Part shown: positions 1-64,000 of the stretch, in pieces
Position numbering within the stretch: the first letter of the stretch is position 1
Layout: each line of letters begins with the position of its first letter
DNA from: Nostoc sp. T09
GTDB lineage: Bacteria > Cyanobacteriota > Cyanobacteriia > Cyanobacteriales > Nostocaceae
Assembly (NCBI RefSeq): GCF_002154695.1
Contig: NZ_MTAV01000028.1
Coordinates: 1-64,000, forward strand
DNA: 64,000 nucleotides
Reading direction: 5' to 3'
The notes under the pieces: generated by a model
Told to the model about the DNA's origin: nothing
Databases searched by the model: none
What the model saw: the letters and a program-made list of their open reading frames with translations, nothing else
Translations under genes and position numbers: made by a program

Positions 1-130
1 TTTAAGAGGGAACAGGTGAAGCAGTGCGGTCTTGGGGGTTTCCCCCATGAGCAACTGCTGTTAGCGCAGCGGTAGCGAGGTACGAGCGTCACCCGAAGGG
101 GAACAAGGAACGGGGAACAGGGGAAAGAGG
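1..130. repeat. Extragenic palindromic repeat element
   Basis: The first ~130 bases contain a perfect GGGGG-TTT-CCCCC hairpin (34-46) nested in an outer inverted repeat (AGCAGT at 20-25, ACTGCT at 54-59). A GC-rich stretch with repeated GGGGAACA-like units follows to about 130. The local GC content is clearly above the AT-rich DNA that follows. It looks like a multicopy extragenic palindrome of the kind scattered in Nostocales genomes. No coding sequence is supported here, and the left boundary is outside the window. Confidence 0.45.
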
Positions 131-463
131 CAATATTAAGAAATAATCTGACAAATAAGCATGATTTCCCATGTATACCAAGCTTTTTGAGATTTTCTCA
201 CGTAAATTTAGCATACTAGGTACTGAAGAACCATCTTAATTTTATTTCTACAATTACTGAGCGTTATCAAATTAAAAGTTTTATGAAATCAGATAAGTCT
301 TTTTTTTAGCTTGCTCTGGGCGTTCGTCCACATCTGATCCTGGGTATCCCGGCAAACTAGAAAAAAAGTTTAATTTGGTGATCAAGATAAGTGTAGATTA
401 ACTAATTATTTGGGTTTTCCCCACTTTTGCTGATTCTGTTTATCCTTGAATCCCTGTGTTGTT
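131..463. other. Intergenic, no gene seen
   Basis: AT-rich stretch between the repeat element and the terminator-like hairpin at 464-493. The only open frame here (406-636, minus strand) overlaps the 3' end of the DUF3455 gene, has no family resemblance and was discarded. I see no promoter or RNA gene that I can support. Confidence 0.4.
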
Positions 464-493
464 CTCGTTCCCAGGCTCCAGCTTGAGAACGAG
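464..493 (-). terminator. Hairpin downstream of DUF3455 gene
   Basis: CTCGTTCCCAGGCT and AGCTTGAGAACGAG form a long imperfect stem just past the stop codon of the minus-strand gene at 515-1087. The sequence resembles a palindrome that is repeated in many cyanobacterial genomes. It could act as a terminator or mRNA stabiliser. There is no good T-run on the minus strand, so the terminator role is only inferred. Confidence 0.4.
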
Positions 494-514
494 TAAAAAC
501 TATTATGGAGTTGT

Positions 515-1087
515 CTATCTTTTAACGCCCTTGTTACCAGGAACGCCCCAAAAATAGTAATCTGCTTGATAACCGATGCGAATCTCACGGTTTGCGTGGG
601 CGCGATCGCAGCCGTTAGCCGGGGCTTTACCGCCAACAGTATGTAAACGCTGTATCCAATTTACTTGGCTGAAGATACCATTGCCTTGATGCGATCGCCC
701 TTGCAACAGCAACCAGGGAATTGTAGTACCTTGCGGTGCATTTGCCTGAGCTTTCATCTGAGCGATGACTTTACTACCGTCATTCGACTCCCACGTAGGG
801 CCAGCATAATGTTTACCTAGTTGTTGTCCCTGCTCGTTGAACAACAATGCATCTGGAGCCTTAAGCTTCCACTCAAAAGCATTGAGATTATCTGGCTTAG
901 CCTTGCAAACATATATCTGTGAACCTTTAGCAGATGCTTTGAATATAAGGCTTTGTTCTGGCGGGACTTGCAGGTTTTTCGGCACATCTGGTGAAATGGT
1001 GGATGTGCTTTGGGCGTGGGTATTACCAGCACTCAACCCGAAGAGCACAAGCAAGAGACTGATATTCAGCAAATAAGTTTTGTTCAT
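515..1087 (-). CDS. DUF3455 family secreted protein
   Basis: 190 residues. The N-terminus is a classical Sec signal peptide: Lys near the start, a Leu-rich core at about 8-20, and an Ala-containing cleavage region ending THAQ near residue 26. The mature part begins with PxVPxNLQVPPEQSLIFKA and includes GSQIYVCK, the DALLFNEQGQQLGKHYAGPTWE stretch and a C-terminal YYFWG motif, all typical of DUF3455. Members are about this length and have no known function; export to periplasm or cell surface is likely. The gene stands alone, with a hairpin downstream and a long upstream intergenic region. Family assignment is from recognition of the sequence pattern. Confidence 0.85.
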   Translation of the reverse strand: MNKTYLLNISLLLVLFGLSAGNTHAQSTSTISPDVPKNLQVPPEQSLIFKASAKGSQIYVCKAKPDNLNAFEWKLKAPDALLFNEQGQQLGKHYAGPTWESNDGSKVIAQMKAQANAPQGTTIPWLLLQGRSHQGNGIFSQVNWIQRLHTVGGKAPANGCDRAHANREIRIGYQADYYFWGVPGNKGVKR

Positions 1088-1864
1088 AAAAATTTTGCTT
1101 CAATATGACCTCATAATTTCTGGATTCTAGGATCTAGAAAAAGGAGAAACATCTGAAGAACGTCTTGAAATCACCCTAACAAAATAGATAAATTATCTAC
1201 GACTTTCGTTGGCGTCTCCCGTTCTTCGCGTCCCCACGTCTTTTTGAGGCTAAGGATTATGCAACTTAAAGCCGGATTAGCTTAACAGCTTACCTACCAG
1301 CCGGAATGCCAAGAGCGATCGCAGAACGTAAATGATTTATCGGCTAGTCAGTTGAGCGTAGTGTAAATAAGATTGGTTCCTACATCTAAACCGAAGATTA
1401 CAAAGCGTGCCATTTTCGTAATTCTTATTATTAGCTGGATTTTTCCTCAGTTATTCAACAGCTTTTCCACAGGTATTTCCGTTGTTTTCCACAGGTGCTT
1501 TACAAGCCAATAGTCTTTTCTAGCCTTACTGAGGATTATGCTATTTTCACATCATAGCTATTAGTTACTGAGTTTTTATGAACTAAAGTTACAAAAATAT
1601 AGCTCTAACCCTAGGTTTCTCGTAAATATTTATTTCCTTTATAGTTGAGTTTAATATTTCGCAATATTGACAAACCAACCCTTGTTGAGCGCACAATAAT
1701 TCGACAGGCTTTTGCAGTCCGTTTAAGCAATAACATTAATGTATAAAATTACTCTAGTGTTCTTGCAGACTAGCTGAGTGGCAAAAGATGGTGTAAGGCA
1801 GTGCTAAACGTCTTCACCGCAAGTTCCTTGTCCCTATTGATTTGCTCGATAGGAGCAAAATCTC
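1088..1864. other. Intergenic region with DnaA-box pair
   Basis: 777 bases with no credible coding sequence. It separates two divergently transcribed genes, so it must hold both promoters. The notable content is the pair of TTTTCCACA sites at 1463-1493, annotated separately, followed by AT-rich DNA to about 1770. Confidence 0.5.
1463..1493 (+). promoter_or_regulatory. Two DnaA-box-like sites
   Basis: TTTTCCACA occurs at 1463-1471 and again at 1485-1493, same orientation, 22 bp apart (about two helical turns), both followed by GG. TTTTCCACA is the form of DnaA box described for cyanobacterial origins. Two boxes are too few to call an origin, and no dnaA or dnaN gene is in the window. They could be a DnaA titration or regulatory site, or chance. 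Confidence 0.35.
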
Positions 1865-2062
1865 ATGAACGCAACAGTTAGCATTTTGACAGAAATTCCC
1901 GAAGTCCTTCATGACTGTTTAAAAGACTATTTAGAACAGCATCCCGATTGGGATGAAAACCGAGTTCTGACGGCAGCCGTATCACTTTTTCTATTACAAA
2001 ATGCAGATGGCGATCGTCGTGTTGCTCAAGTTTATCTAGAAACTTTGTTTCATCACTGCTAA
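1865..2062 (+). CDS. DUF2811 family small protein
   Basis: 65 residues. The sequence ILTEIPEVLHDCLKDYLEQHPDWDENRVLTAAVSLFLLQN is the core of the cyanobacterial DUF2811 family: two amphipathic helices around a HPxWD turn. The rest is an acidic linker and a short tail. AGGAG at 1851-1855 sits 9 bases before the ATG, supporting this start. Function is unknown. The length and helical content suggest a small soluble protein, possibly an adaptor. It is probably monocistronic, since a strong bidirectional terminator lies about 200 bp downstream. Confidence 0.85.
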   Translation: MNATVSILTEIPEVLHDCLKDYLEQHPDWDENRVLTAAVSLFLLQNADGDRRVAQVYLETLFHHC

Positions 2063-2075
2063 ATCACAACACCTA

Positions 2076-2213
2076 GTGCTCAATTATTTGAGCACAATAC
2101 GACACTTTACATTGCTCCATCAAGTCGGAGGTTACTACCGCTTCATCTACAAACTGCGACAAGACCACTTCGTCCAAACGAAATTCAAAGGCAAAATATC
2201 CGAAATAAGCTGA
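2076..2213 (+). pseudogene. Possible gene remnant (45 codons)
   Basis: A short open frame starting at GTG reads VLNYLSTIRHFTLLHQ and then GGYYRFIYKLRQDHFVQTK, ending at TGA 2211. The composition (aromatic and basic, few rare residues) looks protein-like rather than random, yet it has no ribosome binding site and begins only 14 bases after the DUF2811 stop, in a different frame. It may be the tail of a decayed gene. I cannot assign a family, and it could be chance. Confidence 0.15.
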
Positions 2214-2256
2214 CGCTAGTAGCATAAGCTTGTACTAGTCTAAATATTAAATTTAA

Positions 2257-2283
2257 AAAGCCCTGAAATTTTCTCAGGGCTTT
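2257..2283. terminator. Bidirectional intrinsic terminator
   Basis: AAAGCCCTGA (2257-2266), loop AATTTTC and TCAGGGCTTT (2274-2283) form a perfect 10-bp stem. On both strands the stem is followed by T-rich sequence (GCTTTTA on plus, TTAAATTT on minus). It lies between the convergent DUF2811 gene and the hydrolase ending at 2288, and would serve both. Confidence 0.8.
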
Positions 2284-2287
2284 GCTT

Positions 2288-3637
2288 TTAATTCTTAGTA
2301 GCCTGAAGCCTTTGTAAAAACTGTGCCACTTCTTTGCGAGGTTCACGGTTGAGTTTCAACTCAATGAGAGTAGTTGTAAACGGCCAGAAAAGCTTGATTT
2401 TGGACTCGCGTAATAGGTATGAAATATCCATTTGTGCATCCCATTCACCGGAATTTTTGATTCCGAGGTAGTCTATTAACTGCGATCCTGATGAGGCAAT
2501 CACACGCATCACCAAATTTGGTAAAGCCGTTGGTTGCAGTAAATTGTGTGGATTCAAAATACCATTCAGGTTGACGTAAAAACAGCGGAGGCTTTTGTCG
2601 CCACTATATGTATGCACGTTTACACCAAAACTCTCAATTGCTCGGAATTCCTCATTGCCTTGCGTGAACACCTGAACGTGGTAGTCAGGAATAGGATCGT
2701 CGCGTTCATCCACTGCACGGACGACAAACTGCTGCCAAGGGTTAATATCCTTCGGCGTGAGTTTATCGCTAGTTTTTTTGTACCAATCCTGAATATCTTG
2801 TTCGGGGGAGAATTGCAGCGCTTCACAGACCGCATCCACAAGTTCATTACTAGGATTGCTCATAATTGTGTCGTGGTTTAACCCCTTCACGAGTACTGTG
2901 GGAGCAATACCATTGTTGCTGGAACCATCAAAATCGATCCGCTGACCTTGCTGTGGCTGCTTCGTGAGGTCAAGTACTATCTTGCGGGTATTTAAAGCAC
3001 ATCCCGCCCAGCGCACAGTACCATCAGTACCAGGATCGCTCACAAATTTAGCTAAGCCGCTATATGGGTTTGTACCACAGAAGGTAAATACATAAGGCGT
3101 GTCAGTTTTCGTGCCATAGAATGTTTCGCTACTCAATAGGTCTTTATGTGCCAAATCCCAAGTGAACCTGCTTCCCAGTTCCAAGCCATCAAGTACCTGA
3201 TCTCCCGCTTCTAGAAAGTCTGGGCCAAATTCTTTATTTCCCTTAAACATTGCACCTAACCAACTGCGTCCCTTATGGGCTAAGGGCGAACCGAAAGTTG
3301 CAGGCGCTAGCCCAATCAAGTGCTTAAGCCGATTCCGTCGCTTACTGGAGTATGCTGTTAACCAAGAGCGAATTACTAGCATCCCAGTTGAATGGACGAT
3401 CGCATCAAACTCTTGCTCTGGTGCTAAACCACCATCTATCGATAATGCTCGATCAAAGCCTTCGGCGATATCTTTGATTGTTACTTCGTTAGTCAACGTT
3501 ACATAACTACAAATATGGATAGTCGAAACATCGTATCCCCGTGCTTCTAGTCTCTGTTCCCACACTTTAAAAGATTCGCCTGAGGCAGAGTAGCCGTGGA
3601 TCAGGACAATTGGATTTCTTTTGGAATCGCTAACCAT
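2288..3637 (-). CDS. Alpha/beta hydrolase, lipase-like
   Basis: 449 residues, no signal peptide. The N-terminal half is an alpha/beta-hydrolase: beta3/oxyanion segment IVLIHGYSASG (10-20) and a nucleophile elbow with Ser83 in VHSTGM, where the usual GHSxG has lost its first Gly. The stretch LVKGLNHDTIMSN near residue 250 supplies a plausible catalytic His. The C-terminal ~150 residues look like a separate beta-rich domain, as in some lipases and LCAT-like acyltransferases. The substrate is unknown; cytoplasmic acylglycerol or polyester hydrolysis is a guess. The gene is monocistronic, and its last codons nearly touch the bidirectional terminator at 2257-2283. Confidence 0.75.
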   Translation of the reverse strand: MVSDSKRNPIVLIHGYSASGESFKVWEQRLEARGYDVSTIHICSYVTLTNEVTIKDIAEGFDRALSIDGGLAPEQEFDAIVHSTGMLVIRSWLTAYSSKRRNRLKHLIGLAPATFGSPLAHKGRSWLGAMFKGNKEFGPDFLEAGDQVLDGLELGSRFTWDLAHKDLLSSETFYGTKTDTPYVFTFCGTNPYSGLAKFVSDPGTDGTVRWAGCALNTRKIVLDLTKQPQQGQRIDFDGSSNNGIAPTVLVKGLNHDTIMSNPSNELVDAVCEALQFSPEQDIQDWYKKTSDKLTPKDINPWQQFVVRAVDERDDPIPDYHVQVFTQGNEEFRAIESFGVNVHTYSGDKSLRCFYVNLNGILNPHNLLQPTALPNLVMRVIASSGSQLIDYLGIKNSGEWDAQMDISYLLRESKIKLFWPFTTTLIELKLNREPRKEVAQFLQRLQATKN

Positions 3638-3911
3638 ATACTTTTCTTAGATAATCTTGAATATGCCAAAGCAGCTATACGCAAATGCACATTATCTCAG
3701 GTTTAATTTGCAACCTGCCTTGAACTTTGAAAAACTTAGTCAGGTTGTGATAGTAGCGTTATGCGTAATATTTCGTTTTTCAAAGAATCTTGTGCTATCG
3801 TAATTGGCAAGCGAAGTACAGCTTTGCATTTCTAGCCTTTTTAAACGCAGAGTTTTTTGTGAAATCTTGTACTAAGCATTTGACTTTTGGCTTACTTATC
3901 TAGGTAAATCA

Positions 3912-4703
3912 ATGGATTTGCCAAATATACAAAATTATTTATGTCCTGATGAGTTTGAAAATATCACTAACTGGGGTAATGATTGGTCTTGGTTAGCGGG
4001 CGGGACATGGTTATTTTCGGAACCACAACCACATCTAAAAGTGCTAGTCGATATACAGCGTTTAGGATGGTCAGAGATTGAAGTTCAAGGAGATTATTTA
4101 ATTATTGGGGCGACTTGTCCTTTGATTAAATTATTGGAATATCCTTGGTTAGCAGAATGGACAGCAATCGACAGTTTAAAAAGTGCTGTTTCTGCACTAG
4201 CAGCGTCGTTAAAAGTAATTAATGTGGCGACTGTAGGAGGAAATATTTGTCTAGCTTTATCGGTAGGAACTTTAGCACCTTTGATGGTGACCTTAGGTGC
4301 AAGTTACGAGATTTATAATTTGCAGGCAGAGTCACATCAAGTTGCAGCTAGAGATTTTCAAATTGGTTCTCGTCAAACAATTTTGCAACCAGGAGAAATT
4401 CTCAGGCGAGTTTTAATTCCGTTGCCAAATTTAACATGGCAAGTCAATTATCAACGCATGAGCATAGCAGCAACCGATCCGGCTTTGGCAATTGTCGTCA
4501 CTGCTAAAACTCCTCAACAAATCCGTTGTGTAATTGCGGCGAGTGTTGTTGCACCCCGCTTGTTGGAATTTGAAAGTATAGAAGTTCTAGAAAACCAATA
4601 TATTAGCTTGCTCGAAAAAGAAAATTTTATCGAAGATGCTAGGGCGAGTGCAAATTATCGCCGAGAAATGACAGCAGTTTTAATTAAGCGTTCACTACAA
4701 TAA
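3912..4703 (+). CDS. Xanthine dehydrogenase-type FAD-binding subunit
   Basis: 263 residues, slightly short for the FAD-binding subunit of molybdenum hydroxylases (usually ~280-300). GGTWLF near residue 31 and the flavin-loop motif TVGGNICLAL near 113 match the FAD-PCMH fold. A C-terminal CO-dehydrogenase flavoprotein part follows (ILRRVLIPLP onward). It would carry electrons from the Mo centre via the Fe-S clusters to NAD+ or another acceptor. Only 13 bases separate it from the fused Fe-S/Mo subunit, so the two are surely one operon and one enzyme. The nearby ureidoglycolate lyase and nucleoside-type ABC genes favour hypoxanthine/xanthine as substrate over CO or aldehydes, by inference. Confidence 0.85.
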   Translation: MDLPNIQNYLCPDEFENITNWGNDWSWLAGGTWLFSEPQPHLKVLVDIQRLGWSEIEVQGDYLIIGATCPLIKLLEYPWLAEWTAIDSLKSAVSALAASLKVINVATVGGNICLALSVGTLAPLMVTLGASYEIYNLQAESHQVAARDFQIGSRQTILQPGEILRRVLIPLPNLTWQVNYQRMSIAATDPALAIVVTAKTPQQIRCVIAASVVAPRLLEFESIEVLENQYISLLEKENFIEDARASANYRREMTAVLIKRSLQ

Positions 4704-4716
4704 TTCAAATTTTAAT

Positions 4717-7353
4717 ATGATAGAACTATTAAAATTTTATGTGAATAACCAACCTTATACAGAAACTTGTCAACCTGGAACTAGCCTGTTGCGTTTATTA
4801 CGCCAATTGGGTTATTTTGGTGTACATCGTGTTTGCGATTCGGGTGATTGTGGTGCTTGTACTGTTTGGGTAAATGACACACCAATTCACAGTTGTATTT
4901 ACCCAGCAATGCGAATTGCTAATAAATCGGTAACTACAATTGAAGGACTTTCTCAAAATGGAGAACTTGCACCAATACAGCAAGCATTTTTAATTGCACA
5001 AGGTTTTCAATGTGGTTTCTGCACCCCTGGGATGATTATGAGTGCAGCAAAGTTACCGGAGTTATCAGAAGATGAATTACGGTTGGCTTTAAAAGGAAAT
5101 CTTTGTCGTTGTACTGGCTATCAAGCGATTGTTGAAAGTATTCTGCAATATTATCAACCACAGATGAACACAGATAAACACAGATGTAATATTAGTGTTC
5201 GCAATTCTTTAGAGTCTGTAGGAAAAAGCATTCCCAAACAAGATGGTGCAACAATTGTCACGGGGAATGCATCATACACAGCAGATATTGCACCACCAGG
5301 ATTACTACATCTTAAGGTACTGCGATCGCCTTATGCTCATGCCCGTATCCGCAAGATTGATACCGCCAAAGCGAAAGCACTCCCCGGTGTAGTGGCAATT
5401 TTTACCCACGAAGATGTCCCCAGGATACCCTACACCACAGCCGGTCATGCTGAACCAGTGCCCGATCCGCTAGATCATTACCTATTAGATCATAAAGTAA
5501 GATTTGTAGGCGATCGCGTGGCGGCTGTAGTTGCAGAATCACCCAGTATTGCGGAACAAGCTTGTGAATTAATTACTGTTGATTACGAAATTTTACCCTA
5601 CGTTCTCGACCCTGAGCAAGCGATGAACGATTGTGGAGTCGTGATTCACGATGAACCAGAATCAACTCAAATACCTGATAAAAATCGCAACATTTCTGGC
5701 AAAATATTTCTCGAATCTGGTGATGTAGAACAGGTATTTAAAGAAGCAGATTTAATTGTCGAAAATACCTATAATTTACCAGCTGTTCAACACGTCCACT
5801 TGGAACCTCATGTAACTATTAGTTGGCTAGAAGCCGATGGTACTTTAGTTGTTCGTTCCAGTACTCAAGTACCATTTCATTGTCAACGTTTACTCTCGCA
5901 AATATTCAACTTACCTAAAGATAAAATCCGAGTTTATAAAGCACAGCTTGGCGGCGGCTTTGGGAATAAACAAGAGATTTTATCCGAAGATTTGTGTGTA
6001 TTAGCAACTTTACACACAGGTAAACCCGTGCAGTGGGAATTTACTAGAAAAGAAGAATTTACTGCCACAAATAGCCGCCATGCTATGAAAATTAAAATAA
6101 AAACTGGTGTGAAAGCAGATGGTACAATTGTTGCCCAAGATATGGAAGTAATTGGCAACACAGGTGCTTATGGCAATCATGGACAAACAGTGGTATTTTT
6201 ATCAGGTTATATACCTTTAGGTTTGTATCGTTGCCCCAATAAAAGATTTGAAGGTTTTGCTGTTTATACAAATACAATGCCTGCGGGTGCATTTCGCGGT
6301 TATGGTGCAACTCAAGGCACTTTTGTCATGGAAAGCCAAATCGATGAAATTGCTCAAAAGCTAAAGATTGACCCTGTAGAAATGCGTTGTAAAAACTTAA
6401 TTCGTGCGGGAGATGTAATTAATTTAGGCAACGCTGATAGCCACTTTAACTTAATTGGTAGCTACGCCGTTGAAGAATGTTGGGAAAAAGTTATCCAATC
6501 ACTAGGATATGTTCCTAACACACCGCCGATAATAGAAGGTTCGCGCCGTCGTGGTGTCGGGTTCGCCGTTTCTATGCAAGGAAGTGGTTTATGTAAAATC
6601 CACATTGCAAGTGTGAAATTATCACGGTTAGCAAATAGCAAATATGAATTAAGAACAGGTAGCGTAGATGTAGGAACAGGTTCAGATACTACCTTACGAC
6701 AAATAGCAGCAGAAGTTTTAAATGTCAGCATTGCCGATATTAATATTATTTCCGGTGATACTCAACAAACACCATTTGATGCAGGTTCTTATGCTTCTGC
6801 AACAGTTTATATTTCTGGACAAGCTGTGAAGCTAACAGCCGAACAACTACTTTCCACAAATGAAACTAGCGTCGAACTTACCTATACAGCAGATGAATCA
6901 ACTTTAACTTTTGCCGTGCAAGGAGTAGAAGTAGAAGTTGATACAGAAACAGGTAAAGTTCAAGTTTTACGATGCGTCCAAGCCATTGATTTAGGTAAAG
7001 CAATCAATCCGCGTATATGCTACGGACAAGCAACAGGTGGAATTGCAATGGGAATTGGCTATGCTTTAACCGAAGAGTTATTCTTTGATAAACAAGGACA
7101 AATTCTTAACCCCACATTGCGCCAGTATCGCATTCCCACAGCCGCAGATATGCCACCAATGGAAGTAATTTTAGTCGAAGCCGCCGATCCTTACGGGCCA
7201 TTCGGTGCTAAAGGTGTGGGAGAAATTACAACCAATTGTACAGCCCCTGCCATAGCCAATGCGATCGCCCACGCCACAGGATGCAGAATTCGCCAACTCC
7301 CCATGACACCGGAACGAATTTGGCAACAACTCAACAACCTATGTGGTTCATAA
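4717..7353 (+). CDS. Xanthine dehydrogenase-type 2Fe-2S/Mo fusion subunit
   Basis: 878 residues joining two subunits that are often separate. Residues 1-147 are the 2Fe-2S part: plant-type cluster Cys40, 45, 48, 60 and the second cluster Cys99, 102, 130, 132 (CGFCTPG, CRCTGY). From about 165 comes the a/b hammerhead, then the molybdopterin domains with GGGFGNK (412-418), GAFRGYG (524-530) and the catalytic Glu836 in AKGVGE. The junction (about 148-157, MNTDKHRC) is encoded by a tandem repeat. Between [10 protein letters not shown] and [11 protein letters not shown] the protein is clearly shorter than I expect for the family, suggesting an internal deletion or reduced domain. Oxidation of hypoxanthine/xanthine to urate is the favoured role from context; other purines or aldehydes cannot be excluded. 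Confidence 0.88.
5159..5186 (+). repeat. Short tandem repeat at domain junction of Mo enzyme
   Basis: CAGATGAACA, CAGATAAACA, CAGATG: 2.6 copies of a 10-mer inside the coding sequence, exactly where the Fe-S domain ends and the Mo domain begins. The same kind of repeat is common between genes in cyanobacteria. It encodes about ten linker residues (QMNTDKHRC). Confidence 0.65.
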
Positions 7354-7389
7354 TATGCTTAGCTTCCAGGGGAATCGATATGAGGTTCA

Positions 7390-7608
7390 ATGACAGCTAA
7401 AAACGCACAAAAGGCGATTAAGATACTTACACAATACGAACGGCTAGCAAATAAATATGGTTTAAGGTTATCTGAGCAAAAAATCCAAGAACTTAATGTA
7501 TTGCGCGATAACGGATTAATTAGAGCCTCGAATCTTCCAGCAAAACTACGTAATGAATTTCCTGGAGAGTTTAGTGAGATGAATCTTAATGAAATTAGAG
7601 CATATTAG
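7390..7608 (+). CDS. Small hypothetical protein
   Basis: 72 residues, charged and predicted to be mainly helical, with no signal or membrane segment and no family I recognise. It starts 36 bases after the Mo-subunit stop and ends 33 bases before the HEAT-repeat gene, all on the same strand, so it is probably part of that transcript. The segment RLANKYGLRLSEQKIQELNVLRDNGLIRASNLPAKL resembles a helical adaptor or DNA-binding-like fold only loosely. AGGTT at 7383-7387 is a weak ribosome site. That it is a gene is likely from position and composition; function unknown. Confidence 0.5.
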   Translation: MTAKNAQKAIKILTQYERLANKYGLRLSEQKIQELNVLRDNGLIRASNLPAKLRNEFPGEFSEMNLNEIRAY

Positions 7609-7641
7609 GATTAATATTAATTCAAGATTAGGATAAATAAT

Positions 7642-8277
7642 ATGAGTTTGAGTTTTTATCCAGAACTCGACAACCTAAACTTAGAAGATTTAGTACAACG
7701 CTTTCACCTACCTCCACCGGAAGGCGAAGATGCTGGTACCTACTATCAAGAGATAGCCCACCTGATTAAATCTCACGGTCAAGCTGGTAAGGACTTATTA
7801 ATCAAGGAAATACAAAATGCAAATACGCCTCAATTGCAAGCTATTTTGTTTGCCTTAACAGAAACACCACTTGCTCATCCATTTGCCGAACCCGATCTAT
7901 TCCGCTTAGTTGTAAGTTATCTCAAGGATGAGCGTCCATTAATTGTTATGGAAGCAATAGATGGTTTAAGCAGGCTAGGATGTATTGGCCCTAAAAAGGA
8001 TATTTTAGAACTTTTAGAACATCCTTCACCCTATGTAAGAAGTAGCGTTTTGCGCTTTATGAGGCGTTTATATCCTGAGGAAGCCTTTCCTTTATTAATA
8101 GAAAAAATTTACGATCCCGATTATATAGTGCGTGAAAGCGCAGCTGATGAATTAGGAGAGTTAGATGATATACAGGCTATTCCTTATCTACAGCAATTAG
8201 TTATTAACGATGAGCATCCTGATGTTAGGCAAGCTGCTAAAACTAGCATCAACCTACTAAAATATGTTCCCGCATAA
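7642..8277 (+). CDS. HEAT-repeat protein
   Basis: 211 residues, no signal peptide. Helical pairs repeat from about residue 60 onward: PLIVMEAIDGLSRLG, SPYVRSSVLRFMRRL, DYIVRESAADELGEL and HPDVRQAAKTSINLL. Each has the V/IR and A/L spacing of HEAT or PBS-lyase-type HEAT repeats. The N-terminal 60 residues (acidic, PPPEGED) form a different cap. Such proteins act as scaffolds or, in cyanobacteria, as bilin lyases or their partners; nothing here points to a bilin site. It follows the Mo-enzyme genes closely and ends 22 bases from the convergent allA-like gene. A role as assembly partner of the Mo enzyme is possible but not shown. Confidence 0.75.
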   Translation: MSLSFYPELDNLNLEDLVQRFHLPPPEGEDAGTYYQEIAHLIKSHGQAGKDLLIKEIQNANTPQLQAILFALTETPLAHPFAEPDLFRLVVSYLKDERPLIVMEAIDGLSRLGCIGPKKDILELLEHPSPYVRSSVLRFMRRLYPEEAFPLLIEKIYDPDYIVRESAADELGELDDIQAIPYLQQLVINDEHPDVRQAAKTSINLLKYVPA

Positions 8278-8298
8278 AAATACTAAATTGGCCTTCAG

Positions 8299-8793
8299 CT
8301 AAACCATCTCAAACTCCAAATGATGACTCGTAAGAAAATCATGAGTGAAATGATCCACCACATTCGTATCACTCAACTCTAAATTATAAAAATCTACAAC
8401 TTCATGGTCAAAATAAGGGCCTGCGTGCCAAGTACCCTCATTTAACTTAATAAAACAATTCCCAGGAATTCGGAAAGCCGCAATCTCCTCTAAAACTGGT
8501 TCATTCAATTCATTATGAGGAGGACAAACCGCAATTAACCAATCTTTTCCTTCCAAAGAACCTAAACATTGAGTACATTGCACATGGCGCGTAATTTTGT
8601 GAAACTTTCGCCCTCTACTATGTAGGCGCATAATATAAAAGCGTGGAGTGCCATTTTGTAGATTTAATTGGGCATCTTCTGCATCAAAAGCCTTACCATC
8701 TGAACTAGGAAAAATCACCTGTCCATAACGAAGAAAGTTTTCTGCTGTTACCCATTCTGCGTGCAATTGTTGTACTGTTTGAGATGTACTCAT
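8299..8793 (-). CDS. allA: Ureidoglycolate lyase (AllA-type)
   Basis: 164 residues, matching the normal length of AllA (~160). The protein has the expected cupin-like features: ENFLRYGQVIFPSSDG near residue 18-33, LHSRGRKFHKITRHVQCTQ in the middle, and KLNEGTWHAGPYF with the conserved His near residue 122. AllA releases urea and glyoxylate from ureidoglycolate, the last step of purine-ring breakdown via allantoin. It lies close to a xanthine dehydrogenase-type operon on the other strand, which supports a purine-catabolic role. The stop of the DoxX gene lies 12 bases upstream of its ATG, so both are likely cotranscribed. Allantoinase and urate-oxidising enzymes are not in the window. Confidence 0.85.
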   Translation of the reverse strand: MSTSQTVQQLHAEWVTAENFLRYGQVIFPSSDGKAFDAEDAQLNLQNGTPRFYIMRLHSRGRKFHKITRHVQCTQCLGSLEGKDWLIAVCPPHNELNEPVLEEIAAFRIPGNCFIKLNEGTWHAGPYFDHEVVDFYNLELSDTNVVDHFTHDFLTSHHLEFEMV

Positions 8794-8805
8794 AAGATTA
8801 TGAAA

Positions 8806-9246
8806 TTACCATTCTAACTCTTTGGGAATGAGTGACTTGGGAATTATTGACGCTTGTTTTTCTTTGTCTGAAGGTTTCGTATACCACCAAGCCCAAGCAA
8901 TGAAAACTGCTTGGAAGGGAAGCCTAATTGCTTGCACCCAAGATGAATCTGAATATGGTATGGTTTCAATCTTAATATGATTAACAGCCATATTAATATT
9001 CGCAGGAAAAACCGCTATAAATAATAAAATTAATCCCCAAGCGGCTGCTTGACTCACAGGCGGAACTAATAATCCTATCCCACCCAAAATTTCATAAAAG
9101 CCACTGAGATAAACTAATCCTAAAGGATATGGCAGTTGTGGGGGCATAATTTTGACGTATGGTTGTGGAACAACAAAGTGCGTCACTCCAACTATAATTA
9201 TCGATACCGCCAGGATGACGCGCCAAAGTTCCTTATTTTTGTACAT
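8806..9246 (-). CDS. DoxX family membrane protein
   Basis: 146 residues with four predicted membrane helices: VILAVSIIIVGVTHFVV, YLSGFYEILGGIGLLV, AAWGLILLFIAVFPANINMAV and the final AVFIAWAWWY. The GxxHF and YE.GGxGLLVP motifs are those of the DoxX-like family. The family is linked to quinone or thiol redox chemistry in some bacteria, but this member's role is unknown. It is the first gene of a two-gene minus-strand unit with allA, 12 bases apart. The ATG chosen gives the usual length. Confidence 0.8.
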   Translation of the reverse strand: MYKNKELWRVILAVSIIIVGVTHFVVPQPYVKIMPPQLPYPLGLVYLSGFYEILGGIGLLVPPVSQAAAWGLILLFIAVFPANINMAVNHIKIETIPYSDSSWVQAIRLPFQAVFIAWAWWYTKPSDKEKQASIIPKSLIPKELEW

Positions 9247-9408
9247 GGGATTAGCCTGATTCTTGATTTACTTACATCTCTTCAGTTTTGTTGACTTATC
9301 TAATTTTGTCTTCAGTCAACAGTGAGAAAAATTAAGAAACTGCTTCCCAAATATCACCTCCGACTTTAGAGTGTTGAAATAACTCAAATAGCTATCTGAA
9401 GGCGCGGT

Positions 9409-10467
9409 ATGACAACAAACTTTAGTCGGCGTCAATTTATCTTGTTTGGTTCAGCGGCGTTTGGTACTAGTTTACTGCTGAAAGCTTGTAGTAGTAACCC
9501 GACGACACCAACAGCGACAACAACGGGTGGTGCTGAAGGGTTTAAAATAGCGATCGCTCTTCCTGGAATCATTACCGACAAAGCCTGGAATCAATCTGGT
9601 TATGAAGGAATCAACCTAGCCAAACAAAAGTTAGGTGCAGAAACCGCCTATGTGGAAAAAGTAGCACAAGCAGATCAAACAGAAGTAATCACAGATTTTG
9701 CTCGTAAAGGCTACAATCTCATCTTCGCGCATGGCGGACAATTTGATGCCGCTATTGAACAAGTCGCTGCACAATTCCCCAATACCTTTTTTGTCGGTGT
9801 GAATGGTAATCTCAAGGGAGAGAATATTGCCTCTTTACGAATAGATCACCTCCAAGGTAGCTATTTATGTGGAATTATCGGCGCTTCTGTCACTAAATCT
9901 AATAAATTAGCTTATATTGCAGGCGAGAAGTTTCCTGCAACCGAGGGAGAACTGCGGGGATTTGAATTAGGGGCAAAATCTGTTAAACCAAATATCCAAA
10001 TCACTTCTACTTTTACGGGTGATTGGAATGATGTTGCTAAAGCTAAGGAAGCGACTCTCGCTTTAGTTTCCTCTGGTGCTGATGTCATCTATCAATGGTT
10101 AGATAATGCCTCAGCCACGGTTTTACAAACAGCGAGTGAAAAAGGAGTATATGCTTTTGGTAATACAAACGATCAATTAGATGTTGCGCCAAAAGCTGTT
10201 TTAACCAGTGCTGTCAAACGCTTGGATTTAGCTATAGCTTATATAGCAGAACTAGCTAAACAAAAACAAATCAAAGGACAAATATATACTATTGGGCTAG
10301 AAAGACCAAATATATTATTTTTAGGAAAATTTGGAGCGAATGTGCCAGCAGAAGTTCAACAAAAAGCATTAAACGCAAAGCAAGAGATTGTTAATAAAAA
10401 AATTCTTTTTGAAGACTGCAAAGAGACTGGTAAAGATACACGCTGTGTGAAGAAAGCAACAGCATAG
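9409..10467 (+). CDS. BMP-family nucleoside-binding lipoprotein
   Basis: 352 residues. The N-terminus combines a twin-arginine-like start (SRRQFILFG, 6-14) with a lipobox LLLKAC (acylated Cys27), so this is a membrane-anchored periplasmic binding protein. The mature protein begins KIAIALPGIITDKAWNQSGYEG, followed by GADVIYQW and other Bmp/PnrA hallmarks. PnrA-like proteins bind purine nucleosides; Bmp-like proteins of cyanobacteria are usually placed in nucleoside or purine uptake. It precedes its ATPase by 88 bases with a small hairpin between, and sits next to purine-catabolic genes, which agrees with uptake of purines as a nitrogen source. Confidence 0.88.
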   Translation: MTTNFSRRQFILFGSAAFGTSLLLKACSSNPTTPTATTTGGAEGFKIAIALPGIITDKAWNQSGYEGINLAKQKLGAETAYVEKVAQADQTEVITDFARKGYNLIFAHGGQFDAAIEQVAAQFPNTFFVGVNGNLKGENIASLRIDHLQGSYLCGIIGASVTKSNKLAYIAGEKFPATEGELRGFELGAKSVKPNIQITSTFTGDWNDVAKAKEATLALVSSGADVIYQWLDNASATVLQTASEKGVYAFGNTNDQLDVAPKAVLTSAVKRLDLAIAYIAELAKQKQIKGQIYTIGLERPNILFLGKFGANVPAEVQQKALNAKQEIVNKKILFEDCKETGKDTRCVKKATA

Positions 10468-10497
10468 ATTTAGCATAATATATTGTCAAATTGCCTA

Positions 10498-10512
10498 TAC
10501 CCTAGAAGGGTA
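10498..10512 (+). other. Intercistronic hairpin
   Basis: TACCC, loop TAGAA, GGGTA between the binding-protein gene and the ABC ATPase gene. There is no T-run, so a processing or partial-attenuation element that lets the binding protein be made in excess is more likely than a full terminator. The stem is only five pairs. Confidence 0.3.
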
Positions 10513-10555
10513 GGGCTATATAAACAAAGCCTACTAACCCAGGCTAAATATATAT

Positions 10556-12058
10556 ATGAATAGCAGCATGAACTATTTACGCTTAGAAAATATTACTAAA
10601 CGCTTTGGTTCTTTTGTTGCCAATGACGATATTAGCCTCAGTATTGCACCGGGAAATATTCATGCAATTCTAGGCGAAAATGGTGCAGGTAAGAGTACTT
10701 TAATGAATATTATTAGTGGATTATATCAACCTGATGCTGGACAAATTTACCTCCAAGAACAACCAATAAAAATTACCTCAGCCAATGAGGCAATTAAATT
10801 GGGTATTGGCATGATTCACCAACATTTCATGCTGTTACCCCAATTGACTGTCACAGAAAATATCATCTTAGGAAGGGAGAAAAGTTGGCGGCTGAATCTA
10901 CAGCAAAAACAGCAAGAAATCGCTGCTTTATCCCAAGCTTATGGATTAGAAATTGATCCCACTGCTAAAGTTGAAAATTTACCTGTCGGGACACAACAAC
11001 GGATAGAAATTCTCAAAGTTCTCTATCGCCAAGCTAAATTGTTGATTCTCGATGAACCAACAGCAGTTTTAACACCGCCAGAAGTAGAATCATTAATTGC
11101 TATCTTGCGCCGACTAGCAGCCGCAGGTAACACAATTATTTTTATCAGTCATAAATTAGAAGAGGTAATTAATCTTTGCGATACAGTCACAGTTTTGCGC
11201 CAGGGAAAGGTAGTAGCAACAACATCAACTAAAGCAGCCACACCTCAGCAGTTAGCAGCATTAATGGTAGGACGGGAAGTAGTTTTACAGTTAAATAAAA
11301 CTCCTACAGATCCAAGAGAAATTATCCTGTCGGTGGAAAATTTACAAGTTGCTGATGATAGAGGTATTCCTGCTGTAAGTAATGTATTTTTTGAACTGCG
11401 GGGGGGAGAAATTTTAGGAGTGGCTGGTGTAGATGGCAATGGACAGCGAGAATTAGCTGATGCATTAGCAGGTTTACGAACTATCAAGCAAGGGAAAATT
11501 GAGTTTACGCATCACCCTTCCTTAGTGGGCTACATTCCAGAAGATAGGCAAGCGATGGGATTGATACTGCAATTTAGCATTGCTCAAAACTTGATTTTAA
11601 AAGCTTTTAAATATTTGCCATTTTGTCGCCGTTTTTTGTTACAACAAGAAGCGATCGCTCTTCATGCCCAAGCTGCAATGCAAGAATTTGATATCCGGGC
11701 GAGAGGGAAAAATATCAAAGTAAGCCAGCTTTCGGGGGGAAATCAACAAAAGGTAGTGTTGGCGCGAGAACTGGCGCGGGAACCAGCTTTAATTATCGCC
11801 ATGCAACCCACACGGGGGTTAGATGTGGGGGCGACAGCCGCAGTTCATTCTCGATTATTAGCAGAACGCGATCGCGGTGCCGCAATTTTGTATATTTCTA
11901 CTGAGTTAGAAGAAATCATGGCCATGAGCGATCGCATTGCTGTCATCTACAGAGGTGAGTTTGTGGCTATTTTGGATGCGCAGACGGCGACATTGGAAGA
12001 GATTGGTTTATTGATGGGTGGGGGAAACAGAAGACAAGGGGACGCAGGAACACCCTGA
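10556..12058 (+). CDS. Nucleoside ABC transporter ATPase (double cassette)
   Basis: 500 residues with two ABC cassettes in one chain, as in the RbsA/YufO type. Cassette 1 has Walker A GENGAGKST (40-48) and Walker B LILDEPTAVL (about 163-172); its signature is the degenerate PVGTQQRIEIL. Cassette 2 has a non-canonical Walker A (GVDGNGQREL, no GKS), the signature LSGGNQQKVVLAREL and MQPTRGLDVG, typical of a catalytically reduced second site. It would power uptake of the ligand bound by the upstream BMP protein. The two expected permease genes do not follow; the next gene is an unrelated metallo-hydrolase. Met5 (10568) is a possible alternative start. Confidence 0.88.
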   Translation: MNSSMNYLRLENITKRFGSFVANDDISLSIAPGNIHAILGENGAGKSTLMNIISGLYQPDAGQIYLQEQPIKITSANEAIKLGIGMIHQHFMLLPQLTVTENIILGREKSWRLNLQQKQQEIAALSQAYGLEIDPTAKVENLPVGTQQRIEILKVLYRQAKLLILDEPTAVLTPPEVESLIAILRRLAAAGNTIIFISHKLEEVINLCDTVTVLRQGKVVATTSTKAATPQQLAALMVGREVVLQLNKTPTDPREIILSVENLQVADDRGIPAVSNVFFELRGGEILGVAGVDGNGQRELADALAGLRTIKQGKIEFTHHPSLVGYIPEDRQAMGLILQFSIAQNLILKAFKYLPFCRRFLLQQEAIALHAQAAMQEFDIRARGKNIKVSQLSGGNQQKVVLARELAREPALIIAMQPTRGLDVGATAAVHSRLLAERDRGAAILYISTELEEIMAMSDRIAVIYRGEFVAILDAQTATLEEIGLLMGGGNRRQGDAGTP

Positions 12059-12167
12059 GAGTACCTTTTCAAAGGTGATGCAGAATAGTATTAGCTTACT
12101 TTTGCTAGCGTGGTGATATAGAGTTTCTCGTTCCTGAGTAATTAGCTACGGTGCACAGAGGTTTAAC

Positions 12168-13040
12168 ATGGCTAATTTAAAATTGCGTCACCCCGAAAAC
12201 GTCAACGGCGATTTTTATGTAGATACTAGCTGTATCGATTGTGATACCTGTCGCTGGATGACTCCTGAAGTGTTTTATCGTGTTGATGAACAATCGGCAG
12301 TTTATCATCAACCTACAAATGAGGTAGAAAGATTAACTGCACTCCAAGCACTTTTAGCTTGTCCTACTAGTTCTATTGGCACTGTTGAAAAGCCACAAGA
12401 TATCAAAATTGCTCAAGCTACTTTTCCGAACTTAATCGAGGAAAATGTTTACCATTGTGGCTACCACTCCGAAAAATCTTACGGTGCTGCTAGCTATTTT
12501 ATTCAATTAGCAGAAGGTAATATTTTAGTTGATTCCCCGCGGTTTACGCCGCCTTTAGTGAAGCGTCTAGAAGAGATGGGGGGAATTCATTATATGTACC
12601 TGACTCACAGAGATGATGTAGCCGACCATCAAAAGTTTGCCGAACATTTTAAATGTCAACGCATCCTTCATACTGATGATATTTCTGCGGGTACTCGCAA
12701 TGTAGAAATCAAACTTACTGGTTCTGAAGTATTTGCTTTGAATCCAGATTTATTAATTATCCCTGTTCCAGGCCACTCTAAAGGACACACTGTTCTACTT
12801 TATAAAAATAAGTTTCTTTTTACTGGCGACCATCTTGCTTGGTCAGAAGATAGAGACCAATTGATTGCGTTCCGCGATGTCTGCTGGTATTCCTGGTCAG
12901 AACAGCTTAAATCAATGCGTAAATTAGCTGATTACTCATTTGAGTGGGTGTTACCAGGTCATGGGCGGAGATTTCACGCTGATCTTGATACGATGGCCCA
13001 GCAAATGCACAAGTGTATTGAGTGGATGGAATCAACATAG
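12168..13040 (+). CDS. Ferredoxin/metallo-beta-lactamase fold fusion protein
   Basis: 290 residues. Residues 1-75 form a ferredoxin-like module with Cys22, Cys25, Cys28 and a later Cys65-Pro (ALLACP), a typical 4Fe-4S layout. From about 90 the metallo-beta-lactamase fold follows: the active-site loop reads THRDDVADH (146-154), then PVPGHSKGH, FTGDH and LPGHG. The loop replaces the standard THxHxDH, lacking the second His and spaced two residues longer; I recall this variant in cyanobacterial and plant relatives, so it is probably a subfamily trait and not damage. The substrate is unknown; a redox-linked hydrolase is the natural guess. It seems monocistronic with its own promoter region. Confidence 0.8.
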   Translation: MANLKLRHPENVNGDFYVDTSCIDCDTCRWMTPEVFYRVDEQSAVYHQPTNEVERLTALQALLACPTSSIGTVEKPQDIKIAQATFPNLIEENVYHCGYHSEKSYGAASYFIQLAEGNILVDSPRFTPPLVKRLEEMGGIHYMYLTHRDDVADHQKFAEHFKCQRILHTDDISAGTRNVEIKLTGSEVFALNPDLLIIPVPGHSKGHTVLLYKNKFLFTGDHLAWSEDRDQLIAFRDVCWYSWSEQLKSMRKLADYSFEWVLPGHGRRFHADLDTMAQQMHKCIEWMEST

Positions 13041-13382
13041 ACTTGAGGTCAAATAATCGCAGAGACCTTGTGATTGCTAAGCTCCAATTCGTTAAATACC
13101 CTAGAGGAAGGCGTTCCGCCACCGCAATAAGGTTATATAAACATTTACCGGACAAGATATTCTCCGTATATGGGGTAAAAGTAGCGAAACAGATAGTCAG
13201 GCTCTGAATCGGCGTTGGAGAAGTAAACCTGAAAACCTTATCCAGTAATCGTTTTAGCCTTAGCGTAACTTTCTGTACGGTTGCTCATTTCATGTCTATC
13301 CTCACTTGTATCTCAAGAAGCCCTCCTGATTGGTTCAATTTATCCAAAGTTAATATAACCGTGTTCCAAATTATGCTACTTT
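13041..13382. other. Intergenic between convergent genes
   Basis: 342 bases between two convergent stops. A short open frame on plus (13022-13207) overlaps the preceding stop region and looks like translated repeat DNA (AGAGGAAGGCGTTCCGCC at 13101-13118). I see no clear terminator or RNA gene. Confidence 0.4.
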
Positions 13383-14996
13383 TTACTCAGTAGATTTGTG
13401 TTTTAATTTCAGATCTTTCATAATAGCTTCAGCTGCTGCTTCACCAGTCTCGCAACCTCCCTCCATAAAACCTTGATTTTCAAGTGAAACAGAATCCCCT
13501 GCAAAAAACAGGTTATTGACCCGTTCCTGCTCTACACCATGCAACCTTGTCCATTGGCCCAATAAGTAACAAGCATAGGAACCCTGAATGTAGGGATTAG
13601 TTGACCAATAGGAACGAGCAACCTTACCAGCAATATTCCCTGCTTTCATGCCTGGAAAAATTTGATCGAGTTGCAGGATAAGCTTTTCAGCTAAATCTGA
13701 AATGTTTCCTGTACCAACAGCTACACCCTGGTGACCACCTGTGAGATTTGTGATCAAACCAAGTCCTTGTGTATAGCGACTTTGAGCGCTCTCCCATACG
13801 TCCTGGAACCCCAAGTCAGTAAAAGTTTCACCATTAGCGTTATAACGGGTTCGCCAGACTTTCTCACGGTAACCCGTGATTAGCTTGGCATTGGTTCCAT
13901 AACCCAGGGTATCAATAGCCAAGCGTTTCACCGATGGTAAATCAACCTTTAGGTTAACGTGCCGCAAGACACTAAATGGTATTGCTAAAATGATTCGCTC
14001 ATAGGTACGCTCGGTGGTTTTAGCCCCGGATTGCAGAGTAACTCGGTAACGCCCATCTGATAAAGTACTTATGGACTCTAAAGCTGTTTCAAGCTCAATG
14101 TAGTTTGACAGCAACTGTGCTAACCTACGAGGAATCTGATCGTTTCCACCGTCAATATAGAACCGCTCATCGCTATCGCCTGTGACTTCAAACTCACTTG
14201 GCTTTGTGCCGATTAAATACAGCATATTCAAGCAAGACTGCTCGTCAGCTTCCCGACCATACTCAACGTTGTAAGCGACCTCGATTAGACGACGAATATT
14301 ACTTGAAGTAGGGATGCGCTCTAGATACTCAGTAATCGAAAGCCGATCTAGGGCAACTGCCTGGCGATCAACAGTCTTATAATTTTCAAATTTAGCGATT
14401 TTCTTGAGATCTGTGCTGATCTGGTTAGCGACTGGCGTAAAGTCTCTGATGATATCCTCAAGTGGGAGCTTACGTCCTTCAAAGTAGTGGGTGTCAACTA
14501 GTCCTTCTTGAGAAACTAGCACGTCTACCACTTTGATTCCTAACTCTTTCGCTAGACCCAGGATATGAGGGTGATCCGTATTGATTAGCTCTCCCCCAAG
14601 CTCTGCGGTAAGCTTTGTTCCAACCGCATTCCGCAAACTTCGCATCCGACCTCCGACTCGCCCAGTCGCTTCGATCACATGAACAGGTACGCCAGCTTGC
14701 CATAATCGGTAAGCAGCTGTTAGTCCAGAAATCCCCGCTCCAACGATAAGTACAGGGCTGACGCGGGACTGAGCAACAGCGCGATCGCCAGTTGTCCAAT
14801 TCAAACCAGTGGTGGCAGCACAACCGGCCAAAGCCATCCCACTGTACAATAAACGACGACGAGAAAAGCACACTCTAGATCTGTTATTTTCTCTGAGCAT
14901 ATCCAGCAGCTCATCATTAGGGATTCCAGACTTTTGAGATAATTGAATAATTTTGTATGCATGACGTAAAGTTTTGTGCAGCAAAGATTTAGCCAT
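13383..14996 (-). CDS. Tat-exported flavin amine/L-amino acid oxidase
   Basis: 537 residues. A ~40-residue N-terminal extension precedes a twin-arginine signal (SRRRLLYSGMALAGCAA, 45-61). Then comes the FAD-binding fold: GAGISGL (86-92), Glu109 at the end of beta2, and RVGGRMRSL (113-121). The C-terminus has the second FAD motif NNLFFAGDSVSLENQG and a GGCETGEAAAEAI helix. This is the flavin monoamine oxidase/L-amino acid oxidase family; in the periplasm it would deaminate an amine or amino acid, giving ammonia and H2O2 or passing electrons to quinone. The long extension before the Tat motif is unusual but is seen in several cyanobacterial members. Substrate cannot be read from sequence. Confidence 0.82.
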   Translation of the reverse strand: MAKSLLHKTLRHAYKIIQLSQKSGIPNDELLDMLRENNRSRVCFSRRRLLYSGMALAGCAATTGLNWTTGDRAVAQSRVSPVLIVGAGISGLTAAYRLWQAGVPVHVIEATGRVGGRMRSLRNAVGTKLTAELGGELINTDHPHILGLAKELGIKVVDVLVSQEGLVDTHYFEGRKLPLEDIIRDFTPVANQISTDLKKIAKFENYKTVDRQAVALDRLSITEYLERIPTSSNIRRLIEVAYNVEYGREADEQSCLNMLYLIGTKPSEFEVTGDSDERFYIDGGNDQIPRRLAQLLSNYIELETALESISTLSDGRYRVTLQSGAKTTERTYERIILAIPFSVLRHVNLKVDLPSVKRLAIDTLGYGTNAKLITGYREKVWRTRYNANGETFTDLGFQDVWESAQSRYTQGLGLITNLTGGHQGVAVGTGNISDLAEKLILQLDQIFPGMKAGNIAGKVARSYWSTNPYIQGSYACYLLGQWTRLHGVEQERVNNLFFAGDSVSLENQGFMEGGCETGEAAAEAIMKDLKLKHKSTE

Positions 14997-15376
14997 CGTC
15001 TATTAAACTATTAAAATTCTTATGAACACAATTTAAGGACTTCGAGCCTATAGATGATTGATTCATTACAGGATTTCAAATTATACTCTGTTATGAACAA
15101 AACCTCGACATTAATACTTATATCATTAGCTACTATTGGCAAATGCAATAGACAAAACATTGAACTTAGTCCTTCACATTCAGCACTTTACTTGCTGAAC
15201 AATTTGCTGGTCATAGTTAATTGATATACATGAGTGCTCGTGATGTTTGCTATTTGTTATAAGTTTGCTTTAGCTGTTTAGCCTCGAACAACAAGTCTAA
15301 AACACTATCTAAAAAAGTCAAAGGTGAAGGTAGCTCCACCTGTTACTGGTACATCCAGAAGCCAGATCTACAAAGA
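14997..15376. other. Intergenic between divergent genes
   Basis: 380 AT-rich bases holding the promoters of the flavin oxidase (minus) and the small gene at 15377 (plus). No repeats, hairpins or small reading frames worth listing were found. Confidence 0.4.
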
Positions 15377-15613
15377 ATGACAACGGTAAAATTCGTTACT
15401 GTTTTCAAAGTCCCCAAAGGTACGGAATTTGTCAATCTTCATGCCATTGTGTGGGCAGAACCAAACATGAATTGGCTGGCGGCCGAGGTTCGTGATGTTT
15501 TTAGCGAATTAGCAGATAGGTTCAAAAATCTCTTTCGTTTTCAGGATGGGGCAGTCTGCAAGCTGCCAACTGGTGCAGCTGAAGAGTGGCAGCCATTGAG
15601 ACTGCCTAAGTGA
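15377..15613 (+). CDS. Small hypothetical protein upstream of CHAT-STAND gene
   Basis: 78 residues, soluble, no signal peptide, no recognised family. It begins TTVKFVTVFKVPKGTEF and has two Trp-containing segments (VWAEPNMNWLAAEV, EEWQPLRLPK). The ORF lies 101 bases before the large CHAT-NB-ARC-WD40 gene on the same strand, so the two may be cotranscribed. A small partner, effector-domain or inhibitor role is conceivable by analogy with operons of STAND proteins, but nothing in the sequence proves it. No strong ribosome site is visible (AAAGA before ATG). Confidence 0.5.
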   Translation: MTTVKFVTVFKVPKGTEFVNLHAIVWAEPNMNWLAAEVRDVFSELADRFKNLFRFQDGAVCKLPTGAAEEWQPLRLPK

Positions 15614-15714
15614 ATTTACTCTAGTACAATTACTGCCTCAATGTCCAGCTTGGGTAAAAAGTATGTGATAATAGGACAAATGTGTACTATTTACACTGAA
15701 TAGCTAAAACACTA

Positions 15715-18700
15715 GTGTCCTACTATACATATCGCATTCGTGTTAGTAATCGTAATAGTGTACAGGTTGAAAAGAGAGGCTCTCAAAATCAAGATATTGA
15801 ACAACCATCTGGAAAATTTAGCTACCGGAGAAAGCTGATTCAAAAGATTGAAAACCTGATCCAGTCTACTCGTAATAATACACTAAATAATTCTCATCAG
15901 TGCAGACTATTAGGAGAAACGTTATTCAATATCCTGTTTGATGATCGGCTTTGTCAGGATTTCATTAACTTTTATGAGCGTGTTGTTCAACAAGAAGGTC
16001 AATTTCTCAGAGTAGAACTAGACATTGATGAGCAAAAGATGCCAGAGGTAGCAGCTTTGCCTTGGGAGTTTATGTGCATACCCGAAAGCGCGAATCAAGG
16101 CACACTTTGGTTGGGGACTGCTCACAATGTCATTTTCTCGCGTCGGCGATCGCATTGGACATCACCACAGCCTATCCAATTAAAACCCAATGAAAAACTA
16201 CGAATGGCCTTGGTTATCTCTGCACCCGAAGATTTAGGTACAGTTGTCTTTGATCGGGTACAGCAGGATTTAGAGAATTTGGCTGCCACGCAAGCAAATC
16301 GGGTAGAGTTGTTGCCAATTGTTCATCCAGCTAACCCCCAAGCGATTGATGCAGTGTTAAGAAAAAAACCGCATCTATTTCATTTTATCGGGCATGGTCG
16401 CTTACAGAATGCCCAAAACCAAGAAGTGGGTGAGATTGCCCTGGTGGATGACTTAAACTGCGCCAGATGGGTTGATGCCAACTACTTTGGTAGCCTATTT
16501 AACCGACATCGCCCTGGTGTTGTTGTGTTACAGGCTTGTGAAGGAGGAATGCTATCTCCTTCACGAGCTTTTGTTGGTGTAGCTTCTCGGCTAATGCAAC
16601 AAAATGTTCCAGTTGTAGTAGCAATGCAGTACGAGGTGTCCAACAGCACTGCTGGTCGTTTTGCTCGTTGCTTTTATGAAAAACTCGCAGAAGGCAACCC
16701 TGTGGATGTCGCCGCACAATCTGGTCGGTTAGCAATCACCTTCAGCCCAACAGAGTACCGGACACGGGATTTTGCCACCCCAGTTATTTTTATGCGCGTG
16801 CAAGACGGGCATTTGTTTCAACGCCAGATAGAAAAGACCTCTGCACAAACACTAGAGTCGCCAGTTCCAGATCTATCTGCGGAAATCAAAATAGATGTGC
16901 GTGAACAACAGGGAGAAGACACAGCCTCTAAGAAGCCCCTGCCCAGTACTCCTTACAGCAACTTAACACCCAATCAAAAACGACGATTTGAGAAAAAACG
17001 AGATGATCTTCAACAAGAGTGGGATTTGAGAAATGAGAGGTTACAGCAACTACGAACATCTTATGTGATCGAAGCACAAACTGCCCATCGCTTTCAGTTG
17101 CAAAAACAAATTCAAGATGAGGAAACACAACTGGCACAGTTGAATGACGAGTTAGACAAAATTGAGCAAGCTTTATCTCATCGAGAATACTTTTCTAATA
17201 CTCCAACATCGTCTGCTCTTAACTCTGGGCCAGGGGTTCCCGTAGATATACCAATTACACCAGAGCCGCGACCATCCTCTGTGATTTCATCTTCGCCAAT
17301 GGGTGCGCGGGAAGATTGGGGAGATGCACCATCAGTACCGTCGCTATTTGGTCGTGATGAAGAACTCCAAACGTTAAAACGATGGATACTAGAAGATAAT
17401 TGCCGCTTAGTAGCGATCGTGGGCATGGCTGGGGTTGGTAAATCCAGTATGGCTGTCAGCTTGGGTCGAGGTGGGCAAGCTGGGCGTGGATTGACTCAAG
17501 GAGGCATCGGTAAAACTGATTTATCAGTTAGGCTAGCAAAAGACATTGGCAACGAGTTTCAGTACGTTTTTTGGCAGAGACTACTGAATCCTACCCAACC
17601 TTCTGAATACCTCTCAAAGTTGGTTAGCTTTCTTTCAGATGGGGCAGAAACTGAATTACCAAATACTGTTGAAGAACAGATCAAGCGGCTATTTTTATAC
17701 CTCAATAAGCATCGCTGTTTGCTGATTTTGGATAATTTTGACACTGTCATGCAACCGGGTGAGAATGCTGGCAAGTATTTGGATGGCTATGAAGCCTACG
17801 GTCAATTATTGAAGCAGTTTGGAGAAGTTCCGCATCAAAGTTGTCTACTGTTAACTAGCCGAGAAAGACCAAGGGAGATAGAAGCGCAAGCGGGAAATGC
17901 AAAACCCGTCCGCTTTTTTGAGTTAGAAGGTGTAGACTACTTAGCTGCAAAAGAAATCTTTGAAGACCTTGATTCTGGTTTTTCGGGTTCAGATACTGAA
18001 TGGCAAGAACTTACTGATTTCCTACGAGGAAATGTTTTAGCTTTGGAACTAGCAGCCAGACATATTAAGAAAGTCTTTGCTGGGAAAATTTCCGGTTTTT
18101 TAAAGCAAGAAAATAAGGTATTTCAAGAGATTCGTCAGAGATTGTTGGATTGGCACTTTGAACATTTGTCGGAAAAAGAGCAAGAAATCGTGTACTGGTT
18201 GGCGATTAATCGTAAACCAATTTCAATTGACGATCTTAAGCGTGACATTCTCTTATCAGAAGCTAAAGAACGAGTCTCATCAACTATAGAATTAATCGAA
18301 AAATCTCTGCCTCTTGAGTACAGTAATAATCAAATAGCGTATACACTACAACCTGTCTTAATTGAGGACGCAACTAGAAGATTAATGAAATATGCGTTCA
18401 AAGATCTGGTAACTCAGAAAATCGACTTTCTCAATAAATTTGCTCTACTCAAAGCGATTACAGAAGATGATGTGAGAGAGGCTCAACGCAAACTGATTAT
18501 CCAACCAATTTTGCATAGGCTGACTGAGAAGTTTGATAACAGTAAAAATGTTAAAGCTCAATTGACTCAGCTTTTATCAAGTTGGCAAAAAGAACATCCA
18601 CACAAACCTGGTTATTTAGGAGGAAATATACTCAATCTTCTGTGCCAAATGGGAGATGATTTGAAAGATTATGACTTTTCACATCTAATCATTCGTCAAG

Positions 18701-20694
18701 CTTATTTAGAAGAAGCAGTCTTGCATGGAGTAAACTTTGCCAATGCCGATCTCACTGATTCGGTATTTGCGGATCACTTCGGTACAATTCGCTCGATCGC
18801 ATTCAGTCGCCAACACAAATTTTTAGCTGGGTGCGGTGACGATGGTCTAGTTCGTTTGTGGCGAGAAGGAGACTGGGAACCTGTTGAGATTTATCCAGAC
18901 CACACTGATGTCATCCGCACCTTGGCATTCAACAACCAGGGAACCCGGTTAGCAAGCGCAGGAGATGATCGCACTCTTTTCGTTTGGAATGTTGAAACTG
19001 GGAAACCCAAGACCAAGGTAAAAGCACATACGAGTTGGATCAGATCTTTGGATTTCAGTCCTGATGATTCTCTGTTGGCAAGTTGCGGTGCAGACCATTT
19101 GGTGAAAATTTGGGATGTGGAAACGCTTAAATGTCGTAAAGTTTTGAAAGGGCATCAAGCAGGAGTTCTCTCTGTCCGGTTCAGTCCTGATGGTAAAACT
19201 CTGGCAAGTGGCGGTCGAGATAATACAGTGAAATTGTGGAATGTGGAAACTGGTCGCTGTATTAGAACGCTTACTGAGCACAATGGTTGGGTATATTCAG
19301 TTTGTTTCAGTGGCGATGGTAAAACCCTGGCGAGTGGGAGTGGCGATCGCACGGTGAAACTTTGGAATATGGAAACTTACCAGTGTATCGATACGCTAGA
19401 TAAACATAAAAATCATGTTGAATCTGTTGTATTTAGTCCTGATGGTGAAATCCTTGCTAGTGGAGACGATGATGGTATCGGTATCTTGTGGGATGTTCGC
19501 ACACACAGAGTCCGTCATGTCCTGCAAGGGCATCAAAGTGCTATTGGGCGAGTAAGCTTCAATGCCAATAGTTCTATTTTGGCTAGTTGCAGTAGTGATT
19601 GTAAAGTCAGGTTATGGAATGTGCAAACTGGGCAGTGTATTCAGGTTCTATACGGTCATTCCAGTCCAGTCTGGACACTAGCTTACAACCCCAATGGTAG
19701 GCTTTTAGCTAGCAGTGGCAAAACCAGTGATGGCAAAGAATTTATAGTTACAGTCTGGAATATGCAGACTGGACAACCGATCAAAAAACTTGCAGGTCAC
19801 AAAGACTGGATATTAACTGTTGCTTTTAGCCCTAATGGCAACTTTATAGCTAGTGGGAGCGAAGACCAAACAGTCAGATTATGGGATATGCGATCGCTTG
19901 AAGGGGCAATCAGATACAAAGAACTTAAAAAACATGAAGGTCGATTAGAATCAGTGACTTTCAGCCCTGATGGTAAAACCCTTGCCAGTGCTGGTCAAGA
20001 TTACCAGATCAATCTCTGGGATGTCAGCAATAAAGTTTGGAGATCTGCAAACTCTAGACCTGTCAAAACTTGGAAAGACAAAGATCGCGTCTTCTCCGTC
20101 AAATTTAATTCTCAAGGAACTCTGCTTGCCAGTGGTGGTGCTGATTCTGTCCCAAAGTTATGGGTTGTCAACACTGGTGAACTTTTAAGACAATTCCAAG
20201 GACATACCGATCAGGTTTGGACAGTTGCCTTCAGTCCCAACGATCAAATTCTGGCCACAGGTAGCGATGACTGTACAATCAAGCTTTGGGATGTAGGTAC
20301 AGGTCAATGCCTGAAAACGCTAACAGGACATGAGGACTGGATTTGGTCTGTGGCTTTCAATGCTGACGGTACGCTGTTGGCAAGTGCTAGCGGTGACTAC
20401 ACAGTAAAAGTTTGGCATATCGATAGTGGTGAATGCCTAGAGACACTAGAAGGACACAACAGTTGGGTCTGGAGAACGGCTTTTAGCCCTGATGGAGCCA
20501 CTCTTGCTAGTTGCAGCTCAGATGAAACAGTGAAAATATGGGATATCCAAGAAATTGGAGTTGTTCAAAAACAAAGGTGTCTCCAAACGCTGAAAATTGA
20601 AGGACCCTATCAAGGGATGAATATCACAGGCGCTAAGGGTTTAACAGACCCACAGAAGTTGGCCTTGAAAGCTTTGGGAGCAGTTGAAGACTAA
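15715..20694 (+). CDS. CHAT-NB-ARC(STAND)-WD40 signalling protein
   Basis: 1659 residues, starting at GTG. Order: CHAT caspase-like protease with His227 (HFIGHG, 223-228) and Cys275 (VLQACEGG); a charged coiled-coil-like linker (about 415-490); a STAND/NB-ARC ATPase; a short pentapeptide-like bridge (LEEAVLHGVNFANADLTDSVFADHF); fourteen WD40 repeats, fitting two seven-bladed propellers; and a tail GMNITGAKGLTDPQKLALKALGA seen in other cyanobacterial WD40 proteins. The ATPase has two P-loops in series, GMAGVGKS (570-577) and GGIGKT (596-601), where one is expected; Walker B is LLILDNFD. It is built like an NLR: the propellers would sense, the ATPase switch, the protease act. A role in stress-triggered death or phage defence is inference. 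Confidence 0.88.
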   Translation: MSYYTYRIRVSNRNSVQVEKRGSQNQDIEQPSGKFSYRRKLIQKIENLIQSTRNNTLNNSHQCRLLGETLFNILFDDRLCQDFINFYERVVQQEGQFLRVELDIDEQKMPEVAALPWEFMCIPESANQGTLWLGTAHNVIFSRRRSHWTSPQPIQLKPNEKLRMALVISAPEDLGTVVFDRVQQDLENLAATQANRVELLPIVHPANPQAIDAVLRKKPHLFHFIGHGRLQNAQNQEVGEIALVDDLNCARWVDANYFGSLFNRHRPGVVVLQACEGGMLSPSRAFVGVASRLMQQNVPVVVAMQYEVSNSTAGRFARCFYEKLAEGNPVDVAAQSGRLAITFSPTEYRTRDFATPVIFMRVQDGHLFQRQIEKTSAQTLESPVPDLSAEIKIDVREQQGEDTASKKPLPSTPYSNLTPNQKRRFEKKRDDLQQEWDLRNERLQQLRTSYVIEAQTAHRFQLQKQIQDEETQLAQLNDELDKIEQALSHREYFSNTPTSSALNSGPGVPVDIPITPEPRPSSVISSSPMGAREDWGDAPSVPSLFGRDEELQTLKRWILEDNCRLVAIVGMAGVGKSSMAVSLGRGGQAGRGLTQGGIGKTDLSVRLAKDIGNEFQYVFWQRLLNPTQPSEYLSKLVSFLSDGAETELPNTVEEQIKRLFLYLNKHRCLLILDNFDTVMQPGENAGKYLDGYEAYGQLLKQFGEVPHQSCLLLTSRERPREIEAQAGNAKPVRFFELEGVDYLAAKEIFEDLDSGFSGSDTEWQELTDFLRGNVLALELAARHIKKVFAGKISGFLKQENKVFQEIRQRLLDWHFEHLSEKEQEIVYWLAINRKPISIDDLKRDILLSEAKERVSSTIELIEKSLPLEYSNNQIAYTLQPVLIEDATRRLMKYAFKDLVTQKIDFLNKFALLKAITEDDVREAQRKLIIQPILHRLTEKFDNSKNVKAQLTQLLSSWQKEHPHKPGYLGGNILNLLCQMGDDLKDYDFSHLIIRQAYLEEAVLHGVNFANADLTDSVFADHFGTIRSIAFSRQHKFLAGCGDDGLVRLWREGDWEPVEIYPDHTDVIRTLAFNNQGTRLASAGDDRTLFVWNVETGKPKTKVKAHTSWIRSLDFSPDDSLLASCGADHLVKIWDVETLKCRKVLKGHQAGVLSVRFSPDGKTLASGGRDNTVKLWNVETGRCIRTLTEHNGWVYSVCFSGDGKTLASGSGDRTVKLWNMETYQCIDTLDKHKNHVESVVFSPDGEILASGDDDGIGILWDVRTHRVRHVLQGHQSAIGRVSFNANSSILASCSSDCKVRLWNVQTGQCIQVLYGHSSPVWTLAYNPNGRLLASSGKTSDGKEFIVTVWNMQTGQPIKKLAGHKDWILTVAFSPNGNFIASGSEDQTVRLWDMRSLEGAIRYKELKKHEGRLESVTFSPDGKTLASAGQDYQINLWDVSNKVWRSANSRPVKTWKDKDRVFSVKFNSQGTLLASGGADSVPKLWVVNTGELLRQFQGHTDQVWTVAFSPNDQILATGSDDCTIKLWDVGTGQCLKTLTGHEDWIWSVAFNADGTLLASASGDYTVKVWHIDSGECLETLEGHNSWVWRTAFSPDGATLASCSSDETVKIWDIQEIGVVQKQRCLQTLKIEGPYQGMNITGAKGLTDPQKLALKALGAVED

Positions 20695-20881
20695 CACATG
20701 CAGACTGATGTCATAGGCTAGATACTATGGTATATTGATTTGGGTCATGTACAGTAGTTTTAATGACTACACCTGCTGACACTAAATGTAATGTACTTAG
20801 CAAAGAATTATTGTAATTCACTTCTCGATCTCTCGAACTAGAGATTATCCTGTTGCAATCAACCCAAGTTGTGATTGAGTT

Positions 20882-21400
20882 ATGGAGCAAATAGTTATTA
20901 GAGAGATGCAGCATGAAGATATCAATGCTGTTGTAGATATTTATGCTGAGGTTTTCGACGGCACCTATGTTGGCTTTGGAGAACTCAGCGCCGGAATGGG
21001 AACAGCCCCTGGAGTATCTTGTGAGCAGGCACCGGAGATTTTTCGAGAAGAATTGAAAGATTTACTCTGTGACACTTCAACCAATGGTCTCTTCGTTGCT
21101 AGCTGTGGCAGTAAGGTAGTTGGTTTTGCTGTGGTTGTCTTACACCGTAACAATGTAAATTTGGAATGTTGGCTTAATGATCTGGGAGTTAGCCTAAACT
21201 GGCAAAGACACGGAGTCGGACGAAATTTGGTAGAACGAGTGCTTGCTTGGGGAATTGAGGAGAAGGGAGCTAAGTGCTGCTTACTGGAAAGTGGTGTTAA
21301 AAATGAGACTGCTCACAAACTTTTTAAGTATATGGGGTTTCAACCTCTATCAACAGTTTTTTGGAAGGGTTCTTGTTCTTCAGCCGAAACTGAAGAATAG
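20882..21400 (+). CDS. GNAT family N-acetyltransferase
   Basis: 172 residues. The acetyl-CoA binding motif is seen as WQRHGVGRNLVERVLAWG (R/QxxGxG/A type) at about 104-121, and the fold is otherwise standard: REMQHEDINAVVDIYAEVF at the N-terminus, GFAVVVLHR in beta4, and the C-terminal NETAHKLFKYMGFQ. It would transfer an acetyl group to an amine of a small molecule or a protein N-terminus; the substrate is unknown. It follows the CHAT-STAND gene by 187 bases and is convergent with the copper amine oxidase gene, 49 bases away. Position near amine-metabolising genes might suggest an amine substrate, a weak inference. Confidence 0.8.
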   Translation: MEQIVIREMQHEDINAVVDIYAEVFDGTYVGFGELSAGMGTAPGVSCEQAPEIFREELKDLLCDTSTNGLFVASCGSKVVGFAVVVLHRNNVNLECWLNDLGVSLNWQRHGVGRNLVERVLAWGIEEKGAKCCLLESGVKNETAHKLFKYMGFQPLSTVFWKGSCSSAETEE

Positions 21401-21449
21401 CTCTTCATCTGGGTAAATCCTTTTGTTTGGATTGCAGCGTTCGCTTTCC

Positions 21450-23411
21450 CTAATATCCCATCACCTCGTCTTCAGAAGAGGCACAGCAGCTACTAAATTC
21501 AACGTTAGTAGGCAGTACATCAAGAGCAGGATTAGCATCAAAAAAACCTACAGGTTTGAGTGTAAAACCGCAGTAGGCAACAGGCATAACCGGCCAGTCC
21601 TCAGGTCGTGGAATATGGTGATGCCCAAAAGTATACCATAATACCACATCTGTGTTTTCAATTGAGCGATTTGCTTTTGTCCAGTGAGGCAACCCTTCCC
21701 CACCAGGATGCTGATTCGGATAGTTGCCTGTGGGAAAGCGTTCGTCAGAGTTGTAGGACGTTACCCACAGGTGTCTGGTGATAAAGCCACATCGTTTGAG
21801 GATTGGGGCATCTGGGTAAGCAAAGGGCAGCACGTTCTCGCCGGGAAGGAGTTTGTAACCGACAGGTTGCCCCAAGCGGTTGTGGACATTTGAGTTGAGA
21901 ATTTTCCAAAAACGTGAAGATAGGGGATTGATGATGCGTTGAGCCTGCTGTTCTGTTGCTAGTAGGGTCGATTCAGCATAAAAAGCGTTGCCGTAAGGGT
22001 TCTCTGCTCCTGGTGGTGCGGCTACTGTGTTCACTTCATACACAGAGTTTGGTTGACCATCGATATCCATATCCAACCGCATCGAGAAGAAATGCTGGTG
22101 ATTTAAAGCATTGAGTTCTGGCGCGACGATTGTTCCATATTTCGGCTGGTTGGCTATGGCAGCACAGAGTAGAATACCAGTTAATTTCACCTCATACTGA
22201 ATCGTGCCATCTTGATAGAAATACCAAAAGAAGCCATATTCATAGTTATCTACAGTGGTGATAAAAGAGAGAACCAGACGGCGCGATCGCCGCACCTCAA
22301 CTTCATCCAAGCGCCAATCAGTATGCTTCCAGAGGATACCGTAATCTTCTTCGTGCAGGCAGACAGCATTTTCGGTAGTTGCAACCTCTCCTCGACTGTT
22401 GGTAAGAACAGCATCAAAATAGTAAACTTCTCCCAAACAATCGCACCCAAGTGTAAGAGAATTGGCAAGCATTCCTATCCCGTGTTCGCCAATATCAAAG
22501 GCGTTTTTGCGGAAGTGTTGTGATCGCGGATCGCCGTAGGGCACCACCATCTCTGCCATTGATGCTCGGTAAAGAATTGAACGCAACCTTCCTTGATCTT
22601 GATAGCCGACGGTATAAAGCACCAACCCTTCGCGAGGAGTGAAACCGATACGAAACTGCCACTTTTGCCAGCGCACTTGATGTCCATTCACCTCAAAGCT
22701 TGGCCCTTGAGGTTGAGTGATGTGCAGTGGTTTCACGTCGTCGCGGAATTTAGGAATGAAGGCTCTAGCATATTCACCGCGATCAGACGGGACATCTGTT
22801 ATCCCTGAATCTTCAACCCGAATCACCTGCATTGTGTTGAGATCGACAACGGGTACCAAACCATCAATTGGGCGAGAGTAGAAGTTACCATTCGCTACTG
22901 CCCGCATATAGCACAAACATCGGGAGAGGCGCAGCCCTTCCTCATCAGCAAAACCAAAGTTGCCAACTGCCCAAGGATCAATAACCACCAAATCCAAATC
23001 ACTGATTCCCCGTCGCGCTAACGCTGCTTGAAAATCCGGGTGCTCTTTTACCTTCACTTCGCACTCTTGTATTTCATCCGCCATAATATTCGGCTGGACA
23101 TTGGGAATGTGCTGCCAGGAAGTGAGTGTGTGACTTGCCAAATCCACCACTGCTTCGTAGGTCATGCCCGTAGTATTGTCAAGCAGAATCAGAAAAGCTT
23201 CTCGTTTGACCGAATCGCCAAGGTGAAAGTTTAGCACCACTTCTTTGGGAGGTTCCTTGAGTGTTACCGTTGGGAAGCGAAAGTTATTTCCTACGTTATG
23301 TTCTCGCCGCACAGTTGCTACAGCAATCTCAATTTCTTTAGCCGTTAAAGGTTCAAGGGGATGAAGAACAGGTTGAGCAGAATCGGCCTGAATTGAAGCA
23401 GAAATTGTCAT
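21450..23411 (-). CDS. Copper amine oxidase
   Basis: 653 residues, near the usual 640-660. Tyr390 in DNYEYGF is the precursor of topaquinone (consensus N-Y-D/E). Copper ligands are visible as His438 and His440 (HQHFF), with the third probably in GHHHIPRPED near the C-terminus. Asp306 in AFDIGEHGIG fits the catalytic base. No signal peptide, so it is probably cytoplasmic. The enzyme oxidises primary amines to aldehydes, ammonia and H2O2, making amine nitrogen usable. It lies downstream of an APC permease on the same strand with an 84-base gap, suggesting a transport-and-oxidation pair for an amine such as tyramine, phenethylamine or putrescine. Confidence 0.92.
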   Translation of the reverse strand: MTISASIQADSAQPVLHPLEPLTAKEIEIAVATVRREHNVGNNFRFPTVTLKEPPKEVVLNFHLGDSVKREAFLILLDNTTGMTYEAVVDLASHTLTSWQHIPNVQPNIMADEIQECEVKVKEHPDFQAALARRGISDLDLVVIDPWAVGNFGFADEEGLRLSRCLCYMRAVANGNFYSRPIDGLVPVVDLNTMQVIRVEDSGITDVPSDRGEYARAFIPKFRDDVKPLHITQPQGPSFEVNGHQVRWQKWQFRIGFTPREGLVLYTVGYQDQGRLRSILYRASMAEMVVPYGDPRSQHFRKNAFDIGEHGIGMLANSLTLGCDCLGEVYYFDAVLTNSRGEVATTENAVCLHEEDYGILWKHTDWRLDEVEVRRSRRLVLSFITTVDNYEYGFFWYFYQDGTIQYEVKLTGILLCAAIANQPKYGTIVAPELNALNHQHFFSMRLDMDIDGQPNSVYEVNTVAAPPGAENPYGNAFYAESTLLATEQQAQRIINPLSSRFWKILNSNVHNRLGQPVGYKLLPGENVLPFAYPDAPILKRCGFITRHLWVTSYNSDERFPTGNYPNQHPGGEGLPHWTKANRSIENTDVVLWYTFGHHHIPRPEDWPVMPVAYCGFTLKPVGFFDANPALDVLPTNVEFSSCCASSEDEVMGY

Positions 23412-23495
23412 AGTCGTTTTTAGAAGAAGCCGCGAGCAAGATGTTTGTCAGTGACCCCACTTCACAAATACAACTCAATATCACTAAATCTTGAG

Positions 23496-24902
23496 CTATT
23501 TCTCCACAGCCAAGCTGGGATTATGGTATTCAGGAGGCTCCGAGTAGAACGAGCTGTTGTACTTGCAACGATAATACAGCATCGGGATGATACCCAACAC
23601 AATTGAGCTGATAGTGTACAGTGAAATCTCAAGTCCCAGTTGTGGCAATTGTGCAACTCCCACAATCAATAGCACAATTGCAGAGCTAACTGGCCAAATC
23701 CCCTGCATAAAGAGTGTTTTCTTACCACTCCCAAGAGTTTTGCGATAATACCACGCGCAAGCTATCCCAGTCATTGCATAGTAAAATGACACCATAATCC
23801 CAATCGAGCGAATGAGGTTTTTCATCACAGCAGCAATACTCTCACTGGTGCTTGATAGGGTCATTAAAAACAGCCCCAAGACTGTGATTATTAAACACGC
23901 TAGCCAAGGGGTTTGAAACCTGGGATGAATCTCTTCAAAGCGACGAGAAATTACGCGATCGCGTCCCATTGAGAATAACAGGCGCGTACATTGTGTTAGC
24001 TGCGTTTCCATTGTTCCCAGCGTACTGATCAGAACTGCCAGAATTGCAATATTGCCCCAAGGATGGGGAAAGATTGCATCACCCATTGCAGACAACAAGT
24101 TGGCGCTGTTCTTGTCAATATCTTCCAAGCTAAAGCCTGTCTGGATCGTCACCTGCATTAAAATGAATAGCAAAAAGACGCCAATCATACCCAAGACACC
24201 GCTAAAGCCTGCGGTATTGTTCGAGTCCTTTGTTTCTTCTGCTACGTTGGAGGACACATCCCAGCCAAAGTAGTAGAACATGGACACCAGAACTCCAGCA
24301 AAAAAGGTCTGAAAATTACCAAATGCTGTTGGTGAAAACCATGACAGCGAGAAAGGATTGACCGGATTGGCAAAGAACTTAATCAAACCACCAATTACCA
24401 GCGCTAACAGGGCAAAAACTTCAATCCCTGTCATCAATCTCTGGAATCCGGCGGCAACATGTACACCAAGGAGCGTCAGTGTAGCAATTGCCACAAACCA
24501 TACTCCACCAGTAATGGTAGCAAGAACAACGTTTTCCTCATATAGAGGAGCAATTAGATGTAAAGTGATTACCCCTACAGGCAGAGCTGCTGTAACCATG
24601 AATGTCGTACTCAGAACCAGAAATGTCCAGGCACACAAAAATCCCAGAGAAGGATTAAGCGATCGCCCCACCCAAGTATAGGCAGCTCCAGCATCAGCAC
24701 GCCAATGGTTTAAGTACATGAACGCAAAAGAAATGCCAAACATGGGAATTGCTCCATAGACTAACGATCCTGGAGCTGCTAGACCGACTGCTGCAACCAA
24801 GGCACCCGTAGTAGCATTCAAAGAGTAAGATGGCGCAGAGCCTGCTACAGCGAGCGTTATGGAGTCAATGATTGACAGAGCGTCTTTTTTTAGATTGGCC
24901 AT
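23496..24902 (-). CDS. APC family amino acid/amine permease
   Basis: About 468 residues with 12 predicted membrane helices. Opening sequence KKDALSIIDSITLAVAGSAPSYSLNATTGAL has the unwound TM1 motif of APC-superfamily transporters. I place the start at ATG 24902 (MANLKKDA); the frame extends 14 codons upstream to a TTG at 24944, which is less likely. Substrates of the family are amino acids, polyamines and related amines; the adjacent copper amine oxidase argues for an amine. The two genes form a probable operon, permease first. Inner-membrane location. Confidence 0.85.
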   Translation of the reverse strand: MANLKKDALSIIDSITLAVAGSAPSYSLNATTGALVAAVGLAAPGSLVYGAIPMFGISFAFMYLNHWRADAGAAYTWVGRSLNPSLGFLCAWTFLVLSTTFMVTAALPVGVITLHLIAPLYEENVVLATITGGVWFVAIATLTLLGVHVAAGFQRLMTGIEVFALLALVIGGLIKFFANPVNPFSLSWFSPTAFGNFQTFFAGVLVSMFYYFGWDVSSNVAEETKDSNNTAGFSGVLGMIGVFLLFILMQVTIQTGFSLEDIDKNSANLLSAMGDAIFPHPWGNIAILAVLISTLGTMETQLTQCTRLLFSMGRDRVISRRFEEIHPRFQTPWLACLIITVLGLFLMTLSSTSESIAAVMKNLIRSIGIMVSFYYAMTGIACAWYYRKTLGSGKKTLFMQGIWPVSSAIVLLIVGVAQLPQLGLEISLYTISSIVLGIIPMLYYRCKYNSSFYSEPPEYHNPSLAVEK

Positions 24903-25351
24903 ATTGTCTATATTTTTACTAAATAATCCTAGATACCGAAACAAATTTGACTTATAAAATCATATTTCTACAGTCAACCACAGCTTAATAGGATTGAGCC
25001 ACGACTCATGATTCATGTGAGTTAGTGCCACTTTGCTGGAAAGGCTTACTGTATTAAGATTTCAGTCCTAGTACATCGCACCGCTATATCTACGCCTACT
25101 CAATCATGGAAGAAACCACGACGGTATTACGCGGTCGAAGCTTTTAAAATATTCATGTTATCTACGAAAGCTTTAATCCAACCTGAGTTCGACATCAATG
25201 AAGTTAATCAAAAGTTAAGGGAATTCAACTCATTTTGTACTTAGGAGAGCTATTTTTCCTGAAATGCTTCCTATATATGCTTTTCAGACATTGCGTAGCG
25301 GCAAATTATCTCTTCGCTACTTTTACCCCTATATCCCCATCTCCACGCCCT
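24903..25351. other. Intergenic, no gene seen
   Basis: 449 bases between the permease start and the aroE stop, both minus strand; it carries the permease promoter. A reading frame at 25264-25524 (plus) is mostly antisense to aroE and was rejected. No obvious regulatory motif. Confidence 0.35.
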
Positions 25352-26227
25352 TCACCTTAAACCCAAGTGATTTTGCAGTGCTTGGCGCATCACTTCTACA
25401 GGTACAGTTTCTTGCTGCAACCAGATTTTTAATGCTGCTACACCTTGTTGAACTAGCATTTCTAATCCATCGATCGCAATTGCACCTTGTTTTTCTGCTA
25501 TTTGGAGAAATTGTGTCGGTTTAGGAATATATATCAAATCGTAGGCGATCGCTTCTTTTGGTAACTCCGCGATTTCCGTCGCACTCAACGGCGATTCATC
25601 AACTTTGGGATACATTCCGATTGGGGTTGTATTTACCAACAAATTTGCTTGCGGAATTAGTTTGGCTAATTTCTCCCATGTATGGACTTGTAAATTCGCA
25701 GCTAGTGAGGAATTATGCCAACTATCGTAAAATTCTTGTAACCTCTGCTGATTGCGTCCCACAACATGAATCTTTGCAAAACCTAGCTGGTGACAACCTG
25801 CTACAACTGCTCTCGCCGCACCGCCATTACCTAAAATTACCGCCGCCTTCTGACTCCAATCTTGGTGATATGTTGTTTGCAAAGGGGCAATAAAGCCTTC
25901 TATATCTGTATTTGTGCCTACCCATTGATGATCTTGGCGAGTAACAGTATTAACTGCTCCTATAGCTTGGGCAATGGGCGTAATTTCTGATAACAATGGC
26001 ATAATTGCCTGTTTGTGAGGAATCGTGACACTAAAGCCAACAACCCCAACAGCCGCAAAACCTGCGATCGCAACTTCTAAATTCTCTGGTGCTATCGGAA
26101 AGGGAAGATAAACATAATCTAATCCCAACTGGGCGATCGCAGCGTTGTGCATCACTGGTGATAACGAATGTTCCACCGGATGCCCAATTACCCCTAAAAG
26201 TTTAGTTTTGCCTGTAATCTGCAACAT
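25352..26227 (-). CDS. aroE: Shikimate dehydrogenase
   Basis: 291 residues. Hallmarks: shikimate-binding SLSPVMHNAAI (22-32) after VIGHPVEH, the catalytic Lys in SVTIPHKQAIMP (near 73), NTDIEGF, and the NADP-binding GNGGAARAVV. The enzyme reduces 3-dehydroshikimate to shikimate with NADPH, the fourth step of chorismate synthesis for aromatic amino acids and quinones. Cytosolic. It lies 57 bases downstream of ppk on the same strand but is functionally unrelated; the pair may still share transcripts. Length and motifs are all normal. Confidence 0.95.
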   Translation of the reverse strand: MLQITGKTKLLGVIGHPVEHSLSPVMHNAAIAQLGLDYVYLPFPIAPENLEVAIAGFAAVGVVGFSVTIPHKQAIMPLLSEITPIAQAIGAVNTVTRQDHQWVGTNTDIEGFIAPLQTTYHQDWSQKAAVILGNGGAARAVVAGCHQLGFAKIHVVGRNQQRLQEFYDSWHNSSLAANLQVHTWEKLAKLIPQANLLVNTTPIGMYPKVDESPLSATEIAELPKEAIAYDLIYIPKPTQFLQIAEKQGAIAIDGLEMLVQQGVAALKIWLQQETVPVEVMRQALQNHLGLR

Positions 26228-26284
26228 ACTTTGTCAGCCAGTAACTTCCAGCCTGAGGGAAATTTACCACAATGGTGACATTAT

Positions 26285-28447
26285 TTAGACATCTGTTTTA
26301 AATGATTGCCATATTTCCATCAGTATATTTTGGCTACTGCGTTCTGGCTCATGCTTACGTGGGTAACGTTGGATATAGGAACCATCTGATTGCAAATCCC
26401 AAGCTAGGCGATTGTCTGCCAGCATAATCTCCAAAATGTCTTGTAAAGTTTGCGAAATCTTGGGATCTTCCACTGGTGTAACAGCTTCCACACGCCGATC
26501 TAAGTTACGAGGCATCCAGTCAGCACTACCAATGTATACTTCATTTTGCCCATTATTATGGAAGTGAAAAATCCGAGAGTGTTCTAAAAAGCGGCCAATA
26601 ATGCTGATCACGCGGATATTCTCGCTGATTTCTGGTACTCCCGGACGCAAACAGCATGTACCTCGAACGATTAGGTCAATTTGTACCCCAGATTGCGATG
26701 CGGCGTAGAGGCTGGTAATAATTTGCGGATCTACCAGAGAATTCATCTTGGCAACAATCCGGCCTGTTTTTCCGTTTTTGCTGTTTTCAATTTCACGACG
26801 AATCAAGGCAATCATGCGATCGCGCATACTTACAGGTGATACTAGCAGCTTGCGGTAAGAATGCTGATGGGCATAGCCCGTTAAGTAATTAAATAAATCA
26901 GTTAAATCTGCACCTAAATCTTCTCGACAACTAAACAGCCCTAAATCGGTGTATAACTTCGCTGTTTTCGGATTGTAGTTGCCAGTGCCAATATGAACAT
27001 AGCGACGAATCTTTTCTCCTTCCTGACGCACCACCAAGACTATTTTGGTGTGAGTTTTGAGTCCCACCAAGCCATATACAACATGAATTCCAGACTTTTC
27101 TAGTTTCTGCGCCCAAGTAATGTTATTTTCTTCATCAAAACGGGCTTTTAATTCTACAAGGACAGCAACTTGTTTGCCACTTTCCGCCGCAGTAATCAGA
27201 GACTGAAAAATCTCAGAATCTCCAGAAGAGCGATAAAGTGTCATTTTAATTGCCAGGACATGAGCATCGCGGGCAGCTTGAGCTATAAATTGCTCTACAG
27301 AGGCGCTAAAAGATTCGTAGGGATGATGTACTAGCAAGTCATTTTGTTGAATTATTGAGAAAATATTCTCTGTTGCTTCTGCTTTATTTGATTTAGTTAT
27401 TTGGTTGCATTGATGAATATCATGCAGCCGAGGTGGAATTATCGGTGTCCAAGGTGAATCTTTCAGTTCCGGTAATGGCAAAGCCAGGAACGACATTAAA
27501 TCCTTTAAATTTAACAGTCCATCTATTTCATAAACATCTGTCTCAGTCAGTTCCATTTCTGGACATAACATTTGTCGCACAGACTGAGGCATTGATGGTT
27601 GAATTTCTAAACGTACTACAGAACCACGAAAATGCCGTCCTCGTAACTCTTGCTGAATTGCTAATAGTAAGTCATCTGCTTCTTCTTTCGCTACTGCTAA
27701 ATCTGCCTTACGAGTCAGCCGAAATAGGTGATATTCCTGAACGAGCATCCCAGGAAATAAAGTTTCTAAATTGTGAGCTACTACCTGTTCTATTGGTACA
27801 CCCATCCAGTGATTTACTCTGCCATTTTCTGGTTGTAAATCTTGAGGTAACTCAATAAATCGCGGCAGAATATTTGGCACTTTGACTTTGGCAAACTTTT
27901 GTTTCTCTGTGACTGGATCTTTGACAACTACTGCCAAGTTCAGACTGAGATTCGCCATTCGGGGAAAGGGATGGCTAGGATCTACTGCTAAGGGTGTCAG
28001 AACTGGAAAAATCCGCTGTTTAAATAACTTTCGCAGGTAAGAACGTTGTTCTGAACTGATATCTATGTAATTGAGAATATGAATACCTTGGGATGCCATT
28101 TCTGAACGCAACACTTTCTCAAAGTTGTGATGCTGTGCAATTACCATTGGACGTAGTAATTGCGCGATCGCTTTTAATTGTTCTTGTGGAGTCAGACCAT
28201 CTGGAGTTCTTTTACTTACCTGCGCTTGGACTTGATCTTTGAGAATTGCCACGCGAATCATGAAATATTCATCTAAATTGGAACTGAAGATAGCGGTAAA
28301 CTTCAGTCTTTCCAATAAAGGTGTACGCAAATCCAACGCTTCATGCAAAACTCGCCGATTAAATTCTAACCAACTTAGCTCTCGATTAAAGTAATACTGC
28401 GGGTCACTCAGGTTAATAGCTGTGGTTATCTGTTTGGATTTGACCAT
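26285..28447 (-). CDS. ppk: Polyphosphate kinase 1
   Basis: 720 residues, typical for PPK1. The N-terminal NRELSWLEFNRRVLHEA, the phosphorylated-His region RRYVHIGTGNYNP and the C-terminal phospholipase-D-like half with SADWMPRNLDRRVE are all present, along with KTHTKIVLVVR. It reversibly transfers the gamma phosphate of ATP to a polyphosphate chain, storing phosphate in granules. A four-unit Pho-box array reading on the same strand lies about 400 bases upstream (28849-28889), suggesting control by the PhoB/SphR regulator. The ATG is followed by normal N-terminal sequence, so the start is secure. Confidence 0.96.
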   Translation of the reverse strand: MVKSKQITTAINLSDPQYYFNRELSWLEFNRRVLHEALDLRTPLLERLKFTAIFSSNLDEYFMIRVAILKDQVQAQVSKRTPDGLTPQEQLKAIAQLLRPMVIAQHHNFEKVLRSEMASQGIHILNYIDISSEQRSYLRKLFKQRIFPVLTPLAVDPSHPFPRMANLSLNLAVVVKDPVTEKQKFAKVKVPNILPRFIELPQDLQPENGRVNHWMGVPIEQVVAHNLETLFPGMLVQEYHLFRLTRKADLAVAKEEADDLLLAIQQELRGRHFRGSVVRLEIQPSMPQSVRQMLCPEMELTETDVYEIDGLLNLKDLMSFLALPLPELKDSPWTPIIPPRLHDIHQCNQITKSNKAEATENIFSIIQQNDLLVHHPYESFSASVEQFIAQAARDAHVLAIKMTLYRSSGDSEIFQSLITAAESGKQVAVLVELKARFDEENNITWAQKLEKSGIHVVYGLVGLKTHTKIVLVVRQEGEKIRRYVHIGTGNYNPKTAKLYTDLGLFSCREDLGADLTDLFNYLTGYAHQHSYRKLLVSPVSMRDRMIALIRREIENSKNGKTGRIVAKMNSLVDPQIITSLYAASQSGVQIDLIVRGTCCLRPGVPEISENIRVISIIGRFLEHSRIFHFHNNGQNEVYIGSADWMPRNLDRRVEAVTPVEDPKISQTLQDILEIMLADNRLAWDLQSDGSYIQRYPRKHEPERSSQNILMEIWQSFKTDV

Positions 28448-29241
28448 ATTAATTTTTAATTTATTCGGAGAAAATTTTGTAGAATCCAGATATCAATATC
28501 TGTTTAATATTTCTCAGATTAATGCATTATTTTTTCTCAGGTATTTATATTTTAAATAAGGTCTATTTAGATAAAATATGAAAGGAATATTTTCTACCTT
28601 TAACTTTACTTTTATCTATATCAAACCTTGTTTAAAAGTTAAAATTTTGAGCTTGTATATCCCGTTACCAAGGCTTTGCTGGAAAATTCAAGGTTTAATT
28701 AATGTCAATAACAATTTATCTTATAAGTATTTAAAACGCTTTTTCTTCTCGATTTAAACACTAATTTTAGGATTTTTTTGTTGTAGTTCAGAGTAATTTT
28801 GATACTAGTTAATTTGTTATTGACATCATTAATTAGATTCTTAGTTATTGATTAACAATAGGTTAATTTTAGGTTAAGCAAATTTTAACTTTATATCAAA
28901 TTTGCTAATGTAAGCTTTTTTACACCATCAAATAGAGTTAAATTAAAAATAATTTTTTATCTAAATAAATAGAGGTAAAAAACCCAATTTTAATAGCACA
29001 TATAAACACAATTGCCAGATTGAGAATGAAAAAAATTAATAGTAAGTAATAGTTTTTTACTTTGTTTATCTAACTTTTGAGGGTAAATATATAATGTATT
29101 AAATTTTACCGATAAACCCCGTTTTACTGTAGGCTAACTAAATCTAACAATTTGAGTGTTGATATTGGTTTTCACTACCTTCAACCGAACCTTTGTGCTG
29201 GATTACAATTATTAAAAGCTACTTCACATTTCTTTAGAATC
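28448..29241. other. AT-rich intergenic region with Pho box
   Basis: 794 strongly AT-rich bases between the divergent ppk and hydrolase genes. Apart from the Pho-box array I find no coding sequence or terminator. The distance from the Pho box to the ppk ATG implies a 5' leader of several hundred bases if the box controls ppk. Confidence 0.45.
28849..28889 (-). promoter_or_regulatory. Pho box (four 8-bp direct repeats)
   Basis: Read on the minus strand: GTTAAAAT, CTTAACCT, ATTAACCT, GTTAATCA, each separated by 3 bases (11-bp period) at 28882-28889, 28871-28878, 28860-28867 and 28849-28856. The cyanobacterial Pho box is described as tandem PyTTAAPyPy(T/A) octamers with 3-base spacers bound by SphR (PhoB), so the match in sequence and spacing is good. 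It points toward ppk. Confidence 0.7.
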
Positions 29242-30177
29242 ATGCAGGCAATTACAGCCCCCTCTACAACCCCAATTCCCGGTCAATACTGGCAGTGGCG
29301 AGGGCACAAAGTGTACTATGTACGAGCCGGAGAACAACATCCGCAACGTCCGCCCTTGTTATTTGTACATGGGTTTGGTGCTTCCACAGACCACTGGCGC
29401 AAGAACATCACAGAACTAAGCCAAGATTTTCAAGTATTTGCGATCGATTTATTGGGATTTGGACGCTCAGCCAAACCTAAAATGCAGTACGGTGGTGACT
29501 TGTGGCGTGACCAACTGCACGACTTTATCAGTGAAATCATTGGTCAAAAAGCAGTTTTAGTAGGTAACTCTCTCGGTGGCTATGCTTCCTTGTGTGTTGC
29601 TGCACAACGCCCCGATAGTGCTGCTGGTGTAGTCTTACTGAACAGTGCAGGCCCCTTTAACGAACAGCCAACATCTGAACCCGAAGCTTTGCAAACACAA
29701 ATTCAGCCTCCCAAACAAGAATCGGGATTGCAGAAGTTGCTGGGTGACAGTGTGAAGTGGATGTTTCAGCAACCTTTAGCCCAGTTTTTATTATTTCAAT
29801 ATGTGCGACAACGTTGGGTAATTCGCCAAACCCTAGAAAAAGTTTATTTGGATAAGAGTGCAATTACAGACCAGTTGATAGAAGAAATTTATCGGCCGGC
29901 TTACGATGCAGGTGCATTTGATGTATTTGTCTCGGTGTTTAGTACTCCCCAAGGAGAAAAAGTTGATGTACTGCTGAAGCAATTAACTTGCGCTTTATTG
30001 TTGTTGTGGGGAGAAGCTGACCCTTGGATGAATGCTAGAGAGCGTTCCCAGAAGTTTCGCCAATATTATCCGCAACTGCAAGAACATTTTCTATTAGCAG
30101 GTCATTGTCCCCATGATGAAATACCAGGTCAAGTAAACTCTCTTTTGAAAGATTGGGTATTGTCTATTGCTCAGTAA
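29242..30177 (+). CDS. Alpha/beta hydrolase
   Basis: About 311 residues from ATG 29242 (MQAITAPSTTP); the frame runs 30 codons further upstream to a TTG but that part is unlike the family. Motifs: LFVHGFGASTDHW (oxyanion hole), nucleophile elbow VGNSLGGYAS (Ser in GNSLGG), the acid in LLLWGEADPWM and the catalytic His in AGHCPHDEIP. The set is a complete classical triad of an epoxide-hydrolase/esterase-like enzyme. Cyanobacteria and plastids have several such proteins, some linked to pheophytinase or carotenoid ester metabolism, but I cannot name the substrate. Followed by a good terminator. Confidence 0.85.
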   Translation: MQAITAPSTTPIPGQYWQWRGHKVYYVRAGEQHPQRPPLLFVHGFGASTDHWRKNITELSQDFQVFAIDLLGFGRSAKPKMQYGGDLWRDQLHDFISEIIGQKAVLVGNSLGGYASLCVAAQRPDSAAGVVLLNSAGPFNEQPTSEPEALQTQIQPPKQESGLQKLLGDSVKWMFQQPLAQFLLFQYVRQRWVIRQTLEKVYLDKSAITDQLIEEIYRPAYDAGAFDVFVSVFSTPQGEKVDVLLKQLTCALLLLWGEADPWMNARERSQKFRQYYPQLQEHFLLAGHCPHDEIPGQVNSLLKDWVLSIAQ

Positions 30178-30202
30178 ATTTAGGAAACAATTTTAAGTAT
30201 TC

Positions 30203-30253
30203 GATACCCTTTAGGGTGTCGCTACACCAGCAAAGCCTGCGGAAGCAGGCTTT
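30203..30253. terminator. Double-hairpin terminator between convergent genes
   Basis: Two hairpins: GATACCC-TTTA-GGGTGTC (30203-30220) and AAAGCCTGC-GGAA-GCAGGCTTT (30232-30253, nine perfect pairs). The second is followed by TTTC on plus and has AAAG at the left, so it can serve both the hydrolase gene (plus) and the SRPBCC gene (minus). Confidence 0.7.
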
Positions 30254-30336
30254 CAAATACTAAATGGCAAGTCAAATTGTTTCTTGGTATTTCCTGATTT
30301 TCAGTTAAAAATTTCTGTTAGCTTCATCAGGTGAAA

Positions 30337-30771
30337 TTACTTATTGAGGGCGTATTGTCGAAACCTTTCCAAATCGGCTTGAATTGTCGATTCCACAACT
30401 CTTCCCAAAAACAAGTTATCCATGATTTTGCCAAGAAAGCCAGGGATAGCATAGGAAATAGTCATTTTGACAATACTACTATTGTGGCGATCGTAAAAGC
30501 GAATCGCTCCTTGATTGGGCAAGCCATCAATTGATTGCCATTGGATAATCTGATTGGGTATGACTTTGAGAATCCGGGATTTCCAAGTAAAATCCAGACC
30601 GCCAGTACTCAGCTTCCAAATAGATATATCTGGATCATCAGGCGATATTTTCACAGAATCAATCCACTTCATCCATTTGGGCATTTGCTCCAAATCAGAC
30701 CAGAGACTCCATACTAAATCTATAGGAGCCTCAACCTCGACCTGTACACTATGCTCTAGCCAGTCTGACAT
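30337..30771 (-). CDS. SRPBCC (START-like) protein next to crtQ
   Basis: 144 residues with the beta-helix-beta pattern of the SRPBCC/polyketide cyclase superfamily: EHSVQVEVEAPIDLVWSLWSDLEQMPKWMKWIDSV at the start, GGLDFTWKSRIL and QWQSIDGLPNQGAIRFYDR in the middle, and a C-terminal helix. Such folds bind hydrophobic ligands. It sits 43 bases downstream of crtQ in one operon; I recall the same pairing in Synechocystis (slr0940-slr0941), which suggests a conserved link to carotenoid handling, for example substrate delivery. No catalytic residues can be named. Confidence 0.82.
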   Translation of the reverse strand: MSDWLEHSVQVEVEAPIDLVWSLWSDLEQMPKWMKWIDSVKISPDDPDISIWKLSTGGLDFTWKSRILKVIPNQIIQWQSIDGLPNQGAIRFYDRHNSSIVKMTISYAIPGFLGKIMDNLFLGRVVESTIQADLERFRQYALNK

Positions 30772-30814
30772 TTTATTTCCTTCCTCTGCGCTTTCTCTTG
30801 CCTCGTGCGGTTCG

Positions 30815-32254
30815 TTATTGCTTCACATTCTCCAAAATCACTTTCGCCGCACGTCGCCCGGAAATTGTTGCTCCCTCCATACTATCGATGTAGTCTTGCT
30901 GAGTGTAACTGCCTGCCAAGAAGAAATTAGCTACTGGTGTCTTTTGGTTAGGACGATATATATCCATCCCTGGCGCTTCTCGGTAAAGAGACTGAGCAAG
31001 TTTTACCACGTTGTACCAAGTCATATTTAACTCTCGCGACGAGGGGAAGAGTTCATGCACTTGCTTAAGAACGTGCTGGGCGATCACTTCATTGCTTTGT
31101 TTGATAAATGGATCTCCCGGTGTCAGCACTAACTGCAACAATGAACCCTGTCCTGGGCGATAATAATCAGCAGGGCTACTCAGGGCTAAATCTGCAAAGC
31201 AAGAAAAGTCAGCATCCGCTGTGTAGAGCAAATTATCTATCCCCGCGGCATGATTTAGCTGTTTGCGTTGCTCTTCATCTTGCAGTTCTGTTACCCAACC
31301 ATCAAACCTTAGCTGTACTGTGGCGACTGGCACGGCATCTAGTTTGTAAATATTGTCAAATTCAGTCCACTGACGCCACTGTTGAGGCAGGATGCGTTGA
31401 ATTCCAGGCACGTCACAGGCAAAGACGTAGGCATCAGCAGTAACCACTTCTTCTGTCTCACCTTGGGCAACTACTATACCTGTAACATGGGTTTGTTCCC
31501 CTTGTTCTCTAAACTGAATTTCCCGTACTTGCCGACGGGTGTAAACTTGAGTGCCTCTAGCTGCCAAATATTCCAAGATGGGTTTGTGTAGGTATTCATG
31601 AGGAGAACCTTCCAGCATCCGCAGTATTGAAGCTTCAGTTCTAACCGCGAAAAACTGAAAGATTGTCAACATACAACGGGCAGACATATTTTCGCAATCA
31701 ATAAATCCTAAGGCGTAAGCAATGGGGTTCCACATCCGCTTAATGCTACCTTCACTACCACCGTGACTGCGAAACCAATCGGCGAAGCTGACTTTATCTA
31801 AATTGCGAATGGTTTTCATCGCCCCATCAAAGTCCACCAAACCACGAACTATCGGGCTAGTGCCTAAGGCGATCGCATTTTGCAATTTATCCTGTAATGA
31901 TAGTTGGGAAGTAGTGAAAAATGCTTTTAACCCATTAAAAGGCGCACCTGTGAAGAAACGAAAATCTAAAGCACCAGTGCGCCCCCCTTTGTTGATAAAA
32001 GTGTGGGTATGTTCTTTTAGGCGTAGATTGTCTAACGCCCCTACCTTTTTCATCAAGTCAAACAGTTGATAGTAGCAGCCAAAAAACACGTGCAACCCCA
32101 TTTCAATATGGTTGCCATCGCCATCTACCCAACTGCCAACTTTTCCACCAACAAACGGACGGGACTCAAAAATCTGTACTTCACAGCCAGCATCAGCTAA
32201 ATCCACGGCAGTTGCTAGCCCTGCCAGTCCCGCACCTACGATTGCAACGCGCAT
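30815..32254 (-). CDS. crtQ: 9,9'-di-cis-zeta-carotene desaturase
   Basis: 479 residues. The FAD fold begins at residue 2: [21 protein letters not shown], then [14 protein letters not shown] and [13 protein letters not shown], which is diagnostic for the plant-type zeta-carotene desaturase (CrtQ/ZDS). The C-terminus [23 protein letters not shown] completes the FAD site. The enzyme converts zeta-carotene through neurosporene to lycopene on the thylakoid/plasma membrane, with plastoquinone as acceptor. It heads a two-gene unit with the SRPBCC gene. Length and motifs are as expected. Confidence 0.95.
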
Positions 32255-32500
32255 TCCGTCGTTCCTTTTCAGTTTCTTTACAGATTGTAACTGGCTTGGT
32301 GTCGGAATTTGCTACTCATATTCAGTCGATTAGCACATAGCTGCATAGCGGTGTCCGGTTACACACTTTTGTATCCCAAGACTTCTAAGTAACGAATAAT
32401 ACCTCGTAAATAAGTCAACTCTAGGGATTGGGTAACTCAGCATTCACTTAGTTACGACTGAATAAAACAAGTATTGGAAGTATTCTTGGCAAACACCTTC

Positions 32501-32671
32501 CTACTTGCTGTGTTCTTTAGTATCTTCAGAGATAGGTAAACCTCTAATCAGTTCCCGAATGACATCGGTTGCTGGTCTACCAGTTTGCTGACAATATTGT
32601 TCCAGTTTTTCAGCTTCCTGTGCTGCAAGATTAACTGTTATACGTTTTACGGCCCACTTTTTATTTGTCAT
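32501..32671 (-). CDS. Ribbon-helix-helix (CopG-like) small protein
   Basis: 56 residues, short but well formed. Translation MTNKKWAVKRITVNLAAQEA, then EKLEQYCQQTGRPATDVIRE and LIRGLPISEDTKEHSK. A basic beta-strand (VKRITVNL) is followed by helix 1 (AAQEAEKLEQYCQQTG), a turn RPATD, and helix 2 (VIRELIRGL): the ribbon-helix-helix layout of CopG/Arc-type DNA-binding proteins. ATG at 32677 (two codons earlier) is an alternative start. No toxin gene is adjacent, so it looks like an orphan antitoxin or a free-standing regulator. A regulatory target could be crtQ (247 bases downstream, same strand), but no operator was identified. Confidence 0.7.
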   Translation of the reverse strand: MTNKKWAVKRITVNLAAQEAEKLEQYCQQTGRPATDVIRELIRGLPISEDTKEHSK

Positions 32672-32677
32672 TATCAT

Positions 32678-34505
32678 GCTAGTTGCTATATATTAACATC
32701 ATCAAAGACATCTAACTAAAGAATAAAAAGATAATATTCTTAAGAATTAGTGCCAGTAAACAAGCAATGCCATTAATATTAAAAATGCTAGTTTTGTCAA
32801 ATGTTGTTCATTTTCCAATAAAATATAAAAGGCATGATTCATTTGTTACTGTTGTGACAGGGAAAATAGCGCACACTTGCCGTGAAAGTAATTTATATCG
32901 GCAAAAGTATAGCGACTAAACGCTAACAGTTAAATTTTCTAAATCAATGGGTATCCATGCTGTTAACAAAATAAAGATTACCCAAATTTTTCTTTATCAA
33001 AAGCATTTCTCTTTCTCTCTAAACTCAGTTCGCTACAAAACTCTGGAGAGAACATAATACCATAACATTTAACAATCAAGTGAGAGAAAATTATCATTGT
33101 TAAATGCTGGCTAGTAAAGATTTTTTAGTAGCATATGTAGTTTGCGATCGCTCGTGGTAAAGTTCACACTAACTAGCTAGGTCTCCAGGCGGGGGGGAGC
33201 TTTCGCACTTGTTCATGTTACTGTCATCAAACTTCATACTCGTAAATTAAGATTTTTCTGAGAGTAAGGCTTTGGTATTTTTTGTTTTCATATCTTCTAC
33301 TAAAATTGACCCTGTTATCTACTAGACTGTGACTATATTCTGATTAAATACATTGCTTTTATTAATCAGGCTTTGGATAGAATAATCAAAACTTGATAAT
33401 GCTATTGACCTCCGCTCAATTAATCTATAATTGCTAGCAAAATTTTTAAATTCTCCATACCTTATATAGCTCAGTAGTTTTCTTTGAGAAACAAATATTT
33501 TCCAGCATTAATTTTGCGGAGATGATTACTCATTCCTTGAAGGGCTAATGTACTCTGAGATGTGGTAGATACAGCCTATTCATAAACCTAGAGTTGCTAT
33601 TGGCATTAAAATTTAATTCCAGATAAGTGCTCTAGCTATCGAAGCATTTTAAACAGCTTCTAAAAGCTGCTTGCTATTCAAACATTATGCAAATAACCAT
33701 CACTGTATAAAAAATATTGTACACCTCAATATTTTTTAAGTGCATTTATTAAAGCTATTCTGACTAAAATTTAAATAATCTTTATTCAAGAGCTAAATAA
33801 CAGTATTTATCTGGCTTTATAAAAGAATTATAAAGTAATCTTTATTAGGCTAAACTTTCAATGAATAAGATTCATAAATAACAAAGTCCTGAATGAGAAG
33901 AAAGGCAGATATTGAAACAAGTTTGTTTAATTTAAACTGGCCCAACTTTGTCTAAGCATTTTATTGTTTGTGCTATTTTATACTGTTGTAGCTAGCCCCA
34001 ACAGTCACTAGAAAAGGATAAGAATATAGTTACTTCATAAAGTTTTGAGCAAGTAATTACTATGATGTGCAGCAGTCAAAGGACTTTTCCTTGAGGGCAG
34101 CATAGAAGTAATAACTATTACGCCTACTTATAGTAGGTAGATAGACTTAATCTCACCTGAAAATACACGCAGAGACGAGGTAAGACAGAGCTAGAGGAAC
34201 TCCGCCAGAGACTGGCTCAAAGAAAACTGAAATTTTTATACATCGTAGTCAAAACTATTTTTTTGGAACTGGCTTCTATTTAGTGATTTAGTCTAAATGC
34301 TATGCTCTTCCGTTATTTAAGCCAGCTAGGTAGGTGCAGTGCTAACACTACTCAAAATTAATCCCAAGTTGCGTACTCCACAGGAGATGTTGCAGAGTAA
34401 GCAATTGTGTAGCCATTGCGGAATGTCATGCGATTCGAGATGTTATCCAGTTTCAATCTCGGTATTTATTTACTCAGGAAGCATTGCTCCCCTTTTGAGG
34501 CAGTA
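32678..34505. other. 1.8-kb region without genes
   Basis: No reading frame with protein-like composition on either strand. The DNA is AT-rich with one G-run (GGCGGGGGGGAGC near 33188). It contains the inverted repeat at 33066-33106. The size is unusual for this otherwise gene-dense window. It may hold non-coding RNA, long leaders for the flanking minus-strand genes, or decayed DNA; I could not match it to rnpB, tmRNA, SRP or 6S RNA by eye. Confidence 0.5.
33066..33106. other. 11-bp perfect inverted repeat
   Basis: CATTTAACAAT (33066-33076) and ATTGTTAAATG (33096-33106) flank a 19-base loop inside the long gene-free region. No T-run follows, so an operator or RNA structure is more likely than a terminator. 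Confidence 0.35.
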
Positions 34506-36146
34506 CTATTCAAATTGAAGTTGAGGTACGAGTTGCAAAGTACCAATGCCTAAATCTTTTGGAGAAACCGATCGCGCTTCAAACAAAGCCATCATATCTC
34601 GCAATTGAGGGTTGCCACGGGCTGATCCCGTTAGTCCTTTAGCAATGATTAAACCACAGTAGCCTTTGGTATTTTTACAGCGCTGATTCCATTTTTTTCG
34701 GGCTTCTACATGAATGGGATCGTCATCTAAAAATTCGCCAAATAGGAATAATTCATCATTGTGAGTTTGCAATAAACCTAAGTCATACTTATTACCATCA
34801 AAGGGATCGGCTCCAGGATTAAAACAAATTGCTTTCAGTCCCCCAGCGGCTTCTAAATGTTCAATTACCGTCTTACCCCTCGGACGAGAAGTTTGAATTA
34901 AAATTACAGGCAACCCGTCACCTACTTGTTGAATTTCACCAACGGGATGATAGGTAACGCCTTGACGTAAATACTCCAGCATCTCCCAAGAGACTACTCC
35001 TAAACTAAGGAAAGAGTCTTCTGGGATCAAATCATCTCGTAATGAATGGAACATCGTAGAAGATTCTGCCATCTGCCCATCCTCATGATCTAAGCCTGCC
35101 ATTTCCTCTAATTCCGCTGCCAACTCTGGCATGGTAGAGACAGTCACAGATACTGTTTTAGCCGCTTCATTGCACTGAGGGAGGGTAATCCGATAGCGAT
35201 GGTTGAGGCTAGGGAATGAGTCTCCAGATAGCTGGCGACGGTGATCGCGGATAAAGCGGTTCAGGCTCTCTAAAGCCACAAATACTACAAGTGCTTCTTC
35301 GTCATACAAAACAGACCGCAGTCCTTCTAAAGGATGGATATTACCAAAGGTAGGGTCAATTTCTGATAATGGTAGATCTGCTAAGTCACCTTCATCATCG
35401 TCAACTTCATCTGTTTCATCACTACCCTCAAAGGTGAGAAACAGGCAATCTTGTTTGAGAAACGCTTCTTCTAAACGCCCTTGTGATTCCTCATCTCTTA
35501 ACACGGCGGCGCGAAACTGCTTCAAGGAATCTTCGGAACGATAGAACAAAATCCCATATTCCATCCCCAGCATTCCCATGACGGAGGCGTAGAGTTTACC
35601 AACATCCCACTTATTAATCTCTATGGACAAGATTTGCTGTTCTTCTAAAAACTCCCAGGGAGATGCCTGCCAAATTGCAAATGCCTTATCTTGCAAGGCT
35701 TGTGCATACTGGGGGGGTAAATCGGGAATTTGGCTATCGAGGATTTCGCCAAACGAGCGAAACAGTTCGTCAATTAACGGCAATTCTGGTGCGTAGTCAA
35801 TGGCAATGTCTAAGTCTTGCAGTACTCCGCGCAGATAAAATTGGATCTCGCGATCGCGGACGACAATTCTTTGCGGCCGAGCAGGTTTGGCCGGACTATG
35901 GGGATGCTCCATTGCCCGCATTAAAGTGCGAACAACTGCTTCCGGACCAGAGTCGGATCCTACCACATCCATTCCCCTGACAATCCCTTGAGAGCCATCC
36001 ACCCAAAGTATGCAATCACCCTTTCCTTCCGCGTCTCTTGGCTGAGTTTGTGATGATGACAACGGACGGCGATCGCCCTCCCATATAGAAGGAATTTGGG
36101 ATAATTTCTTCAACCGACGACTGGTAGAGCGATTAAAACTTGTCAT
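34506..36146 (-). CDS. DUF6930 family cyanobacterial protein
   Basis: 546 residues, soluble, no signal peptide. It has a basic, Ser/Thr-rich N-terminus, then a folded region beginning GDCILWVDGSQGIVRGMDVVG, a very acidic linker (SDETDEVDDDEGDLADLPLSEID, about 258-280), and a C-terminal part with HVEARKKWNQRCKNTKGYCGLIIAKGLTGSARGNPQLRDMMALFE that I associate with DUF6930. Function is unknown. The gene appears monocistronic. The sequence is full length as far as I can judge, ending with QLVPQLQFE. Confidence 0.7.
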   Translation of the reverse strand: MTSFNRSTSRRLKKLSQIPSIWEGDRRPLSSSQTQPRDAEGKGDCILWVDGSQGIVRGMDVVGSDSGPEAVVRTLMRAMEHPHSPAKPARPQRIVVRDREIQFYLRGVLQDLDIAIDYAPELPLIDELFRSFGEILDSQIPDLPPQYAQALQDKAFAIWQASPWEFLEEQQILSIEINKWDVGKLYASVMGMLGMEYGILFYRSEDSLKQFRAAVLRDEESQGRLEEAFLKQDCLFLTFEGSDETDEVDDDEGDLADLPLSEIDPTFGNIHPLEGLRSVLYDEEALVVFVALESLNRFIRDHRRQLSGDSFPSLNHRYRITLPQCNEAAKTVSVTVSTMPELAAELEEMAGLDHEDGQMAESSTMFHSLRDDLIPEDSFLSLGVVSWEMLEYLRQGVTYHPVGEIQQVGDGLPVILIQTSRPRGKTVIEHLEAAGGLKAICFNPGADPFDGNKYDLGLLQTHNDELFLFGEFLDDDPIHVEARKKWNQRCKNTKGYCGLIIAKGLTGSARGNPQLRDMMALFEARSVSPKDLGIGTLQLVPQLQFE

Positions 36147-36452
36147 AGAGTAAGTTAATTAAAAGAAGCAGTATCTTCGTCAATTTTTGGGAATGGTTAG
36201 TCTCGGATGAAATTTTCCTAGCTATACCTGAAGATTGGTTGCTATTCAGGCTGCCACCAGGCTGAATTTCCAAAAATAGCGAATCTCAAAACGCACCAAA
36301 TCTCTCACTTCTAGAATAAAAATATTTAGCGGCTTTTGACGGAGTCTTTACAATTTGGCAACCAGGAACATCAATGTCGCTAGAATGGATACAAAAACAC
36401 CAACTACAAGCCTAGGGTACTGGTTAGACTACTTAAGGAGTTGAAACAGCAG

Positions 36453-36809
36453 ATGACACAAGCAATTCAACCGCAACAACGCGGAATTCAGTTGAGCGAA
36501 ACCGCATTACACCAAGTAAAGTCTCTCCGTGACAGGCAAGGTCAAGATTTGTGCTTGCGGGTAGGCGTGAGACAAGGTGGCTGCTCTGGGATGTCTTACA
36601 TGATGGATTTTGAAGACTCCAGCAAGATCACTCCCCAGGATGAAGTTTTTGACTATGATGGCTTCAAAATTGTTTGCGATCGCAAAAGCTTATTATACCT
36701 CTATGGCTTAATGCTCGATTATAGTGATGCCATGATTGGTGGCGGCTTTCAATTCACTAACCCCAACGCCAATCAAACCTGTGGTTGCGGTAAGTCATTT
36801 GGTGTATAG
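36453..36809 (+). CDS. IscA/SufA-type Fe-S assembly protein
   Basis: 118 residues from ATG 36453, which has AAGGAG at 36435-36440; the frame also runs to a TTG directly abutting that site, which I reject. The A-type carrier cysteines are present: GGCSGMSY in the middle and the C-terminal CGCGKSF pair. The protein accepts a nascent 2Fe-2S or 4Fe-4S cluster and passes it to apo-targets, relevant here to ferredoxins and photosystem I. It is followed by a repeat-filled 81-base gap and a TPR gene. Normal length. Confidence 0.93.
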
Positions 36810-36890
36810 TCAAAAGTCAAAAGTCCAGAGTCCAAAGTCCAAGAGCTTTTGACCCTTGACCCTTGACCCTTGACAATTGACAATTGACCA
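36810..36890. repeat. STRR heptamer tract
   Basis: Fills the gap between the IscA-type and TPR genes: repeats of AAAGTCC/AAAAGTC on the left and TTGACCC, TTGACAA on the right, which are inverted relatives of each other and can fold into a long imperfect stem. This is the heptanucleotide short tandem repeat type known in Nostocales. Confidence 0.75.
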
Positions 36891-37313
36891 ATGACTAATA
36901 CGGTTGAATCCCTGTTTGATACAGGTTTGGAACGCTATAAAGCAGGGGAAAGTGCAGCTTCTTTAATCCCTGTGTTTAAAGAAGTTTGCGATCGCGCTCC
37001 TAGAAGCAGTTCTGCTTGGACTTGTTTGGCTTGGTTGTATCTGCTCGATAACAAAGGTAACTTAGCTTATAAAGCCGCACAGAAGGCAGTCAAGCTCAAT
37101 CCCCAAGACCCACAAGCCAGAATTAATCTTGCTGTTGCCATGCTAGAAACCGGACAAAAAGGTTTGCGGGAACACGTTGATTTCGCCCAACAGTTAATTT
37201 TTGTAAATCAAGAATGGGAGGACGAAATCAAAAACAGCATTGAAGACGGTTTAACTAGAAAACCAGATTGGCAGAGTTTGGCAAAAGTCAAAGGCTGGCT
37301 GTTTGACGCGTAA
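36891..37313 (+). CDS. TPR repeat protein
   Basis: 140 residues. Tetratricopeptide helices are visible: SSAWTCLAWLYLLDNKGNLAYKAAQKAVKLNPQDPQARINLAVAMLETG contains the W-LG-Y-A-F-A-P type positions in at least two repeats. No signal peptide. Such small TPR proteins act as scaffolds. It follows the IscA-type gene across a repeat tract, and I recall similar pairing in other cyanobacteria, so a role in Fe-S or photosystem assembly is possible but unproven. The start at ATG 36891 directly follows the repeat. Confidence 0.8.
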   Translation: MTNTVESLFDTGLERYKAGESAASLIPVFKEVCDRAPRSSSAWTCLAWLYLLDNKGNLAYKAAQKAVKLNPQDPQARINLAVAMLETGQKGLREHVDFAQQLIFVNQEWEDEIKNSIEDGLTRKPDWQSLAKVKGWLFDA

Positions 37314-37413
37314 ATGGTAATTCTGTTAGTTGTCACTAGCTAGAAACAAAGGACAACTAACTATTACCCATAAGCAATGTGCCATTTTTAGACAATTTGA
37401 CAACAAGACAGTG

Positions 37414-37656
37414 ATGAAAGATAAACTTTTAAGCTGGCTAAACTTTGTTTTAGTTGCAGATGTATTCCTGGTTTTGTTTGGTTTTGGATGGTTTGCGATC
37501 GCGGTGATTGGTGATGCCTCTGGTGTAAATTTAGGACTAGATTTGTGGCATCAACTGTGGCAACCTGTGTTTAACCCAGCCATTGGGATTCTTATGGGGG
37601 GCGCAATTCTCAGTGGTCTGATCAATTGGATTTCCCGAAAATTTCAGGCCGATTAG
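37414..37656 (+). CDS. Small membrane protein, two helices
   Basis: 80 residues from ATG 37414; a longer frame to a TTG at 37330 adds non-conserved sequence. Two hydrophobic segments, WLNFVLVADVFLVLFGFGWFAIAVIG and a shorter PAIGILMGGAILSGLINWI, suggest a small integral membrane protein with a basic C-terminus (SRKFQAD). No family name comes to mind. It is 100 bases downstream of the TPR gene on the same strand and may be cotranscribed. Its end is followed by the terminator-like repeat at 37746. Confidence 0.65.
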   Translation: MKDKLLSWLNFVLVADVFLVLFGFGWFAIAVIGDASGVNLGLDLWHQLWQPVFNPAIGILMGGAILSGLINWISRKFQAD

Positions 37657-37745
37657 TCAACCTCTAGGGAATTCAAAATAAGTTGAGGTCTAGTCAAGGG
37701 CAAGATTCTAACTTCTAATAATCATTCACCCTTGACCTTTGAATG

Positions 37746-37797
37746 CCAGTTCACTCAACTTTGGGAACCAAAGCACGTGACTGGCTCCTCTTGACCT
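37746..37797. repeat. Dispersed repeat with terminator-like hairpins
   Basis: CTTTGG-GAA-CCAAAG (37759-37773) nested in an outer CCAGTTCAC/GTGACTGG stem lies between convergent stops and could end transcription from both sides. The core 37758-37797 closely resembles 53672-53712, upstream-to-downstream in the same order, so it is also a dispersed repeat. Confidence 0.55.
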
Positions 37798-38716
37798 AAT
37801 TTAAAATTTCTGTAAGTGCCGAGTTCAAATTGGGATACTGATACCCAAAACCAGCTTCCAAAGTGCGCTTGGGAAGAACTTGTTGACCTTCTAAAACTAC
37901 TTTTGCCCCATCTCCTAAGAGTGCTTCTAGTGCAAAAGCTGGGACTGGCAACCAGGAAGGGCGATTCATTACTTGCCCCATAGTTTGGCTCAAATCTACC
38001 ATTCGTACAGGGTTGGGAGCAGTGGCGTTAAATACGCCTTCCATCTCTGGTTTGGTTAAAGCTTGCAGAATGAGGTTAACTAAGTCGTCTATGTGAATCC
38101 AAGAAAACCACTGCCGACCGCTGCCAATTGGCCCACCAGCAAAAAGTTTGAAGGGAGTAATCATTTTACCTAAGGCTCCACCCATCCCCAAAACAATACC
38201 CAAACGCAGAATTACTAATCGCACGCCTGCATCTTTAACTTTGTTCGCTTCTGCTTCCCAAGCTTGGCAGACTTCAGCAAGAAAATCATTTCCAGAGGAG
38301 CTGGTTTCGTCAAAGGTAGCAGTTTCACTAGTGCCGTAGAAGCCGATAGCTGAAGCGTTGACTAATACTGTTGGTTTAGGGTTAGTCTTGACGATTGCTT
38401 CCACAATTTTTTGTGTACCTAGCTTGCGGCTATTGAGAATTTTCTGTTTGTGTTCTGAGGTCCAGCGTTCCTCTGCTATGGGTTCGCCTGCTAGGTTAAC
38501 GACAGCATCACAACCTGTAATAGTATCTTGCCAAGAGCCTGATGCAATAGGTTCATAAGCAACAATTTCTACATTGGGAAAAGCCTGAGAAGAAAAAACT
38601 TTTTGGGCAAAAGCGGTGTTACGTGTTAACACCAACACGCTATAACCATCCTGGTGGAGTCGTTCTACCAAACGACTACCTACAAAACCTGTTGCTCCAG
38701 CAATTGCTACTTTCAT
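37796..38716 (-). CDS. TIGR01777 family epimerase/oxidoreductase
   Basis: 306 residues from ATG 38716 (MKVAIAGATGF); a GTG three codons upstream is possible. NAD(P)-binding motif AGATGFVGSRLVERL is at the N-terminus, with NLAGEPIAEERW, NASAIGFYG (Ser/Tyr of the SDR active site) and the C-terminal ALLGDGAKVVLEGQQVLPKR that is characteristic of the TIGR01777 group of extended SDRs. The reaction is unknown, though plant and cyanobacterial members are sometimes linked to plastid division or cell wall sugars. Standard length, complete. Confidence 0.88.
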   Translation of the reverse strand: MKVAIAGATGFVGSRLVERLHQDGYSVLVLTRNTAFAQKVFSSQAFPNVEIVAYEPIASGSWQDTITGCDAVVNLAGEPIAEERWTSEHKQKILNSRKLGTQKIVEAIVKTNPKPTVLVNASAIGFYGTSETATFDETSSSGNDFLAEVCQAWEAEANKVKDAGVRLVILRLGIVLGMGGALGKMITPFKLFAGGPIGSGRQWFSWIHIDDLVNLILQALTKPEMEGVFNATAPNPVRMVDLSQTMGQVMNRPSWLPVPAFALEALLGDGAKVVLEGQQVLPKRTLEAGFGYQYPNLNSALTEILN

Positions 38717-38887
38717 GATGCACACACGTCCGCCAAAGTCTTATTTTAAAGTTTTTTATCAGATTTTCTACTTGCACCCCCTTCCTTTTTGAGTGTAGGA
38801 GATTTGTTTAATGAATTTATAAAGACTTGCAGTTTACATACTTCGGTATTATAGGATGGACGGAGTGTTGCAAGGCGTGGGGCTATT

Positions 38888-39235
38888 ATGGCTCGCTATA
38901 CCTGTTCTTTTATTGTTTCTGTTCCTGTTGAGCATCTCCAGCCGTTGCTTGTAGATCTCTTACAAGACTGTGATTTGGATGTTCAATACTACACGGCCGA
39001 TTACATTATGGCTCGTGAGGTTCCCGGGACTGTTTCTTTTTCCAAGTTAGTTAAGGTGGAAGTACTGATTGATAAATCAACAGCGACGGAAACAGAAACC
39101 CGGTTGAGTATTGTGGTTAAAAATGAGGAACTACCACTCCAACTTGATAATCACTGTCGACAAGTATTTGAATTTGTGAAGCAGGCGATTGAACACAGTC
39201 GCCATTGGCATCTGATTGAAAGTCTAGCAGGATAA
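38888..39235 (+). CDS. Conserved-looking hypothetical protein
   Basis: 115 residues, soluble. Alternating hydrophobic strands (YTCSFIVSVPVEHLQPLLVDLLQDCDL, TETRLSIVVKNEELP) and a C-terminal helix VFEFVKQAIEHSRHWHLIESLAG give an alpha/beta look, vaguely like a small ligand-binding fold. I do not recognise a family. GGCGTGGGGC just upstream is not a normal ribosome site. The ATG is consistent with the start of protein-like sequence. Monocistronic and divergent from the epimerase gene. Confidence 0.6.
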   Translation: MARYTCSFIVSVPVEHLQPLLVDLLQDCDLDVQYYTADYIMAREVPGTVSFSKLVKVEVLIDKSTATETETRLSIVVKNEELPLQLDNHCRQVFEFVKQAIEHSRHWHLIESLAG

Positions 39236-39655
39236 CTTTTGCTGCTTTTGTTTAGGCATCCGCTGCGGCTAGCTGAATGGCAAAGCTACGCAATAAGCTA
39301 AAACTACACAAATTTTGGATTTGAGATTTTGAACCTACTGTGTTACAGAGGTTATGGGTTGCGCTGGTTCTCAAGCCACTCCGTTCGGTATTTAGACTTG
39401 TAAACGCTCAAAAGGTAGCAAGTGGCGTGATTTTTGCTCATAAGTCTTGACCACGCTGCTTTGCCAGTAATCCCAAACTATACTCTTGTCAAGAAATCAT
39501 GACAACATCAGGTCTTTACCTAAATTTTGCGGACATGATGTCTCATGAACAGCCGCTAGCATAAAGCTTCAACATTTATGGTAAGCACTGCCGCTTGATG
39601 TGGACAGCTTGACTATTCTTGAGCAAGCGTCTCTGATTCAATAATGTTGTTGGTT
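39236..39655. other. Intergenic, no gene seen
   Basis: 420 bases between convergent genes. No reading frame, no clear hairpin with T-run. Contains a GC-rich patch (CATCCGCTGCGGCTAGCTG near 39256) without an obvious function. Confidence 0.35.
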
Positions 39656-40159
39656 CTAGAGTTCCTCTATATCGTCTGTCATACCAGGATTAATCAATGT
39701 AATATCATACTCGCTAGCATCTGTATTACCCGAACGCTGGGTATTACGTAGCAAGTAATAAATAGCACGTACCTGAGGACCAAAAATAATTTCGTCTTCA
39801 TTTCTCAGATCGTGGGACGGCATCTTGCGTCCATTAATCATCAAACCGTTAGAACTGAGCTTGCCTTTAGCATCACCATCGACGATTCGATAATAATAGC
39901 TCTGACTATTCTGCTCTCGTGGTAATCTCACCAATGTGGCATGGCGGCGGGAGACAAACTGCGACACCAAACGGATATTGCACTCGCGATCTCTACCGAT
40001 AGAGTAGACGGGGTTTTCCAGAGTAAATTCCTTACGACCTTGATCGTCTTCAATAATCAGAAGATGGCTTTCATTGGTTTCTGCTGCCATTGATGCATCG
40101 CTGCTAACATTGGTTGAACTGTGATTGCTCAAGCTTTGTTTAATATAGTTTCCTGCCAT
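39656..40159 (-). CDS. FHA domain protein
   Basis: 167 residues. A Forkhead-associated domain covers about 28-140: strand YSIGRDRECNIRLVSQFVSRRHATLVRL has the key GR, S and RRH residues that bind phosphothreonine, and LSSNGLMINGRKMPSH supplies the SxNG.xxNG motif. FHA domains read Ser/Thr phosphorylation, so this protein is a likely target or adaptor for Hanks-type kinases such as the one at 50.7 kb. The N-terminal 25 residues are Ser/Asn-rich and probably disordered. Downstream of the copper ATPase gene, with its own hairpin between. Confidence 0.88.
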   Translation of the reverse strand: MAGNYIKQSLSNHSSTNVSSDASMAAETNESHLLIIEDDQGRKEFTLENPVYSIGRDRECNIRLVSQFVSRRHATLVRLPREQNSQSYYYRIVDGDAKGKLSSNGLMINGRKMPSHDLRNEDEIIFGPQVRAIYYLLRNTQRSGNTDASEYDITLINPGMTDDIEEL

Positions 40160-40221
40160 TCTTACGCACTACAGTCTGTGGTACTGCTCTAATAAGCATT
40201 AAATTGCATATTGCTCCAAAA

Positions 40222-40245
40222 GAGTAGAATATGACTCTTCTACTC
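40222..40245 (-). terminator. Hairpin after copper ATPase gene
   Basis: GAGTAGAA (40222-40229) and TTCTACTC (40238-40245) form a perfect 8-bp stem; on the minus strand it is followed by TTTTGG. It lies 130 bases past the ATPase stop and 62 bases before the FHA gene start, fitting a terminator for the former. Confidence 0.5.
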
Positions 40246-40374
40246 CTGCTAGTTTAACTTTTGTCAGATTCTCAACATGCTTTGGTAGATGCTTAACTCC
40301 TGAATACGATTTTAGTTTGCCCAACAAGAATAGGAGCGAGATTGAGTTGAGAACTTAACCTTCAAGAGAGAAGT

Positions 40375-42867
40375 TTAGGGTCGATGAGCTAAACGCCGTA
40401 ATAAAACTGAGTTACTAACAACACTAACTGAGCTAAAGGCCATTAATGCGGCGGCACCAGATGGGCTAAGTATAAAACCCAAACTGGGTAACAAAACACC
40501 TGCTGCTAAGGGAATACCAATTGTATTATATGCAAAAGCCCAAAACAAATTCTGACGGATTTTGTTGAAGGTGGCACGGCTGAGGTGAATTGATTCGACA
40601 ACATCGCTGAGGCGATCGCGCATTAGTATAATAGCAGCAGTTTCCATTGCTACATCAGTGCCGGAGTATAAAGCAATTCCTACATCTGCTTGAGATAAAG
40701 CCGGAGCATCATTGATCCCATCTCCAACCATTGCGACAACGGATTTTGGATTTTGGATTTTAGATTTTGGATTAGGTATTCTCCTCATCTCTCCTGCCTG
40801 AAGAGATTGGATAGCGGTGGCTTTTTTGCTGGGGGGAACACCAGCGATCACATCAGCGCTATCTAAACCCAGCTGTTTACCAATCGCACTAGCAGCTTCT
40901 AAGCGATCGCCACTTAGCAACATTACCCGTAAACCCATCTGACGTAACCGATCTACTGTGGCTTGAGCATCAGGTCTAAGAGTATCACTAACGGCAATGA
41001 TTCCAGCTAAATTTCCGCCCACTGCTACACAAACAACTGTTTTTCCCTCTGTCGCTAACTTCTGACTCAACTTTTGTGCAGTGTCGCTAATTGCGATTCC
41101 GTGCCAACTTAACCATTCCCAATTACCCAGCAGTATACTTTTGCCCTGTACGCTAGCAGACACACCGAGTCCTGGTTCTGTATGAAACTCTACAGCTTCT
41201 GGGATAGCTAGCTGTTGCCGCTGTGCTTCTTGTTGAATCGCTTTGGCGAGAGGATGGCATGTGCCGCTTTCTACTGCGGCTGCCAATTGCAGGAGTGATT
41301 GAGAAGAGTTTTCCTCTCTGCCCAATTCCCCAATCGGCAAACAATCAGTCACAGTCGGATTACCTGTCGTCAGCGTGCCTGTTTTATCAAAGACAATAGT
41401 ATCTAGCTGGTGTACCCGTTCTAAAACGTCGCCACCTTTAATTAATAGACCCCGTTCCGCACCTAAGCCGGTTCCTACGAGAATAGCTGTTGGTGTAGCT
41501 AGCCCCAAAGCACAAGGACAAGCAACTACCATAACTGCGATCGCTAGCTTTAAGCTGATGAGCAATGGCGAATGATGCAGGCTGAGTGATGAGTGCTGAA
41601 CACTGTGATCTGTGTGACTCATCATATCCATGCCGCCTGATATGGTGATATCTGGCCAAATATGGGTACCGAAGAAGTACCAAAATATAAATGTTAATAA
41701 AGCTGCTGCCAATACCCCGTAGGTAAAGTAACCAGCAACTGTATCTGCTAATTTCTGAACAGGTGCTTTCCGGGTTTGGGCATCTTCTACCAGAGCGACA
41801 ATATGAGCTAAAGTTGTATCGCTGCCTGTACGGGTTGCCTGAATAGCGATCGCTCCCGACTGGTTGAGAGTACCTGCTGTTACAAGATCCCCTGGTTGCT
41901 TGATTACAGGTACGGATTCCCCAGTCAGCATCGACTCATCCACCGTGGTTTGCCCAAAACGAACTTCACCATCAACAGGAACTTTATCACCTGGTAGTAT
42001 CTTTAACCATTCACCAACTCGCACCTGTTCTGCTGGAATTTCCACGATAGCCGACCCGACAATGGCATCTTGGCTATAGTGCGAACCATCTCCATCAGTT
42101 ACTTGCCCAACTATCTCTGGGTTAGCAATCAATCGTGCTACCTGTGGCTGTAGTGCTAGCAGTTGCCTAAATGCTGCGGCGGCACGTCCTCTAGCTTGTT
42201 GCTCTAATGTGCGTCCTAAAAGAATAAAACCCAACATCATCACTGGTTCATCAAAGAAGCACTCCCAACCCATTTGGGGGAACAGTAGCGCCACCAAACT
42301 AGCCGTATAGGCTGTCAGAGTTCCCAATCCTACTAGGGTATTCATATTGGGGGCATTTCGTCGCCAGCCCAGCCAACCATCCACTAAAATCGGGCGACCT
42401 GGGACTAGTATGGCCAATGTTGCCAGTCCACAGTGGAACCAAATGTTATTTAATAACGGCAATGTTAAGCCGCTAATAGTACCAAAATGTCCAATTCCAG
42501 ATAAGACTAGCAGCACCCCAGCAACCACCAACTGCCTTAATGAAGAGCGCATTTCTCGTTGCTGTCGCACTTGGGGGTCTTCTCCAGCAGCTGTCTCACC
42601 TGCGGCTGTTCGGGGTTGAGTGGGAAAGCCGTTGGCGGTCAAATGCTTTGCCAGTAACTCTGCATCGACCGCCCCAGCTTCTAACTCTACGACTGCTATC
42701 TCTGTAGCCAAGTTCACACAGGCATTCTTAACTCCTGGCTGTTGGGTTAGCTGTCTTTCTACTGCTTTTACACATCCAGCACACTTCATGCCCCCAACAT
42801 CCAGAATTATTTTCTCTGTAATTGGGATCGGTTCTGGGGTGATCTGAGTTTTGGGAACAAGTTGCAT
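40375..42867 (-). CDS. Copper-transporting P1B-type ATPase
   Basis: 830 residues. N-terminal heavy-metal domain with GMKCAGC (Cys29, Cys32), actuator TGES, membrane CPC motif in VVACPCALGLATPTA, phosphorylation DKTGTLTTG, then MVGDGINDAPAL. CPC and the HMA site mark Cu+ transport (CopA/PacS/CtaA class). It would move copper out of the cytosol to plastocyanin or out of the cell. Two insertions are odd: a Met/His-rich stretch before the CPC helix (SGGMDMMSHTDHSVQHSS) and RIPNPKSKIQNPKSVV before the hinge GDGIND, encoded by heptamer repeats. No metal-responsive regulator is nearby. Confidence 0.92.
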   Translation of the reverse strand: MQLVPKTQITPEPIPITEKIILDVGGMKCAGCVKAVERQLTQQPGVKNACVNLATEIAVVELEAGAVDAELLAKHLTANGFPTQPRTAAGETAAGEDPQVRQQREMRSSLRQLVVAGVLLVLSGIGHFGTISGLTLPLLNNIWFHCGLATLAILVPGRPILVDGWLGWRRNAPNMNTLVGLGTLTAYTASLVALLFPQMGWECFFDEPVMMLGFILLGRTLEQQARGRAAAAFRQLLALQPQVARLIANPEIVGQVTDGDGSHYSQDAIVGSAIVEIPAEQVRVGEWLKILPGDKVPVDGEVRFGQTTVDESMLTGESVPVIKQPGDLVTAGTLNQSGAIAIQATRTGSDTTLAHIVALVEDAQTRKAPVQKLADTVAGYFTYGVLAAALLTFIFWYFFGTHIWPDITISGGMDMMSHTDHSVQHSSLSLHHSPLLISLKLAIAVMVVACPCALGLATPTAILVGTGLGAERGLLIKGGDVLERVHQLDTIVFDKTGTLTTGNPTVTDCLPIGELGREENSSQSLLQLAAAVESGTCHPLAKAIQQEAQRQQLAIPEAVEFHTEPGLGVSASVQGKSILLGNWEWLSWHGIAISDTAQKLSQKLATEGKTVVCVAVGGNLAGIIAVSDTLRPDAQATVDRLRQMGLRVMLLSGDRLEAASAIGKQLGLDSADVIAGVPPSKKATAIQSLQAGEMRRIPNPKSKIQNPKSVVAMVGDGINDAPALSQADVGIALYSGTDVAMETAAIILMRDRLSDVVESIHLSRATFNKIRQNLFWAFAYNTIGIPLAAGVLLPSLGFILSPSGAAALMAFSSVSVVSNSVLLRRLAHRP
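40741..40775. repeat. Heptamer STRR inside the copper ATPase gene
   Basis: GGATTTT, GGATTTT, GGATTTT, AGATTTT, GGATTAG in tandem on the plus strand, that is, CCAAAATC-type repeats in the gene's sense strand. Three units are 21 bases, so the reading frame survives and yields a 7-residue protein period (NPKSKIQ NPKS). Confidence 0.8.
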
Positions 42868-42997
42868 GGCAAGAGTTTAGTTAGATTCGCTTCAAAAATC
42901 TGACGCTCGACTAAAAGCGCCCTAATTTGAGGGTAGCGAAATCTGGAACTAAGACTGCATGTCAAACATATTAAATTCTTAATTTCCCTAAATCAAT

Positions 42998-43183
42998 TCA
43001 GTCTTGACGACGAGTCCAGCGTTGATGAGACGTGTAAATCAATGCTCCAACCTGCATAGGGAGAATGGCAATCAGGCTTTTCAAAAAATAATTGATTTCT
43101 AAATTAGACATAGCACTGAAATACCCCACGCCGATCAGCCAGCACAAAACCAAGGTAAGCTTTTGACGTTTGAGGATTAGCAT
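42998..43183 (-). CDS. Small membrane protein
   Basis: 61 residues from ATG 43183; a longer frame to TTG 43231 is possible. Two hydrophobic helices, LTLVLCWLIGVGYFSA and FLKSLIAILPMQVGALIYT, with a basic ending (HQRWTRRQD). No family recognised. It lies 77 bases downstream of the TM2 gene on the same strand, so the two may form a small membrane-protein operon. Composition is convincing but the gene is short and has no recognisable ribosome site. Confidence 0.45.
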   Translation of the reverse strand: MLILKRQKLTLVLCWLIGVGYFSAMSNLEINYFLKSLIAILPMQVGALIYTSHQRWTRRQD

Positions 43184-43260
43184 ATCAGTAGATATAAATT
43201 GCCAGGATACAAGTAGGATAGATAGGCTCAAATAGAAGTTAACGTGAGACAGAGAAACTT

Positions 43261-43536
43261 TTAAAACCAGCCTTGCTTATTGACAAAGTAAGTATCTACA
43301 AATTCTTCATGGGGCTTGTTTAAATAAATCATGCCTTCAATTAGACCTACAAGTTGCATAATTAACAAAGTAAAACCGTAGGTGAAAGCGCCACCAACTA
43401 CAGAAATAACTAGCATAATAAAACCTTCTGGGGCGTATCCTAAAACAAATTTATGGACGCCAAAACCTCCGAAAATAATCCCACAGTAACCAGCCATAAG
43501 TTGTTTGGTTGTTTGACTCGAGTTTAGATTTGCCAT
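43261..43536 (-). CDS. TM2 domain protein
   Basis: 91 residues. The TM2 domain (Pfam TM2) is evident: KQLMAGYCGIIFGGFGVHKFVLGYAPEGFIMLVISVVGGAFTYG, two transmembrane helices joined by a short conserved turn with GxHxFYxG-like GVHKFVLGY. TM2 proteins are small membrane proteins of unknown role in bacteria. The acidic segment YLNKPHEEFVDTYFVN lies after the second helix. Complete, standard size. Confidence 0.88.
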   Translation of the reverse strand: MANLNSSQTTKQLMAGYCGIIFGGFGVHKFVLGYAPEGFIMLVISVVGGAFTYGFTLLIMQLVGLIEGMIYLNKPHEEFVDTYFVNKQGWF

Positions 43537-44339
43537 ATTGAGTGTTGCTCCTGAATAAATAGGGAGTAATTTTAAATGATTGTTCCAGAAAATACCTGAA
43601 TATATTTATGTGGTAAATATATTTTTACTTTCTCTAATGAAAAAGCAATATTCCAGATAAATAGCCACAGCTAAGGTGTTACATTGCCCTAGGGAATGCC
43701 ATCATAATTGCATAGAGAAGATTATTTGCTATTGCCTGGAGCTATAGAGCGTTGGTTAAATTTTCGGTTCTTTGAGCGACAAATCTCAGCACATTAGCTT
43801 TACGGATTTTCAAGTGAGAGATTTCCCTTGAGAAGAATTCACTCTGAATAATCAGCAAATACTCCTATGCTGGAATAAACCTTTCTACGGGTCAATCACT
43901 TTTATGTCCGGATTTTTTTGGATCTGGCTGCAATGATGAGGACATCTTTTGTGGACAGTACTAGCGTAGTCATTGTTCCACAGAATAGAAACAAATTTCG
44001 CTGCCACCAAAGTGCAAAGTAGTAGCATTTTGAGAAATCCCATCAATGGCTGCTACCTAATTTCACAAGCATTCTAACTAAAAAGAGCTTGAGAAAGTAA
44101 TGCGCATCTTGCAAAGGGTGAAGATTACCCAAAAAAAATGAAAATCTGATAGAGAGTTTGCTATGTATTTATCGGTATTGCTAAAGTGACTTTTGCCATC
44201 AGCAATATTTCCCCTGAACCTAGCACTTACTTATGCTTATTGCTATTTATAAACATTAAACGCTTGCCATATATTATTCCCATATATGGAGATAAAAGCA
44301 AATATTTTGATTTTTTGGCAACCGTAATTATACGGTTAT
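43537..44339. other. Intergenic, no gene seen
   Basis: 803 bases between two minus-strand genes, carrying the TM2 promoter side and the 3' end of the CPBP gene. No reading frame above noise, no repeats or clear hairpins. Moderately AT-rich throughout. Confidence 0.35.
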
Positions 44340-45914
44340 TTAATTACCGCTACCTAGGATAAATAAACTGAGTAGAGTACCACTGTTCCAAAGACTGTGC
44401 AAGAGCATAGGAGCAAGTAAATTACGCGATCGCGTGTACACTACTCCCAAAACGATCCCCAAGGCTGTCAGTGGTAAAATTTCCGACAAGCTCAAGTGAG
44501 CAGCGGCAAATAGCAGGCTACTAGTAAGAATCGCCGCCCAAACAGGAAGGTAACGAGTTAGCGAGGGCAACAAAAAACCACGAAACAGAATTTCTTCAAA
44601 AAACGGCGCGGCGATCGCAGCTGTTAAGAAAAATATACCCAGTGCGATAGAATCTTGACTTTCCAGCGCTAGTTGCAACAAAGGATTACTACCACCTTGC
44701 CCTTGCCATAGTTGTTGATTAATCAAAGACACCACTACGACTATCGGTAAAGCGGCGCAATAGCCGCCTAGTCCCCACAAAAACCACTTACCTTGGAAAT
44801 TGAAGCGAAACCATAATTCTGGTAGGGGAAAAAAGCGCTTGATCGATAAATACAGTACCAATAACGCACCTGATGCTACTAAAAGGTAACGCAGCAAGAC
44901 TGAGAAAGCCTGAAAACGCACATTACCGCCAGTAAGCGAGATGGGGAGCAACGAGAATAACAGGGGCACAAACAGTTGTCCCATCAAGAAAAAGCCGAGA
45001 ATAAAAACCTGTAAAATCGTTTCACCACCCCAAGGGGTTGACCAAGGTACATCAGCGTTTTGAGCTAGTAAGGCTGCTTTTCCTGTCACCAAGCGTTGAG
45101 CAAACACAGCAATCAGCAGTATGATCCCGATTAAAGCTGCCAAGGTAGGGACAATCCCAATCACTGCTAATTTCAATACAGCTTGGGTAGCAGCTTGCTG
45201 TTGTGCGGCTTGAACTGCTGATAGTGCTTCTGGGCGTTGCTGGAGTTTGTATAGTTGCACTAGCGCATTAGCGCGAAACCAACCTTCTAAATTTTTTTGA
45301 ATCAGCTGTTGAGCATTTGGTAGCAGACGAGGAGGATTACTCCACAAACCAATTAACACAGCAGATGTTTCTTGAAATTCGGGTTTAATATCTGAGCGTT
45401 GCTGCAAATCAGTCCAAGTCTTCAGTGCTAGCTCTGTCTTTCCTTGCTGTGCTTGTAAAATTCCTAGGCGTAAGTCTAATTCACCTAATAATTTTTGCAG
45501 TTGGTTGAGAGACTGCTCCAACTGTTGCTGCTGTTGGCTAGAGGGATTTTCAGATGGACGGGTTTCTGGTAAGGGTTTAGGAGGTGCGGGAGTAGTCACT
45601 GGTTGAGAGCGCAGTTTTGCCAGTTGATTTTTGGCTTTGTCCAAATTGGTTTGCACCGATTTTCGCGCTTCTTGATATTGCTTGACAGCGTTGTCCAGAG
45701 GTTGATCGCCAAGTATGGCATCCCTAACTACCTGGAAATTCTCGTCTTTGTTATCTTCTGGTTGCCAAGCTTGCGCTTGCAGCGCAATATTTGTTTGGTA
45801 CAGTTCCAGGCGACTTTGGAACTGTGGTTCCTGCCAACTGCTAAATAGAGATAAGCCGGACAACACCAACGAGATCAGCGTCAGCCCAATTAAACCCAAC
45901 CGTTTGATGGTCAT
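44340..45914 (-). CDS. CPBP family intramembrane metalloprotease
   Basis: 524 residues. N-terminal membrane anchor, then a Gln-rich coiled-coil-like soluble part (about 65-220, many QQ and NQL repeats), then several transmembrane helices. The C-terminal CPBP (Abi/CAAX protease-like) core shows EEILFRGF with the catalytic Glu-Glu, and HLSLSE and HSLWN with zinc-binding His. Such proteases cleave within membranes; some bacterial members handle bacteriocin immunity or protein maturation. The long coiled-coil front is typical of cyanobacterial members and may bind a partner. Substrate unknown. Confidence 0.88.
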   Translation of the reverse strand: MTIKRLGLIGLTLISLVLSGLSLFSSWQEPQFQSRLELYQTNIALQAQAWQPEDNKDENFQVVRDAILGDQPLDNAVKQYQEARKSVQTNLDKAKNQLAKLRSQPVTTPAPPKPLPETRPSENPSSQQQQQLEQSLNQLQKLLGELDLRLGILQAQQGKTELALKTWTDLQQRSDIKPEFQETSAVLIGLWSNPPRLLPNAQQLIQKNLEGWFRANALVQLYKLQQRPEALSAVQAAQQQAATQAVLKLAVIGIVPTLAALIGIILLIAVFAQRLVTGKAALLAQNADVPWSTPWGGETILQVFILGFFLMGQLFVPLLFSLLPISLTGGNVRFQAFSVLLRYLLVASGALLVLYLSIKRFFPLPELWFRFNFQGKWFLWGLGGYCAALPIVVVVSLINQQLWQGQGGSNPLLQLALESQDSIALGIFFLTAAIAAPFFEEILFRGFLLPSLTRYLPVWAAILTSSLLFAAAHLSLSEILPLTALGIVLGVVYTRSRNLLAPMLLHSLWNSGTLLSLFILGSGN

Positions 45915-46418
45915 CTATCTTCCCTTGACTAACCAGTGTAGAAGCTTATGCCTCTTGGGAATTATCGCAAGAAAAAGCAGGAGGTGGATAGATTTTAGGA
46001 TCGGGAATTTGGACCAATTTTCCAAAAGGTGGTAGCAGATGATGCGTGGGAGACGTGGTGAACTTTGGGTAAAGAGTACGAAATATTACTAAAGATTCAG
46101 CTTAGGACTTCATAGGCTCGCACTCGCATCTTCCTTTACTGAATTACGCAATATTTAGAAGTTTTGCATAGAGGCGATGTCAATTGCGCGAATTCCGTAG
46201 GTGCTTTATGCACGGATATTTCATCTATATCACGTTATTTTTGAATTAAATTATACTTCATGCAAATTTATTACTTAAGTGAATATTATAAAGATTGTAT
46301 AAAAAATACAAACCTAACTATCAAGACTGGTAATTTTCGGAATACATTAGTCATTCTTGCTATGTCATTTTATACAAAAACATAAATCATACGGACAGAG
46401 GAATTAACTAAAATTTTT
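45915..46418. other. Intergenic, no gene seen
   Basis: 504 bases between divergent CPBP and PEP-CTERM genes, holding both promoters. AT-rich from 46200 onward. AGAGGA at 46396 lies 18 bases before the PEP-CTERM ATG, slightly far for a ribosome site. Confidence 0.35.
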
Positions 46419-47477
46419 ATGTTTAACTATTTACGTAGTTACTTTTATTTACGCAATACAAAAAAAATACTTTCGCCAAAAATTTGGATAATTTTAGGAA
46501 AATTTGGCTTAATAGCTGTCTGTGACCTAACGTTTTTAAGCACGATCGCGGTTTATGAAGCTTCAGCTACTCGAATCAGCCTGATTAATCCTAGTGAGTC
46601 TACTTGTATCAAAGGTAAGGATGCTTGTATCAAGAAAATTAGTAAAGGCACTATTAAAGACGATGAAGAAATAGATACATTTTTGCGGCTTGAATCCTTA
46701 CCTGAGACTTCAACAAAAGAAGGCTTCAACACAGATGCATCTCTGGTTAAGTCTCGCGATCGCGAAAAACAGCTATTGTCTCACTCATTAAAGTTAAGTG
46801 ATGTACCGATAGTCAACATAGGTGGTACAGATTACCGTGAGTTTATCTTAACTATCAACGAGCCAGATAAAACAAAGGCAAATCCAGAGTTACCAAAGAT
46901 TGTATTGGAAAAGTTACAGATTTTTTTGGGCAACGCTCCAAATCTGACTAATTACCCAACTTTTGATGGTCATGCTACCAAAACTTTCGATCTCGAGCAA
47001 AATTCAGTTTTGCTTCAAGATATAAACTCTGAGCATGGTAAGCATGATTACTTAGTTTATATCAGTAACAGTTTTTTTACAGAAGGCAAAAAAGCAGCAA
47101 ACAAATATGTTTATCTATTTTCTCAATTCACTGATGCTGAAGGTGGAGTTGAGGAATGGGCAATCAGAAAGTTAGATCAAGCAAGTGTATTACCCACGAT
47201 TCCAGCAGGATCGGGGGGAGCGGGGGAAGGTATATTAGGTAGTTTAATTCCGTTTCTAGGACTGTCACAAGCTTTTGGTAGTGGCAAAGCTCCCAATATA
47301 AATAACCATCAGAATTTGATTGGCGCTAGAACTGGAGAAATTGCATCAAAAATACCACAACCAACAAGAGAGGCTCCTGAACCAACAACTGTGTTAGCTT
47401 CTTTGATTGGCATTGGTTTAATAGCTAAAGGAAGGTCGGTATTAGCCTACCGGAGAAATAACAAAAGAAATCAGTGA
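46419..47477 (+). CDS. PEP-CTERM sorting-signal protein
   Basis: 352 residues. An N-terminal hydrophobic segment (IWIILGKFGLIAVCDLTFLSTIAVY) with Ala-rich cleavage region EASA gives export. The C-terminus is a PEP-CTERM signal: the motif PEPTTV followed by a short hydrophobic stretch LASLIGIGLIA and a basic tail YRRNNKRNQ. Proteins with this signal are processed by exosortase and may be linked to exopolysaccharide or the cell surface. The middle part contains a beta-rich domain with unknown role. Exosortase genes are not in the window. Complete, single gene. Confidence 0.85.
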   Translation: MFNYLRSYFYLRNTKKILSPKIWIILGKFGLIAVCDLTFLSTIAVYEASATRISLINPSESTCIKGKDACIKKISKGTIKDDEEIDTFLRLESLPETSTKEGFNTDASLVKSRDREKQLLSHSLKLSDVPIVNIGGTDYREFILTINEPDKTKANPELPKIVLEKLQIFLGNAPNLTNYPTFDGHATKTFDLEQNSVLLQDINSEHGKHDYLVYISNSFFTEGKKAANKYVYLFSQFTDAEGGVEEWAIRKLDQASVLPTIPAGSGGAGEGILGSLIPFLGLSQAFGSGKAPNINNHQNLIGARTGEIASKIPQPTREAPEPTTVLASLIGIGLIAKGRSVLAYRRNNKRNQ

Positions 47478-47665
47478 ACTGTATGGTTTTTCCGTAAGAT
47501 TGATTGTGGTAGAAGACAGTCTCGATGAAAAAAGTTCATCGCCATGTATGAGAAAGGGACAAGGGAGTTAATTAATTACTCTTAACTCTGTACTCAGCAC
47601 TCTTTCAAGCCAGGGTAAGCAGAAGAGACAAGGATAATCACTCTTGACTCTTGCCTGTTCTGCAC

Positions 47666-48352
47666 TCAAAAGGACGATGAGAAACTACTCACATCTTGTT
47701 CACTCATTGAATTTAGTAATGTCCACAGTTGCAAACTAGTAAAATCGGGAATTGCCATAAAAGCGCCAACTTCTACTAAAACTTTGGGATCATGAGTAGA
47801 AGCTATCGCAATAGTGCGGATACCAGCACCAACAGCAGATCGAATTCCAGAGGGGGAATCTTCTAAGGCGATCGCCTCTTGTGCCTGAATTCCTAACTTA
47901 GTAAGAGCAACTTGGTAGGGTGCAGGATCTGGTTTACCTGCTATACAATCATCTGCCAAAACAATTGTATGAAAAGCTTCCTTGATGCCCAAAACCTCTA
48001 GCATAAATTCGGCATTTAGTCTAGGAGCATTAGTTACTAAAGCGCGTTGTAACTGATGTGCTTCTGTCCATGCTATTAGTTCCGAAAATCCATTCAATGG
48101 CTTGAGATTTGGTGCAAGTTCTCGGAAAAGCGCTTCTTTTTCATCTGCAAATTTTTCTCGATCTGCTGGCGATAATTGTGGCAATATGTCTTTGACAATT
48201 TCTGGGTTTAACCGTCCACTAATTCTGGATTTGTAGAATGTTTCGTCAATTTCTATGCCATAATTGCTGAGCTTTTGCTGCCAAGCTTGGTAGTGTATAG
48301 GGTCAGTATTGACAATAGTGCCGTCTAGGTCAAAGAGAATTGCAGCTAGCAT
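47666..48352 (-). CDS. HAD-superfamily phosphatase
   Basis: 228 residues. Motif I is FDLDGTIVNTD (7-17) with nucleophile Asp, motif II ALVTNAPR, motif III Lys in AGKPDPAPY and motif IV EDSPSGIRSAVGAG. The cap inserted after motif I (HYQAWQQKLSNYGIEIDETFYKSRISGR) is helical, type C1, as in beta-phosphoglucomutase and phosphoglycolate phosphatase. The reaction is phosphate release from, or transfer on, a small sugar phosphate. It is divergent from nagB, an amino-sugar enzyme, which may hint at sugar-phosphate metabolism. Precise substrate unknown. Confidence 0.9.
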   Translation of the reverse strand: MLAAILFDLDGTIVNTDPIHYQAWQQKLSNYGIEIDETFYKSRISGRLNPEIVKDILPQLSPADREKFADEKEALFRELAPNLKPLNGFSELIAWTEAHQLQRALVTNAPRLNAEFMLEVLGIKEAFHTIVLADDCIAGKPDPAPYQVALTKLGIQAQEAIALEDSPSGIRSAVGAGIRTIAIASTHDPKVLVEVGAFMAIPDFTSLQLWTLLNSMSEQDVSSFSSSF

Positions 48353-48575
48353 GACTTCTATGTATTATGTAAATAATTGTTAACTTTACTTACATAGTTT
48401 ACATTCTTTTTTATCCTTAGTCATTGTTTCAATGTTCATCAAGGCAAACAACCAGAAATTAATCTGCTAATTCCGTTCCCCCTTTCCCCAACTCTAAAAG
48501 TTGTATTGCACTCAACTGCTAACTACCTTAATTGATTTAATTGAGCCATATATTGATCGCCGCCTGTGTAACCAA

Positions 48576-49349
48576 ATGCTAGCCGCCACAAAATCTTTTC
48601 GTGTCGATGAGTTAACTGTGCAGATTTATAACACTGAAGCCGAAATGGCCCAAGATGTTGCGAAAATTGTACAACAGTATTTACAGAACCTTCTTCAGCA
48701 ACAGGAAACAGCCGCTGTATTGTTAGCGACAGGAAACTCCCAACTTAAATTTCTCGATGCTTTGATTGCTTTGGGTGGTGTAGATTGGTCGCGGATTATC
48801 TTATTTCATTTAGATGAATATTTAGGGATTTCTAGCGATCATTCTGCTAGTTTCCGGCGCTATCTGCGGGAGCGTGTAGAGCAGCGAGTTAATCCTCAGA
48901 AATTTCACTATATAGAAGGTGATACATTGCAACCTTTAGCAGAATGCGATCGCTACACTAAACTGCTGCAAGCACAACCAATTGATTTATGCTGTCTTGG
49001 TATAGGCGAAAATGGACATTTGGCTTTCAACGATCCGTCTGTGGCTGATTTTCAAGATCCTTACAGAGTCAAACTAGTCAAGTTAGATTCTGTTAACCGA
49101 CAACAACAAGTCAATACAGGTCATTTTCCAAATTTGGACAGTGTGCCACAATACGCATTTACTGTGACTTTACCCTTGATTTGTTCGGCTAAAAAGATTA
49201 TCTGCCTTGCGCCAGAAAAACGTAAAGCGAATGTAGTTAAGGATATATTGCAGAGGTCGATTAATCCAAAAGTTCCTGCTTCTATTCTGCGCCAACAAGC
49301 TCAAGCAACTTTATTTCTCGATCCAAATTCTGCTAGCTTGCTGTCTTAA
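48576..49349 (+). CDS. nagB: Glucosamine-6-phosphate deaminase
   Basis: 257 residues from ATG 48576 (MLAATKSFRVDEL); a TTG 25 codons upstream is an alternative. Features: VLLATGNSQLKFLDAL (phosphate-binding loop), HLDEYLGISSDHSASFRRYLR with the catalytic Asp, and LGIGENGHLAFNDPS with the general base His. The enzyme converts glucosamine-6-phosphate to fructose-6-phosphate and ammonia, feeding amino sugars to glycolysis. Cytosolic, homo-oligomeric. Single gene, followed by a palindromic repeat. Confidence 0.93.
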   Translation: MLAATKSFRVDELTVQIYNTEAEMAQDVAKIVQQYLQNLLQQQETAAVLLATGNSQLKFLDALIALGGVDWSRIILFHLDEYLGISSDHSASFRRYLRERVEQRVNPQKFHYIEGDTLQPLAECDRYTKLLQAQPIDLCCLGIGENGHLAFNDPSVADFQDPYRVKLVKLDSVNRQQQVNTGHFPNLDSVPQYAFTVTLPLICSAKKIICLAPEKRKANVVKDILQRSINPKVPASILRQQAQATLFLDPNSASLLS

Positions 49350-49445
49350 ACATATAGTTTCTGATAAGTCGCGCACTTTGGGATAACTCCTCTTGATGAG
49401 GATGTCTGAAAAAGCTAGGGCGATAAAATTAGCTGTTACAAAAGT

Positions 49446-49467
49446 AAAGTCCGCGCAGGCGGACTTT
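49446..49467. repeat. Palindromic repeat AAAGTCCGC/GCGGACTTT
   Basis: AAAGTCCGC, loop GCAG, GCGGACTTT: nine perfect pairs, 96 bases after the nagB stop. I recall this palindrome as recurrent in Nostocales intergenic DNA. No T-run, so terminator function is doubtful. Confidence 0.5.
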
Positions 49468-49633
49468 ATGCAATAACCTGTAAGGACAGGTTGTATTTGT
49501 ATAGCAGCGATTTCTAATCGCCAGAAGAGATTAAAATTTAACTTTTCAGAGATACACTCAGAGTAGGCGATCGCCAGTTATGGACGTCTTGACCTTTGGC
49601 TTTTCTTTGTAATAATCAAGGTATTCTATATCT

Positions 49634-49670
49634 AAAAAAGCCATATCTATAATATTTGGATAGATCTGGC
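49634..49670 (-). terminator. Intrinsic terminator of the 65-residue gene
   Basis: On the minus strand: GCCAGATCTAT, loop CCAAATATT, ATAGATATGGC, then TTTTTTAG. One mismatch in an 11-pair stem followed by six T. It lies 21 bases past the stop of the small gene 49691-49888, supporting that gene as real. Confidence 0.75.
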
Positions 49671-49690
49671 AAGTGCCGCAGGGGCTAAAT

Positions 49691-49888
49691 TTAAGCTGGT
49701 GAACCCTGTGTCCATACTGAAATTACATCTTCTACTACTAATTCTTTTTTCTGTGAATTTCTAGCTTCAGCTACTAGGACTTTCAGCGTTGTGGTATAGA
49801 CATTATTCATTATTTGGTGCCCATAACCAATTACTTTGCCGAGATGTCCAGTTTTTTGATTTAGCACATAGTCCCCAATGTTAAACAT
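49691..49888 (-). CDS. Small conserved-type hypothetical protein
   Basis: 65 residues. Sequence MFNIGDYVLNQKTGHLGKVIGYGHQIM resembles the SH3-like barrels of small proteins with G-x-V-xG-Y-G patterns (KOW or YccJ-like), followed by TTTLKVLVAEARNSQKKELVVED and SVW. I recall similar short proteins in many cyanobacteria, all uncharacterised. The terminator just downstream and the compact fold support a true gene. No neighbours on the same strand close by. Confidence 0.65.
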   Translation of the reverse strand: MFNIGDYVLNQKTGHLGKVIGYGHQIMNNVYTTTLKVLVAEARNSQKKELVVEDVISVWTQGSPA

Positions 49889-50071
49889 AGTTGCAACTAC
49901 CAGTTTTAACTAATGTGTTTCTACATTATCTATGCGTTGGAGCGTAAAGGCTTCTTACTTGAAACATGTTTTAGATCAGCCTTAAGGAAGATTTTTGTGC
50001 TTATTTAAATTCACTTAACTCTCAAAAAAGTAAAATTTTTCGTTTTAGGGCAGAACGTAGAAAGTAAGATT

Positions 50072-50245
50072 TTATTTTAAATTTGCTTTTGCTGGTTGAT
50101 TAACAATATTATTTTGTTCGTCGTGTATGGTCTTTTCATCGTCATAACTTAAATTTAGGTCGTAAAATAATTGACCAAAAACAAGAGCTACAGGAATACT
50201 AATAATCAACCAAATGCAGGCAATTATTACCAATGTAGAAATCAT
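50072..50245 (-). CDS. Putative small single-helix membrane protein
   Basis: 57 residues. Translation MISTLVIIACIWLIISIPVA, LVFGQLFYDLNLSYDDEKTI, HDEQNNIVNQPAKANLK. Residues 2-25 form one strong transmembrane helix; the rest is an acidic, Asn-rich soluble tail. There is no clear ribosome site, but the frame has a clean hydrophobic-then-polar design that is unlikely by chance, and similar tiny membrane proteins accompany photosynthetic complexes in cyanobacteria. No family assigned. Confidence 0.45.
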   Translation of the reverse strand: MISTLVIIACIWLIISIPVALVFGQLFYDLNLSYDDEKTIHDEQNNIVNQPAKANLK

Positions 50246-50717
50246 ACTTTTAACAATAATTACGGCTTTTTACAGTCACAATTGTCACAGTGATATTTTT
50301 TTTGATTAATTGGGCATTCTTATGATAGCGAGATCATTAGGAATTGCAAGTTATACATTTCGTTCTAAGGTCACGACAAATGGAGAGTAGGGGAGAATAA
50401 TTTGCAACTGTAATTGAGGAAATTACTATTAAACGGTAATATCTGGGTTTCAGCGATCGCAGCCTAGCTCAAAATTTTTTAGTGCAGTCGAAAAGAGGAT
50501 TTTTATTTTCTCCAAGCCGAGGTAATAAATTTTCAGCATTTCTTCAGTATTTTGTCTAGATACTTGTCTAGGCAAATTTGGGCACAATAATAATTAAGTA
50601 TAAATAATGGTATAAATCTTTGGTTTAGTGGAATCGAACCGTTAGCCTTAAAAGCTTACAACCTGTCTTATACAGAGGAATTACCCACGATTGTTGGACA
50701 TTGGAGCCAAATTTTCT
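50246..50717. other. Intergenic, no gene seen
   Basis: 472 bases between the small membrane gene (minus) and the kinase gene (plus). A tRNA-like fragment on the minus strand near 50620-50660 was examined and rejected. The promoter of the kinase must lie here. Confidence 0.35.
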
Positions 50718-52271
50718 ATGTCAGATCCCAACATTGGTCGTTTACTGAGCAAACGCTACCAACTTCAAGAATTAATCGGTACGGGAGCAATGGGCCGAGT
50801 TTATCGTGCTAAGGATGTTTTGTTGGGAGGAGTACCTGTAGCCGTTAAGTTTCTTGCGTTATCCATACAAAATGAAAAAATGCGATTGCAAGAACGTTTT
50901 GAGCGAGAAGCGAAAACCTGTGCCTTACTAGGGCAAAAAAGCATTCACATTGTCAGAGTCATGGACTATGGAGTAGATGGCAAGAATACCCCCTTCTATG
51001 TCATGGAATATTTGCAAGGACAGAGTTTGAGCAATATTGTTCGTCTCCAAAATCTGACTTTACCAAGATTTTTGAGTATGGTGCGTCAGATCTGTCTGGG
51101 TTTGCAATGTGCTCATGATGGCATCTCGGTTGATGGCACTATCTACCCAATTATCCATCGCGATATTAAGCCCAGTAATATGTTGGTAATTCAAGATTCC
51201 AGTTTTGGGGAATTGGTGAAGGTTCTAGATTTTGGTATTGCTAAGTTACTACAGTCAGATGGCAATGTTACTAACTATTATTTGGGCACTTTAGCTTATT
51301 CTTCTCCAGAACAGATGGAGGGTAAAGAATTAGACAACCGCTCTGATATTTACAGTTTGGGCGTTATGATGTTTGAGATGCTCACAGGCACGATGCCATT
51401 GGTGCCAACAACCGCCTCTTTTGGCGCATGGTATAAAGCGCATCGTTATCAAGAACCAACTTCTTTTGCTGAGGCTGCTCCTGCTTTGCAATTACCAAAG
51501 CAAGTGGAAGATTTAGTGATGAGTTGTCTCGCTAAAGCAGCAAGCGATCGCCCCCAAAATATTAGTGAAATCCTTAGCGTTTTAGCATCTATAGAACAGC
51601 ATTATCACACACGCCTTACTATCTCAGAAACTGATGTGCTGGCTGATGGGAAGACAGTTAAAGTTGAACTTGCACAACAGACAAAAGCTGACTCACAGAG
51701 ATCTGATTTTGAGAGCGAAATCGCTCCCACCTATTCTTGGCCTCAAAATAAACCAATTGCGGATATTGTTTTTCCTCAAATCATCCGTACTAATGCCGGA
51801 ACTTTACCATCTCTGTGGATAATGCTACCGCAAGAGGAAATTCAAAAGCGCTTAGTCTGTAAACGCTACAATCAATTTCTGTTTATTACTATCCCCCACC
51901 CCATGCTGCTGTGGATTACTGCGATCTATAACCGCAAGCATGGCCCTAAATGGTTGCCTTACTACCTCGATCTAAAAACCAGTTTCGGCCAAGAAATAGC
52001 CACTGCACTGGGACAAACAGGTTACTATCGCCTGTTATTCTTTGCTAGAGAGACACCAGGTACATGTTCTCATATGCTAGTTTGCAGTATTGCGCCTGCC
52101 CAATGCCAAAAATTACAGGAGTGGGCAACAAGCAGTCAAGTTCTGGTTTCTTCCGCAGAACCCCAAATGAGTAAGGGTTTGCTAAAACGCGAATATGAAA
52201 AAATTAAGCCCTTGATTTTGACAAAGTTGGAAGGAATAAATAGTAATTCCCAATTTGACCTTTCCGGCTAA
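50718..52271 (+). CDS. Hanks-type serine/threonine protein kinase
   Basis: 517 residues from ATG 50718 (MSDPNIGRLL); the frame reaches a TTG nine codons earlier. Kinase domain: glycine loop IGTGAMGRVYRA, VAVKFL with the ATP Lys, HRDIKPSNML catalytic loop, DFGIAKL and YSSPEQ. The ~200-residue C-terminal part after the kinase (from about 285) has no recognised domain and may sense a ligand or bind a partner. No membrane segment, so it is soluble. A PP2C phosphatase is encoded 1.5 kb away on the other strand and an FHA protein at 39.7 kb, all parts of a phospho-Ser/Thr network. Confidence 0.92.
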   Translation: MSDPNIGRLLSKRYQLQELIGTGAMGRVYRAKDVLLGGVPVAVKFLALSIQNEKMRLQERFEREAKTCALLGQKSIHIVRVMDYGVDGKNTPFYVMEYLQGQSLSNIVRLQNLTLPRFLSMVRQICLGLQCAHDGISVDGTIYPIIHRDIKPSNMLVIQDSSFGELVKVLDFGIAKLLQSDGNVTNYYLGTLAYSSPEQMEGKELDNRSDIYSLGVMMFEMLTGTMPLVPTTASFGAWYKAHRYQEPTSFAEAAPALQLPKQVEDLVMSCLAKAASDRPQNISEILSVLASIEQHYHTRLTISETDVLADGKTVKVELAQQTKADSQRSDFESEIAPTYSWPQNKPIADIVFPQIIRTNAGTLPSLWIMLPQEEIQKRLVCKRYNQFLFITIPHPMLLWITAIYNRKHGPKWLPYYLDLKTSFGQEIATALGQTGYYRLLFFARETPGTCSHMLVCSIAPAQCQKLQEWATSSQVLVSSAEPQMSKGLLKREYEKIKPLILTKLEGINSNSQFDLSG

Positions 52272-52709
52272 GTAAATATATTTGTATTTTACGTAACTTA
52301 TGTATGAATGAGAGCATAAACGCAAAAATAGTTAAGTTTTGTTAATAAAAATCTATAACTAGTTGTAAGTTGTATTTATAAAAAATATAATTGGCTACGG
52401 TAAGACTTGTAGGAAGTGCATTTATTTAAATTTCTACAAATATTACTCTGTACAGAGTGCAGTTAGTTTATTGAAGATGCAGAAGTGCGACTATCAAAGT
52501 AGCTAACAGTAAGTTGTTTGGCTAAGTATAGATAGTTGATTTACATGTGGTGAATTTAGCTTGATGGCTAGGATTCAATGATATTTTTTATTTGCTGTCA
52601 ATTTTAGTGGAATTGCCTATCGAAGTTGACGCCCCAGCATCCCCAGCTTTTTTCCTCGTTGGAACCGAGCAAGAGAAGGAGGTCGTCCACTGCGACTATA
52701 GAACATAAT
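52272..52709. other. Intergenic between convergent genes
   Basis: 438 bases between kinase and nblA stops. Contains no reading frame and no strong hairpin. AT-rich. Confidence 0.35.
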
Positions 52710-52907
52710 CTATGCCAAAGTGGAGCCTGAATCTAAGCCCCATTGGTGCTTAAGTAACTCTTGATAAGTTGCCTCACGTACTACCATTTGCTCATAAAGC
52801 TTGACCAAAAAGTCTTTAGCTTGATCGTGGCTCATATGTTGCACTTGGGTGGCAAATGAGCGGATAGTGAATTGTTGTTCCAAGGACAGTTCGATTGGTC
52901 CGTTCAT
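52710..52907 (-). CDS. nblA: Phycobilisome degradation protein NblA
   Basis: 65 residues from ATG 52907 (MNGPIELSLEQQF), preceded by GGAG in TTTGGAGTTAACT; the frame also extends to a TTG seven codons upstream. The sequence is a typical NblA: ELSLEQQFTIRSFATQVQ, MSHDQAKDFLVKLYEQMV and VREATYQELLKHQWG. NblA binds phycobiliproteins and recruits Clp protease so that antenna pigments are dismantled during nitrogen or sulphur starvation. Regulation by NtcA, NblR or RpaB is known for the family; upstream there is a tandem repeat but no perfect NtcA site (GTAN8TAC) that I can see. Confidence 0.96.
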   Translation of the reverse strand: MNGPIELSLEQQFTIRSFATQVQHMSHDQAKDFLVKLYEQMVVREATYQELLKHQWGLDSGSTLA

Positions 52908-53044
52908 AGTTAACTCCAAAAAAAACAACGCGTAAAGTTTATGTTGGTTTAGGTTACAGAAGTGAGAAAAGGATAATACTGGGACTGGTATTCGTTACAC
53001 CTTTGTTCCTCTGTATTAAGAAAGATAACAATAGTTTGACGAAA

Positions 53045-53095
53045 TTGCCTACATCCTTATGGCTTAATTTTGCCCACATACCTATGGGTTAGTTT
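53045..53095. repeat. Imperfect tandem 25-bp repeat upstream of nblA
   Basis: TTGCCTACATCCTTATGGCT and TTGCCCACATACCTATGGGT begin two adjacent units with a 25-bp period, about 140-190 bases upstream of the nblA ATG. Each unit has a small palindromic centre (CCTTATGG, CCTATGGG). A protein-binding site is possible. Confidence 0.4.
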
Positions 53096-53539
53096 TCTGT
53101 TTGGTTGTGTGACACCTAACTCTACTGACATACAACCGAAGTCTGCCTGTTAAGACGGATTTCGTTAAATTTGCATGTTAGCTAACCATAGGTAAGCCAA
53201 AGCATTGCTTTTCCTAGTATTGCTTTTAAGGTTTTCTTAAGAAGAAATAAAAGGAAATCTGGGTAAATTATTATATCCTCTATACCTCATTAACGACAAG
53301 ATGTCAATCTAACAAAATATGGAAATTCAGCCTCCTTTAGGTAACTTGGAAGGCTAGAAATATTTGTATCAAGTTAGAAATGGGAAAAATGCTCAGGCTG
53401 AACAAATTGCTGAGTATATTTACCAAAAATATTCAAAAGTCTAGGTTATTAGACATTTGATCTTTAAACGCCAGGTATTAGAGGTTAGCAGAGGTGACGA
53501 CATTTGCACGCCAGTTAATCTTATGCGGACATCTGCCCT

Positions 53540-53712
53540 AGTCTATCTAGGGGCGTTCTGTGCAGCGCTGTCGCCCTAAGGACGTCTAGAAGTCGGCAGA
53601 GTCTACGACGCAGTTGCTACCCTGCGGGAAACCTCTCTATGGGCGTCTGCAAGTCATAAGAGCGAAAGAGTACTTTGGGAACCCAAGCAACGCATAGCCT
53701 CCTGTTGACTAT
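53540..53712. repeat. Extragenic repeat region
   Basis: GC-rich intergenic segment with palindromic pieces (CCTAGTCTATCTAGG near 53538-53552, GTTGCTACCCTGCGGGAAACC near 53614-53634). Its last 41 bases (53672-53712) match 37758-37797. Typical of multicopy repeats in filamentous cyanobacteria. Confidence 0.5.
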
Positions 53713-53722
53713 CACTTGGGAA

Positions 53723-54454
53723 TTAATTCTCCTCTACTGCGACGATCGCGACCGTAATATTATCATGTCCACCATGAGCTTTAGCAGCCTCAACTAGAGC
53801 GTAGGCTGCTTTTTCTAGCACAGAGTTGTCTTGAAGATAGTCAGCAATTTTGCGCTCTACCAGTTCTTCTGTCAGACCATCACTGCACAACAGCAAGCGA
53901 TCGCCAACTTTAACATCTAAAGGTTGGACATCGATTTGATGTAAGTCTTCTCGCCCCAAACAGCGTGATAAAACGTGACGAAACGGATGAATCCGCGCTT
54001 CCTCGAAAGTAATATCACCGAGTTTAATGGCTCTTGCCACCCAAGTATGGTCTTCTGTGATCTGTTCTAATTGGGAATTCCGAAGCCGATAAAGTCTAGA
54101 ATCGCCAACATGAGCACACCAAGGCGACTCTGGGTCGCGAAATACAACTACTACAGCCGTTGTACCCATGTCAGCGCGTTCAGGATAATTTTGCTGATCT
54201 TGCAAAATTGCTTCATTAGCCCGCCATAAAGCTTGTACTAGCAATTCCTGAGATGACTGAGGAGATTGCCAATTCTCAACTAAATACGCCTGAATTTCCT
54301 CAGTGGCAATTCGACTGGCTTCTTCTCCGCCAGCGTGACCACCCATACCATCAGCAACGATGCAGAATCGCTTTTCAGGGTCAATATAGTAGGCATCCTG
54401 GTTATTAGAACGAATAAGTCCCGGATCGCTAAGACCCGTGAAATTAAGTTTCAT
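53723..54454 (-). CDS. PP2C-family serine/threonine phosphatase
   Basis: 243 residues. All PP2C metal-binding motifs are present: SNQDAYYID, VADGMGGHAGGEEAS, GTTAVVVVF, AHVGDSRLYRL, LLCSDGLTE and GGHDNITVAIV. This is the compact stand-alone type (Stp1/PphA class) that dephosphorylates phospho-Ser/Thr, including PII in some cyanobacteria. It starts 18 bases after the ABC1-kinase gene on the same strand, so the two form one operon; pairing with an atypical kinase hints at opposed regulation. Soluble. Confidence 0.94.
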   Translation of the reverse strand: MKLNFTGLSDPGLIRSNNQDAYYIDPEKRFCIVADGMGGHAGGEEASRIATEEIQAYLVENWQSPQSSQELLVQALWRANEAILQDQQNYPERADMGTTAVVVVFRDPESPWCAHVGDSRLYRLRNSQLEQITEDHTWVARAIKLGDITFEEARIHPFRHVLSRCLGREDLHQIDVQPLDVKVGDRLLLCSDGLTEELVERKIADYLQDNSVLEKAAYALVEAAKAHGGHDNITVAIVAVEEN

Positions 54455-54472
54455 AAATTTTTACTGCAAAAA

Positions 54473-56158
54473 TTAATACATACGGTCAGAACGTTCGAGA
54501 CGTAAAAGTAATCGAATCAGTAGCCCTGCGATCGCTGCTGCAATTACACCAGCTAGTACTGCTAATAATACATAATGATTCACCAATAAAATGGTGCCTG
54601 AAAGCGTAAATCCACTGATAAGCAGAGCGTAACTAATTCCGATTTGAATATTGCTTTGCCGCCTCAGTAAGCGTTCCGTTTCTAGAGAACGGACCCGCAT
54701 ACGCATATCGCCGCGCTCTAACTTTTCTAGTGTATCTTCTAATCTACGTGGTAGCCCAAAAGCAGTAGTACTGACCTGAACTGCTTGGCGGCTTAATTCA
54801 TTTAGGAAGCTATTGCTCTCAGAACCATTCATATTGGTCATAAGTTGCATTGCATACGGTTTGGCAACTTCCATAAAATTAAATTCTGGATCTAAGCCTT
54901 TGCCAACTCCCTCAAGAGTGGAAAAAGCTCGCATCACAAAAGTGAAGGTTGCTGGAAATCTAAATGGTTGATTATACGCTATTTCGTAGAGGTCGTCACT
55001 GATTGCCGCAACTGATTGGTTTTCAAAGGGCTTGTCCATGAAATGATCCAGCATATACTGGACTGAACGCCGCACTGGCCCCATATCATCTACTGGTGCG
55101 ATCGCTCCTAAATCGATCAAAGACTGAATTACGCGATCGCCATCTTTTTGGGCAATACCAAACAGCGTTTGCATCAGTCCTTCACGCACATTGGATTTAA
55201 TTCGCCCCATCATACCGAAATCGTAAAATATCAAATCCCCATTCGGACTAACGGCAATATTTCCTGGGTGGGGATCGGCATGGAAAAAGCCATTATTGAG
55301 CAGCTGCAAGAGGTAAGCTTGGGCACCTTGACGGGCAATTATCTTGCGATCTAAACCCGCAGCCTCTATTGCTTCGTATTGGCTAATTTTAATTCCTGGG
55401 AGATACTCCAAAGTTAGTACTTGGGGTGAGGTATAACGCCAGTAAATCCTAGGTACTTTTACCCAATCGTAGCCACGAAAGTTACGCCGGAAAGTGTCAG
55501 CATTACGGCCTTCGTTCAAATAATCAATTTCTTCCCAAAGAATGCGACAACACTCTTCATAAATTCCGAGCCAATCTCGCCCCCGTCCCCATTTGGGATG
55601 GTTTTGAAAATACCGAGTAATTCCTTTAAGAATCTGTAAATCAATTTCAAATAGCTTCTTCAGTCCAGGACGCTGCACTTTCACAACAACGGCTTCGCCA
55701 CTATACAGCACAGCTTTGTGTACTTGCCCTAAACTAGCAGCCGCTAAGGGAATAGGATCAAAATTCTGGAAAAGATCGGGAATTTTCTTACCTAGTTCTC
55801 GCTGAATAATCGTCTCTACTTGGTCATAGCTAAAGGCGGGTACTTTATCTTGTAACTTTGCTAGTTCTTCTACATATTCGAGCGGAAATATATCAGCACG
55901 GGTGGAAAATAACTGCCCAACTTTAATAAAGGTTGGTCCTAAGTCGAGCAGAGTATTACGAATCCAGACAGCTTGCGCTTTCCGCCTTGCAGCTTGCTTT
56001 GCCTCAGTTATTCCGCCTGGATAACTCCAGGATTTGTTGTATCGCCAAAGCTTGAACATTAAGGTCAACACAAAAGACCAAATGTCCACAAAGCGCCGTC
56101 TACTAGAATAATTTTCCCGATTCCAACGGTATGCCTTATCCGAATAACCTTTTTCCAT
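54473..56158 (-). CDS. ABC1/UbiB family atypical kinase
   Basis: 561 residues from ATG 56158 (MEKGYSDKAYRW); the frame extends to a TTG at 56236 that is less plausible. Motifs: an Ala-rich loop in PLAAASLGQVHKA, Lys in VVKVQRPGL, HADPHPGNI catalytic segment, and FYDFGMMG. Two C-terminal helices (IQIGISYALLISGFTLSGTI and VLLAVLAGVIAAAIAGLLI) anchor it to the membrane. UbiB-like proteins act on lipid/quinone biosynthesis; in cyanobacteria and plastids they affect tocopherol or plastoquinone levels. It leads a two-gene operon with a PP2C phosphatase. Precise substrate unknown. Confidence 0.92.
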   Translation of the reverse strand: MEKGYSDKAYRWNRENYSSRRRFVDIWSFVLTLMFKLWRYNKSWSYPGGITEAKQAARRKAQAVWIRNTLLDLGPTFIKVGQLFSTRADIFPLEYVEELAKLQDKVPAFSYDQVETIIQRELGKKIPDLFQNFDPIPLAAASLGQVHKAVLYSGEAVVVKVQRPGLKKLFEIDLQILKGITRYFQNHPKWGRGRDWLGIYEECCRILWEEIDYLNEGRNADTFRRNFRGYDWVKVPRIYWRYTSPQVLTLEYLPGIKISQYEAIEAAGLDRKIIARQGAQAYLLQLLNNGFFHADPHPGNIAVSPNGDLIFYDFGMMGRIKSNVREGLMQTLFGIAQKDGDRVIQSLIDLGAIAPVDDMGPVRRSVQYMLDHFMDKPFENQSVAAISDDLYEIAYNQPFRFPATFTFVMRAFSTLEGVGKGLDPEFNFMEVAKPYAMQLMTNMNGSESNSFLNELSRQAVQVSTTAFGLPRRLEDTLEKLERGDMRMRVRSLETERLLRRQSNIQIGISYALLISGFTLSGTILLVNHYVLLAVLAGVIAAAIAGLLIRLLLRLERSDRMY

Positions 56159-56270
56159 ATTTGTTGCGTACCGTTGGTTTTTAACCGAATCACCTGGAAG
56201 AAAAGACACTCTGATTCCTAAACTGTTTGTGATCAAATGTCATTCGTCCTCTGTTGTTTGTCATGTGTCC

Positions 56271-56313
56271 ATAACTTTTGACTAATGGCAAATAACTAAT
56301 GACTAATGACTAA
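56271..56313. repeat. Short tandem repeat tract
   Basis: Heptamers of the type AACTAAT, GACTAAT, GACTAAG run between the ABC1-kinase start and the DUF6825 stop. It is of the STRR class, in the leader region of the ABC1-kinase gene, with no coding potential. Confidence 0.6.
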
Positions 56314-56343
56314 GTATGCTTTCTAGTAGATTTTTCTTAACTT

Positions 56344-56673
56344 TTATACAGAACTACTACGATACTTCTGCAATTCGGTACGCAATAAGGCGATTTCTGC
56401 TCGCAGTTCATCAATCATGGCTTGCAAGTCAACTGGGTCAGAACCGCTTGGTCCACGTACTGTAGTAGTAGATTGACCAACATTAGCAGCCTCTGCGGCT
56501 CGATTTGCCCGCTCTAAGACTTCATCTGTGAACTGGCGCAACTGTTCTCTAGCTTCAGCATCAAATTTGCCAAGTTCGCTTAAAGCATCAGTTAAGGCGA
56601 CCTCTAAGCGTTCGTTAACAACTTCAGCTACAGCTCTGCCGACGAAAAAGGCTTGCAAAATGGGGTTACTCAT
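56344..56673 (-). CDS. DUF6825 family protein
   Basis: 109 residues. The sequence MSNPILQAFFVGRAVAEVVNERLEVALTDALSELGKFDAEAREQLRQFTDEVLERANR is the core of this cyanobacterial/plastid family: a helical, Ala/Glu-rich protein. The tail (VDLQAMIDELRAEIALLRTELQKYRSSS) is a coiled coil. No transmembrane segment. Function unknown; the amphipathic first helix may dip into thylakoid membranes. Divergent arrangement leaves a 630-base upstream region. The family name is from memory. Confidence 0.75.
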   Translation of the reverse strand: MSNPILQAFFVGRAVAEVVNERLEVALTDALSELGKFDAEAREQLRQFTDEVLERANRAAEAANVGQSTTTVRGPSGSDPVDLQAMIDELRAEIALLRTELQKYRSSSV

Positions 56674-57140
56674 AAATTTTTGTTACGTCTCTCCGCAAGA
56701 GAATTATAACTTGCTCGTATGCTTTGCGGCTTCTACTGTGGAGATATATATTGGCAAGGCAAACTCATAGCCCAGATAGCATTGCACAGTTCTAGTTCAG
56801 ATAGCATTCTTTACCAATTAATCAACTAGTACCGTGCCGCAAAAATCAAGCTACCATCTGTTCTTGGTATAAGTGCTTGCCCCAGCAATGCCATTGAGAA
56901 TATTTGGAGGATTAGTGGTAAAACAGCGATCGCATAGTATCTAAATTGTCTAAATCTGGGGCTACGGGGCTTAATTACCCATAAAACCCCAATGCTATGT
57001 AGATCGCATCCACTTTTTGATTGTTACTAAAATCCTCCGGAAATTTGTGTTTAAATTTTCTGGAACTGGCTACTTGGCAATGGTAGTTATCTTCAGGATA
57101 AAAGGATATTGATTTATTGCTAACTTTCTATATTTAACTG
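56674..57140. other. Intergenic, no gene seen
   Basis: 467 bases between DUF6825 (minus) and the candidate small RNA. A frame at 56528-56770 (plus) is antisense to DUF6825 and rejected. No clear motif apart from a HIP1-like site near 56930. Confidence 0.35.
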
Positions 57141-57195
57141 TTTGGGGAATATAACCCCACCCAAAAGCCCAATCATAACGATTGGGCTTTTGATT
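57141..57195 (+). ncRNA. Candidate short RNA with terminator
   Basis: An intrinsic terminator (AAAAGCCCAATC, ATAAC, GATTGGGCTTTT at 57163-57191) ends a stretch with no gene on plus. Just upstream GGGG-AATATAA-CCCC (57144-57158) can form a second hairpin, and TATATT at 57129-57134 could be a -10 box giving a start near 57141. The result would be a compact two-stem RNA of about 55 bases. Alternatively this is a terminator for readthrough on either strand. No family assigned. Confidence 0.4.
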
Positions 57196-57306
57196 AAGAG
57201 CTTTTTGGCGTGAGGCATAAAATGCAGTTAGACAGCATCACCCATAGAGCGATGGCTTGAACGGCATTTTTGATTAGATTAGCAATAGGCTATCTTAGGG
57301 GCAATT

Positions 57307-58122
57307 ATGACTTCTTCAGTTAAAGATTTGGTGCTAGTTGCTGGTGCTACTGGTGGAGTAGGGCAACTTGTAGTAGGTGAACTGCTAGAAAAAGGCTTAA
57401 GGGTTCGCATCCTGACACGCAATCCAGCAAAAGCCCAAAATATGTTTAATAACAGAGTCGAAGTTGCTGTTGGTGATATCCGCGACCCAGCTACACTTCC
57501 AGCCGCAATGGAGAATGTCACTCATATCATCTGTTGTACTGGTACTAGTGCGTTTCCTTCTAGTAAATGGGACTTTGACCCCAGTCCTAGTTGGATTGAA
57601 TGGGTTCAGTTGCTTGTTGATCGTAAACATCGTGAATCTAGAGCCAAGAACAGTCCGGCAAAGGTTGATGCTCAAGGTGTCAGTAACTTAGTAGCAGCAG
57701 CACCACCTAATCTCCAGCGATTTGTTTTCGTTTCTTCTTGCGGCATTCTGCGTAAAGATCAGCTTCCTTGGACTATTCTCAATGGCTTTGGCGTCTTGGA
57801 TGCTAAAGAAAAAGGTGAGCAAGCGATCGTTAATTCGGGATTACCCTACACTATTATCCGTCCCGGACGTTTGATTGATGGCCCTTATACCTCATACGAC
57901 CTCAACACTCTTTTTAAAGCAAAAACAGACAGCAAGTTAGGTGTGGTAATCGGCAAGGGCGATAAACTCTTAGCTGATGCTAGCCGAATTGACGTGGCCG
58001 CAGCTTGTGTGGAGTGTCTTTTTCACCCAGCGAGTGAAAAGCAAATTTTTGAATTGGTGAATCAGGGAACAAGACCGCCTGTAATTGACTGGGATCAGCT
58101 TTTCTCGCAACCAACTGTATAA
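57307..58122 (+). CDS. Atypical SDR family NAD(P)-binding protein
   Basis: 271 residues. Nucleotide-binding motif GATGGVGQLVVGELLEKG at the N-terminus, then RILTRNPAKAQ (NADP-type Arg), VGDIRDPATL and a C-terminal NmrA-like part with YTIIRPGRLIDG. This is the atypical SDR group that includes Ycf39/HCF244-type proteins. The active-site YxxxK is absent, as in many members that sense or chaperone. In photosynthetic organisms relatives assist photosystem II or chlorophyll biosynthesis; here the role is undefined. It is convergent with the small-RNA array at its 3' end. Confidence 0.88.
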   Translation: MTSSVKDLVLVAGATGGVGQLVVGELLEKGLRVRILTRNPAKAQNMFNNRVEVAVGDIRDPATLPAAMENVTHIICCTGTSAFPSSKWDFDPSPSWIEWVQLLVDRKHRESRAKNSPAKVDAQGVSNLVAAAPPNLQRFVFVSSCGILRKDQLPWTILNGFGVLDAKEKGEQAIVNSGLPYTIIRPGRLIDGPYTSYDLNTLFKAKTDSKLGVVIGKGDKLLADASRIDVAAACVECLFHPASEKQIFELVNQGTRPPVIDWDQLFSQPTV

Positions 58123-58167
58123 TTAACAGCGCAATTTATCTGAATGCGATCGCATCTGCTATCCAGA

Positions 58168-58298
58168 AGAAAAAGGCTCAGCATTAAACTAAGCCTCCTC
58201 ATATCCTGGTGCTTAAACAGACATCCCAGATTAATTTAGGACTAACTTTTGTATATTTCATCTTCCTGAGGGCTGTATCCAGTTATCCTAAAGGCTGA
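58168..58298 (-). ncRNA. Putative small RNA, copy D of a tandem family
   Basis: Minus-strand element ending in an intrinsic terminator: AGGCTTAG, TTTAATG, CTGAGCCT, TTTTTC. The plus strand would have a C-A mismatch where the minus RNA has a G-U wobble, so minus is the transcribed strand. The 5' half starts CAGCCTTTAGGATAACTGGA and carries the family boxes TACAGCCC, AGGAAGATGA and AGTCCTAAATTA. TTACACT just upstream can serve as -10. Length about 130 bases. No reading frame. Confidence 0.6.
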
Positions 58299-58360
58299 TG
58301 AGTGTAAATTTGATCAACAATCTGTCGCCACGGACAAATAATTTGTCGCTCTACAAACAT

Positions 58361-58488
58361 GAAAGAGGCTTGGTTTGTCCAAGCCTCTGTATATACCAAG
58401 CATTTACTACACCAAGCTTAATTTAGACTTACCTTTACTTGCAGTTCATCATCCTAGAGGATGTGTGCAAATTGTCTCAAGGCTGATA
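58361..58488 (-). ncRNA. Putative small RNA, copy C of a tandem family
   Basis: Ends with AGAGGCTTGG, ACAAA, CCAAGCCTCT and a short TTT. The body shows the shared boxes: CTTGAGACAATTTGCACACATCC, CTAGGATGATG and AAGTCTAAATTA, in the same order and spacing as the other copies. Its 5' end TATCAGCCTTGAG parallels copy D (CATCAGCCTTTAG), suggesting a common start. Its T-run is the weakest of the four. Confidence 0.6.
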
Positions 58489-58510
58489 GAAAGTAACCTT
58501 GTTGTTAAGA

Positions 58511-58640
58511 AAAAAAGGTTTGGTCGCGAGCCAAACCTCGATCATTGCTGTGCTTAACAACGTACTAAATAAATTTAGACCTACTCTTATGACAGAGCAT
58601 CATCCTAGGGGTTGTATCCAAATATGCCAAAAACTGCTAA
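58511..58640 (-). ncRNA. Putative small RNA, copy B of a tandem family
   Basis: Ends with AGGTTTGG, CTCGCGA, CCAAACCT, TTTTTTT: the best terminator of the set. Family boxes are TTTGGATACAACCCC, CTAGGATGATG and AGAGTAGGTCTAAATTT. TAGTAT about 25 bases upstream of the 5' box is a possible -10. The stem has compensatory changes relative to other copies (TTTGG/CCAAA instead of CTTGG/CCAAG), which supports selection on structure. Confidence 0.6.
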
Positions 58641-58722
58641 GCAATTACTTGCTGAAGATACTAGCTATGTGAAAAATTCTCAGCATATAAGCATATACTT
58701 ACATACTTATATACTATATATG

Positions 58723-58847
58723 AAAAAGGCTCGGCTAAGACCAAGCCTCCAGATATACCAGGTGTTTACCATATATAGATAATTTAGACATACTCTTCTT
58801 AGATATCATCTTTCTATTTGGGGTGTACAAATATTCCTAAAAGTGTT
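58723..58847 (-). ncRNA. Putative small RNA, copy A of a tandem family
   Basis: First copy in the direction of transcription. Ends with AGGCTTGG, TCTTAG, CCGAGCCT, TTTTTC; again a G-U wobble that would be a C-A mismatch on plus. Boxes: TTTAGGAATATTTGTACACCCC, GAAAGATGAT and AGAGTATGTCTAAATTA. It is separated from the histidine kinase gene by the terminator at 58941-58966, so it probably has its own promoter. Confidence 0.6.
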
Positions 58848-58940
58848 ATGTTGTGACCCATCACAGATGTAAAAGGCAAAATACACTCGGTCGTTGTCTT
58901 TGAGCCACATCTAAGTTAAATAAAGTTAAATCTTAAAAAT

Positions 58941-58966
58941 AAGGCCCTGGATAGACTCCAGGGCGA
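58941..58966 (-). terminator. Terminator of the sensory kinase operon
   Basis: Minus strand: GCCCTGG, AGTCTAT, CCAGGGC, then CTTATTTTTAAG. Seven GC-rich pairs and a T-rich trailer. It lies about 170 bases past the kinase stop at 59139 and before the first small-RNA copy, so it separates the two transcription units. Confidence 0.7.
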
Positions 58967-59089
58967 ATATTAACGTTCTTCAGACATTCACAAGCCGAAT
59001 ATTAACTCTAAACAACTCTTATTTCCCCTATCTATTGAATGAAAGAAAATATTAATTCTCTGAATTGAGTAACAAGCTAAGAATATTAA
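58965..59089. repeat. Four GAATATTAA repeats
   Basis: GAATATTAA or AAATATTAA at 58965, 58997, 59047 and 59081, in the gap between the kinase stop and its terminator. Spacing is irregular (32, 50, 34). Small and AT-rich, so chance or a decaying repeat is possible. Confidence 0.3.
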
Positions 59090-59138
59090 GAAATGTATAC
59101 TTTTGTATTGAGTTGAGCGCATATAGCCATATTGCAGA

Positions 59139-60671
59139 CTACTCGTTGAAAGGAACTACTAAATCAGTTAGTGTGAGCGAGAAAATTGTCCATCCCTCGC
59201 TGCTTTCTACTTGAATGCTGCCTTGGAGTTGTTCCATTATCTTTTGTACTATGGCTAATCCTAACCCCGTACCGCCTTGTTTCGAGTAGTCTGCATTAGG
59301 GATGCGATAGAATTTCTCAAAAATTCGCGCTAATTCTGCTGTGGGAATTTCTACTGAGTTACTAACAGTAATGATAGTTTGCGGGGGTGCTACCGAGAAG
59401 TTATGACGCACATTTACGATGATTTCACCGCCAGCAGGAGTATATTTGCAGGCGTTATTGAGCAATTCTATTAATATTCGTTCTAAGCTGGTGCGGTCTG
59501 ATATCAATGCTGGCAGATGAGAAGGGACATTTAGCTGTAGAGTTTGTTGATGTTCTGCAACACGAGCTTGAAACGGCTCGATCAATAAAGGTAACCAATC
59601 CTGTAATAGTAGTGCGTCAGGAGCAATGGGGAAATAGCAAGAAGTTTCCAGTCGTTGTAAGTCTAACAAATCGTTAATGAGAGCTATCTCGCGATCGCAC
59701 TCAGCTCTCATCAAATCCAGATAACGCTGGAATGTCTGAGGATTGGTAGAGACTTGCAATACTTCAATCATCACCTTCATGTTGTTGAGAGGCGATCGCA
59801 ATTCATGGGAAGCTAAATTTAAAAAATCATTTTTAAGTTGATTGAGTTCTTCTAACTGCGCTACAAGTTGCGTTTGCTCAATTTCCCTTTTCCGCGCTTC
59901 ACTAGCCTTTTTGCGCTCAGTAATATCCCGAAATATCAAAACTGCACCTATAATATTATCTTTGTCATCTCTAATTGGTGCAGCACTATCATCAATTGGT
60001 ACTTCCTGACCATCTTTAGCAATTAGAATAGTTTCTTCCGGTAGTTCGATGACTGCACCATCTTGAAGAACTTTTTTGATCGGACTTTCAATAGAGTTAC
60101 GAGTTGCTGCATTGGCAATGTTAAATATTTCTGCTGAATTTCTTCCCAAAGCTTCTTCTTGTTGCCATCCTGTCAAATTTTCTGCCACAGAATTCATAAA
60201 ATTTACTGACTCTTGGACATCGCTAGCAATTACTCCATCACCTATACTTCTAAGCAATGTAGATAGCCATTTCTGGCTGGCTTTTAATTCTTTTTCTAGC
60301 CTATGTTTAGTCAATGCTATTTCAATATTAGTTTGTAGTTCTCTTTCTTTAAAAGGTTTGAGTAGATAACCAAATGGCTCAGTAACCTTTGCTCGCTCTA
60401 ATGTATTATCATCCGCATAAGCAGTTAGGTAAATTATAGGTATATCTAAATGCTTATGAATTTCTTGAGCAGCTTCTACACCATCCATTTCACCTTTCAA
60501 TCTAATATCCATTAGCACTAAATCTGGACAAAATTCTAGTGCTTTATTAATTGCATCTTGTCCTGAAGAAGCAACGCCAGGAACCATATAACCAAATCTT
60601 GTCAGTCGATTTCGTAAATCCTTAGCCACAATAGCTTCATCTTCTACAACCAAAATCTTGGCGTTTGTCAT
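59139..60671 (-). CDS. Response regulator-PAS-histidine kinase hybrid
   Basis: 510 residues from ATG 60671 (MTNAKILVVEDE); a longer frame starting upstream would overlap the preceding gene by 100 bases and is rejected. Order: receiver domain (ILVVEDEAIVAKDLRNRL, phospho-acceptor Asp in LVLMDIRLKG, Lys in YLLKPFKE), a PAS domain (WLSTLLRSIGDGVIASD...), HisKA with phospho-His in LASHELRSPLNNMK, and HATPase_c with NNACKYTP and GGTGLGLAIVQ. An N-terminal receiver lets it be switched by another kinase. It begins 17 bases after the ethylene-receptor-like kinase, forming a likely relay in one operon. Cytosolic. Confidence 0.9.
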   Translation of the reverse strand: MTNAKILVVEDEAIVAKDLRNRLTRFGYMVPGVASSGQDAINKALEFCPDLVLMDIRLKGEMDGVEAAQEIHKHLDIPIIYLTAYADDNTLERAKVTEPFGYLLKPFKERELQTNIEIALTKHRLEKELKASQKWLSTLLRSIGDGVIASDVQESVNFMNSVAENLTGWQQEEALGRNSAEIFNIANAATRNSIESPIKKVLQDGAVIELPEETILIAKDGQEVPIDDSAAPIRDDKDNIIGAVLIFRDITERKKASEARKREIEQTQLVAQLEELNQLKNDFLNLASHELRSPLNNMKVMIEVLQVSTNPQTFQRYLDLMRAECDREIALINDLLDLQRLETSCYFPIAPDALLLQDWLPLLIEPFQARVAEHQQTLQLNVPSHLPALISDRTSLERILIELLNNACKYTPAGGEIIVNVRHNFSVAPPQTIITVSNSVEIPTAELARIFEKFYRIPNADYSKQGGTGLGLAIVQKIMEQLQGSIQVESSEGWTIFSLTLTDLVVPFNE

Positions 60672-60688
60672 TTGGTATCTCTGTACAA

Positions 60689-62557
60689 TTATCCTATGGG
60701 AAATGATATCTGGAATTCTACTCCGATATCGCTGTGAATATTGATATCGCCTATAAGCTGACTGGCTAACGCATCTACTAATTGCCAACCTAATGATGCT
60801 GTATCTGTAAAATTGAAGTTTGCAGGTAAACCAATGCCATTATCACGAATAGTAAGTAAAATTCTATTTTCTAATATTTTTCTAATTGCGATGCCAATTT
60901 CACCATTTCTCCCCAATGGGAATGCATATTTTAAAGAATTAGAAACAAGTTCATGAATAATTAATCCACAAGGAATTGCTGTATCTAAGCCTAGTAAAAT
61001 ATGCTCTTCGATATCTATATTCAGGGCGATCGCATCTTCAGAGACTTCGTATGTAGTCAATAAAGTTGCTACCAAATCTTGGACATATTCACCGAAATTA
61101 ATTCTCGATAAGTCTCGTGATTGATACATTTTTTCGTGAACCAAAGCCATTGATGCGATCCGCATTTGGCTTTGTTGGAATATTTCCATATCCTGTTTGT
61201 CTTTGATATATTCAGATTGCAAGCTCAACAGGCTGGAAATTACCTGGAAATTGTTTTTGACCCGATGATAAATTTCTTTTAATAGAACCTCTTTTTCTCG
61301 AAGTGATGCTTGGATTTGTTCCTCTGATTGCTTGCGATCGCTAATATCCTCGATTACAGCAATAAAATACTTTGGAATACCAGAAGGTTCGTGAACTAAA
61401 GATACAGTTACATTAATCCAGACTATAGAACTGTCTTTACGTAAATAACGCTTTTCCAAAGAGAAAGTAGGAATATCACCTGCTAATATTTGGTCAACGT
61501 ATTTCAGACTGGCTTTCATGTCATCTGGATAAGTAATATCTTTGAAAGTTCGCAATTGTAGTTCTTGGGATGTATAACCAACAATATCGCAAAGCCTTTG
61601 GTTAACTAATAACCACCGTCCATCAATTCCCACATGAGCAATACCAACAGCTGCTTGATCGAATGCGGCACGAAATCGCTGTTCGCTTTCTCGTAATGCC
61701 TCCTCGATTCGCTGACGTTCAGTAATTTCTGCCTGTAGTGATGCGTTAATTCTTTTTAACTCTACTGTCCGTTCCTCAACTTTGCTTTCTAATTGGTCGA
61801 GTAGTTGGCTGAGATTTTCCTCTGCTTGCTTACGCTCGGTAATATCAGTATGCGAGCCTACCATCCGCACTACTTTACCATCTTCATCCCACAGCGCTTG
61901 ACCCCGATCCAAAATCCATTTGTATGCGCCGTCTTTACATAAAACACGATACTCCTTAGTGTAAAACGGTGTTCTCTTAGCAAAGTGATCCTTAACTGCT
62001 TTTTTCACCCTATCGAGATCATTTGGATGCACTCGTTTGATCATTTCATCGAAATGGTTGGAAATCTCTTGCTCTTGATAACCGAGCATTTCCTTCCAGC
62101 GAGCCGAGAAGAAAACTTCATTATTTTTAACGTTCCAGTCCCAAATGCCATCGTTATTACCACGCAGAGCTAACTGCCAACGTTGTTCACTTTCTCTTAA
62201 CTCCTCCTCGGTTCGTTTGCGTTCAACAATTTCCTTGGCTAGTTGGCAGTTTGCTGCTTCTAATTCGGCAGGGCTAGGTAGAACAAGCGCTTTAGGAATT
62301 AATGACACCAGTTCTATAGCTGTATATACAGATACAAAGGCAGTGATAGCTTTAATCAGTCCTGATAGCCAATAGGTGGGATGCCAAAGCGTCCACACTT
62401 CTATGACATGGGTTGTGCCACAAGCAACGATGAATGTGCCAAACATCAGAAAAATCCAGTCGAAAGGCACATCTCTTCGCTTGCGGACAAAATAAACCAG
62501 CATCACTGGAATTGAATAATAAGCCAGTGCAATTAGCGAATCTGAGATGATATGCAA
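60689..62557 (-). CDS. Ethylene-receptor-like histidine kinase
   Basis: 622 residues from the first usable codon, a TTG. The membrane domain is of the ETR1 type: [20 protein letters not shown] and [20 protein letters not shown] with the copper/ethylene Cys46 and His50. Two PAS domains follow (about 130-250 and 285-410), then a HisKA_2 kinase with His in [11 protein letters not shown] and HATPase motif NSLKYAF. Upstream codons spell [16 protein letters not shown], the usual start of these proteins, but are cut from an ATG at 62643 by a stop; one extra T in a run of nine would restore a 651-residue protein. Ethylene or related-signal sensing is expected; phosphotransfer to the downstream hybrid is inferred. 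Confidence 0.85.
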
Positions 62558-62643
62558 CCAGACTAATTGTGGCTGCCAAAGGTAACAATGCCCATGTGGG
62601 ATAAACTGATTAGGAAAAAAAAATTATGTAACAATTCTGTCAT
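62558..62643 (-). pseudogene. Frameshifted 5' end of the ethylene-receptor-like gene
   Basis: ATG at 62641-62643 opens MTELLHN, then a run of nine T (62615-62623 as A on plus) shifts the frame; after the run, the correct frame continues [16 protein letters not shown] directly into the kinase. With ten T the whole would be a single uninterrupted frame. Either a sequencing or assembly error, or a real phase-variable tract. Confidence 0.6.
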
Positions 62644-63060
62644 AAAGATTTACTTATTATAAAAATTTTACTCAAAATTTAAATTATTAAAGATTCTGAT
62701 TTTTATTTAAGCTAGGGACGAAGCTCGCAATGGGCATCAATAGTCCTTTAGCCTCATACTTATTTAACTTATTAATCACTTTAGAAAGTTGGTATTGTAA
62801 TAATTATTCTTATTTTAACTTTACATTTGGCGAATCAAAGGACTGACCCCTCCTCCATACAGCCAACCACCCCCAAGCTGCAAGCTTGAGGAGCTTAATG
62901 CACAATCTAGGAATTGTTTCCGGCTTATACGGTAGGGCTGGGGAGAGATTTTTTAACTGGAAAGTTAGCAAGTAACTCAGCAATAACCTGAGATATTGCA
63001 TTGATTCTCTATGTAGCAAATGAGAACGCTACAATATCTATTTCCTCTAAATTCTGCATA
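62644..63060. other. Intergenic, no gene seen
   Basis: 417 bases before the hairpin at 63061. A frame at 62810-63019 (minus) was rejected for lack of protein-like pattern and ribosome site. AT-rich near 62650-62820 (kinase promoter side). Confidence 0.35.
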
Positions 63061-63240
63061 AAAAAAGAAGCTACAGATAAGTAGCTTCTAGATGATCTTA
63101 ATGAGAAATGATTGTTGATTCTGCTCATATAGCTGTGAGTATGTCAGCTATATTTGCAATAAGGAGTGAACTAGCTTTAACCCAGGGATTTACAGCTACT
63201 ACTTATTCATGTCCTGACCCACTATTAAGTAGTAACTGCT
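63061..63240 (-). ncRNA. Candidate small RNA ending in a strong terminator
   Basis: On the minus strand AGAAGCTAC, TTATCT, GTAGCTTCT, TTTTTTT (63061-63090) is a perfect 9-pair terminator. The nearest minus-strand gene stops 486 bases upstream, so either that transcript has a very long tail or an independent RNA ends here. A second hairpin, ATAGCTG/CAGCTAT, lies at about 63135-63160. The 5' limit given is a guess; no reading frame in between. Confidence 0.35.
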
Positions 63241-63374
63241 TTTCGCCCCTATTAGTTATTAAAACTATTTTGATAAAAGAATGATTCAGACGAAAGTAAT
63301 GAATCAACCATGACTTTGGTCACGAAGTGGTTATAAATCAATACAGTTCAGATAAGCCTGTTTTTTCTCTCTCT

Positions 63375-63402
63375 GTTCCCCGTTCCCTGTTCCCTGTTCC
63401 CT
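63375..63402. repeat. Heptamer STRR (GTTCCCT)
   Basis: GTTCCCC followed by three GTTCCCT units, tandem, in the gene-free region. The same unit type (GGGGAAC) occurs at the left end of the window near 98-130. Typical Nostocales short tandem repeat. Confidence 0.8.
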
Positions 63403-63575
63403 TGCCTTCACAGAAGAATTTTCTTAACTGAACCGTATTGGGTTATAAATGCCATACACCATTTGCGATTGGCGTAAAATCTCCTGTGCTTTAACCGACT
63501 ATGTATACACAACATTCCTGCGTCCTATCGTCTTAGAATCAGCCCTGATAATTTTGATTCAAGAGAACGCGATTT

Positions 63576-64000
63576 TTAGTCTGCGATCGCCCACCTTACA
63601 TAAGGACGAGAAGCTGCTACAGTTTTGTAATTGATTAACTTACCTGGGGCATTAATTTTTTGCAAATCTACACGGAAATAAGCTTGTTTATTCTTAAATT
63701 GCACAGTATAGAAAGGATATTCTTGACTCTGTGTTTGACCAACACAAGAAGCGTAATCCTCACGTAAAGGTGACACAAATTCAACAAACTGCTTATTAGA
63801 TGAAACTAACTTACTAGAGTTGGCAAATGCTCTAGTATCTGCAACTACTGTATGTTCAGCACCACCTTCATAAGGCAATGTTAACCACCATAACCCAACT
63901 GTCTGGGGACAAGTACCAGCCTTAGTTTGGACATTCATTGTCACATTGGGGGCAGAAATTGGCCCTGGTACTGACTGTGGCTGTGCTTGTGCAGAAGCAT
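63576..64000 (-). CDS. Secreted protein, N-terminus cut by window edge
   Basis: The frame is open to the window edge; at least 141 residues are inside. The first visible residues ASAQAQPQSVPGP look like the end of a signal peptide (AxA followed by a Pro/Gln-rich mature start), so the start codon is just outside. The rest has CPQTVGLWWLTLPYEGGAEHTVVADT, two Cys (possible disulphide), and a C-terminal AASRPYVRWAIAD. Gly-, Val- and aromatic-rich beta structure is likely; no family recognised. Internal GTG/ATG codons near 63944 are not the true start. Confidence 0.6.
   Translation of the reverse strand, partial: ASAQAQPQSVPGPISAPNVTMNVQTKAGTCPQTVGLWWLTLPYEGGAEHTVVADTRAFANSSKLVSSNKQFVEFVSPLREDYASCVGQTQSQEYPFYTVQFKNKQAYFRVDLQKINAPGKLINYKTVAASRPYVRWAIAD

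Follow-up and report, generated by a model that had tools for sequence, protein, structure and literature searches.

Four predicted tandem small RNA genes of Nostoc sp. T09 as probable diverged paralogs of the RF02596 sRNA

The window analysed here is a 64,000-nucleotide stretch of the genome of Nostoc sp. T09. Its minus strand carries four diverged, same-strand units with terminators, which together span positions 58165-58842, as read from the sequence and from their mutual alignment. The units A (58718-58842), B (58507-58633), C (58357-58482) and D (58165-58294) can be aligned with each other along their full length. These boundaries come from the model R1, which was trained on 39 copies including the four of the window, so that R1 matches A to D by construction. 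An earlier note on this DNA had described four diverged minus-strand copies of an element of about 130 bases. The copies are present as claimed, according to sequence, alignment and blastn relatives; the length does recur four times, but it probably corresponds to promoter plus RNA and not to RNA alone.

The array is flanked by the gene of an NAD(P)-binding protein (57307-58122, plus strand) and by a response-regulator/PAS/histidine-kinase gene (59139-60788, minus strand), which is preceded by an ETR1-type kinase gene (60689-62557, minus strand). Pfam assigned the five neighbour proteins as NAD(P)-binding protein, response-regulator kinase, ETR1-type kinase, DUF6825 and ABC1 kinase. The kinase pair (59139-62557, minus strand), the ETR1-type kinase followed by the receiver-PAS-kinase, lies upstream of the array on the array's strand, and relatives of the two occur near the array in seven and eight of the compared loci, respectively. 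The adjacent two-component genes were considered as regulators of the array and rejected, as the domains that Pfam finds in them (receiver, PAS, kinase) include none for binding DNA; moreover, the neighbours of the array differ from lineage to lineage. A terminator-like hairpin, GCCCTGGAGTCTATCCAGGGC, is located between the kinase gene and copy A, outside the sRNA units (58944-58964, minus strand). A short interspersed repeat (GCGACAAATTATTTGTC... GGCGACAGATTGTTGATC; 58306-58357, minus strand) immediately follows the terminator of copy C, and pieces of it (query 529-580) match scattered sites in 8 of 58 genomes by blastn.

Each unit is predicted to comprise a conserved upstream promoter box, a -10 element TAAATT, and a short RNA with a terminator, all on the minus strand. 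In copy A, the upstream box (TTTGTACACCCC..TAGAAAGATGA) lies at 58806..58831, within a 45-bit match to the promoter-only model R2 (58779-58835), and the predicted -10 at 58781..58786, an element with 1.93 bits per column in 204 members. The predicted RNA, of type A and about 52 nt (AUAUGGUAAACACCUGG... plus terminator; 58723..58774), begins with the A at 58774, 7 nt past TAAATT, and conservation within type A climbs at this +1. The upstream box of copy B (58597..58622; R2 58570-58625, 47.6 bits) contains the ACAACCCC and TAGGATGATG boxes of the earlier note. The -10 of copy B (58572..58577) is predicted from sequence, spacing and R2, and its RNA of about 56 nt (GUACGUUGUUAAGCACAGCAAUGAUC plus terminator; 58510..58565) from the start of the Rfam family RF02596 at 58565. 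Likewise, copy C has an upstream box at 58446..58471 (R2 58418-58473, 45.3 bits), a predicted -10 at 58420..58425 (sequence, spacing and R2) and a predicted RNA of about 53 nt (GGUGUAGUAAAUGCUUGGUAU... plus terminator; 58361..58413), with the RF02596 start at 58413. For copy D, the upstream box is at 58258..58283 (R2 58230-58281, 33.3 bits), the -10 is predicted inside TCCTAAATT at 58233..58238 (sequence and R2), and the predicted RNA measures about 57-58 nt ((G)GGAUGUCUGUUUAAGCACC... plus terminator; 58170..58227), with a predicted +1 at 58226. The C-rich boxes and the GATGATG-like box are as the earlier note described them. Its very conserved box, GTCTAAATT, is exact in copies A to C, but copy D has GTCCTAAATT.

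Relatives of the array were sought with several methods. With the window alone, blastn matched 26 of 58 genomes, own included; six of these match solely in the interspersed repeat (query 529-580) and 20 within the sRNA units. A pattern scan of named genomes returned 29 stretches, 23 from Nostoc, Calothrix and kin, and six chance occurrences elsewhere. R1 matched 117 of 192 genomes of the host's taxonomic family, 110 of them at three or more sites, and an order-wide draw of 243 genomes gave 16 R1 matches, all in that same family. Nostoc sp. T09 itself contains six good members, namely A to D, C97:112617-112745 (76.5 bits) and C143:7613-7736 (61.1 bits), and two further weak R1 matches of 29 and 27 bits. 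Within this genome, blastn recovered the array itself only; the two further good members needed R1. The member at G000:C143:7613-7736 (L134) is a lone, much diverged one with another 5' half (UGAGUCUUUCACUUCUAU), beside a gene that resembles murD by eye.

The order of the copies is constant in the loci read. In 50 loci with at least two members, the strand is uniform within each locus, and the types recognised by the search patterns come in the order E-(F)-A-(A)-B-C-D, with H replacing D twice and 12 members unclassified. The sole apparent exception, L157, has a C copy with one change that the pattern typed as A. In G019, a small genome, two copies are oppositely oriented. A-B-C-D is the order in the window and in Nostoc sp. 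106C (L067), and G007 has D elsewhere. Array neighbours change from one lineage to another; those that members of a lineage have in common are the kinase pair and two proteins recognised by eye, an agmatinase-like protein and a copper-type ATPase. In one locus (L172, G110:C1:3127000-3146000), the whole array and an ATPase-like gene, recognised by eye, occur twice, 5.3 kb apart; this is either a true duplication or an assembly artefact, the genome being listed with 6% contamination.

No Rfam family, including Yfr1, Yfr2 and the other Rfam sRNAs, reaches its curated cut-off within the window, nor does NsiR8 (RF02593) match there. In a relaxed-threshold scan, RF02596 (cyano_het_sRNA, 56 positions) aligns from position 1 to 56, its full length, with all four copies, below the cut-off. 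Against a cut-off of 35.7 bits, D scores 27.0, B 24.4, C 22.7 and A 17.0, with E values of 0.0053, 0.023, 0.059 and 1.5, respectively. In B and C, position 1 of RF02596 coincides with the predicted start; in D (58227-58171) it lies within 1 nt of it, and the match of copy A is weak and out of register (58795-58724). On the opposite strand, the palindromic terminator of copy B scores 20.7 bits against RF02596 by itself, and much of the scores of A to D is thus due to the terminator. Some array copies in other genomes reach the cut-off, at 35.7-41.8 bits. Sequence kinship supports regarding the window copies as diverged paralogs of the RF02596 sRNA, and not as members at the curated cut-off.

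The founder RF02596 gene of Nostoc sp. T09 lies separate from the array (G000:C97:112623-112678, 75 bits). Strong RF02596 matches occur in 115 of the 192 genomes of the host's taxonomic family, usually one each. Both RF02596 and R1 match in 114 genomes, two sets that are not independent, since R1 matches the founder gene too. Among 14 control genomes, five have RF02596 matches at E ≤ 0.5, none over the cut-off and none at E ≤ 0.0001. In Nostoc sp. T09, NsiR8 (RF02593, 171 nt) is situated just upstream of the founder on the same strand, with the two starts 375 nt apart. NsiR8 also stands beside the founder in L210 and is not above the cut-off in L127 (two of three loci), and among 20 further loci, 14 have it upstream of RF02596 (in L237, for instance, with 317 nt between the starts). 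In the account of Nostoc sp. PCC 7120 given in PMC4734099, NsiR8 (171 nt) starts at 4547556r, and a 51-nt sRNA, 4547237r, starts 319 nt further on. RF02596 is almost certainly this sRNA, an identity inferred because both sit just downstream of NsiR8 on one strand. The founder sRNA is already known: according to the same source, a small number of dRNA-Seq reads and a primer extension located the start of 4547237r. A Northern blot showed its transcript, which became more abundant as cultures grew denser and was there under prolonged nitrogen deficiency (PMC4734099).

The founder genes are strong RF02596 matches downstream of the same promoter block as the array copies. In 59 hand-chosen promoter-RF02596 pairs, for each of which the RF02596 match nearest the expected place was taken, the distance from TAAATT to the RF02596 start is 6-7 nt in 43 and 4 nt in 8, and the remaining 8 have the start elsewhere; 14 of the 59 pairs are still off by 3 nt or more. 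In genome G131 (C1, minus strand), array starts are predicted near 104378, 104533 and 104948, and RF02596 puts two of them at 104531 and 104951. An RF02596 start 6-7 nt after TAAATT, a 5' segment and a terminator are features common to founder and copies. For the link between promoter and RNA, the founder loci offer firmer ground than the RF02596 scores of the array copies.

A profile search over the collected loci gave 272 distinct family members, the weakest of which are doubtful. Of the 205 members whose boxes are clear, 192 have a gap of exactly 16 nt between GGAAGATGA and GTCTAAATT, 12 a gap of 17 nt and one a gap of 14 nt; a purine occurs 7 nt past TAAATT in 211 of 222 members. Diverged members lose GTC and keep TAAATT. 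In 204 non-redundant members, the information per column is 1.25 bits in the upstream block and 1.93 bits in TAAATT; it falls to 0.39-0.54 bits after the start, a drop partly due to the ungapped register and to length differences. Within types, the first 20 nt carry 1.93-1.95 bits in C, 1.64-1.94 in E, 1.65-1.72 in B and 1.54-1.64 in A; type D is weaker (1.07-1.45 bits), with little rise at +1. The spacer is also fairly conserved within types, at 0.65-1.17 bits. Judged by conservation, boxes common to all types and 5' halves particular to each are the pattern of one promoter driving different RNAs. Since the spacing is fixed and the conserved RNA of each type begins about 7 nt past TAAATT, all three boxes of the earlier note (C-rich, GATGATG and GTCTAAATT) most likely belong to promoter DNA and not to the RNA. 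No good -35 hexamer was found in this module. In 14 genomes, R2, whose training sequences included a founder promoter, matched the array copies and the RF02596 gene in every one and few other sites; a search for a wider regulon with it yielded no convincing protein-coding gene among the matches listed. One match away from both array and founder reaches 31 bits (G032:C1:5244198-5244244, plus strand), and there are weaker extra matches too.

These observations bear on the idea, put forward in the earlier note, that an RNA of about 130 nt holds all three boxes and pairs with G-rich ribosome binding sites through an open C-rich box. The conservation of the boxes across paralogs would suit such an RNA, but their spacing is fixed as in a promoter with free sequence between them, GTC varies where TAAATT stays, and the C-rich box is replaced in many relatives, for example by CAGCCTATAGG. 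In addition, the start of RF02596 lies past all three boxes in copies B, C and D, as it does in most of the loci compared. Because the boxes behave as a promoter, upstream of the start deduced from type conservation and RF02596, pairing by the C-rich box is not supported, and the long RNA is very improbable. An equally slim chance attaches to RNAs of about 95 nt from a sigma-70-like promoter, TTGGCA-17-TAGGAT or TTGAGA-18-TAGGAT, in copies B and C. Both sites were found by a scan, but their count is that of chance (3 found, 3.3 expected), TAGGAT becomes AAGGAA in B orthologs and is TAGAAA and TCAGGA in A and D, and RF02596 starts further downstream. The TTGGCA-TAGGAT promoter, at chance level in the scan and not conserved, was dropped.

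The terminators carry their own signs of selection. As the earlier note had recognised, the stems of A and D keep a G-U pair where the opposite strand would have C-A, and copy B swaps a C-G for a U-A pair. A set of 125 distinct rows, taken from the best 150 of 320 matches, shows 96.2% pairing in the stem, and two-sided changes fill 119 cells against 40.6 in shuffles, in an alignment fitted to the structure beforehand. A mechanical terminator scan found B and C, missed A and D, and returned one hairpin outside the units. The predicted RNAs of the window fold as the terminator, to which B and C add a small 5' hairpin, with z values between -2.6 and -4.4 relative to shuffled sequences. For the founder RNA, the fold is no better than that of its shuffles (z -0.15).

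Decaying or inert duplicates of RF02596 would explain the degraded terminators or promoters of some members and the variation of array content between loci. They fit poorly with the strong conservation of the 5' half in types B, C and E over 46, 45 and 36 loci, with the constant order in the loci read and with the covarying terminators, and loss of function in the array accordingly has little probability. Least probable of all are small peptide genes, suggested by short ATG-led frames in copies A and B but contradicted, by eye, by stops and non-triplet length differences between members, or a mobile repeat, against which one strand and order are kept and neighbours are common within lineages. 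No conserved reading frame was seen by eye, in agreement with the earlier note.

With a probability of roughly 0.8, the array is best explained as four tandem sRNA genes, each a transcription unit of its own, that are diverged paralogs of RF02596/4547237r. This reading is weakened by the terminator of B, because it alone scores as given above on the opposite strand. Types, order, covariation and RF02596 kinship support, at the level of sequence, paralogous minus-strand small RNAs with selected terminators, which the earlier note had proposed. Each unit would comprise an activator/-35 block (TTTG.ACACA..CCTATAGGAAGATGA, about -57 to -32), the -10 TAAATT, a start about 7 nt past it, a type-specific 5' segment of 26-30 nt and an intrinsic terminator. 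It would be transcribed alone into an RNA of 52-58 nt. The array copies may be co-regulated with RF02596 through the common promoter and a putative activator, and their 5' segments may pair with different mRNAs, so that the array would give several related specificities from one signal.

In 14 genomes, possible targets were sought as 17-mers complementary to the type B RNA or the founder RNA, with up to two mismatches allowed and a reversed-pattern control. Type B gave 36 matches. The sRNA gene itself accounts for 14, and the remaining 22 are no excess over the 21 of the control. The founder gave 23, of which 14 are self; the 9 others compare with 6 in the control, and in all 9 no gene recurs, as far as could be seen. 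Among the 16 of 22 non-self type B matches inspected, three, from the own genome and two other genera, precede one ferritin-like gene, 3-19 nt upstream of the start codon. A 19-nt leader block, TTTGCTGAACTTAACAACT (L270, L278, L281, ~1500-1519), is identical in the three genera, in a leader that otherwise diverges; the block adjoins the ferritin-like start codon and has no obvious Shine-Dalgarno sequence. The duplex of type B with this leader has a predicted energy of -21.0 to -22.4 kcal/mol, and 21 of 688 ORF-start windows reach -20. The ferritin-like mRNA is a candidate type B target, kept as a weak lead only because this energy rank is ordinary. A broader and rather doubtful proposal sees the arrays as an ancient, ordered set of up to six sRNAs that differ in pairing sequence and are all switched on, together with the NsiR8-side founder, by one dedicated putative activator. 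One starvation or developmental signal might thereby reach several sets of mRNAs, for instance through type B acting on the ferritin-like leader.

Several known systems resemble the array in part, RF02596/4547237r most closely. RF02596/4547237r shares with the window copies a length of about 51-56 nt, a 5' segment plus terminator, the promoter block and the same family of genomes. RF02596 proper, however, occurs as a single gene that mostly neighbours NsiR8, and its 5' half is the same over at least 20 bases in 17 loci compared, whereas the window has four tandem genes with other 5' halves. Groups of several paralogous sRNAs that answer one signal are exemplified by Qrr1-5 and LhrC1-5, which keep much the same pairing region; the siblings are alike there, whereas each type here has its own conserved 5' half. 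NsiR1 also forms tandem small-RNA repeats in heterocystous cyanobacteria, upstream of hetF (PMC3610870). In the window, however, hetF is not among the five neighbour proteins tested with Pfam, and the copies are diverged, each apparently with its own promoter and terminator. Yfr1 and Yfr2 are likewise short cyanobacterial sRNAs with a terminator (PMC4734099), but have no match at the Rfam cut-off in the window. The name RF02596 was not found in the literature searched, and neither was a description of the array, of which the supplementary table of PMC4734099 may list members. What appears to be new is the array itself, in which siblings with diversified seeds keep one order and share a private promoter module.

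A single, weakly expressed sRNA known from heterocystous cyanobacteria appears to stand at the head of a multigene family whose order is conserved and whose promoter module is private. If true, this would offer a handle on a transcription factor behind the promoter module. It would also provide a natural set of sequence-diversified sibling sRNAs, the targets of which could be compared across more than 100 genomes.
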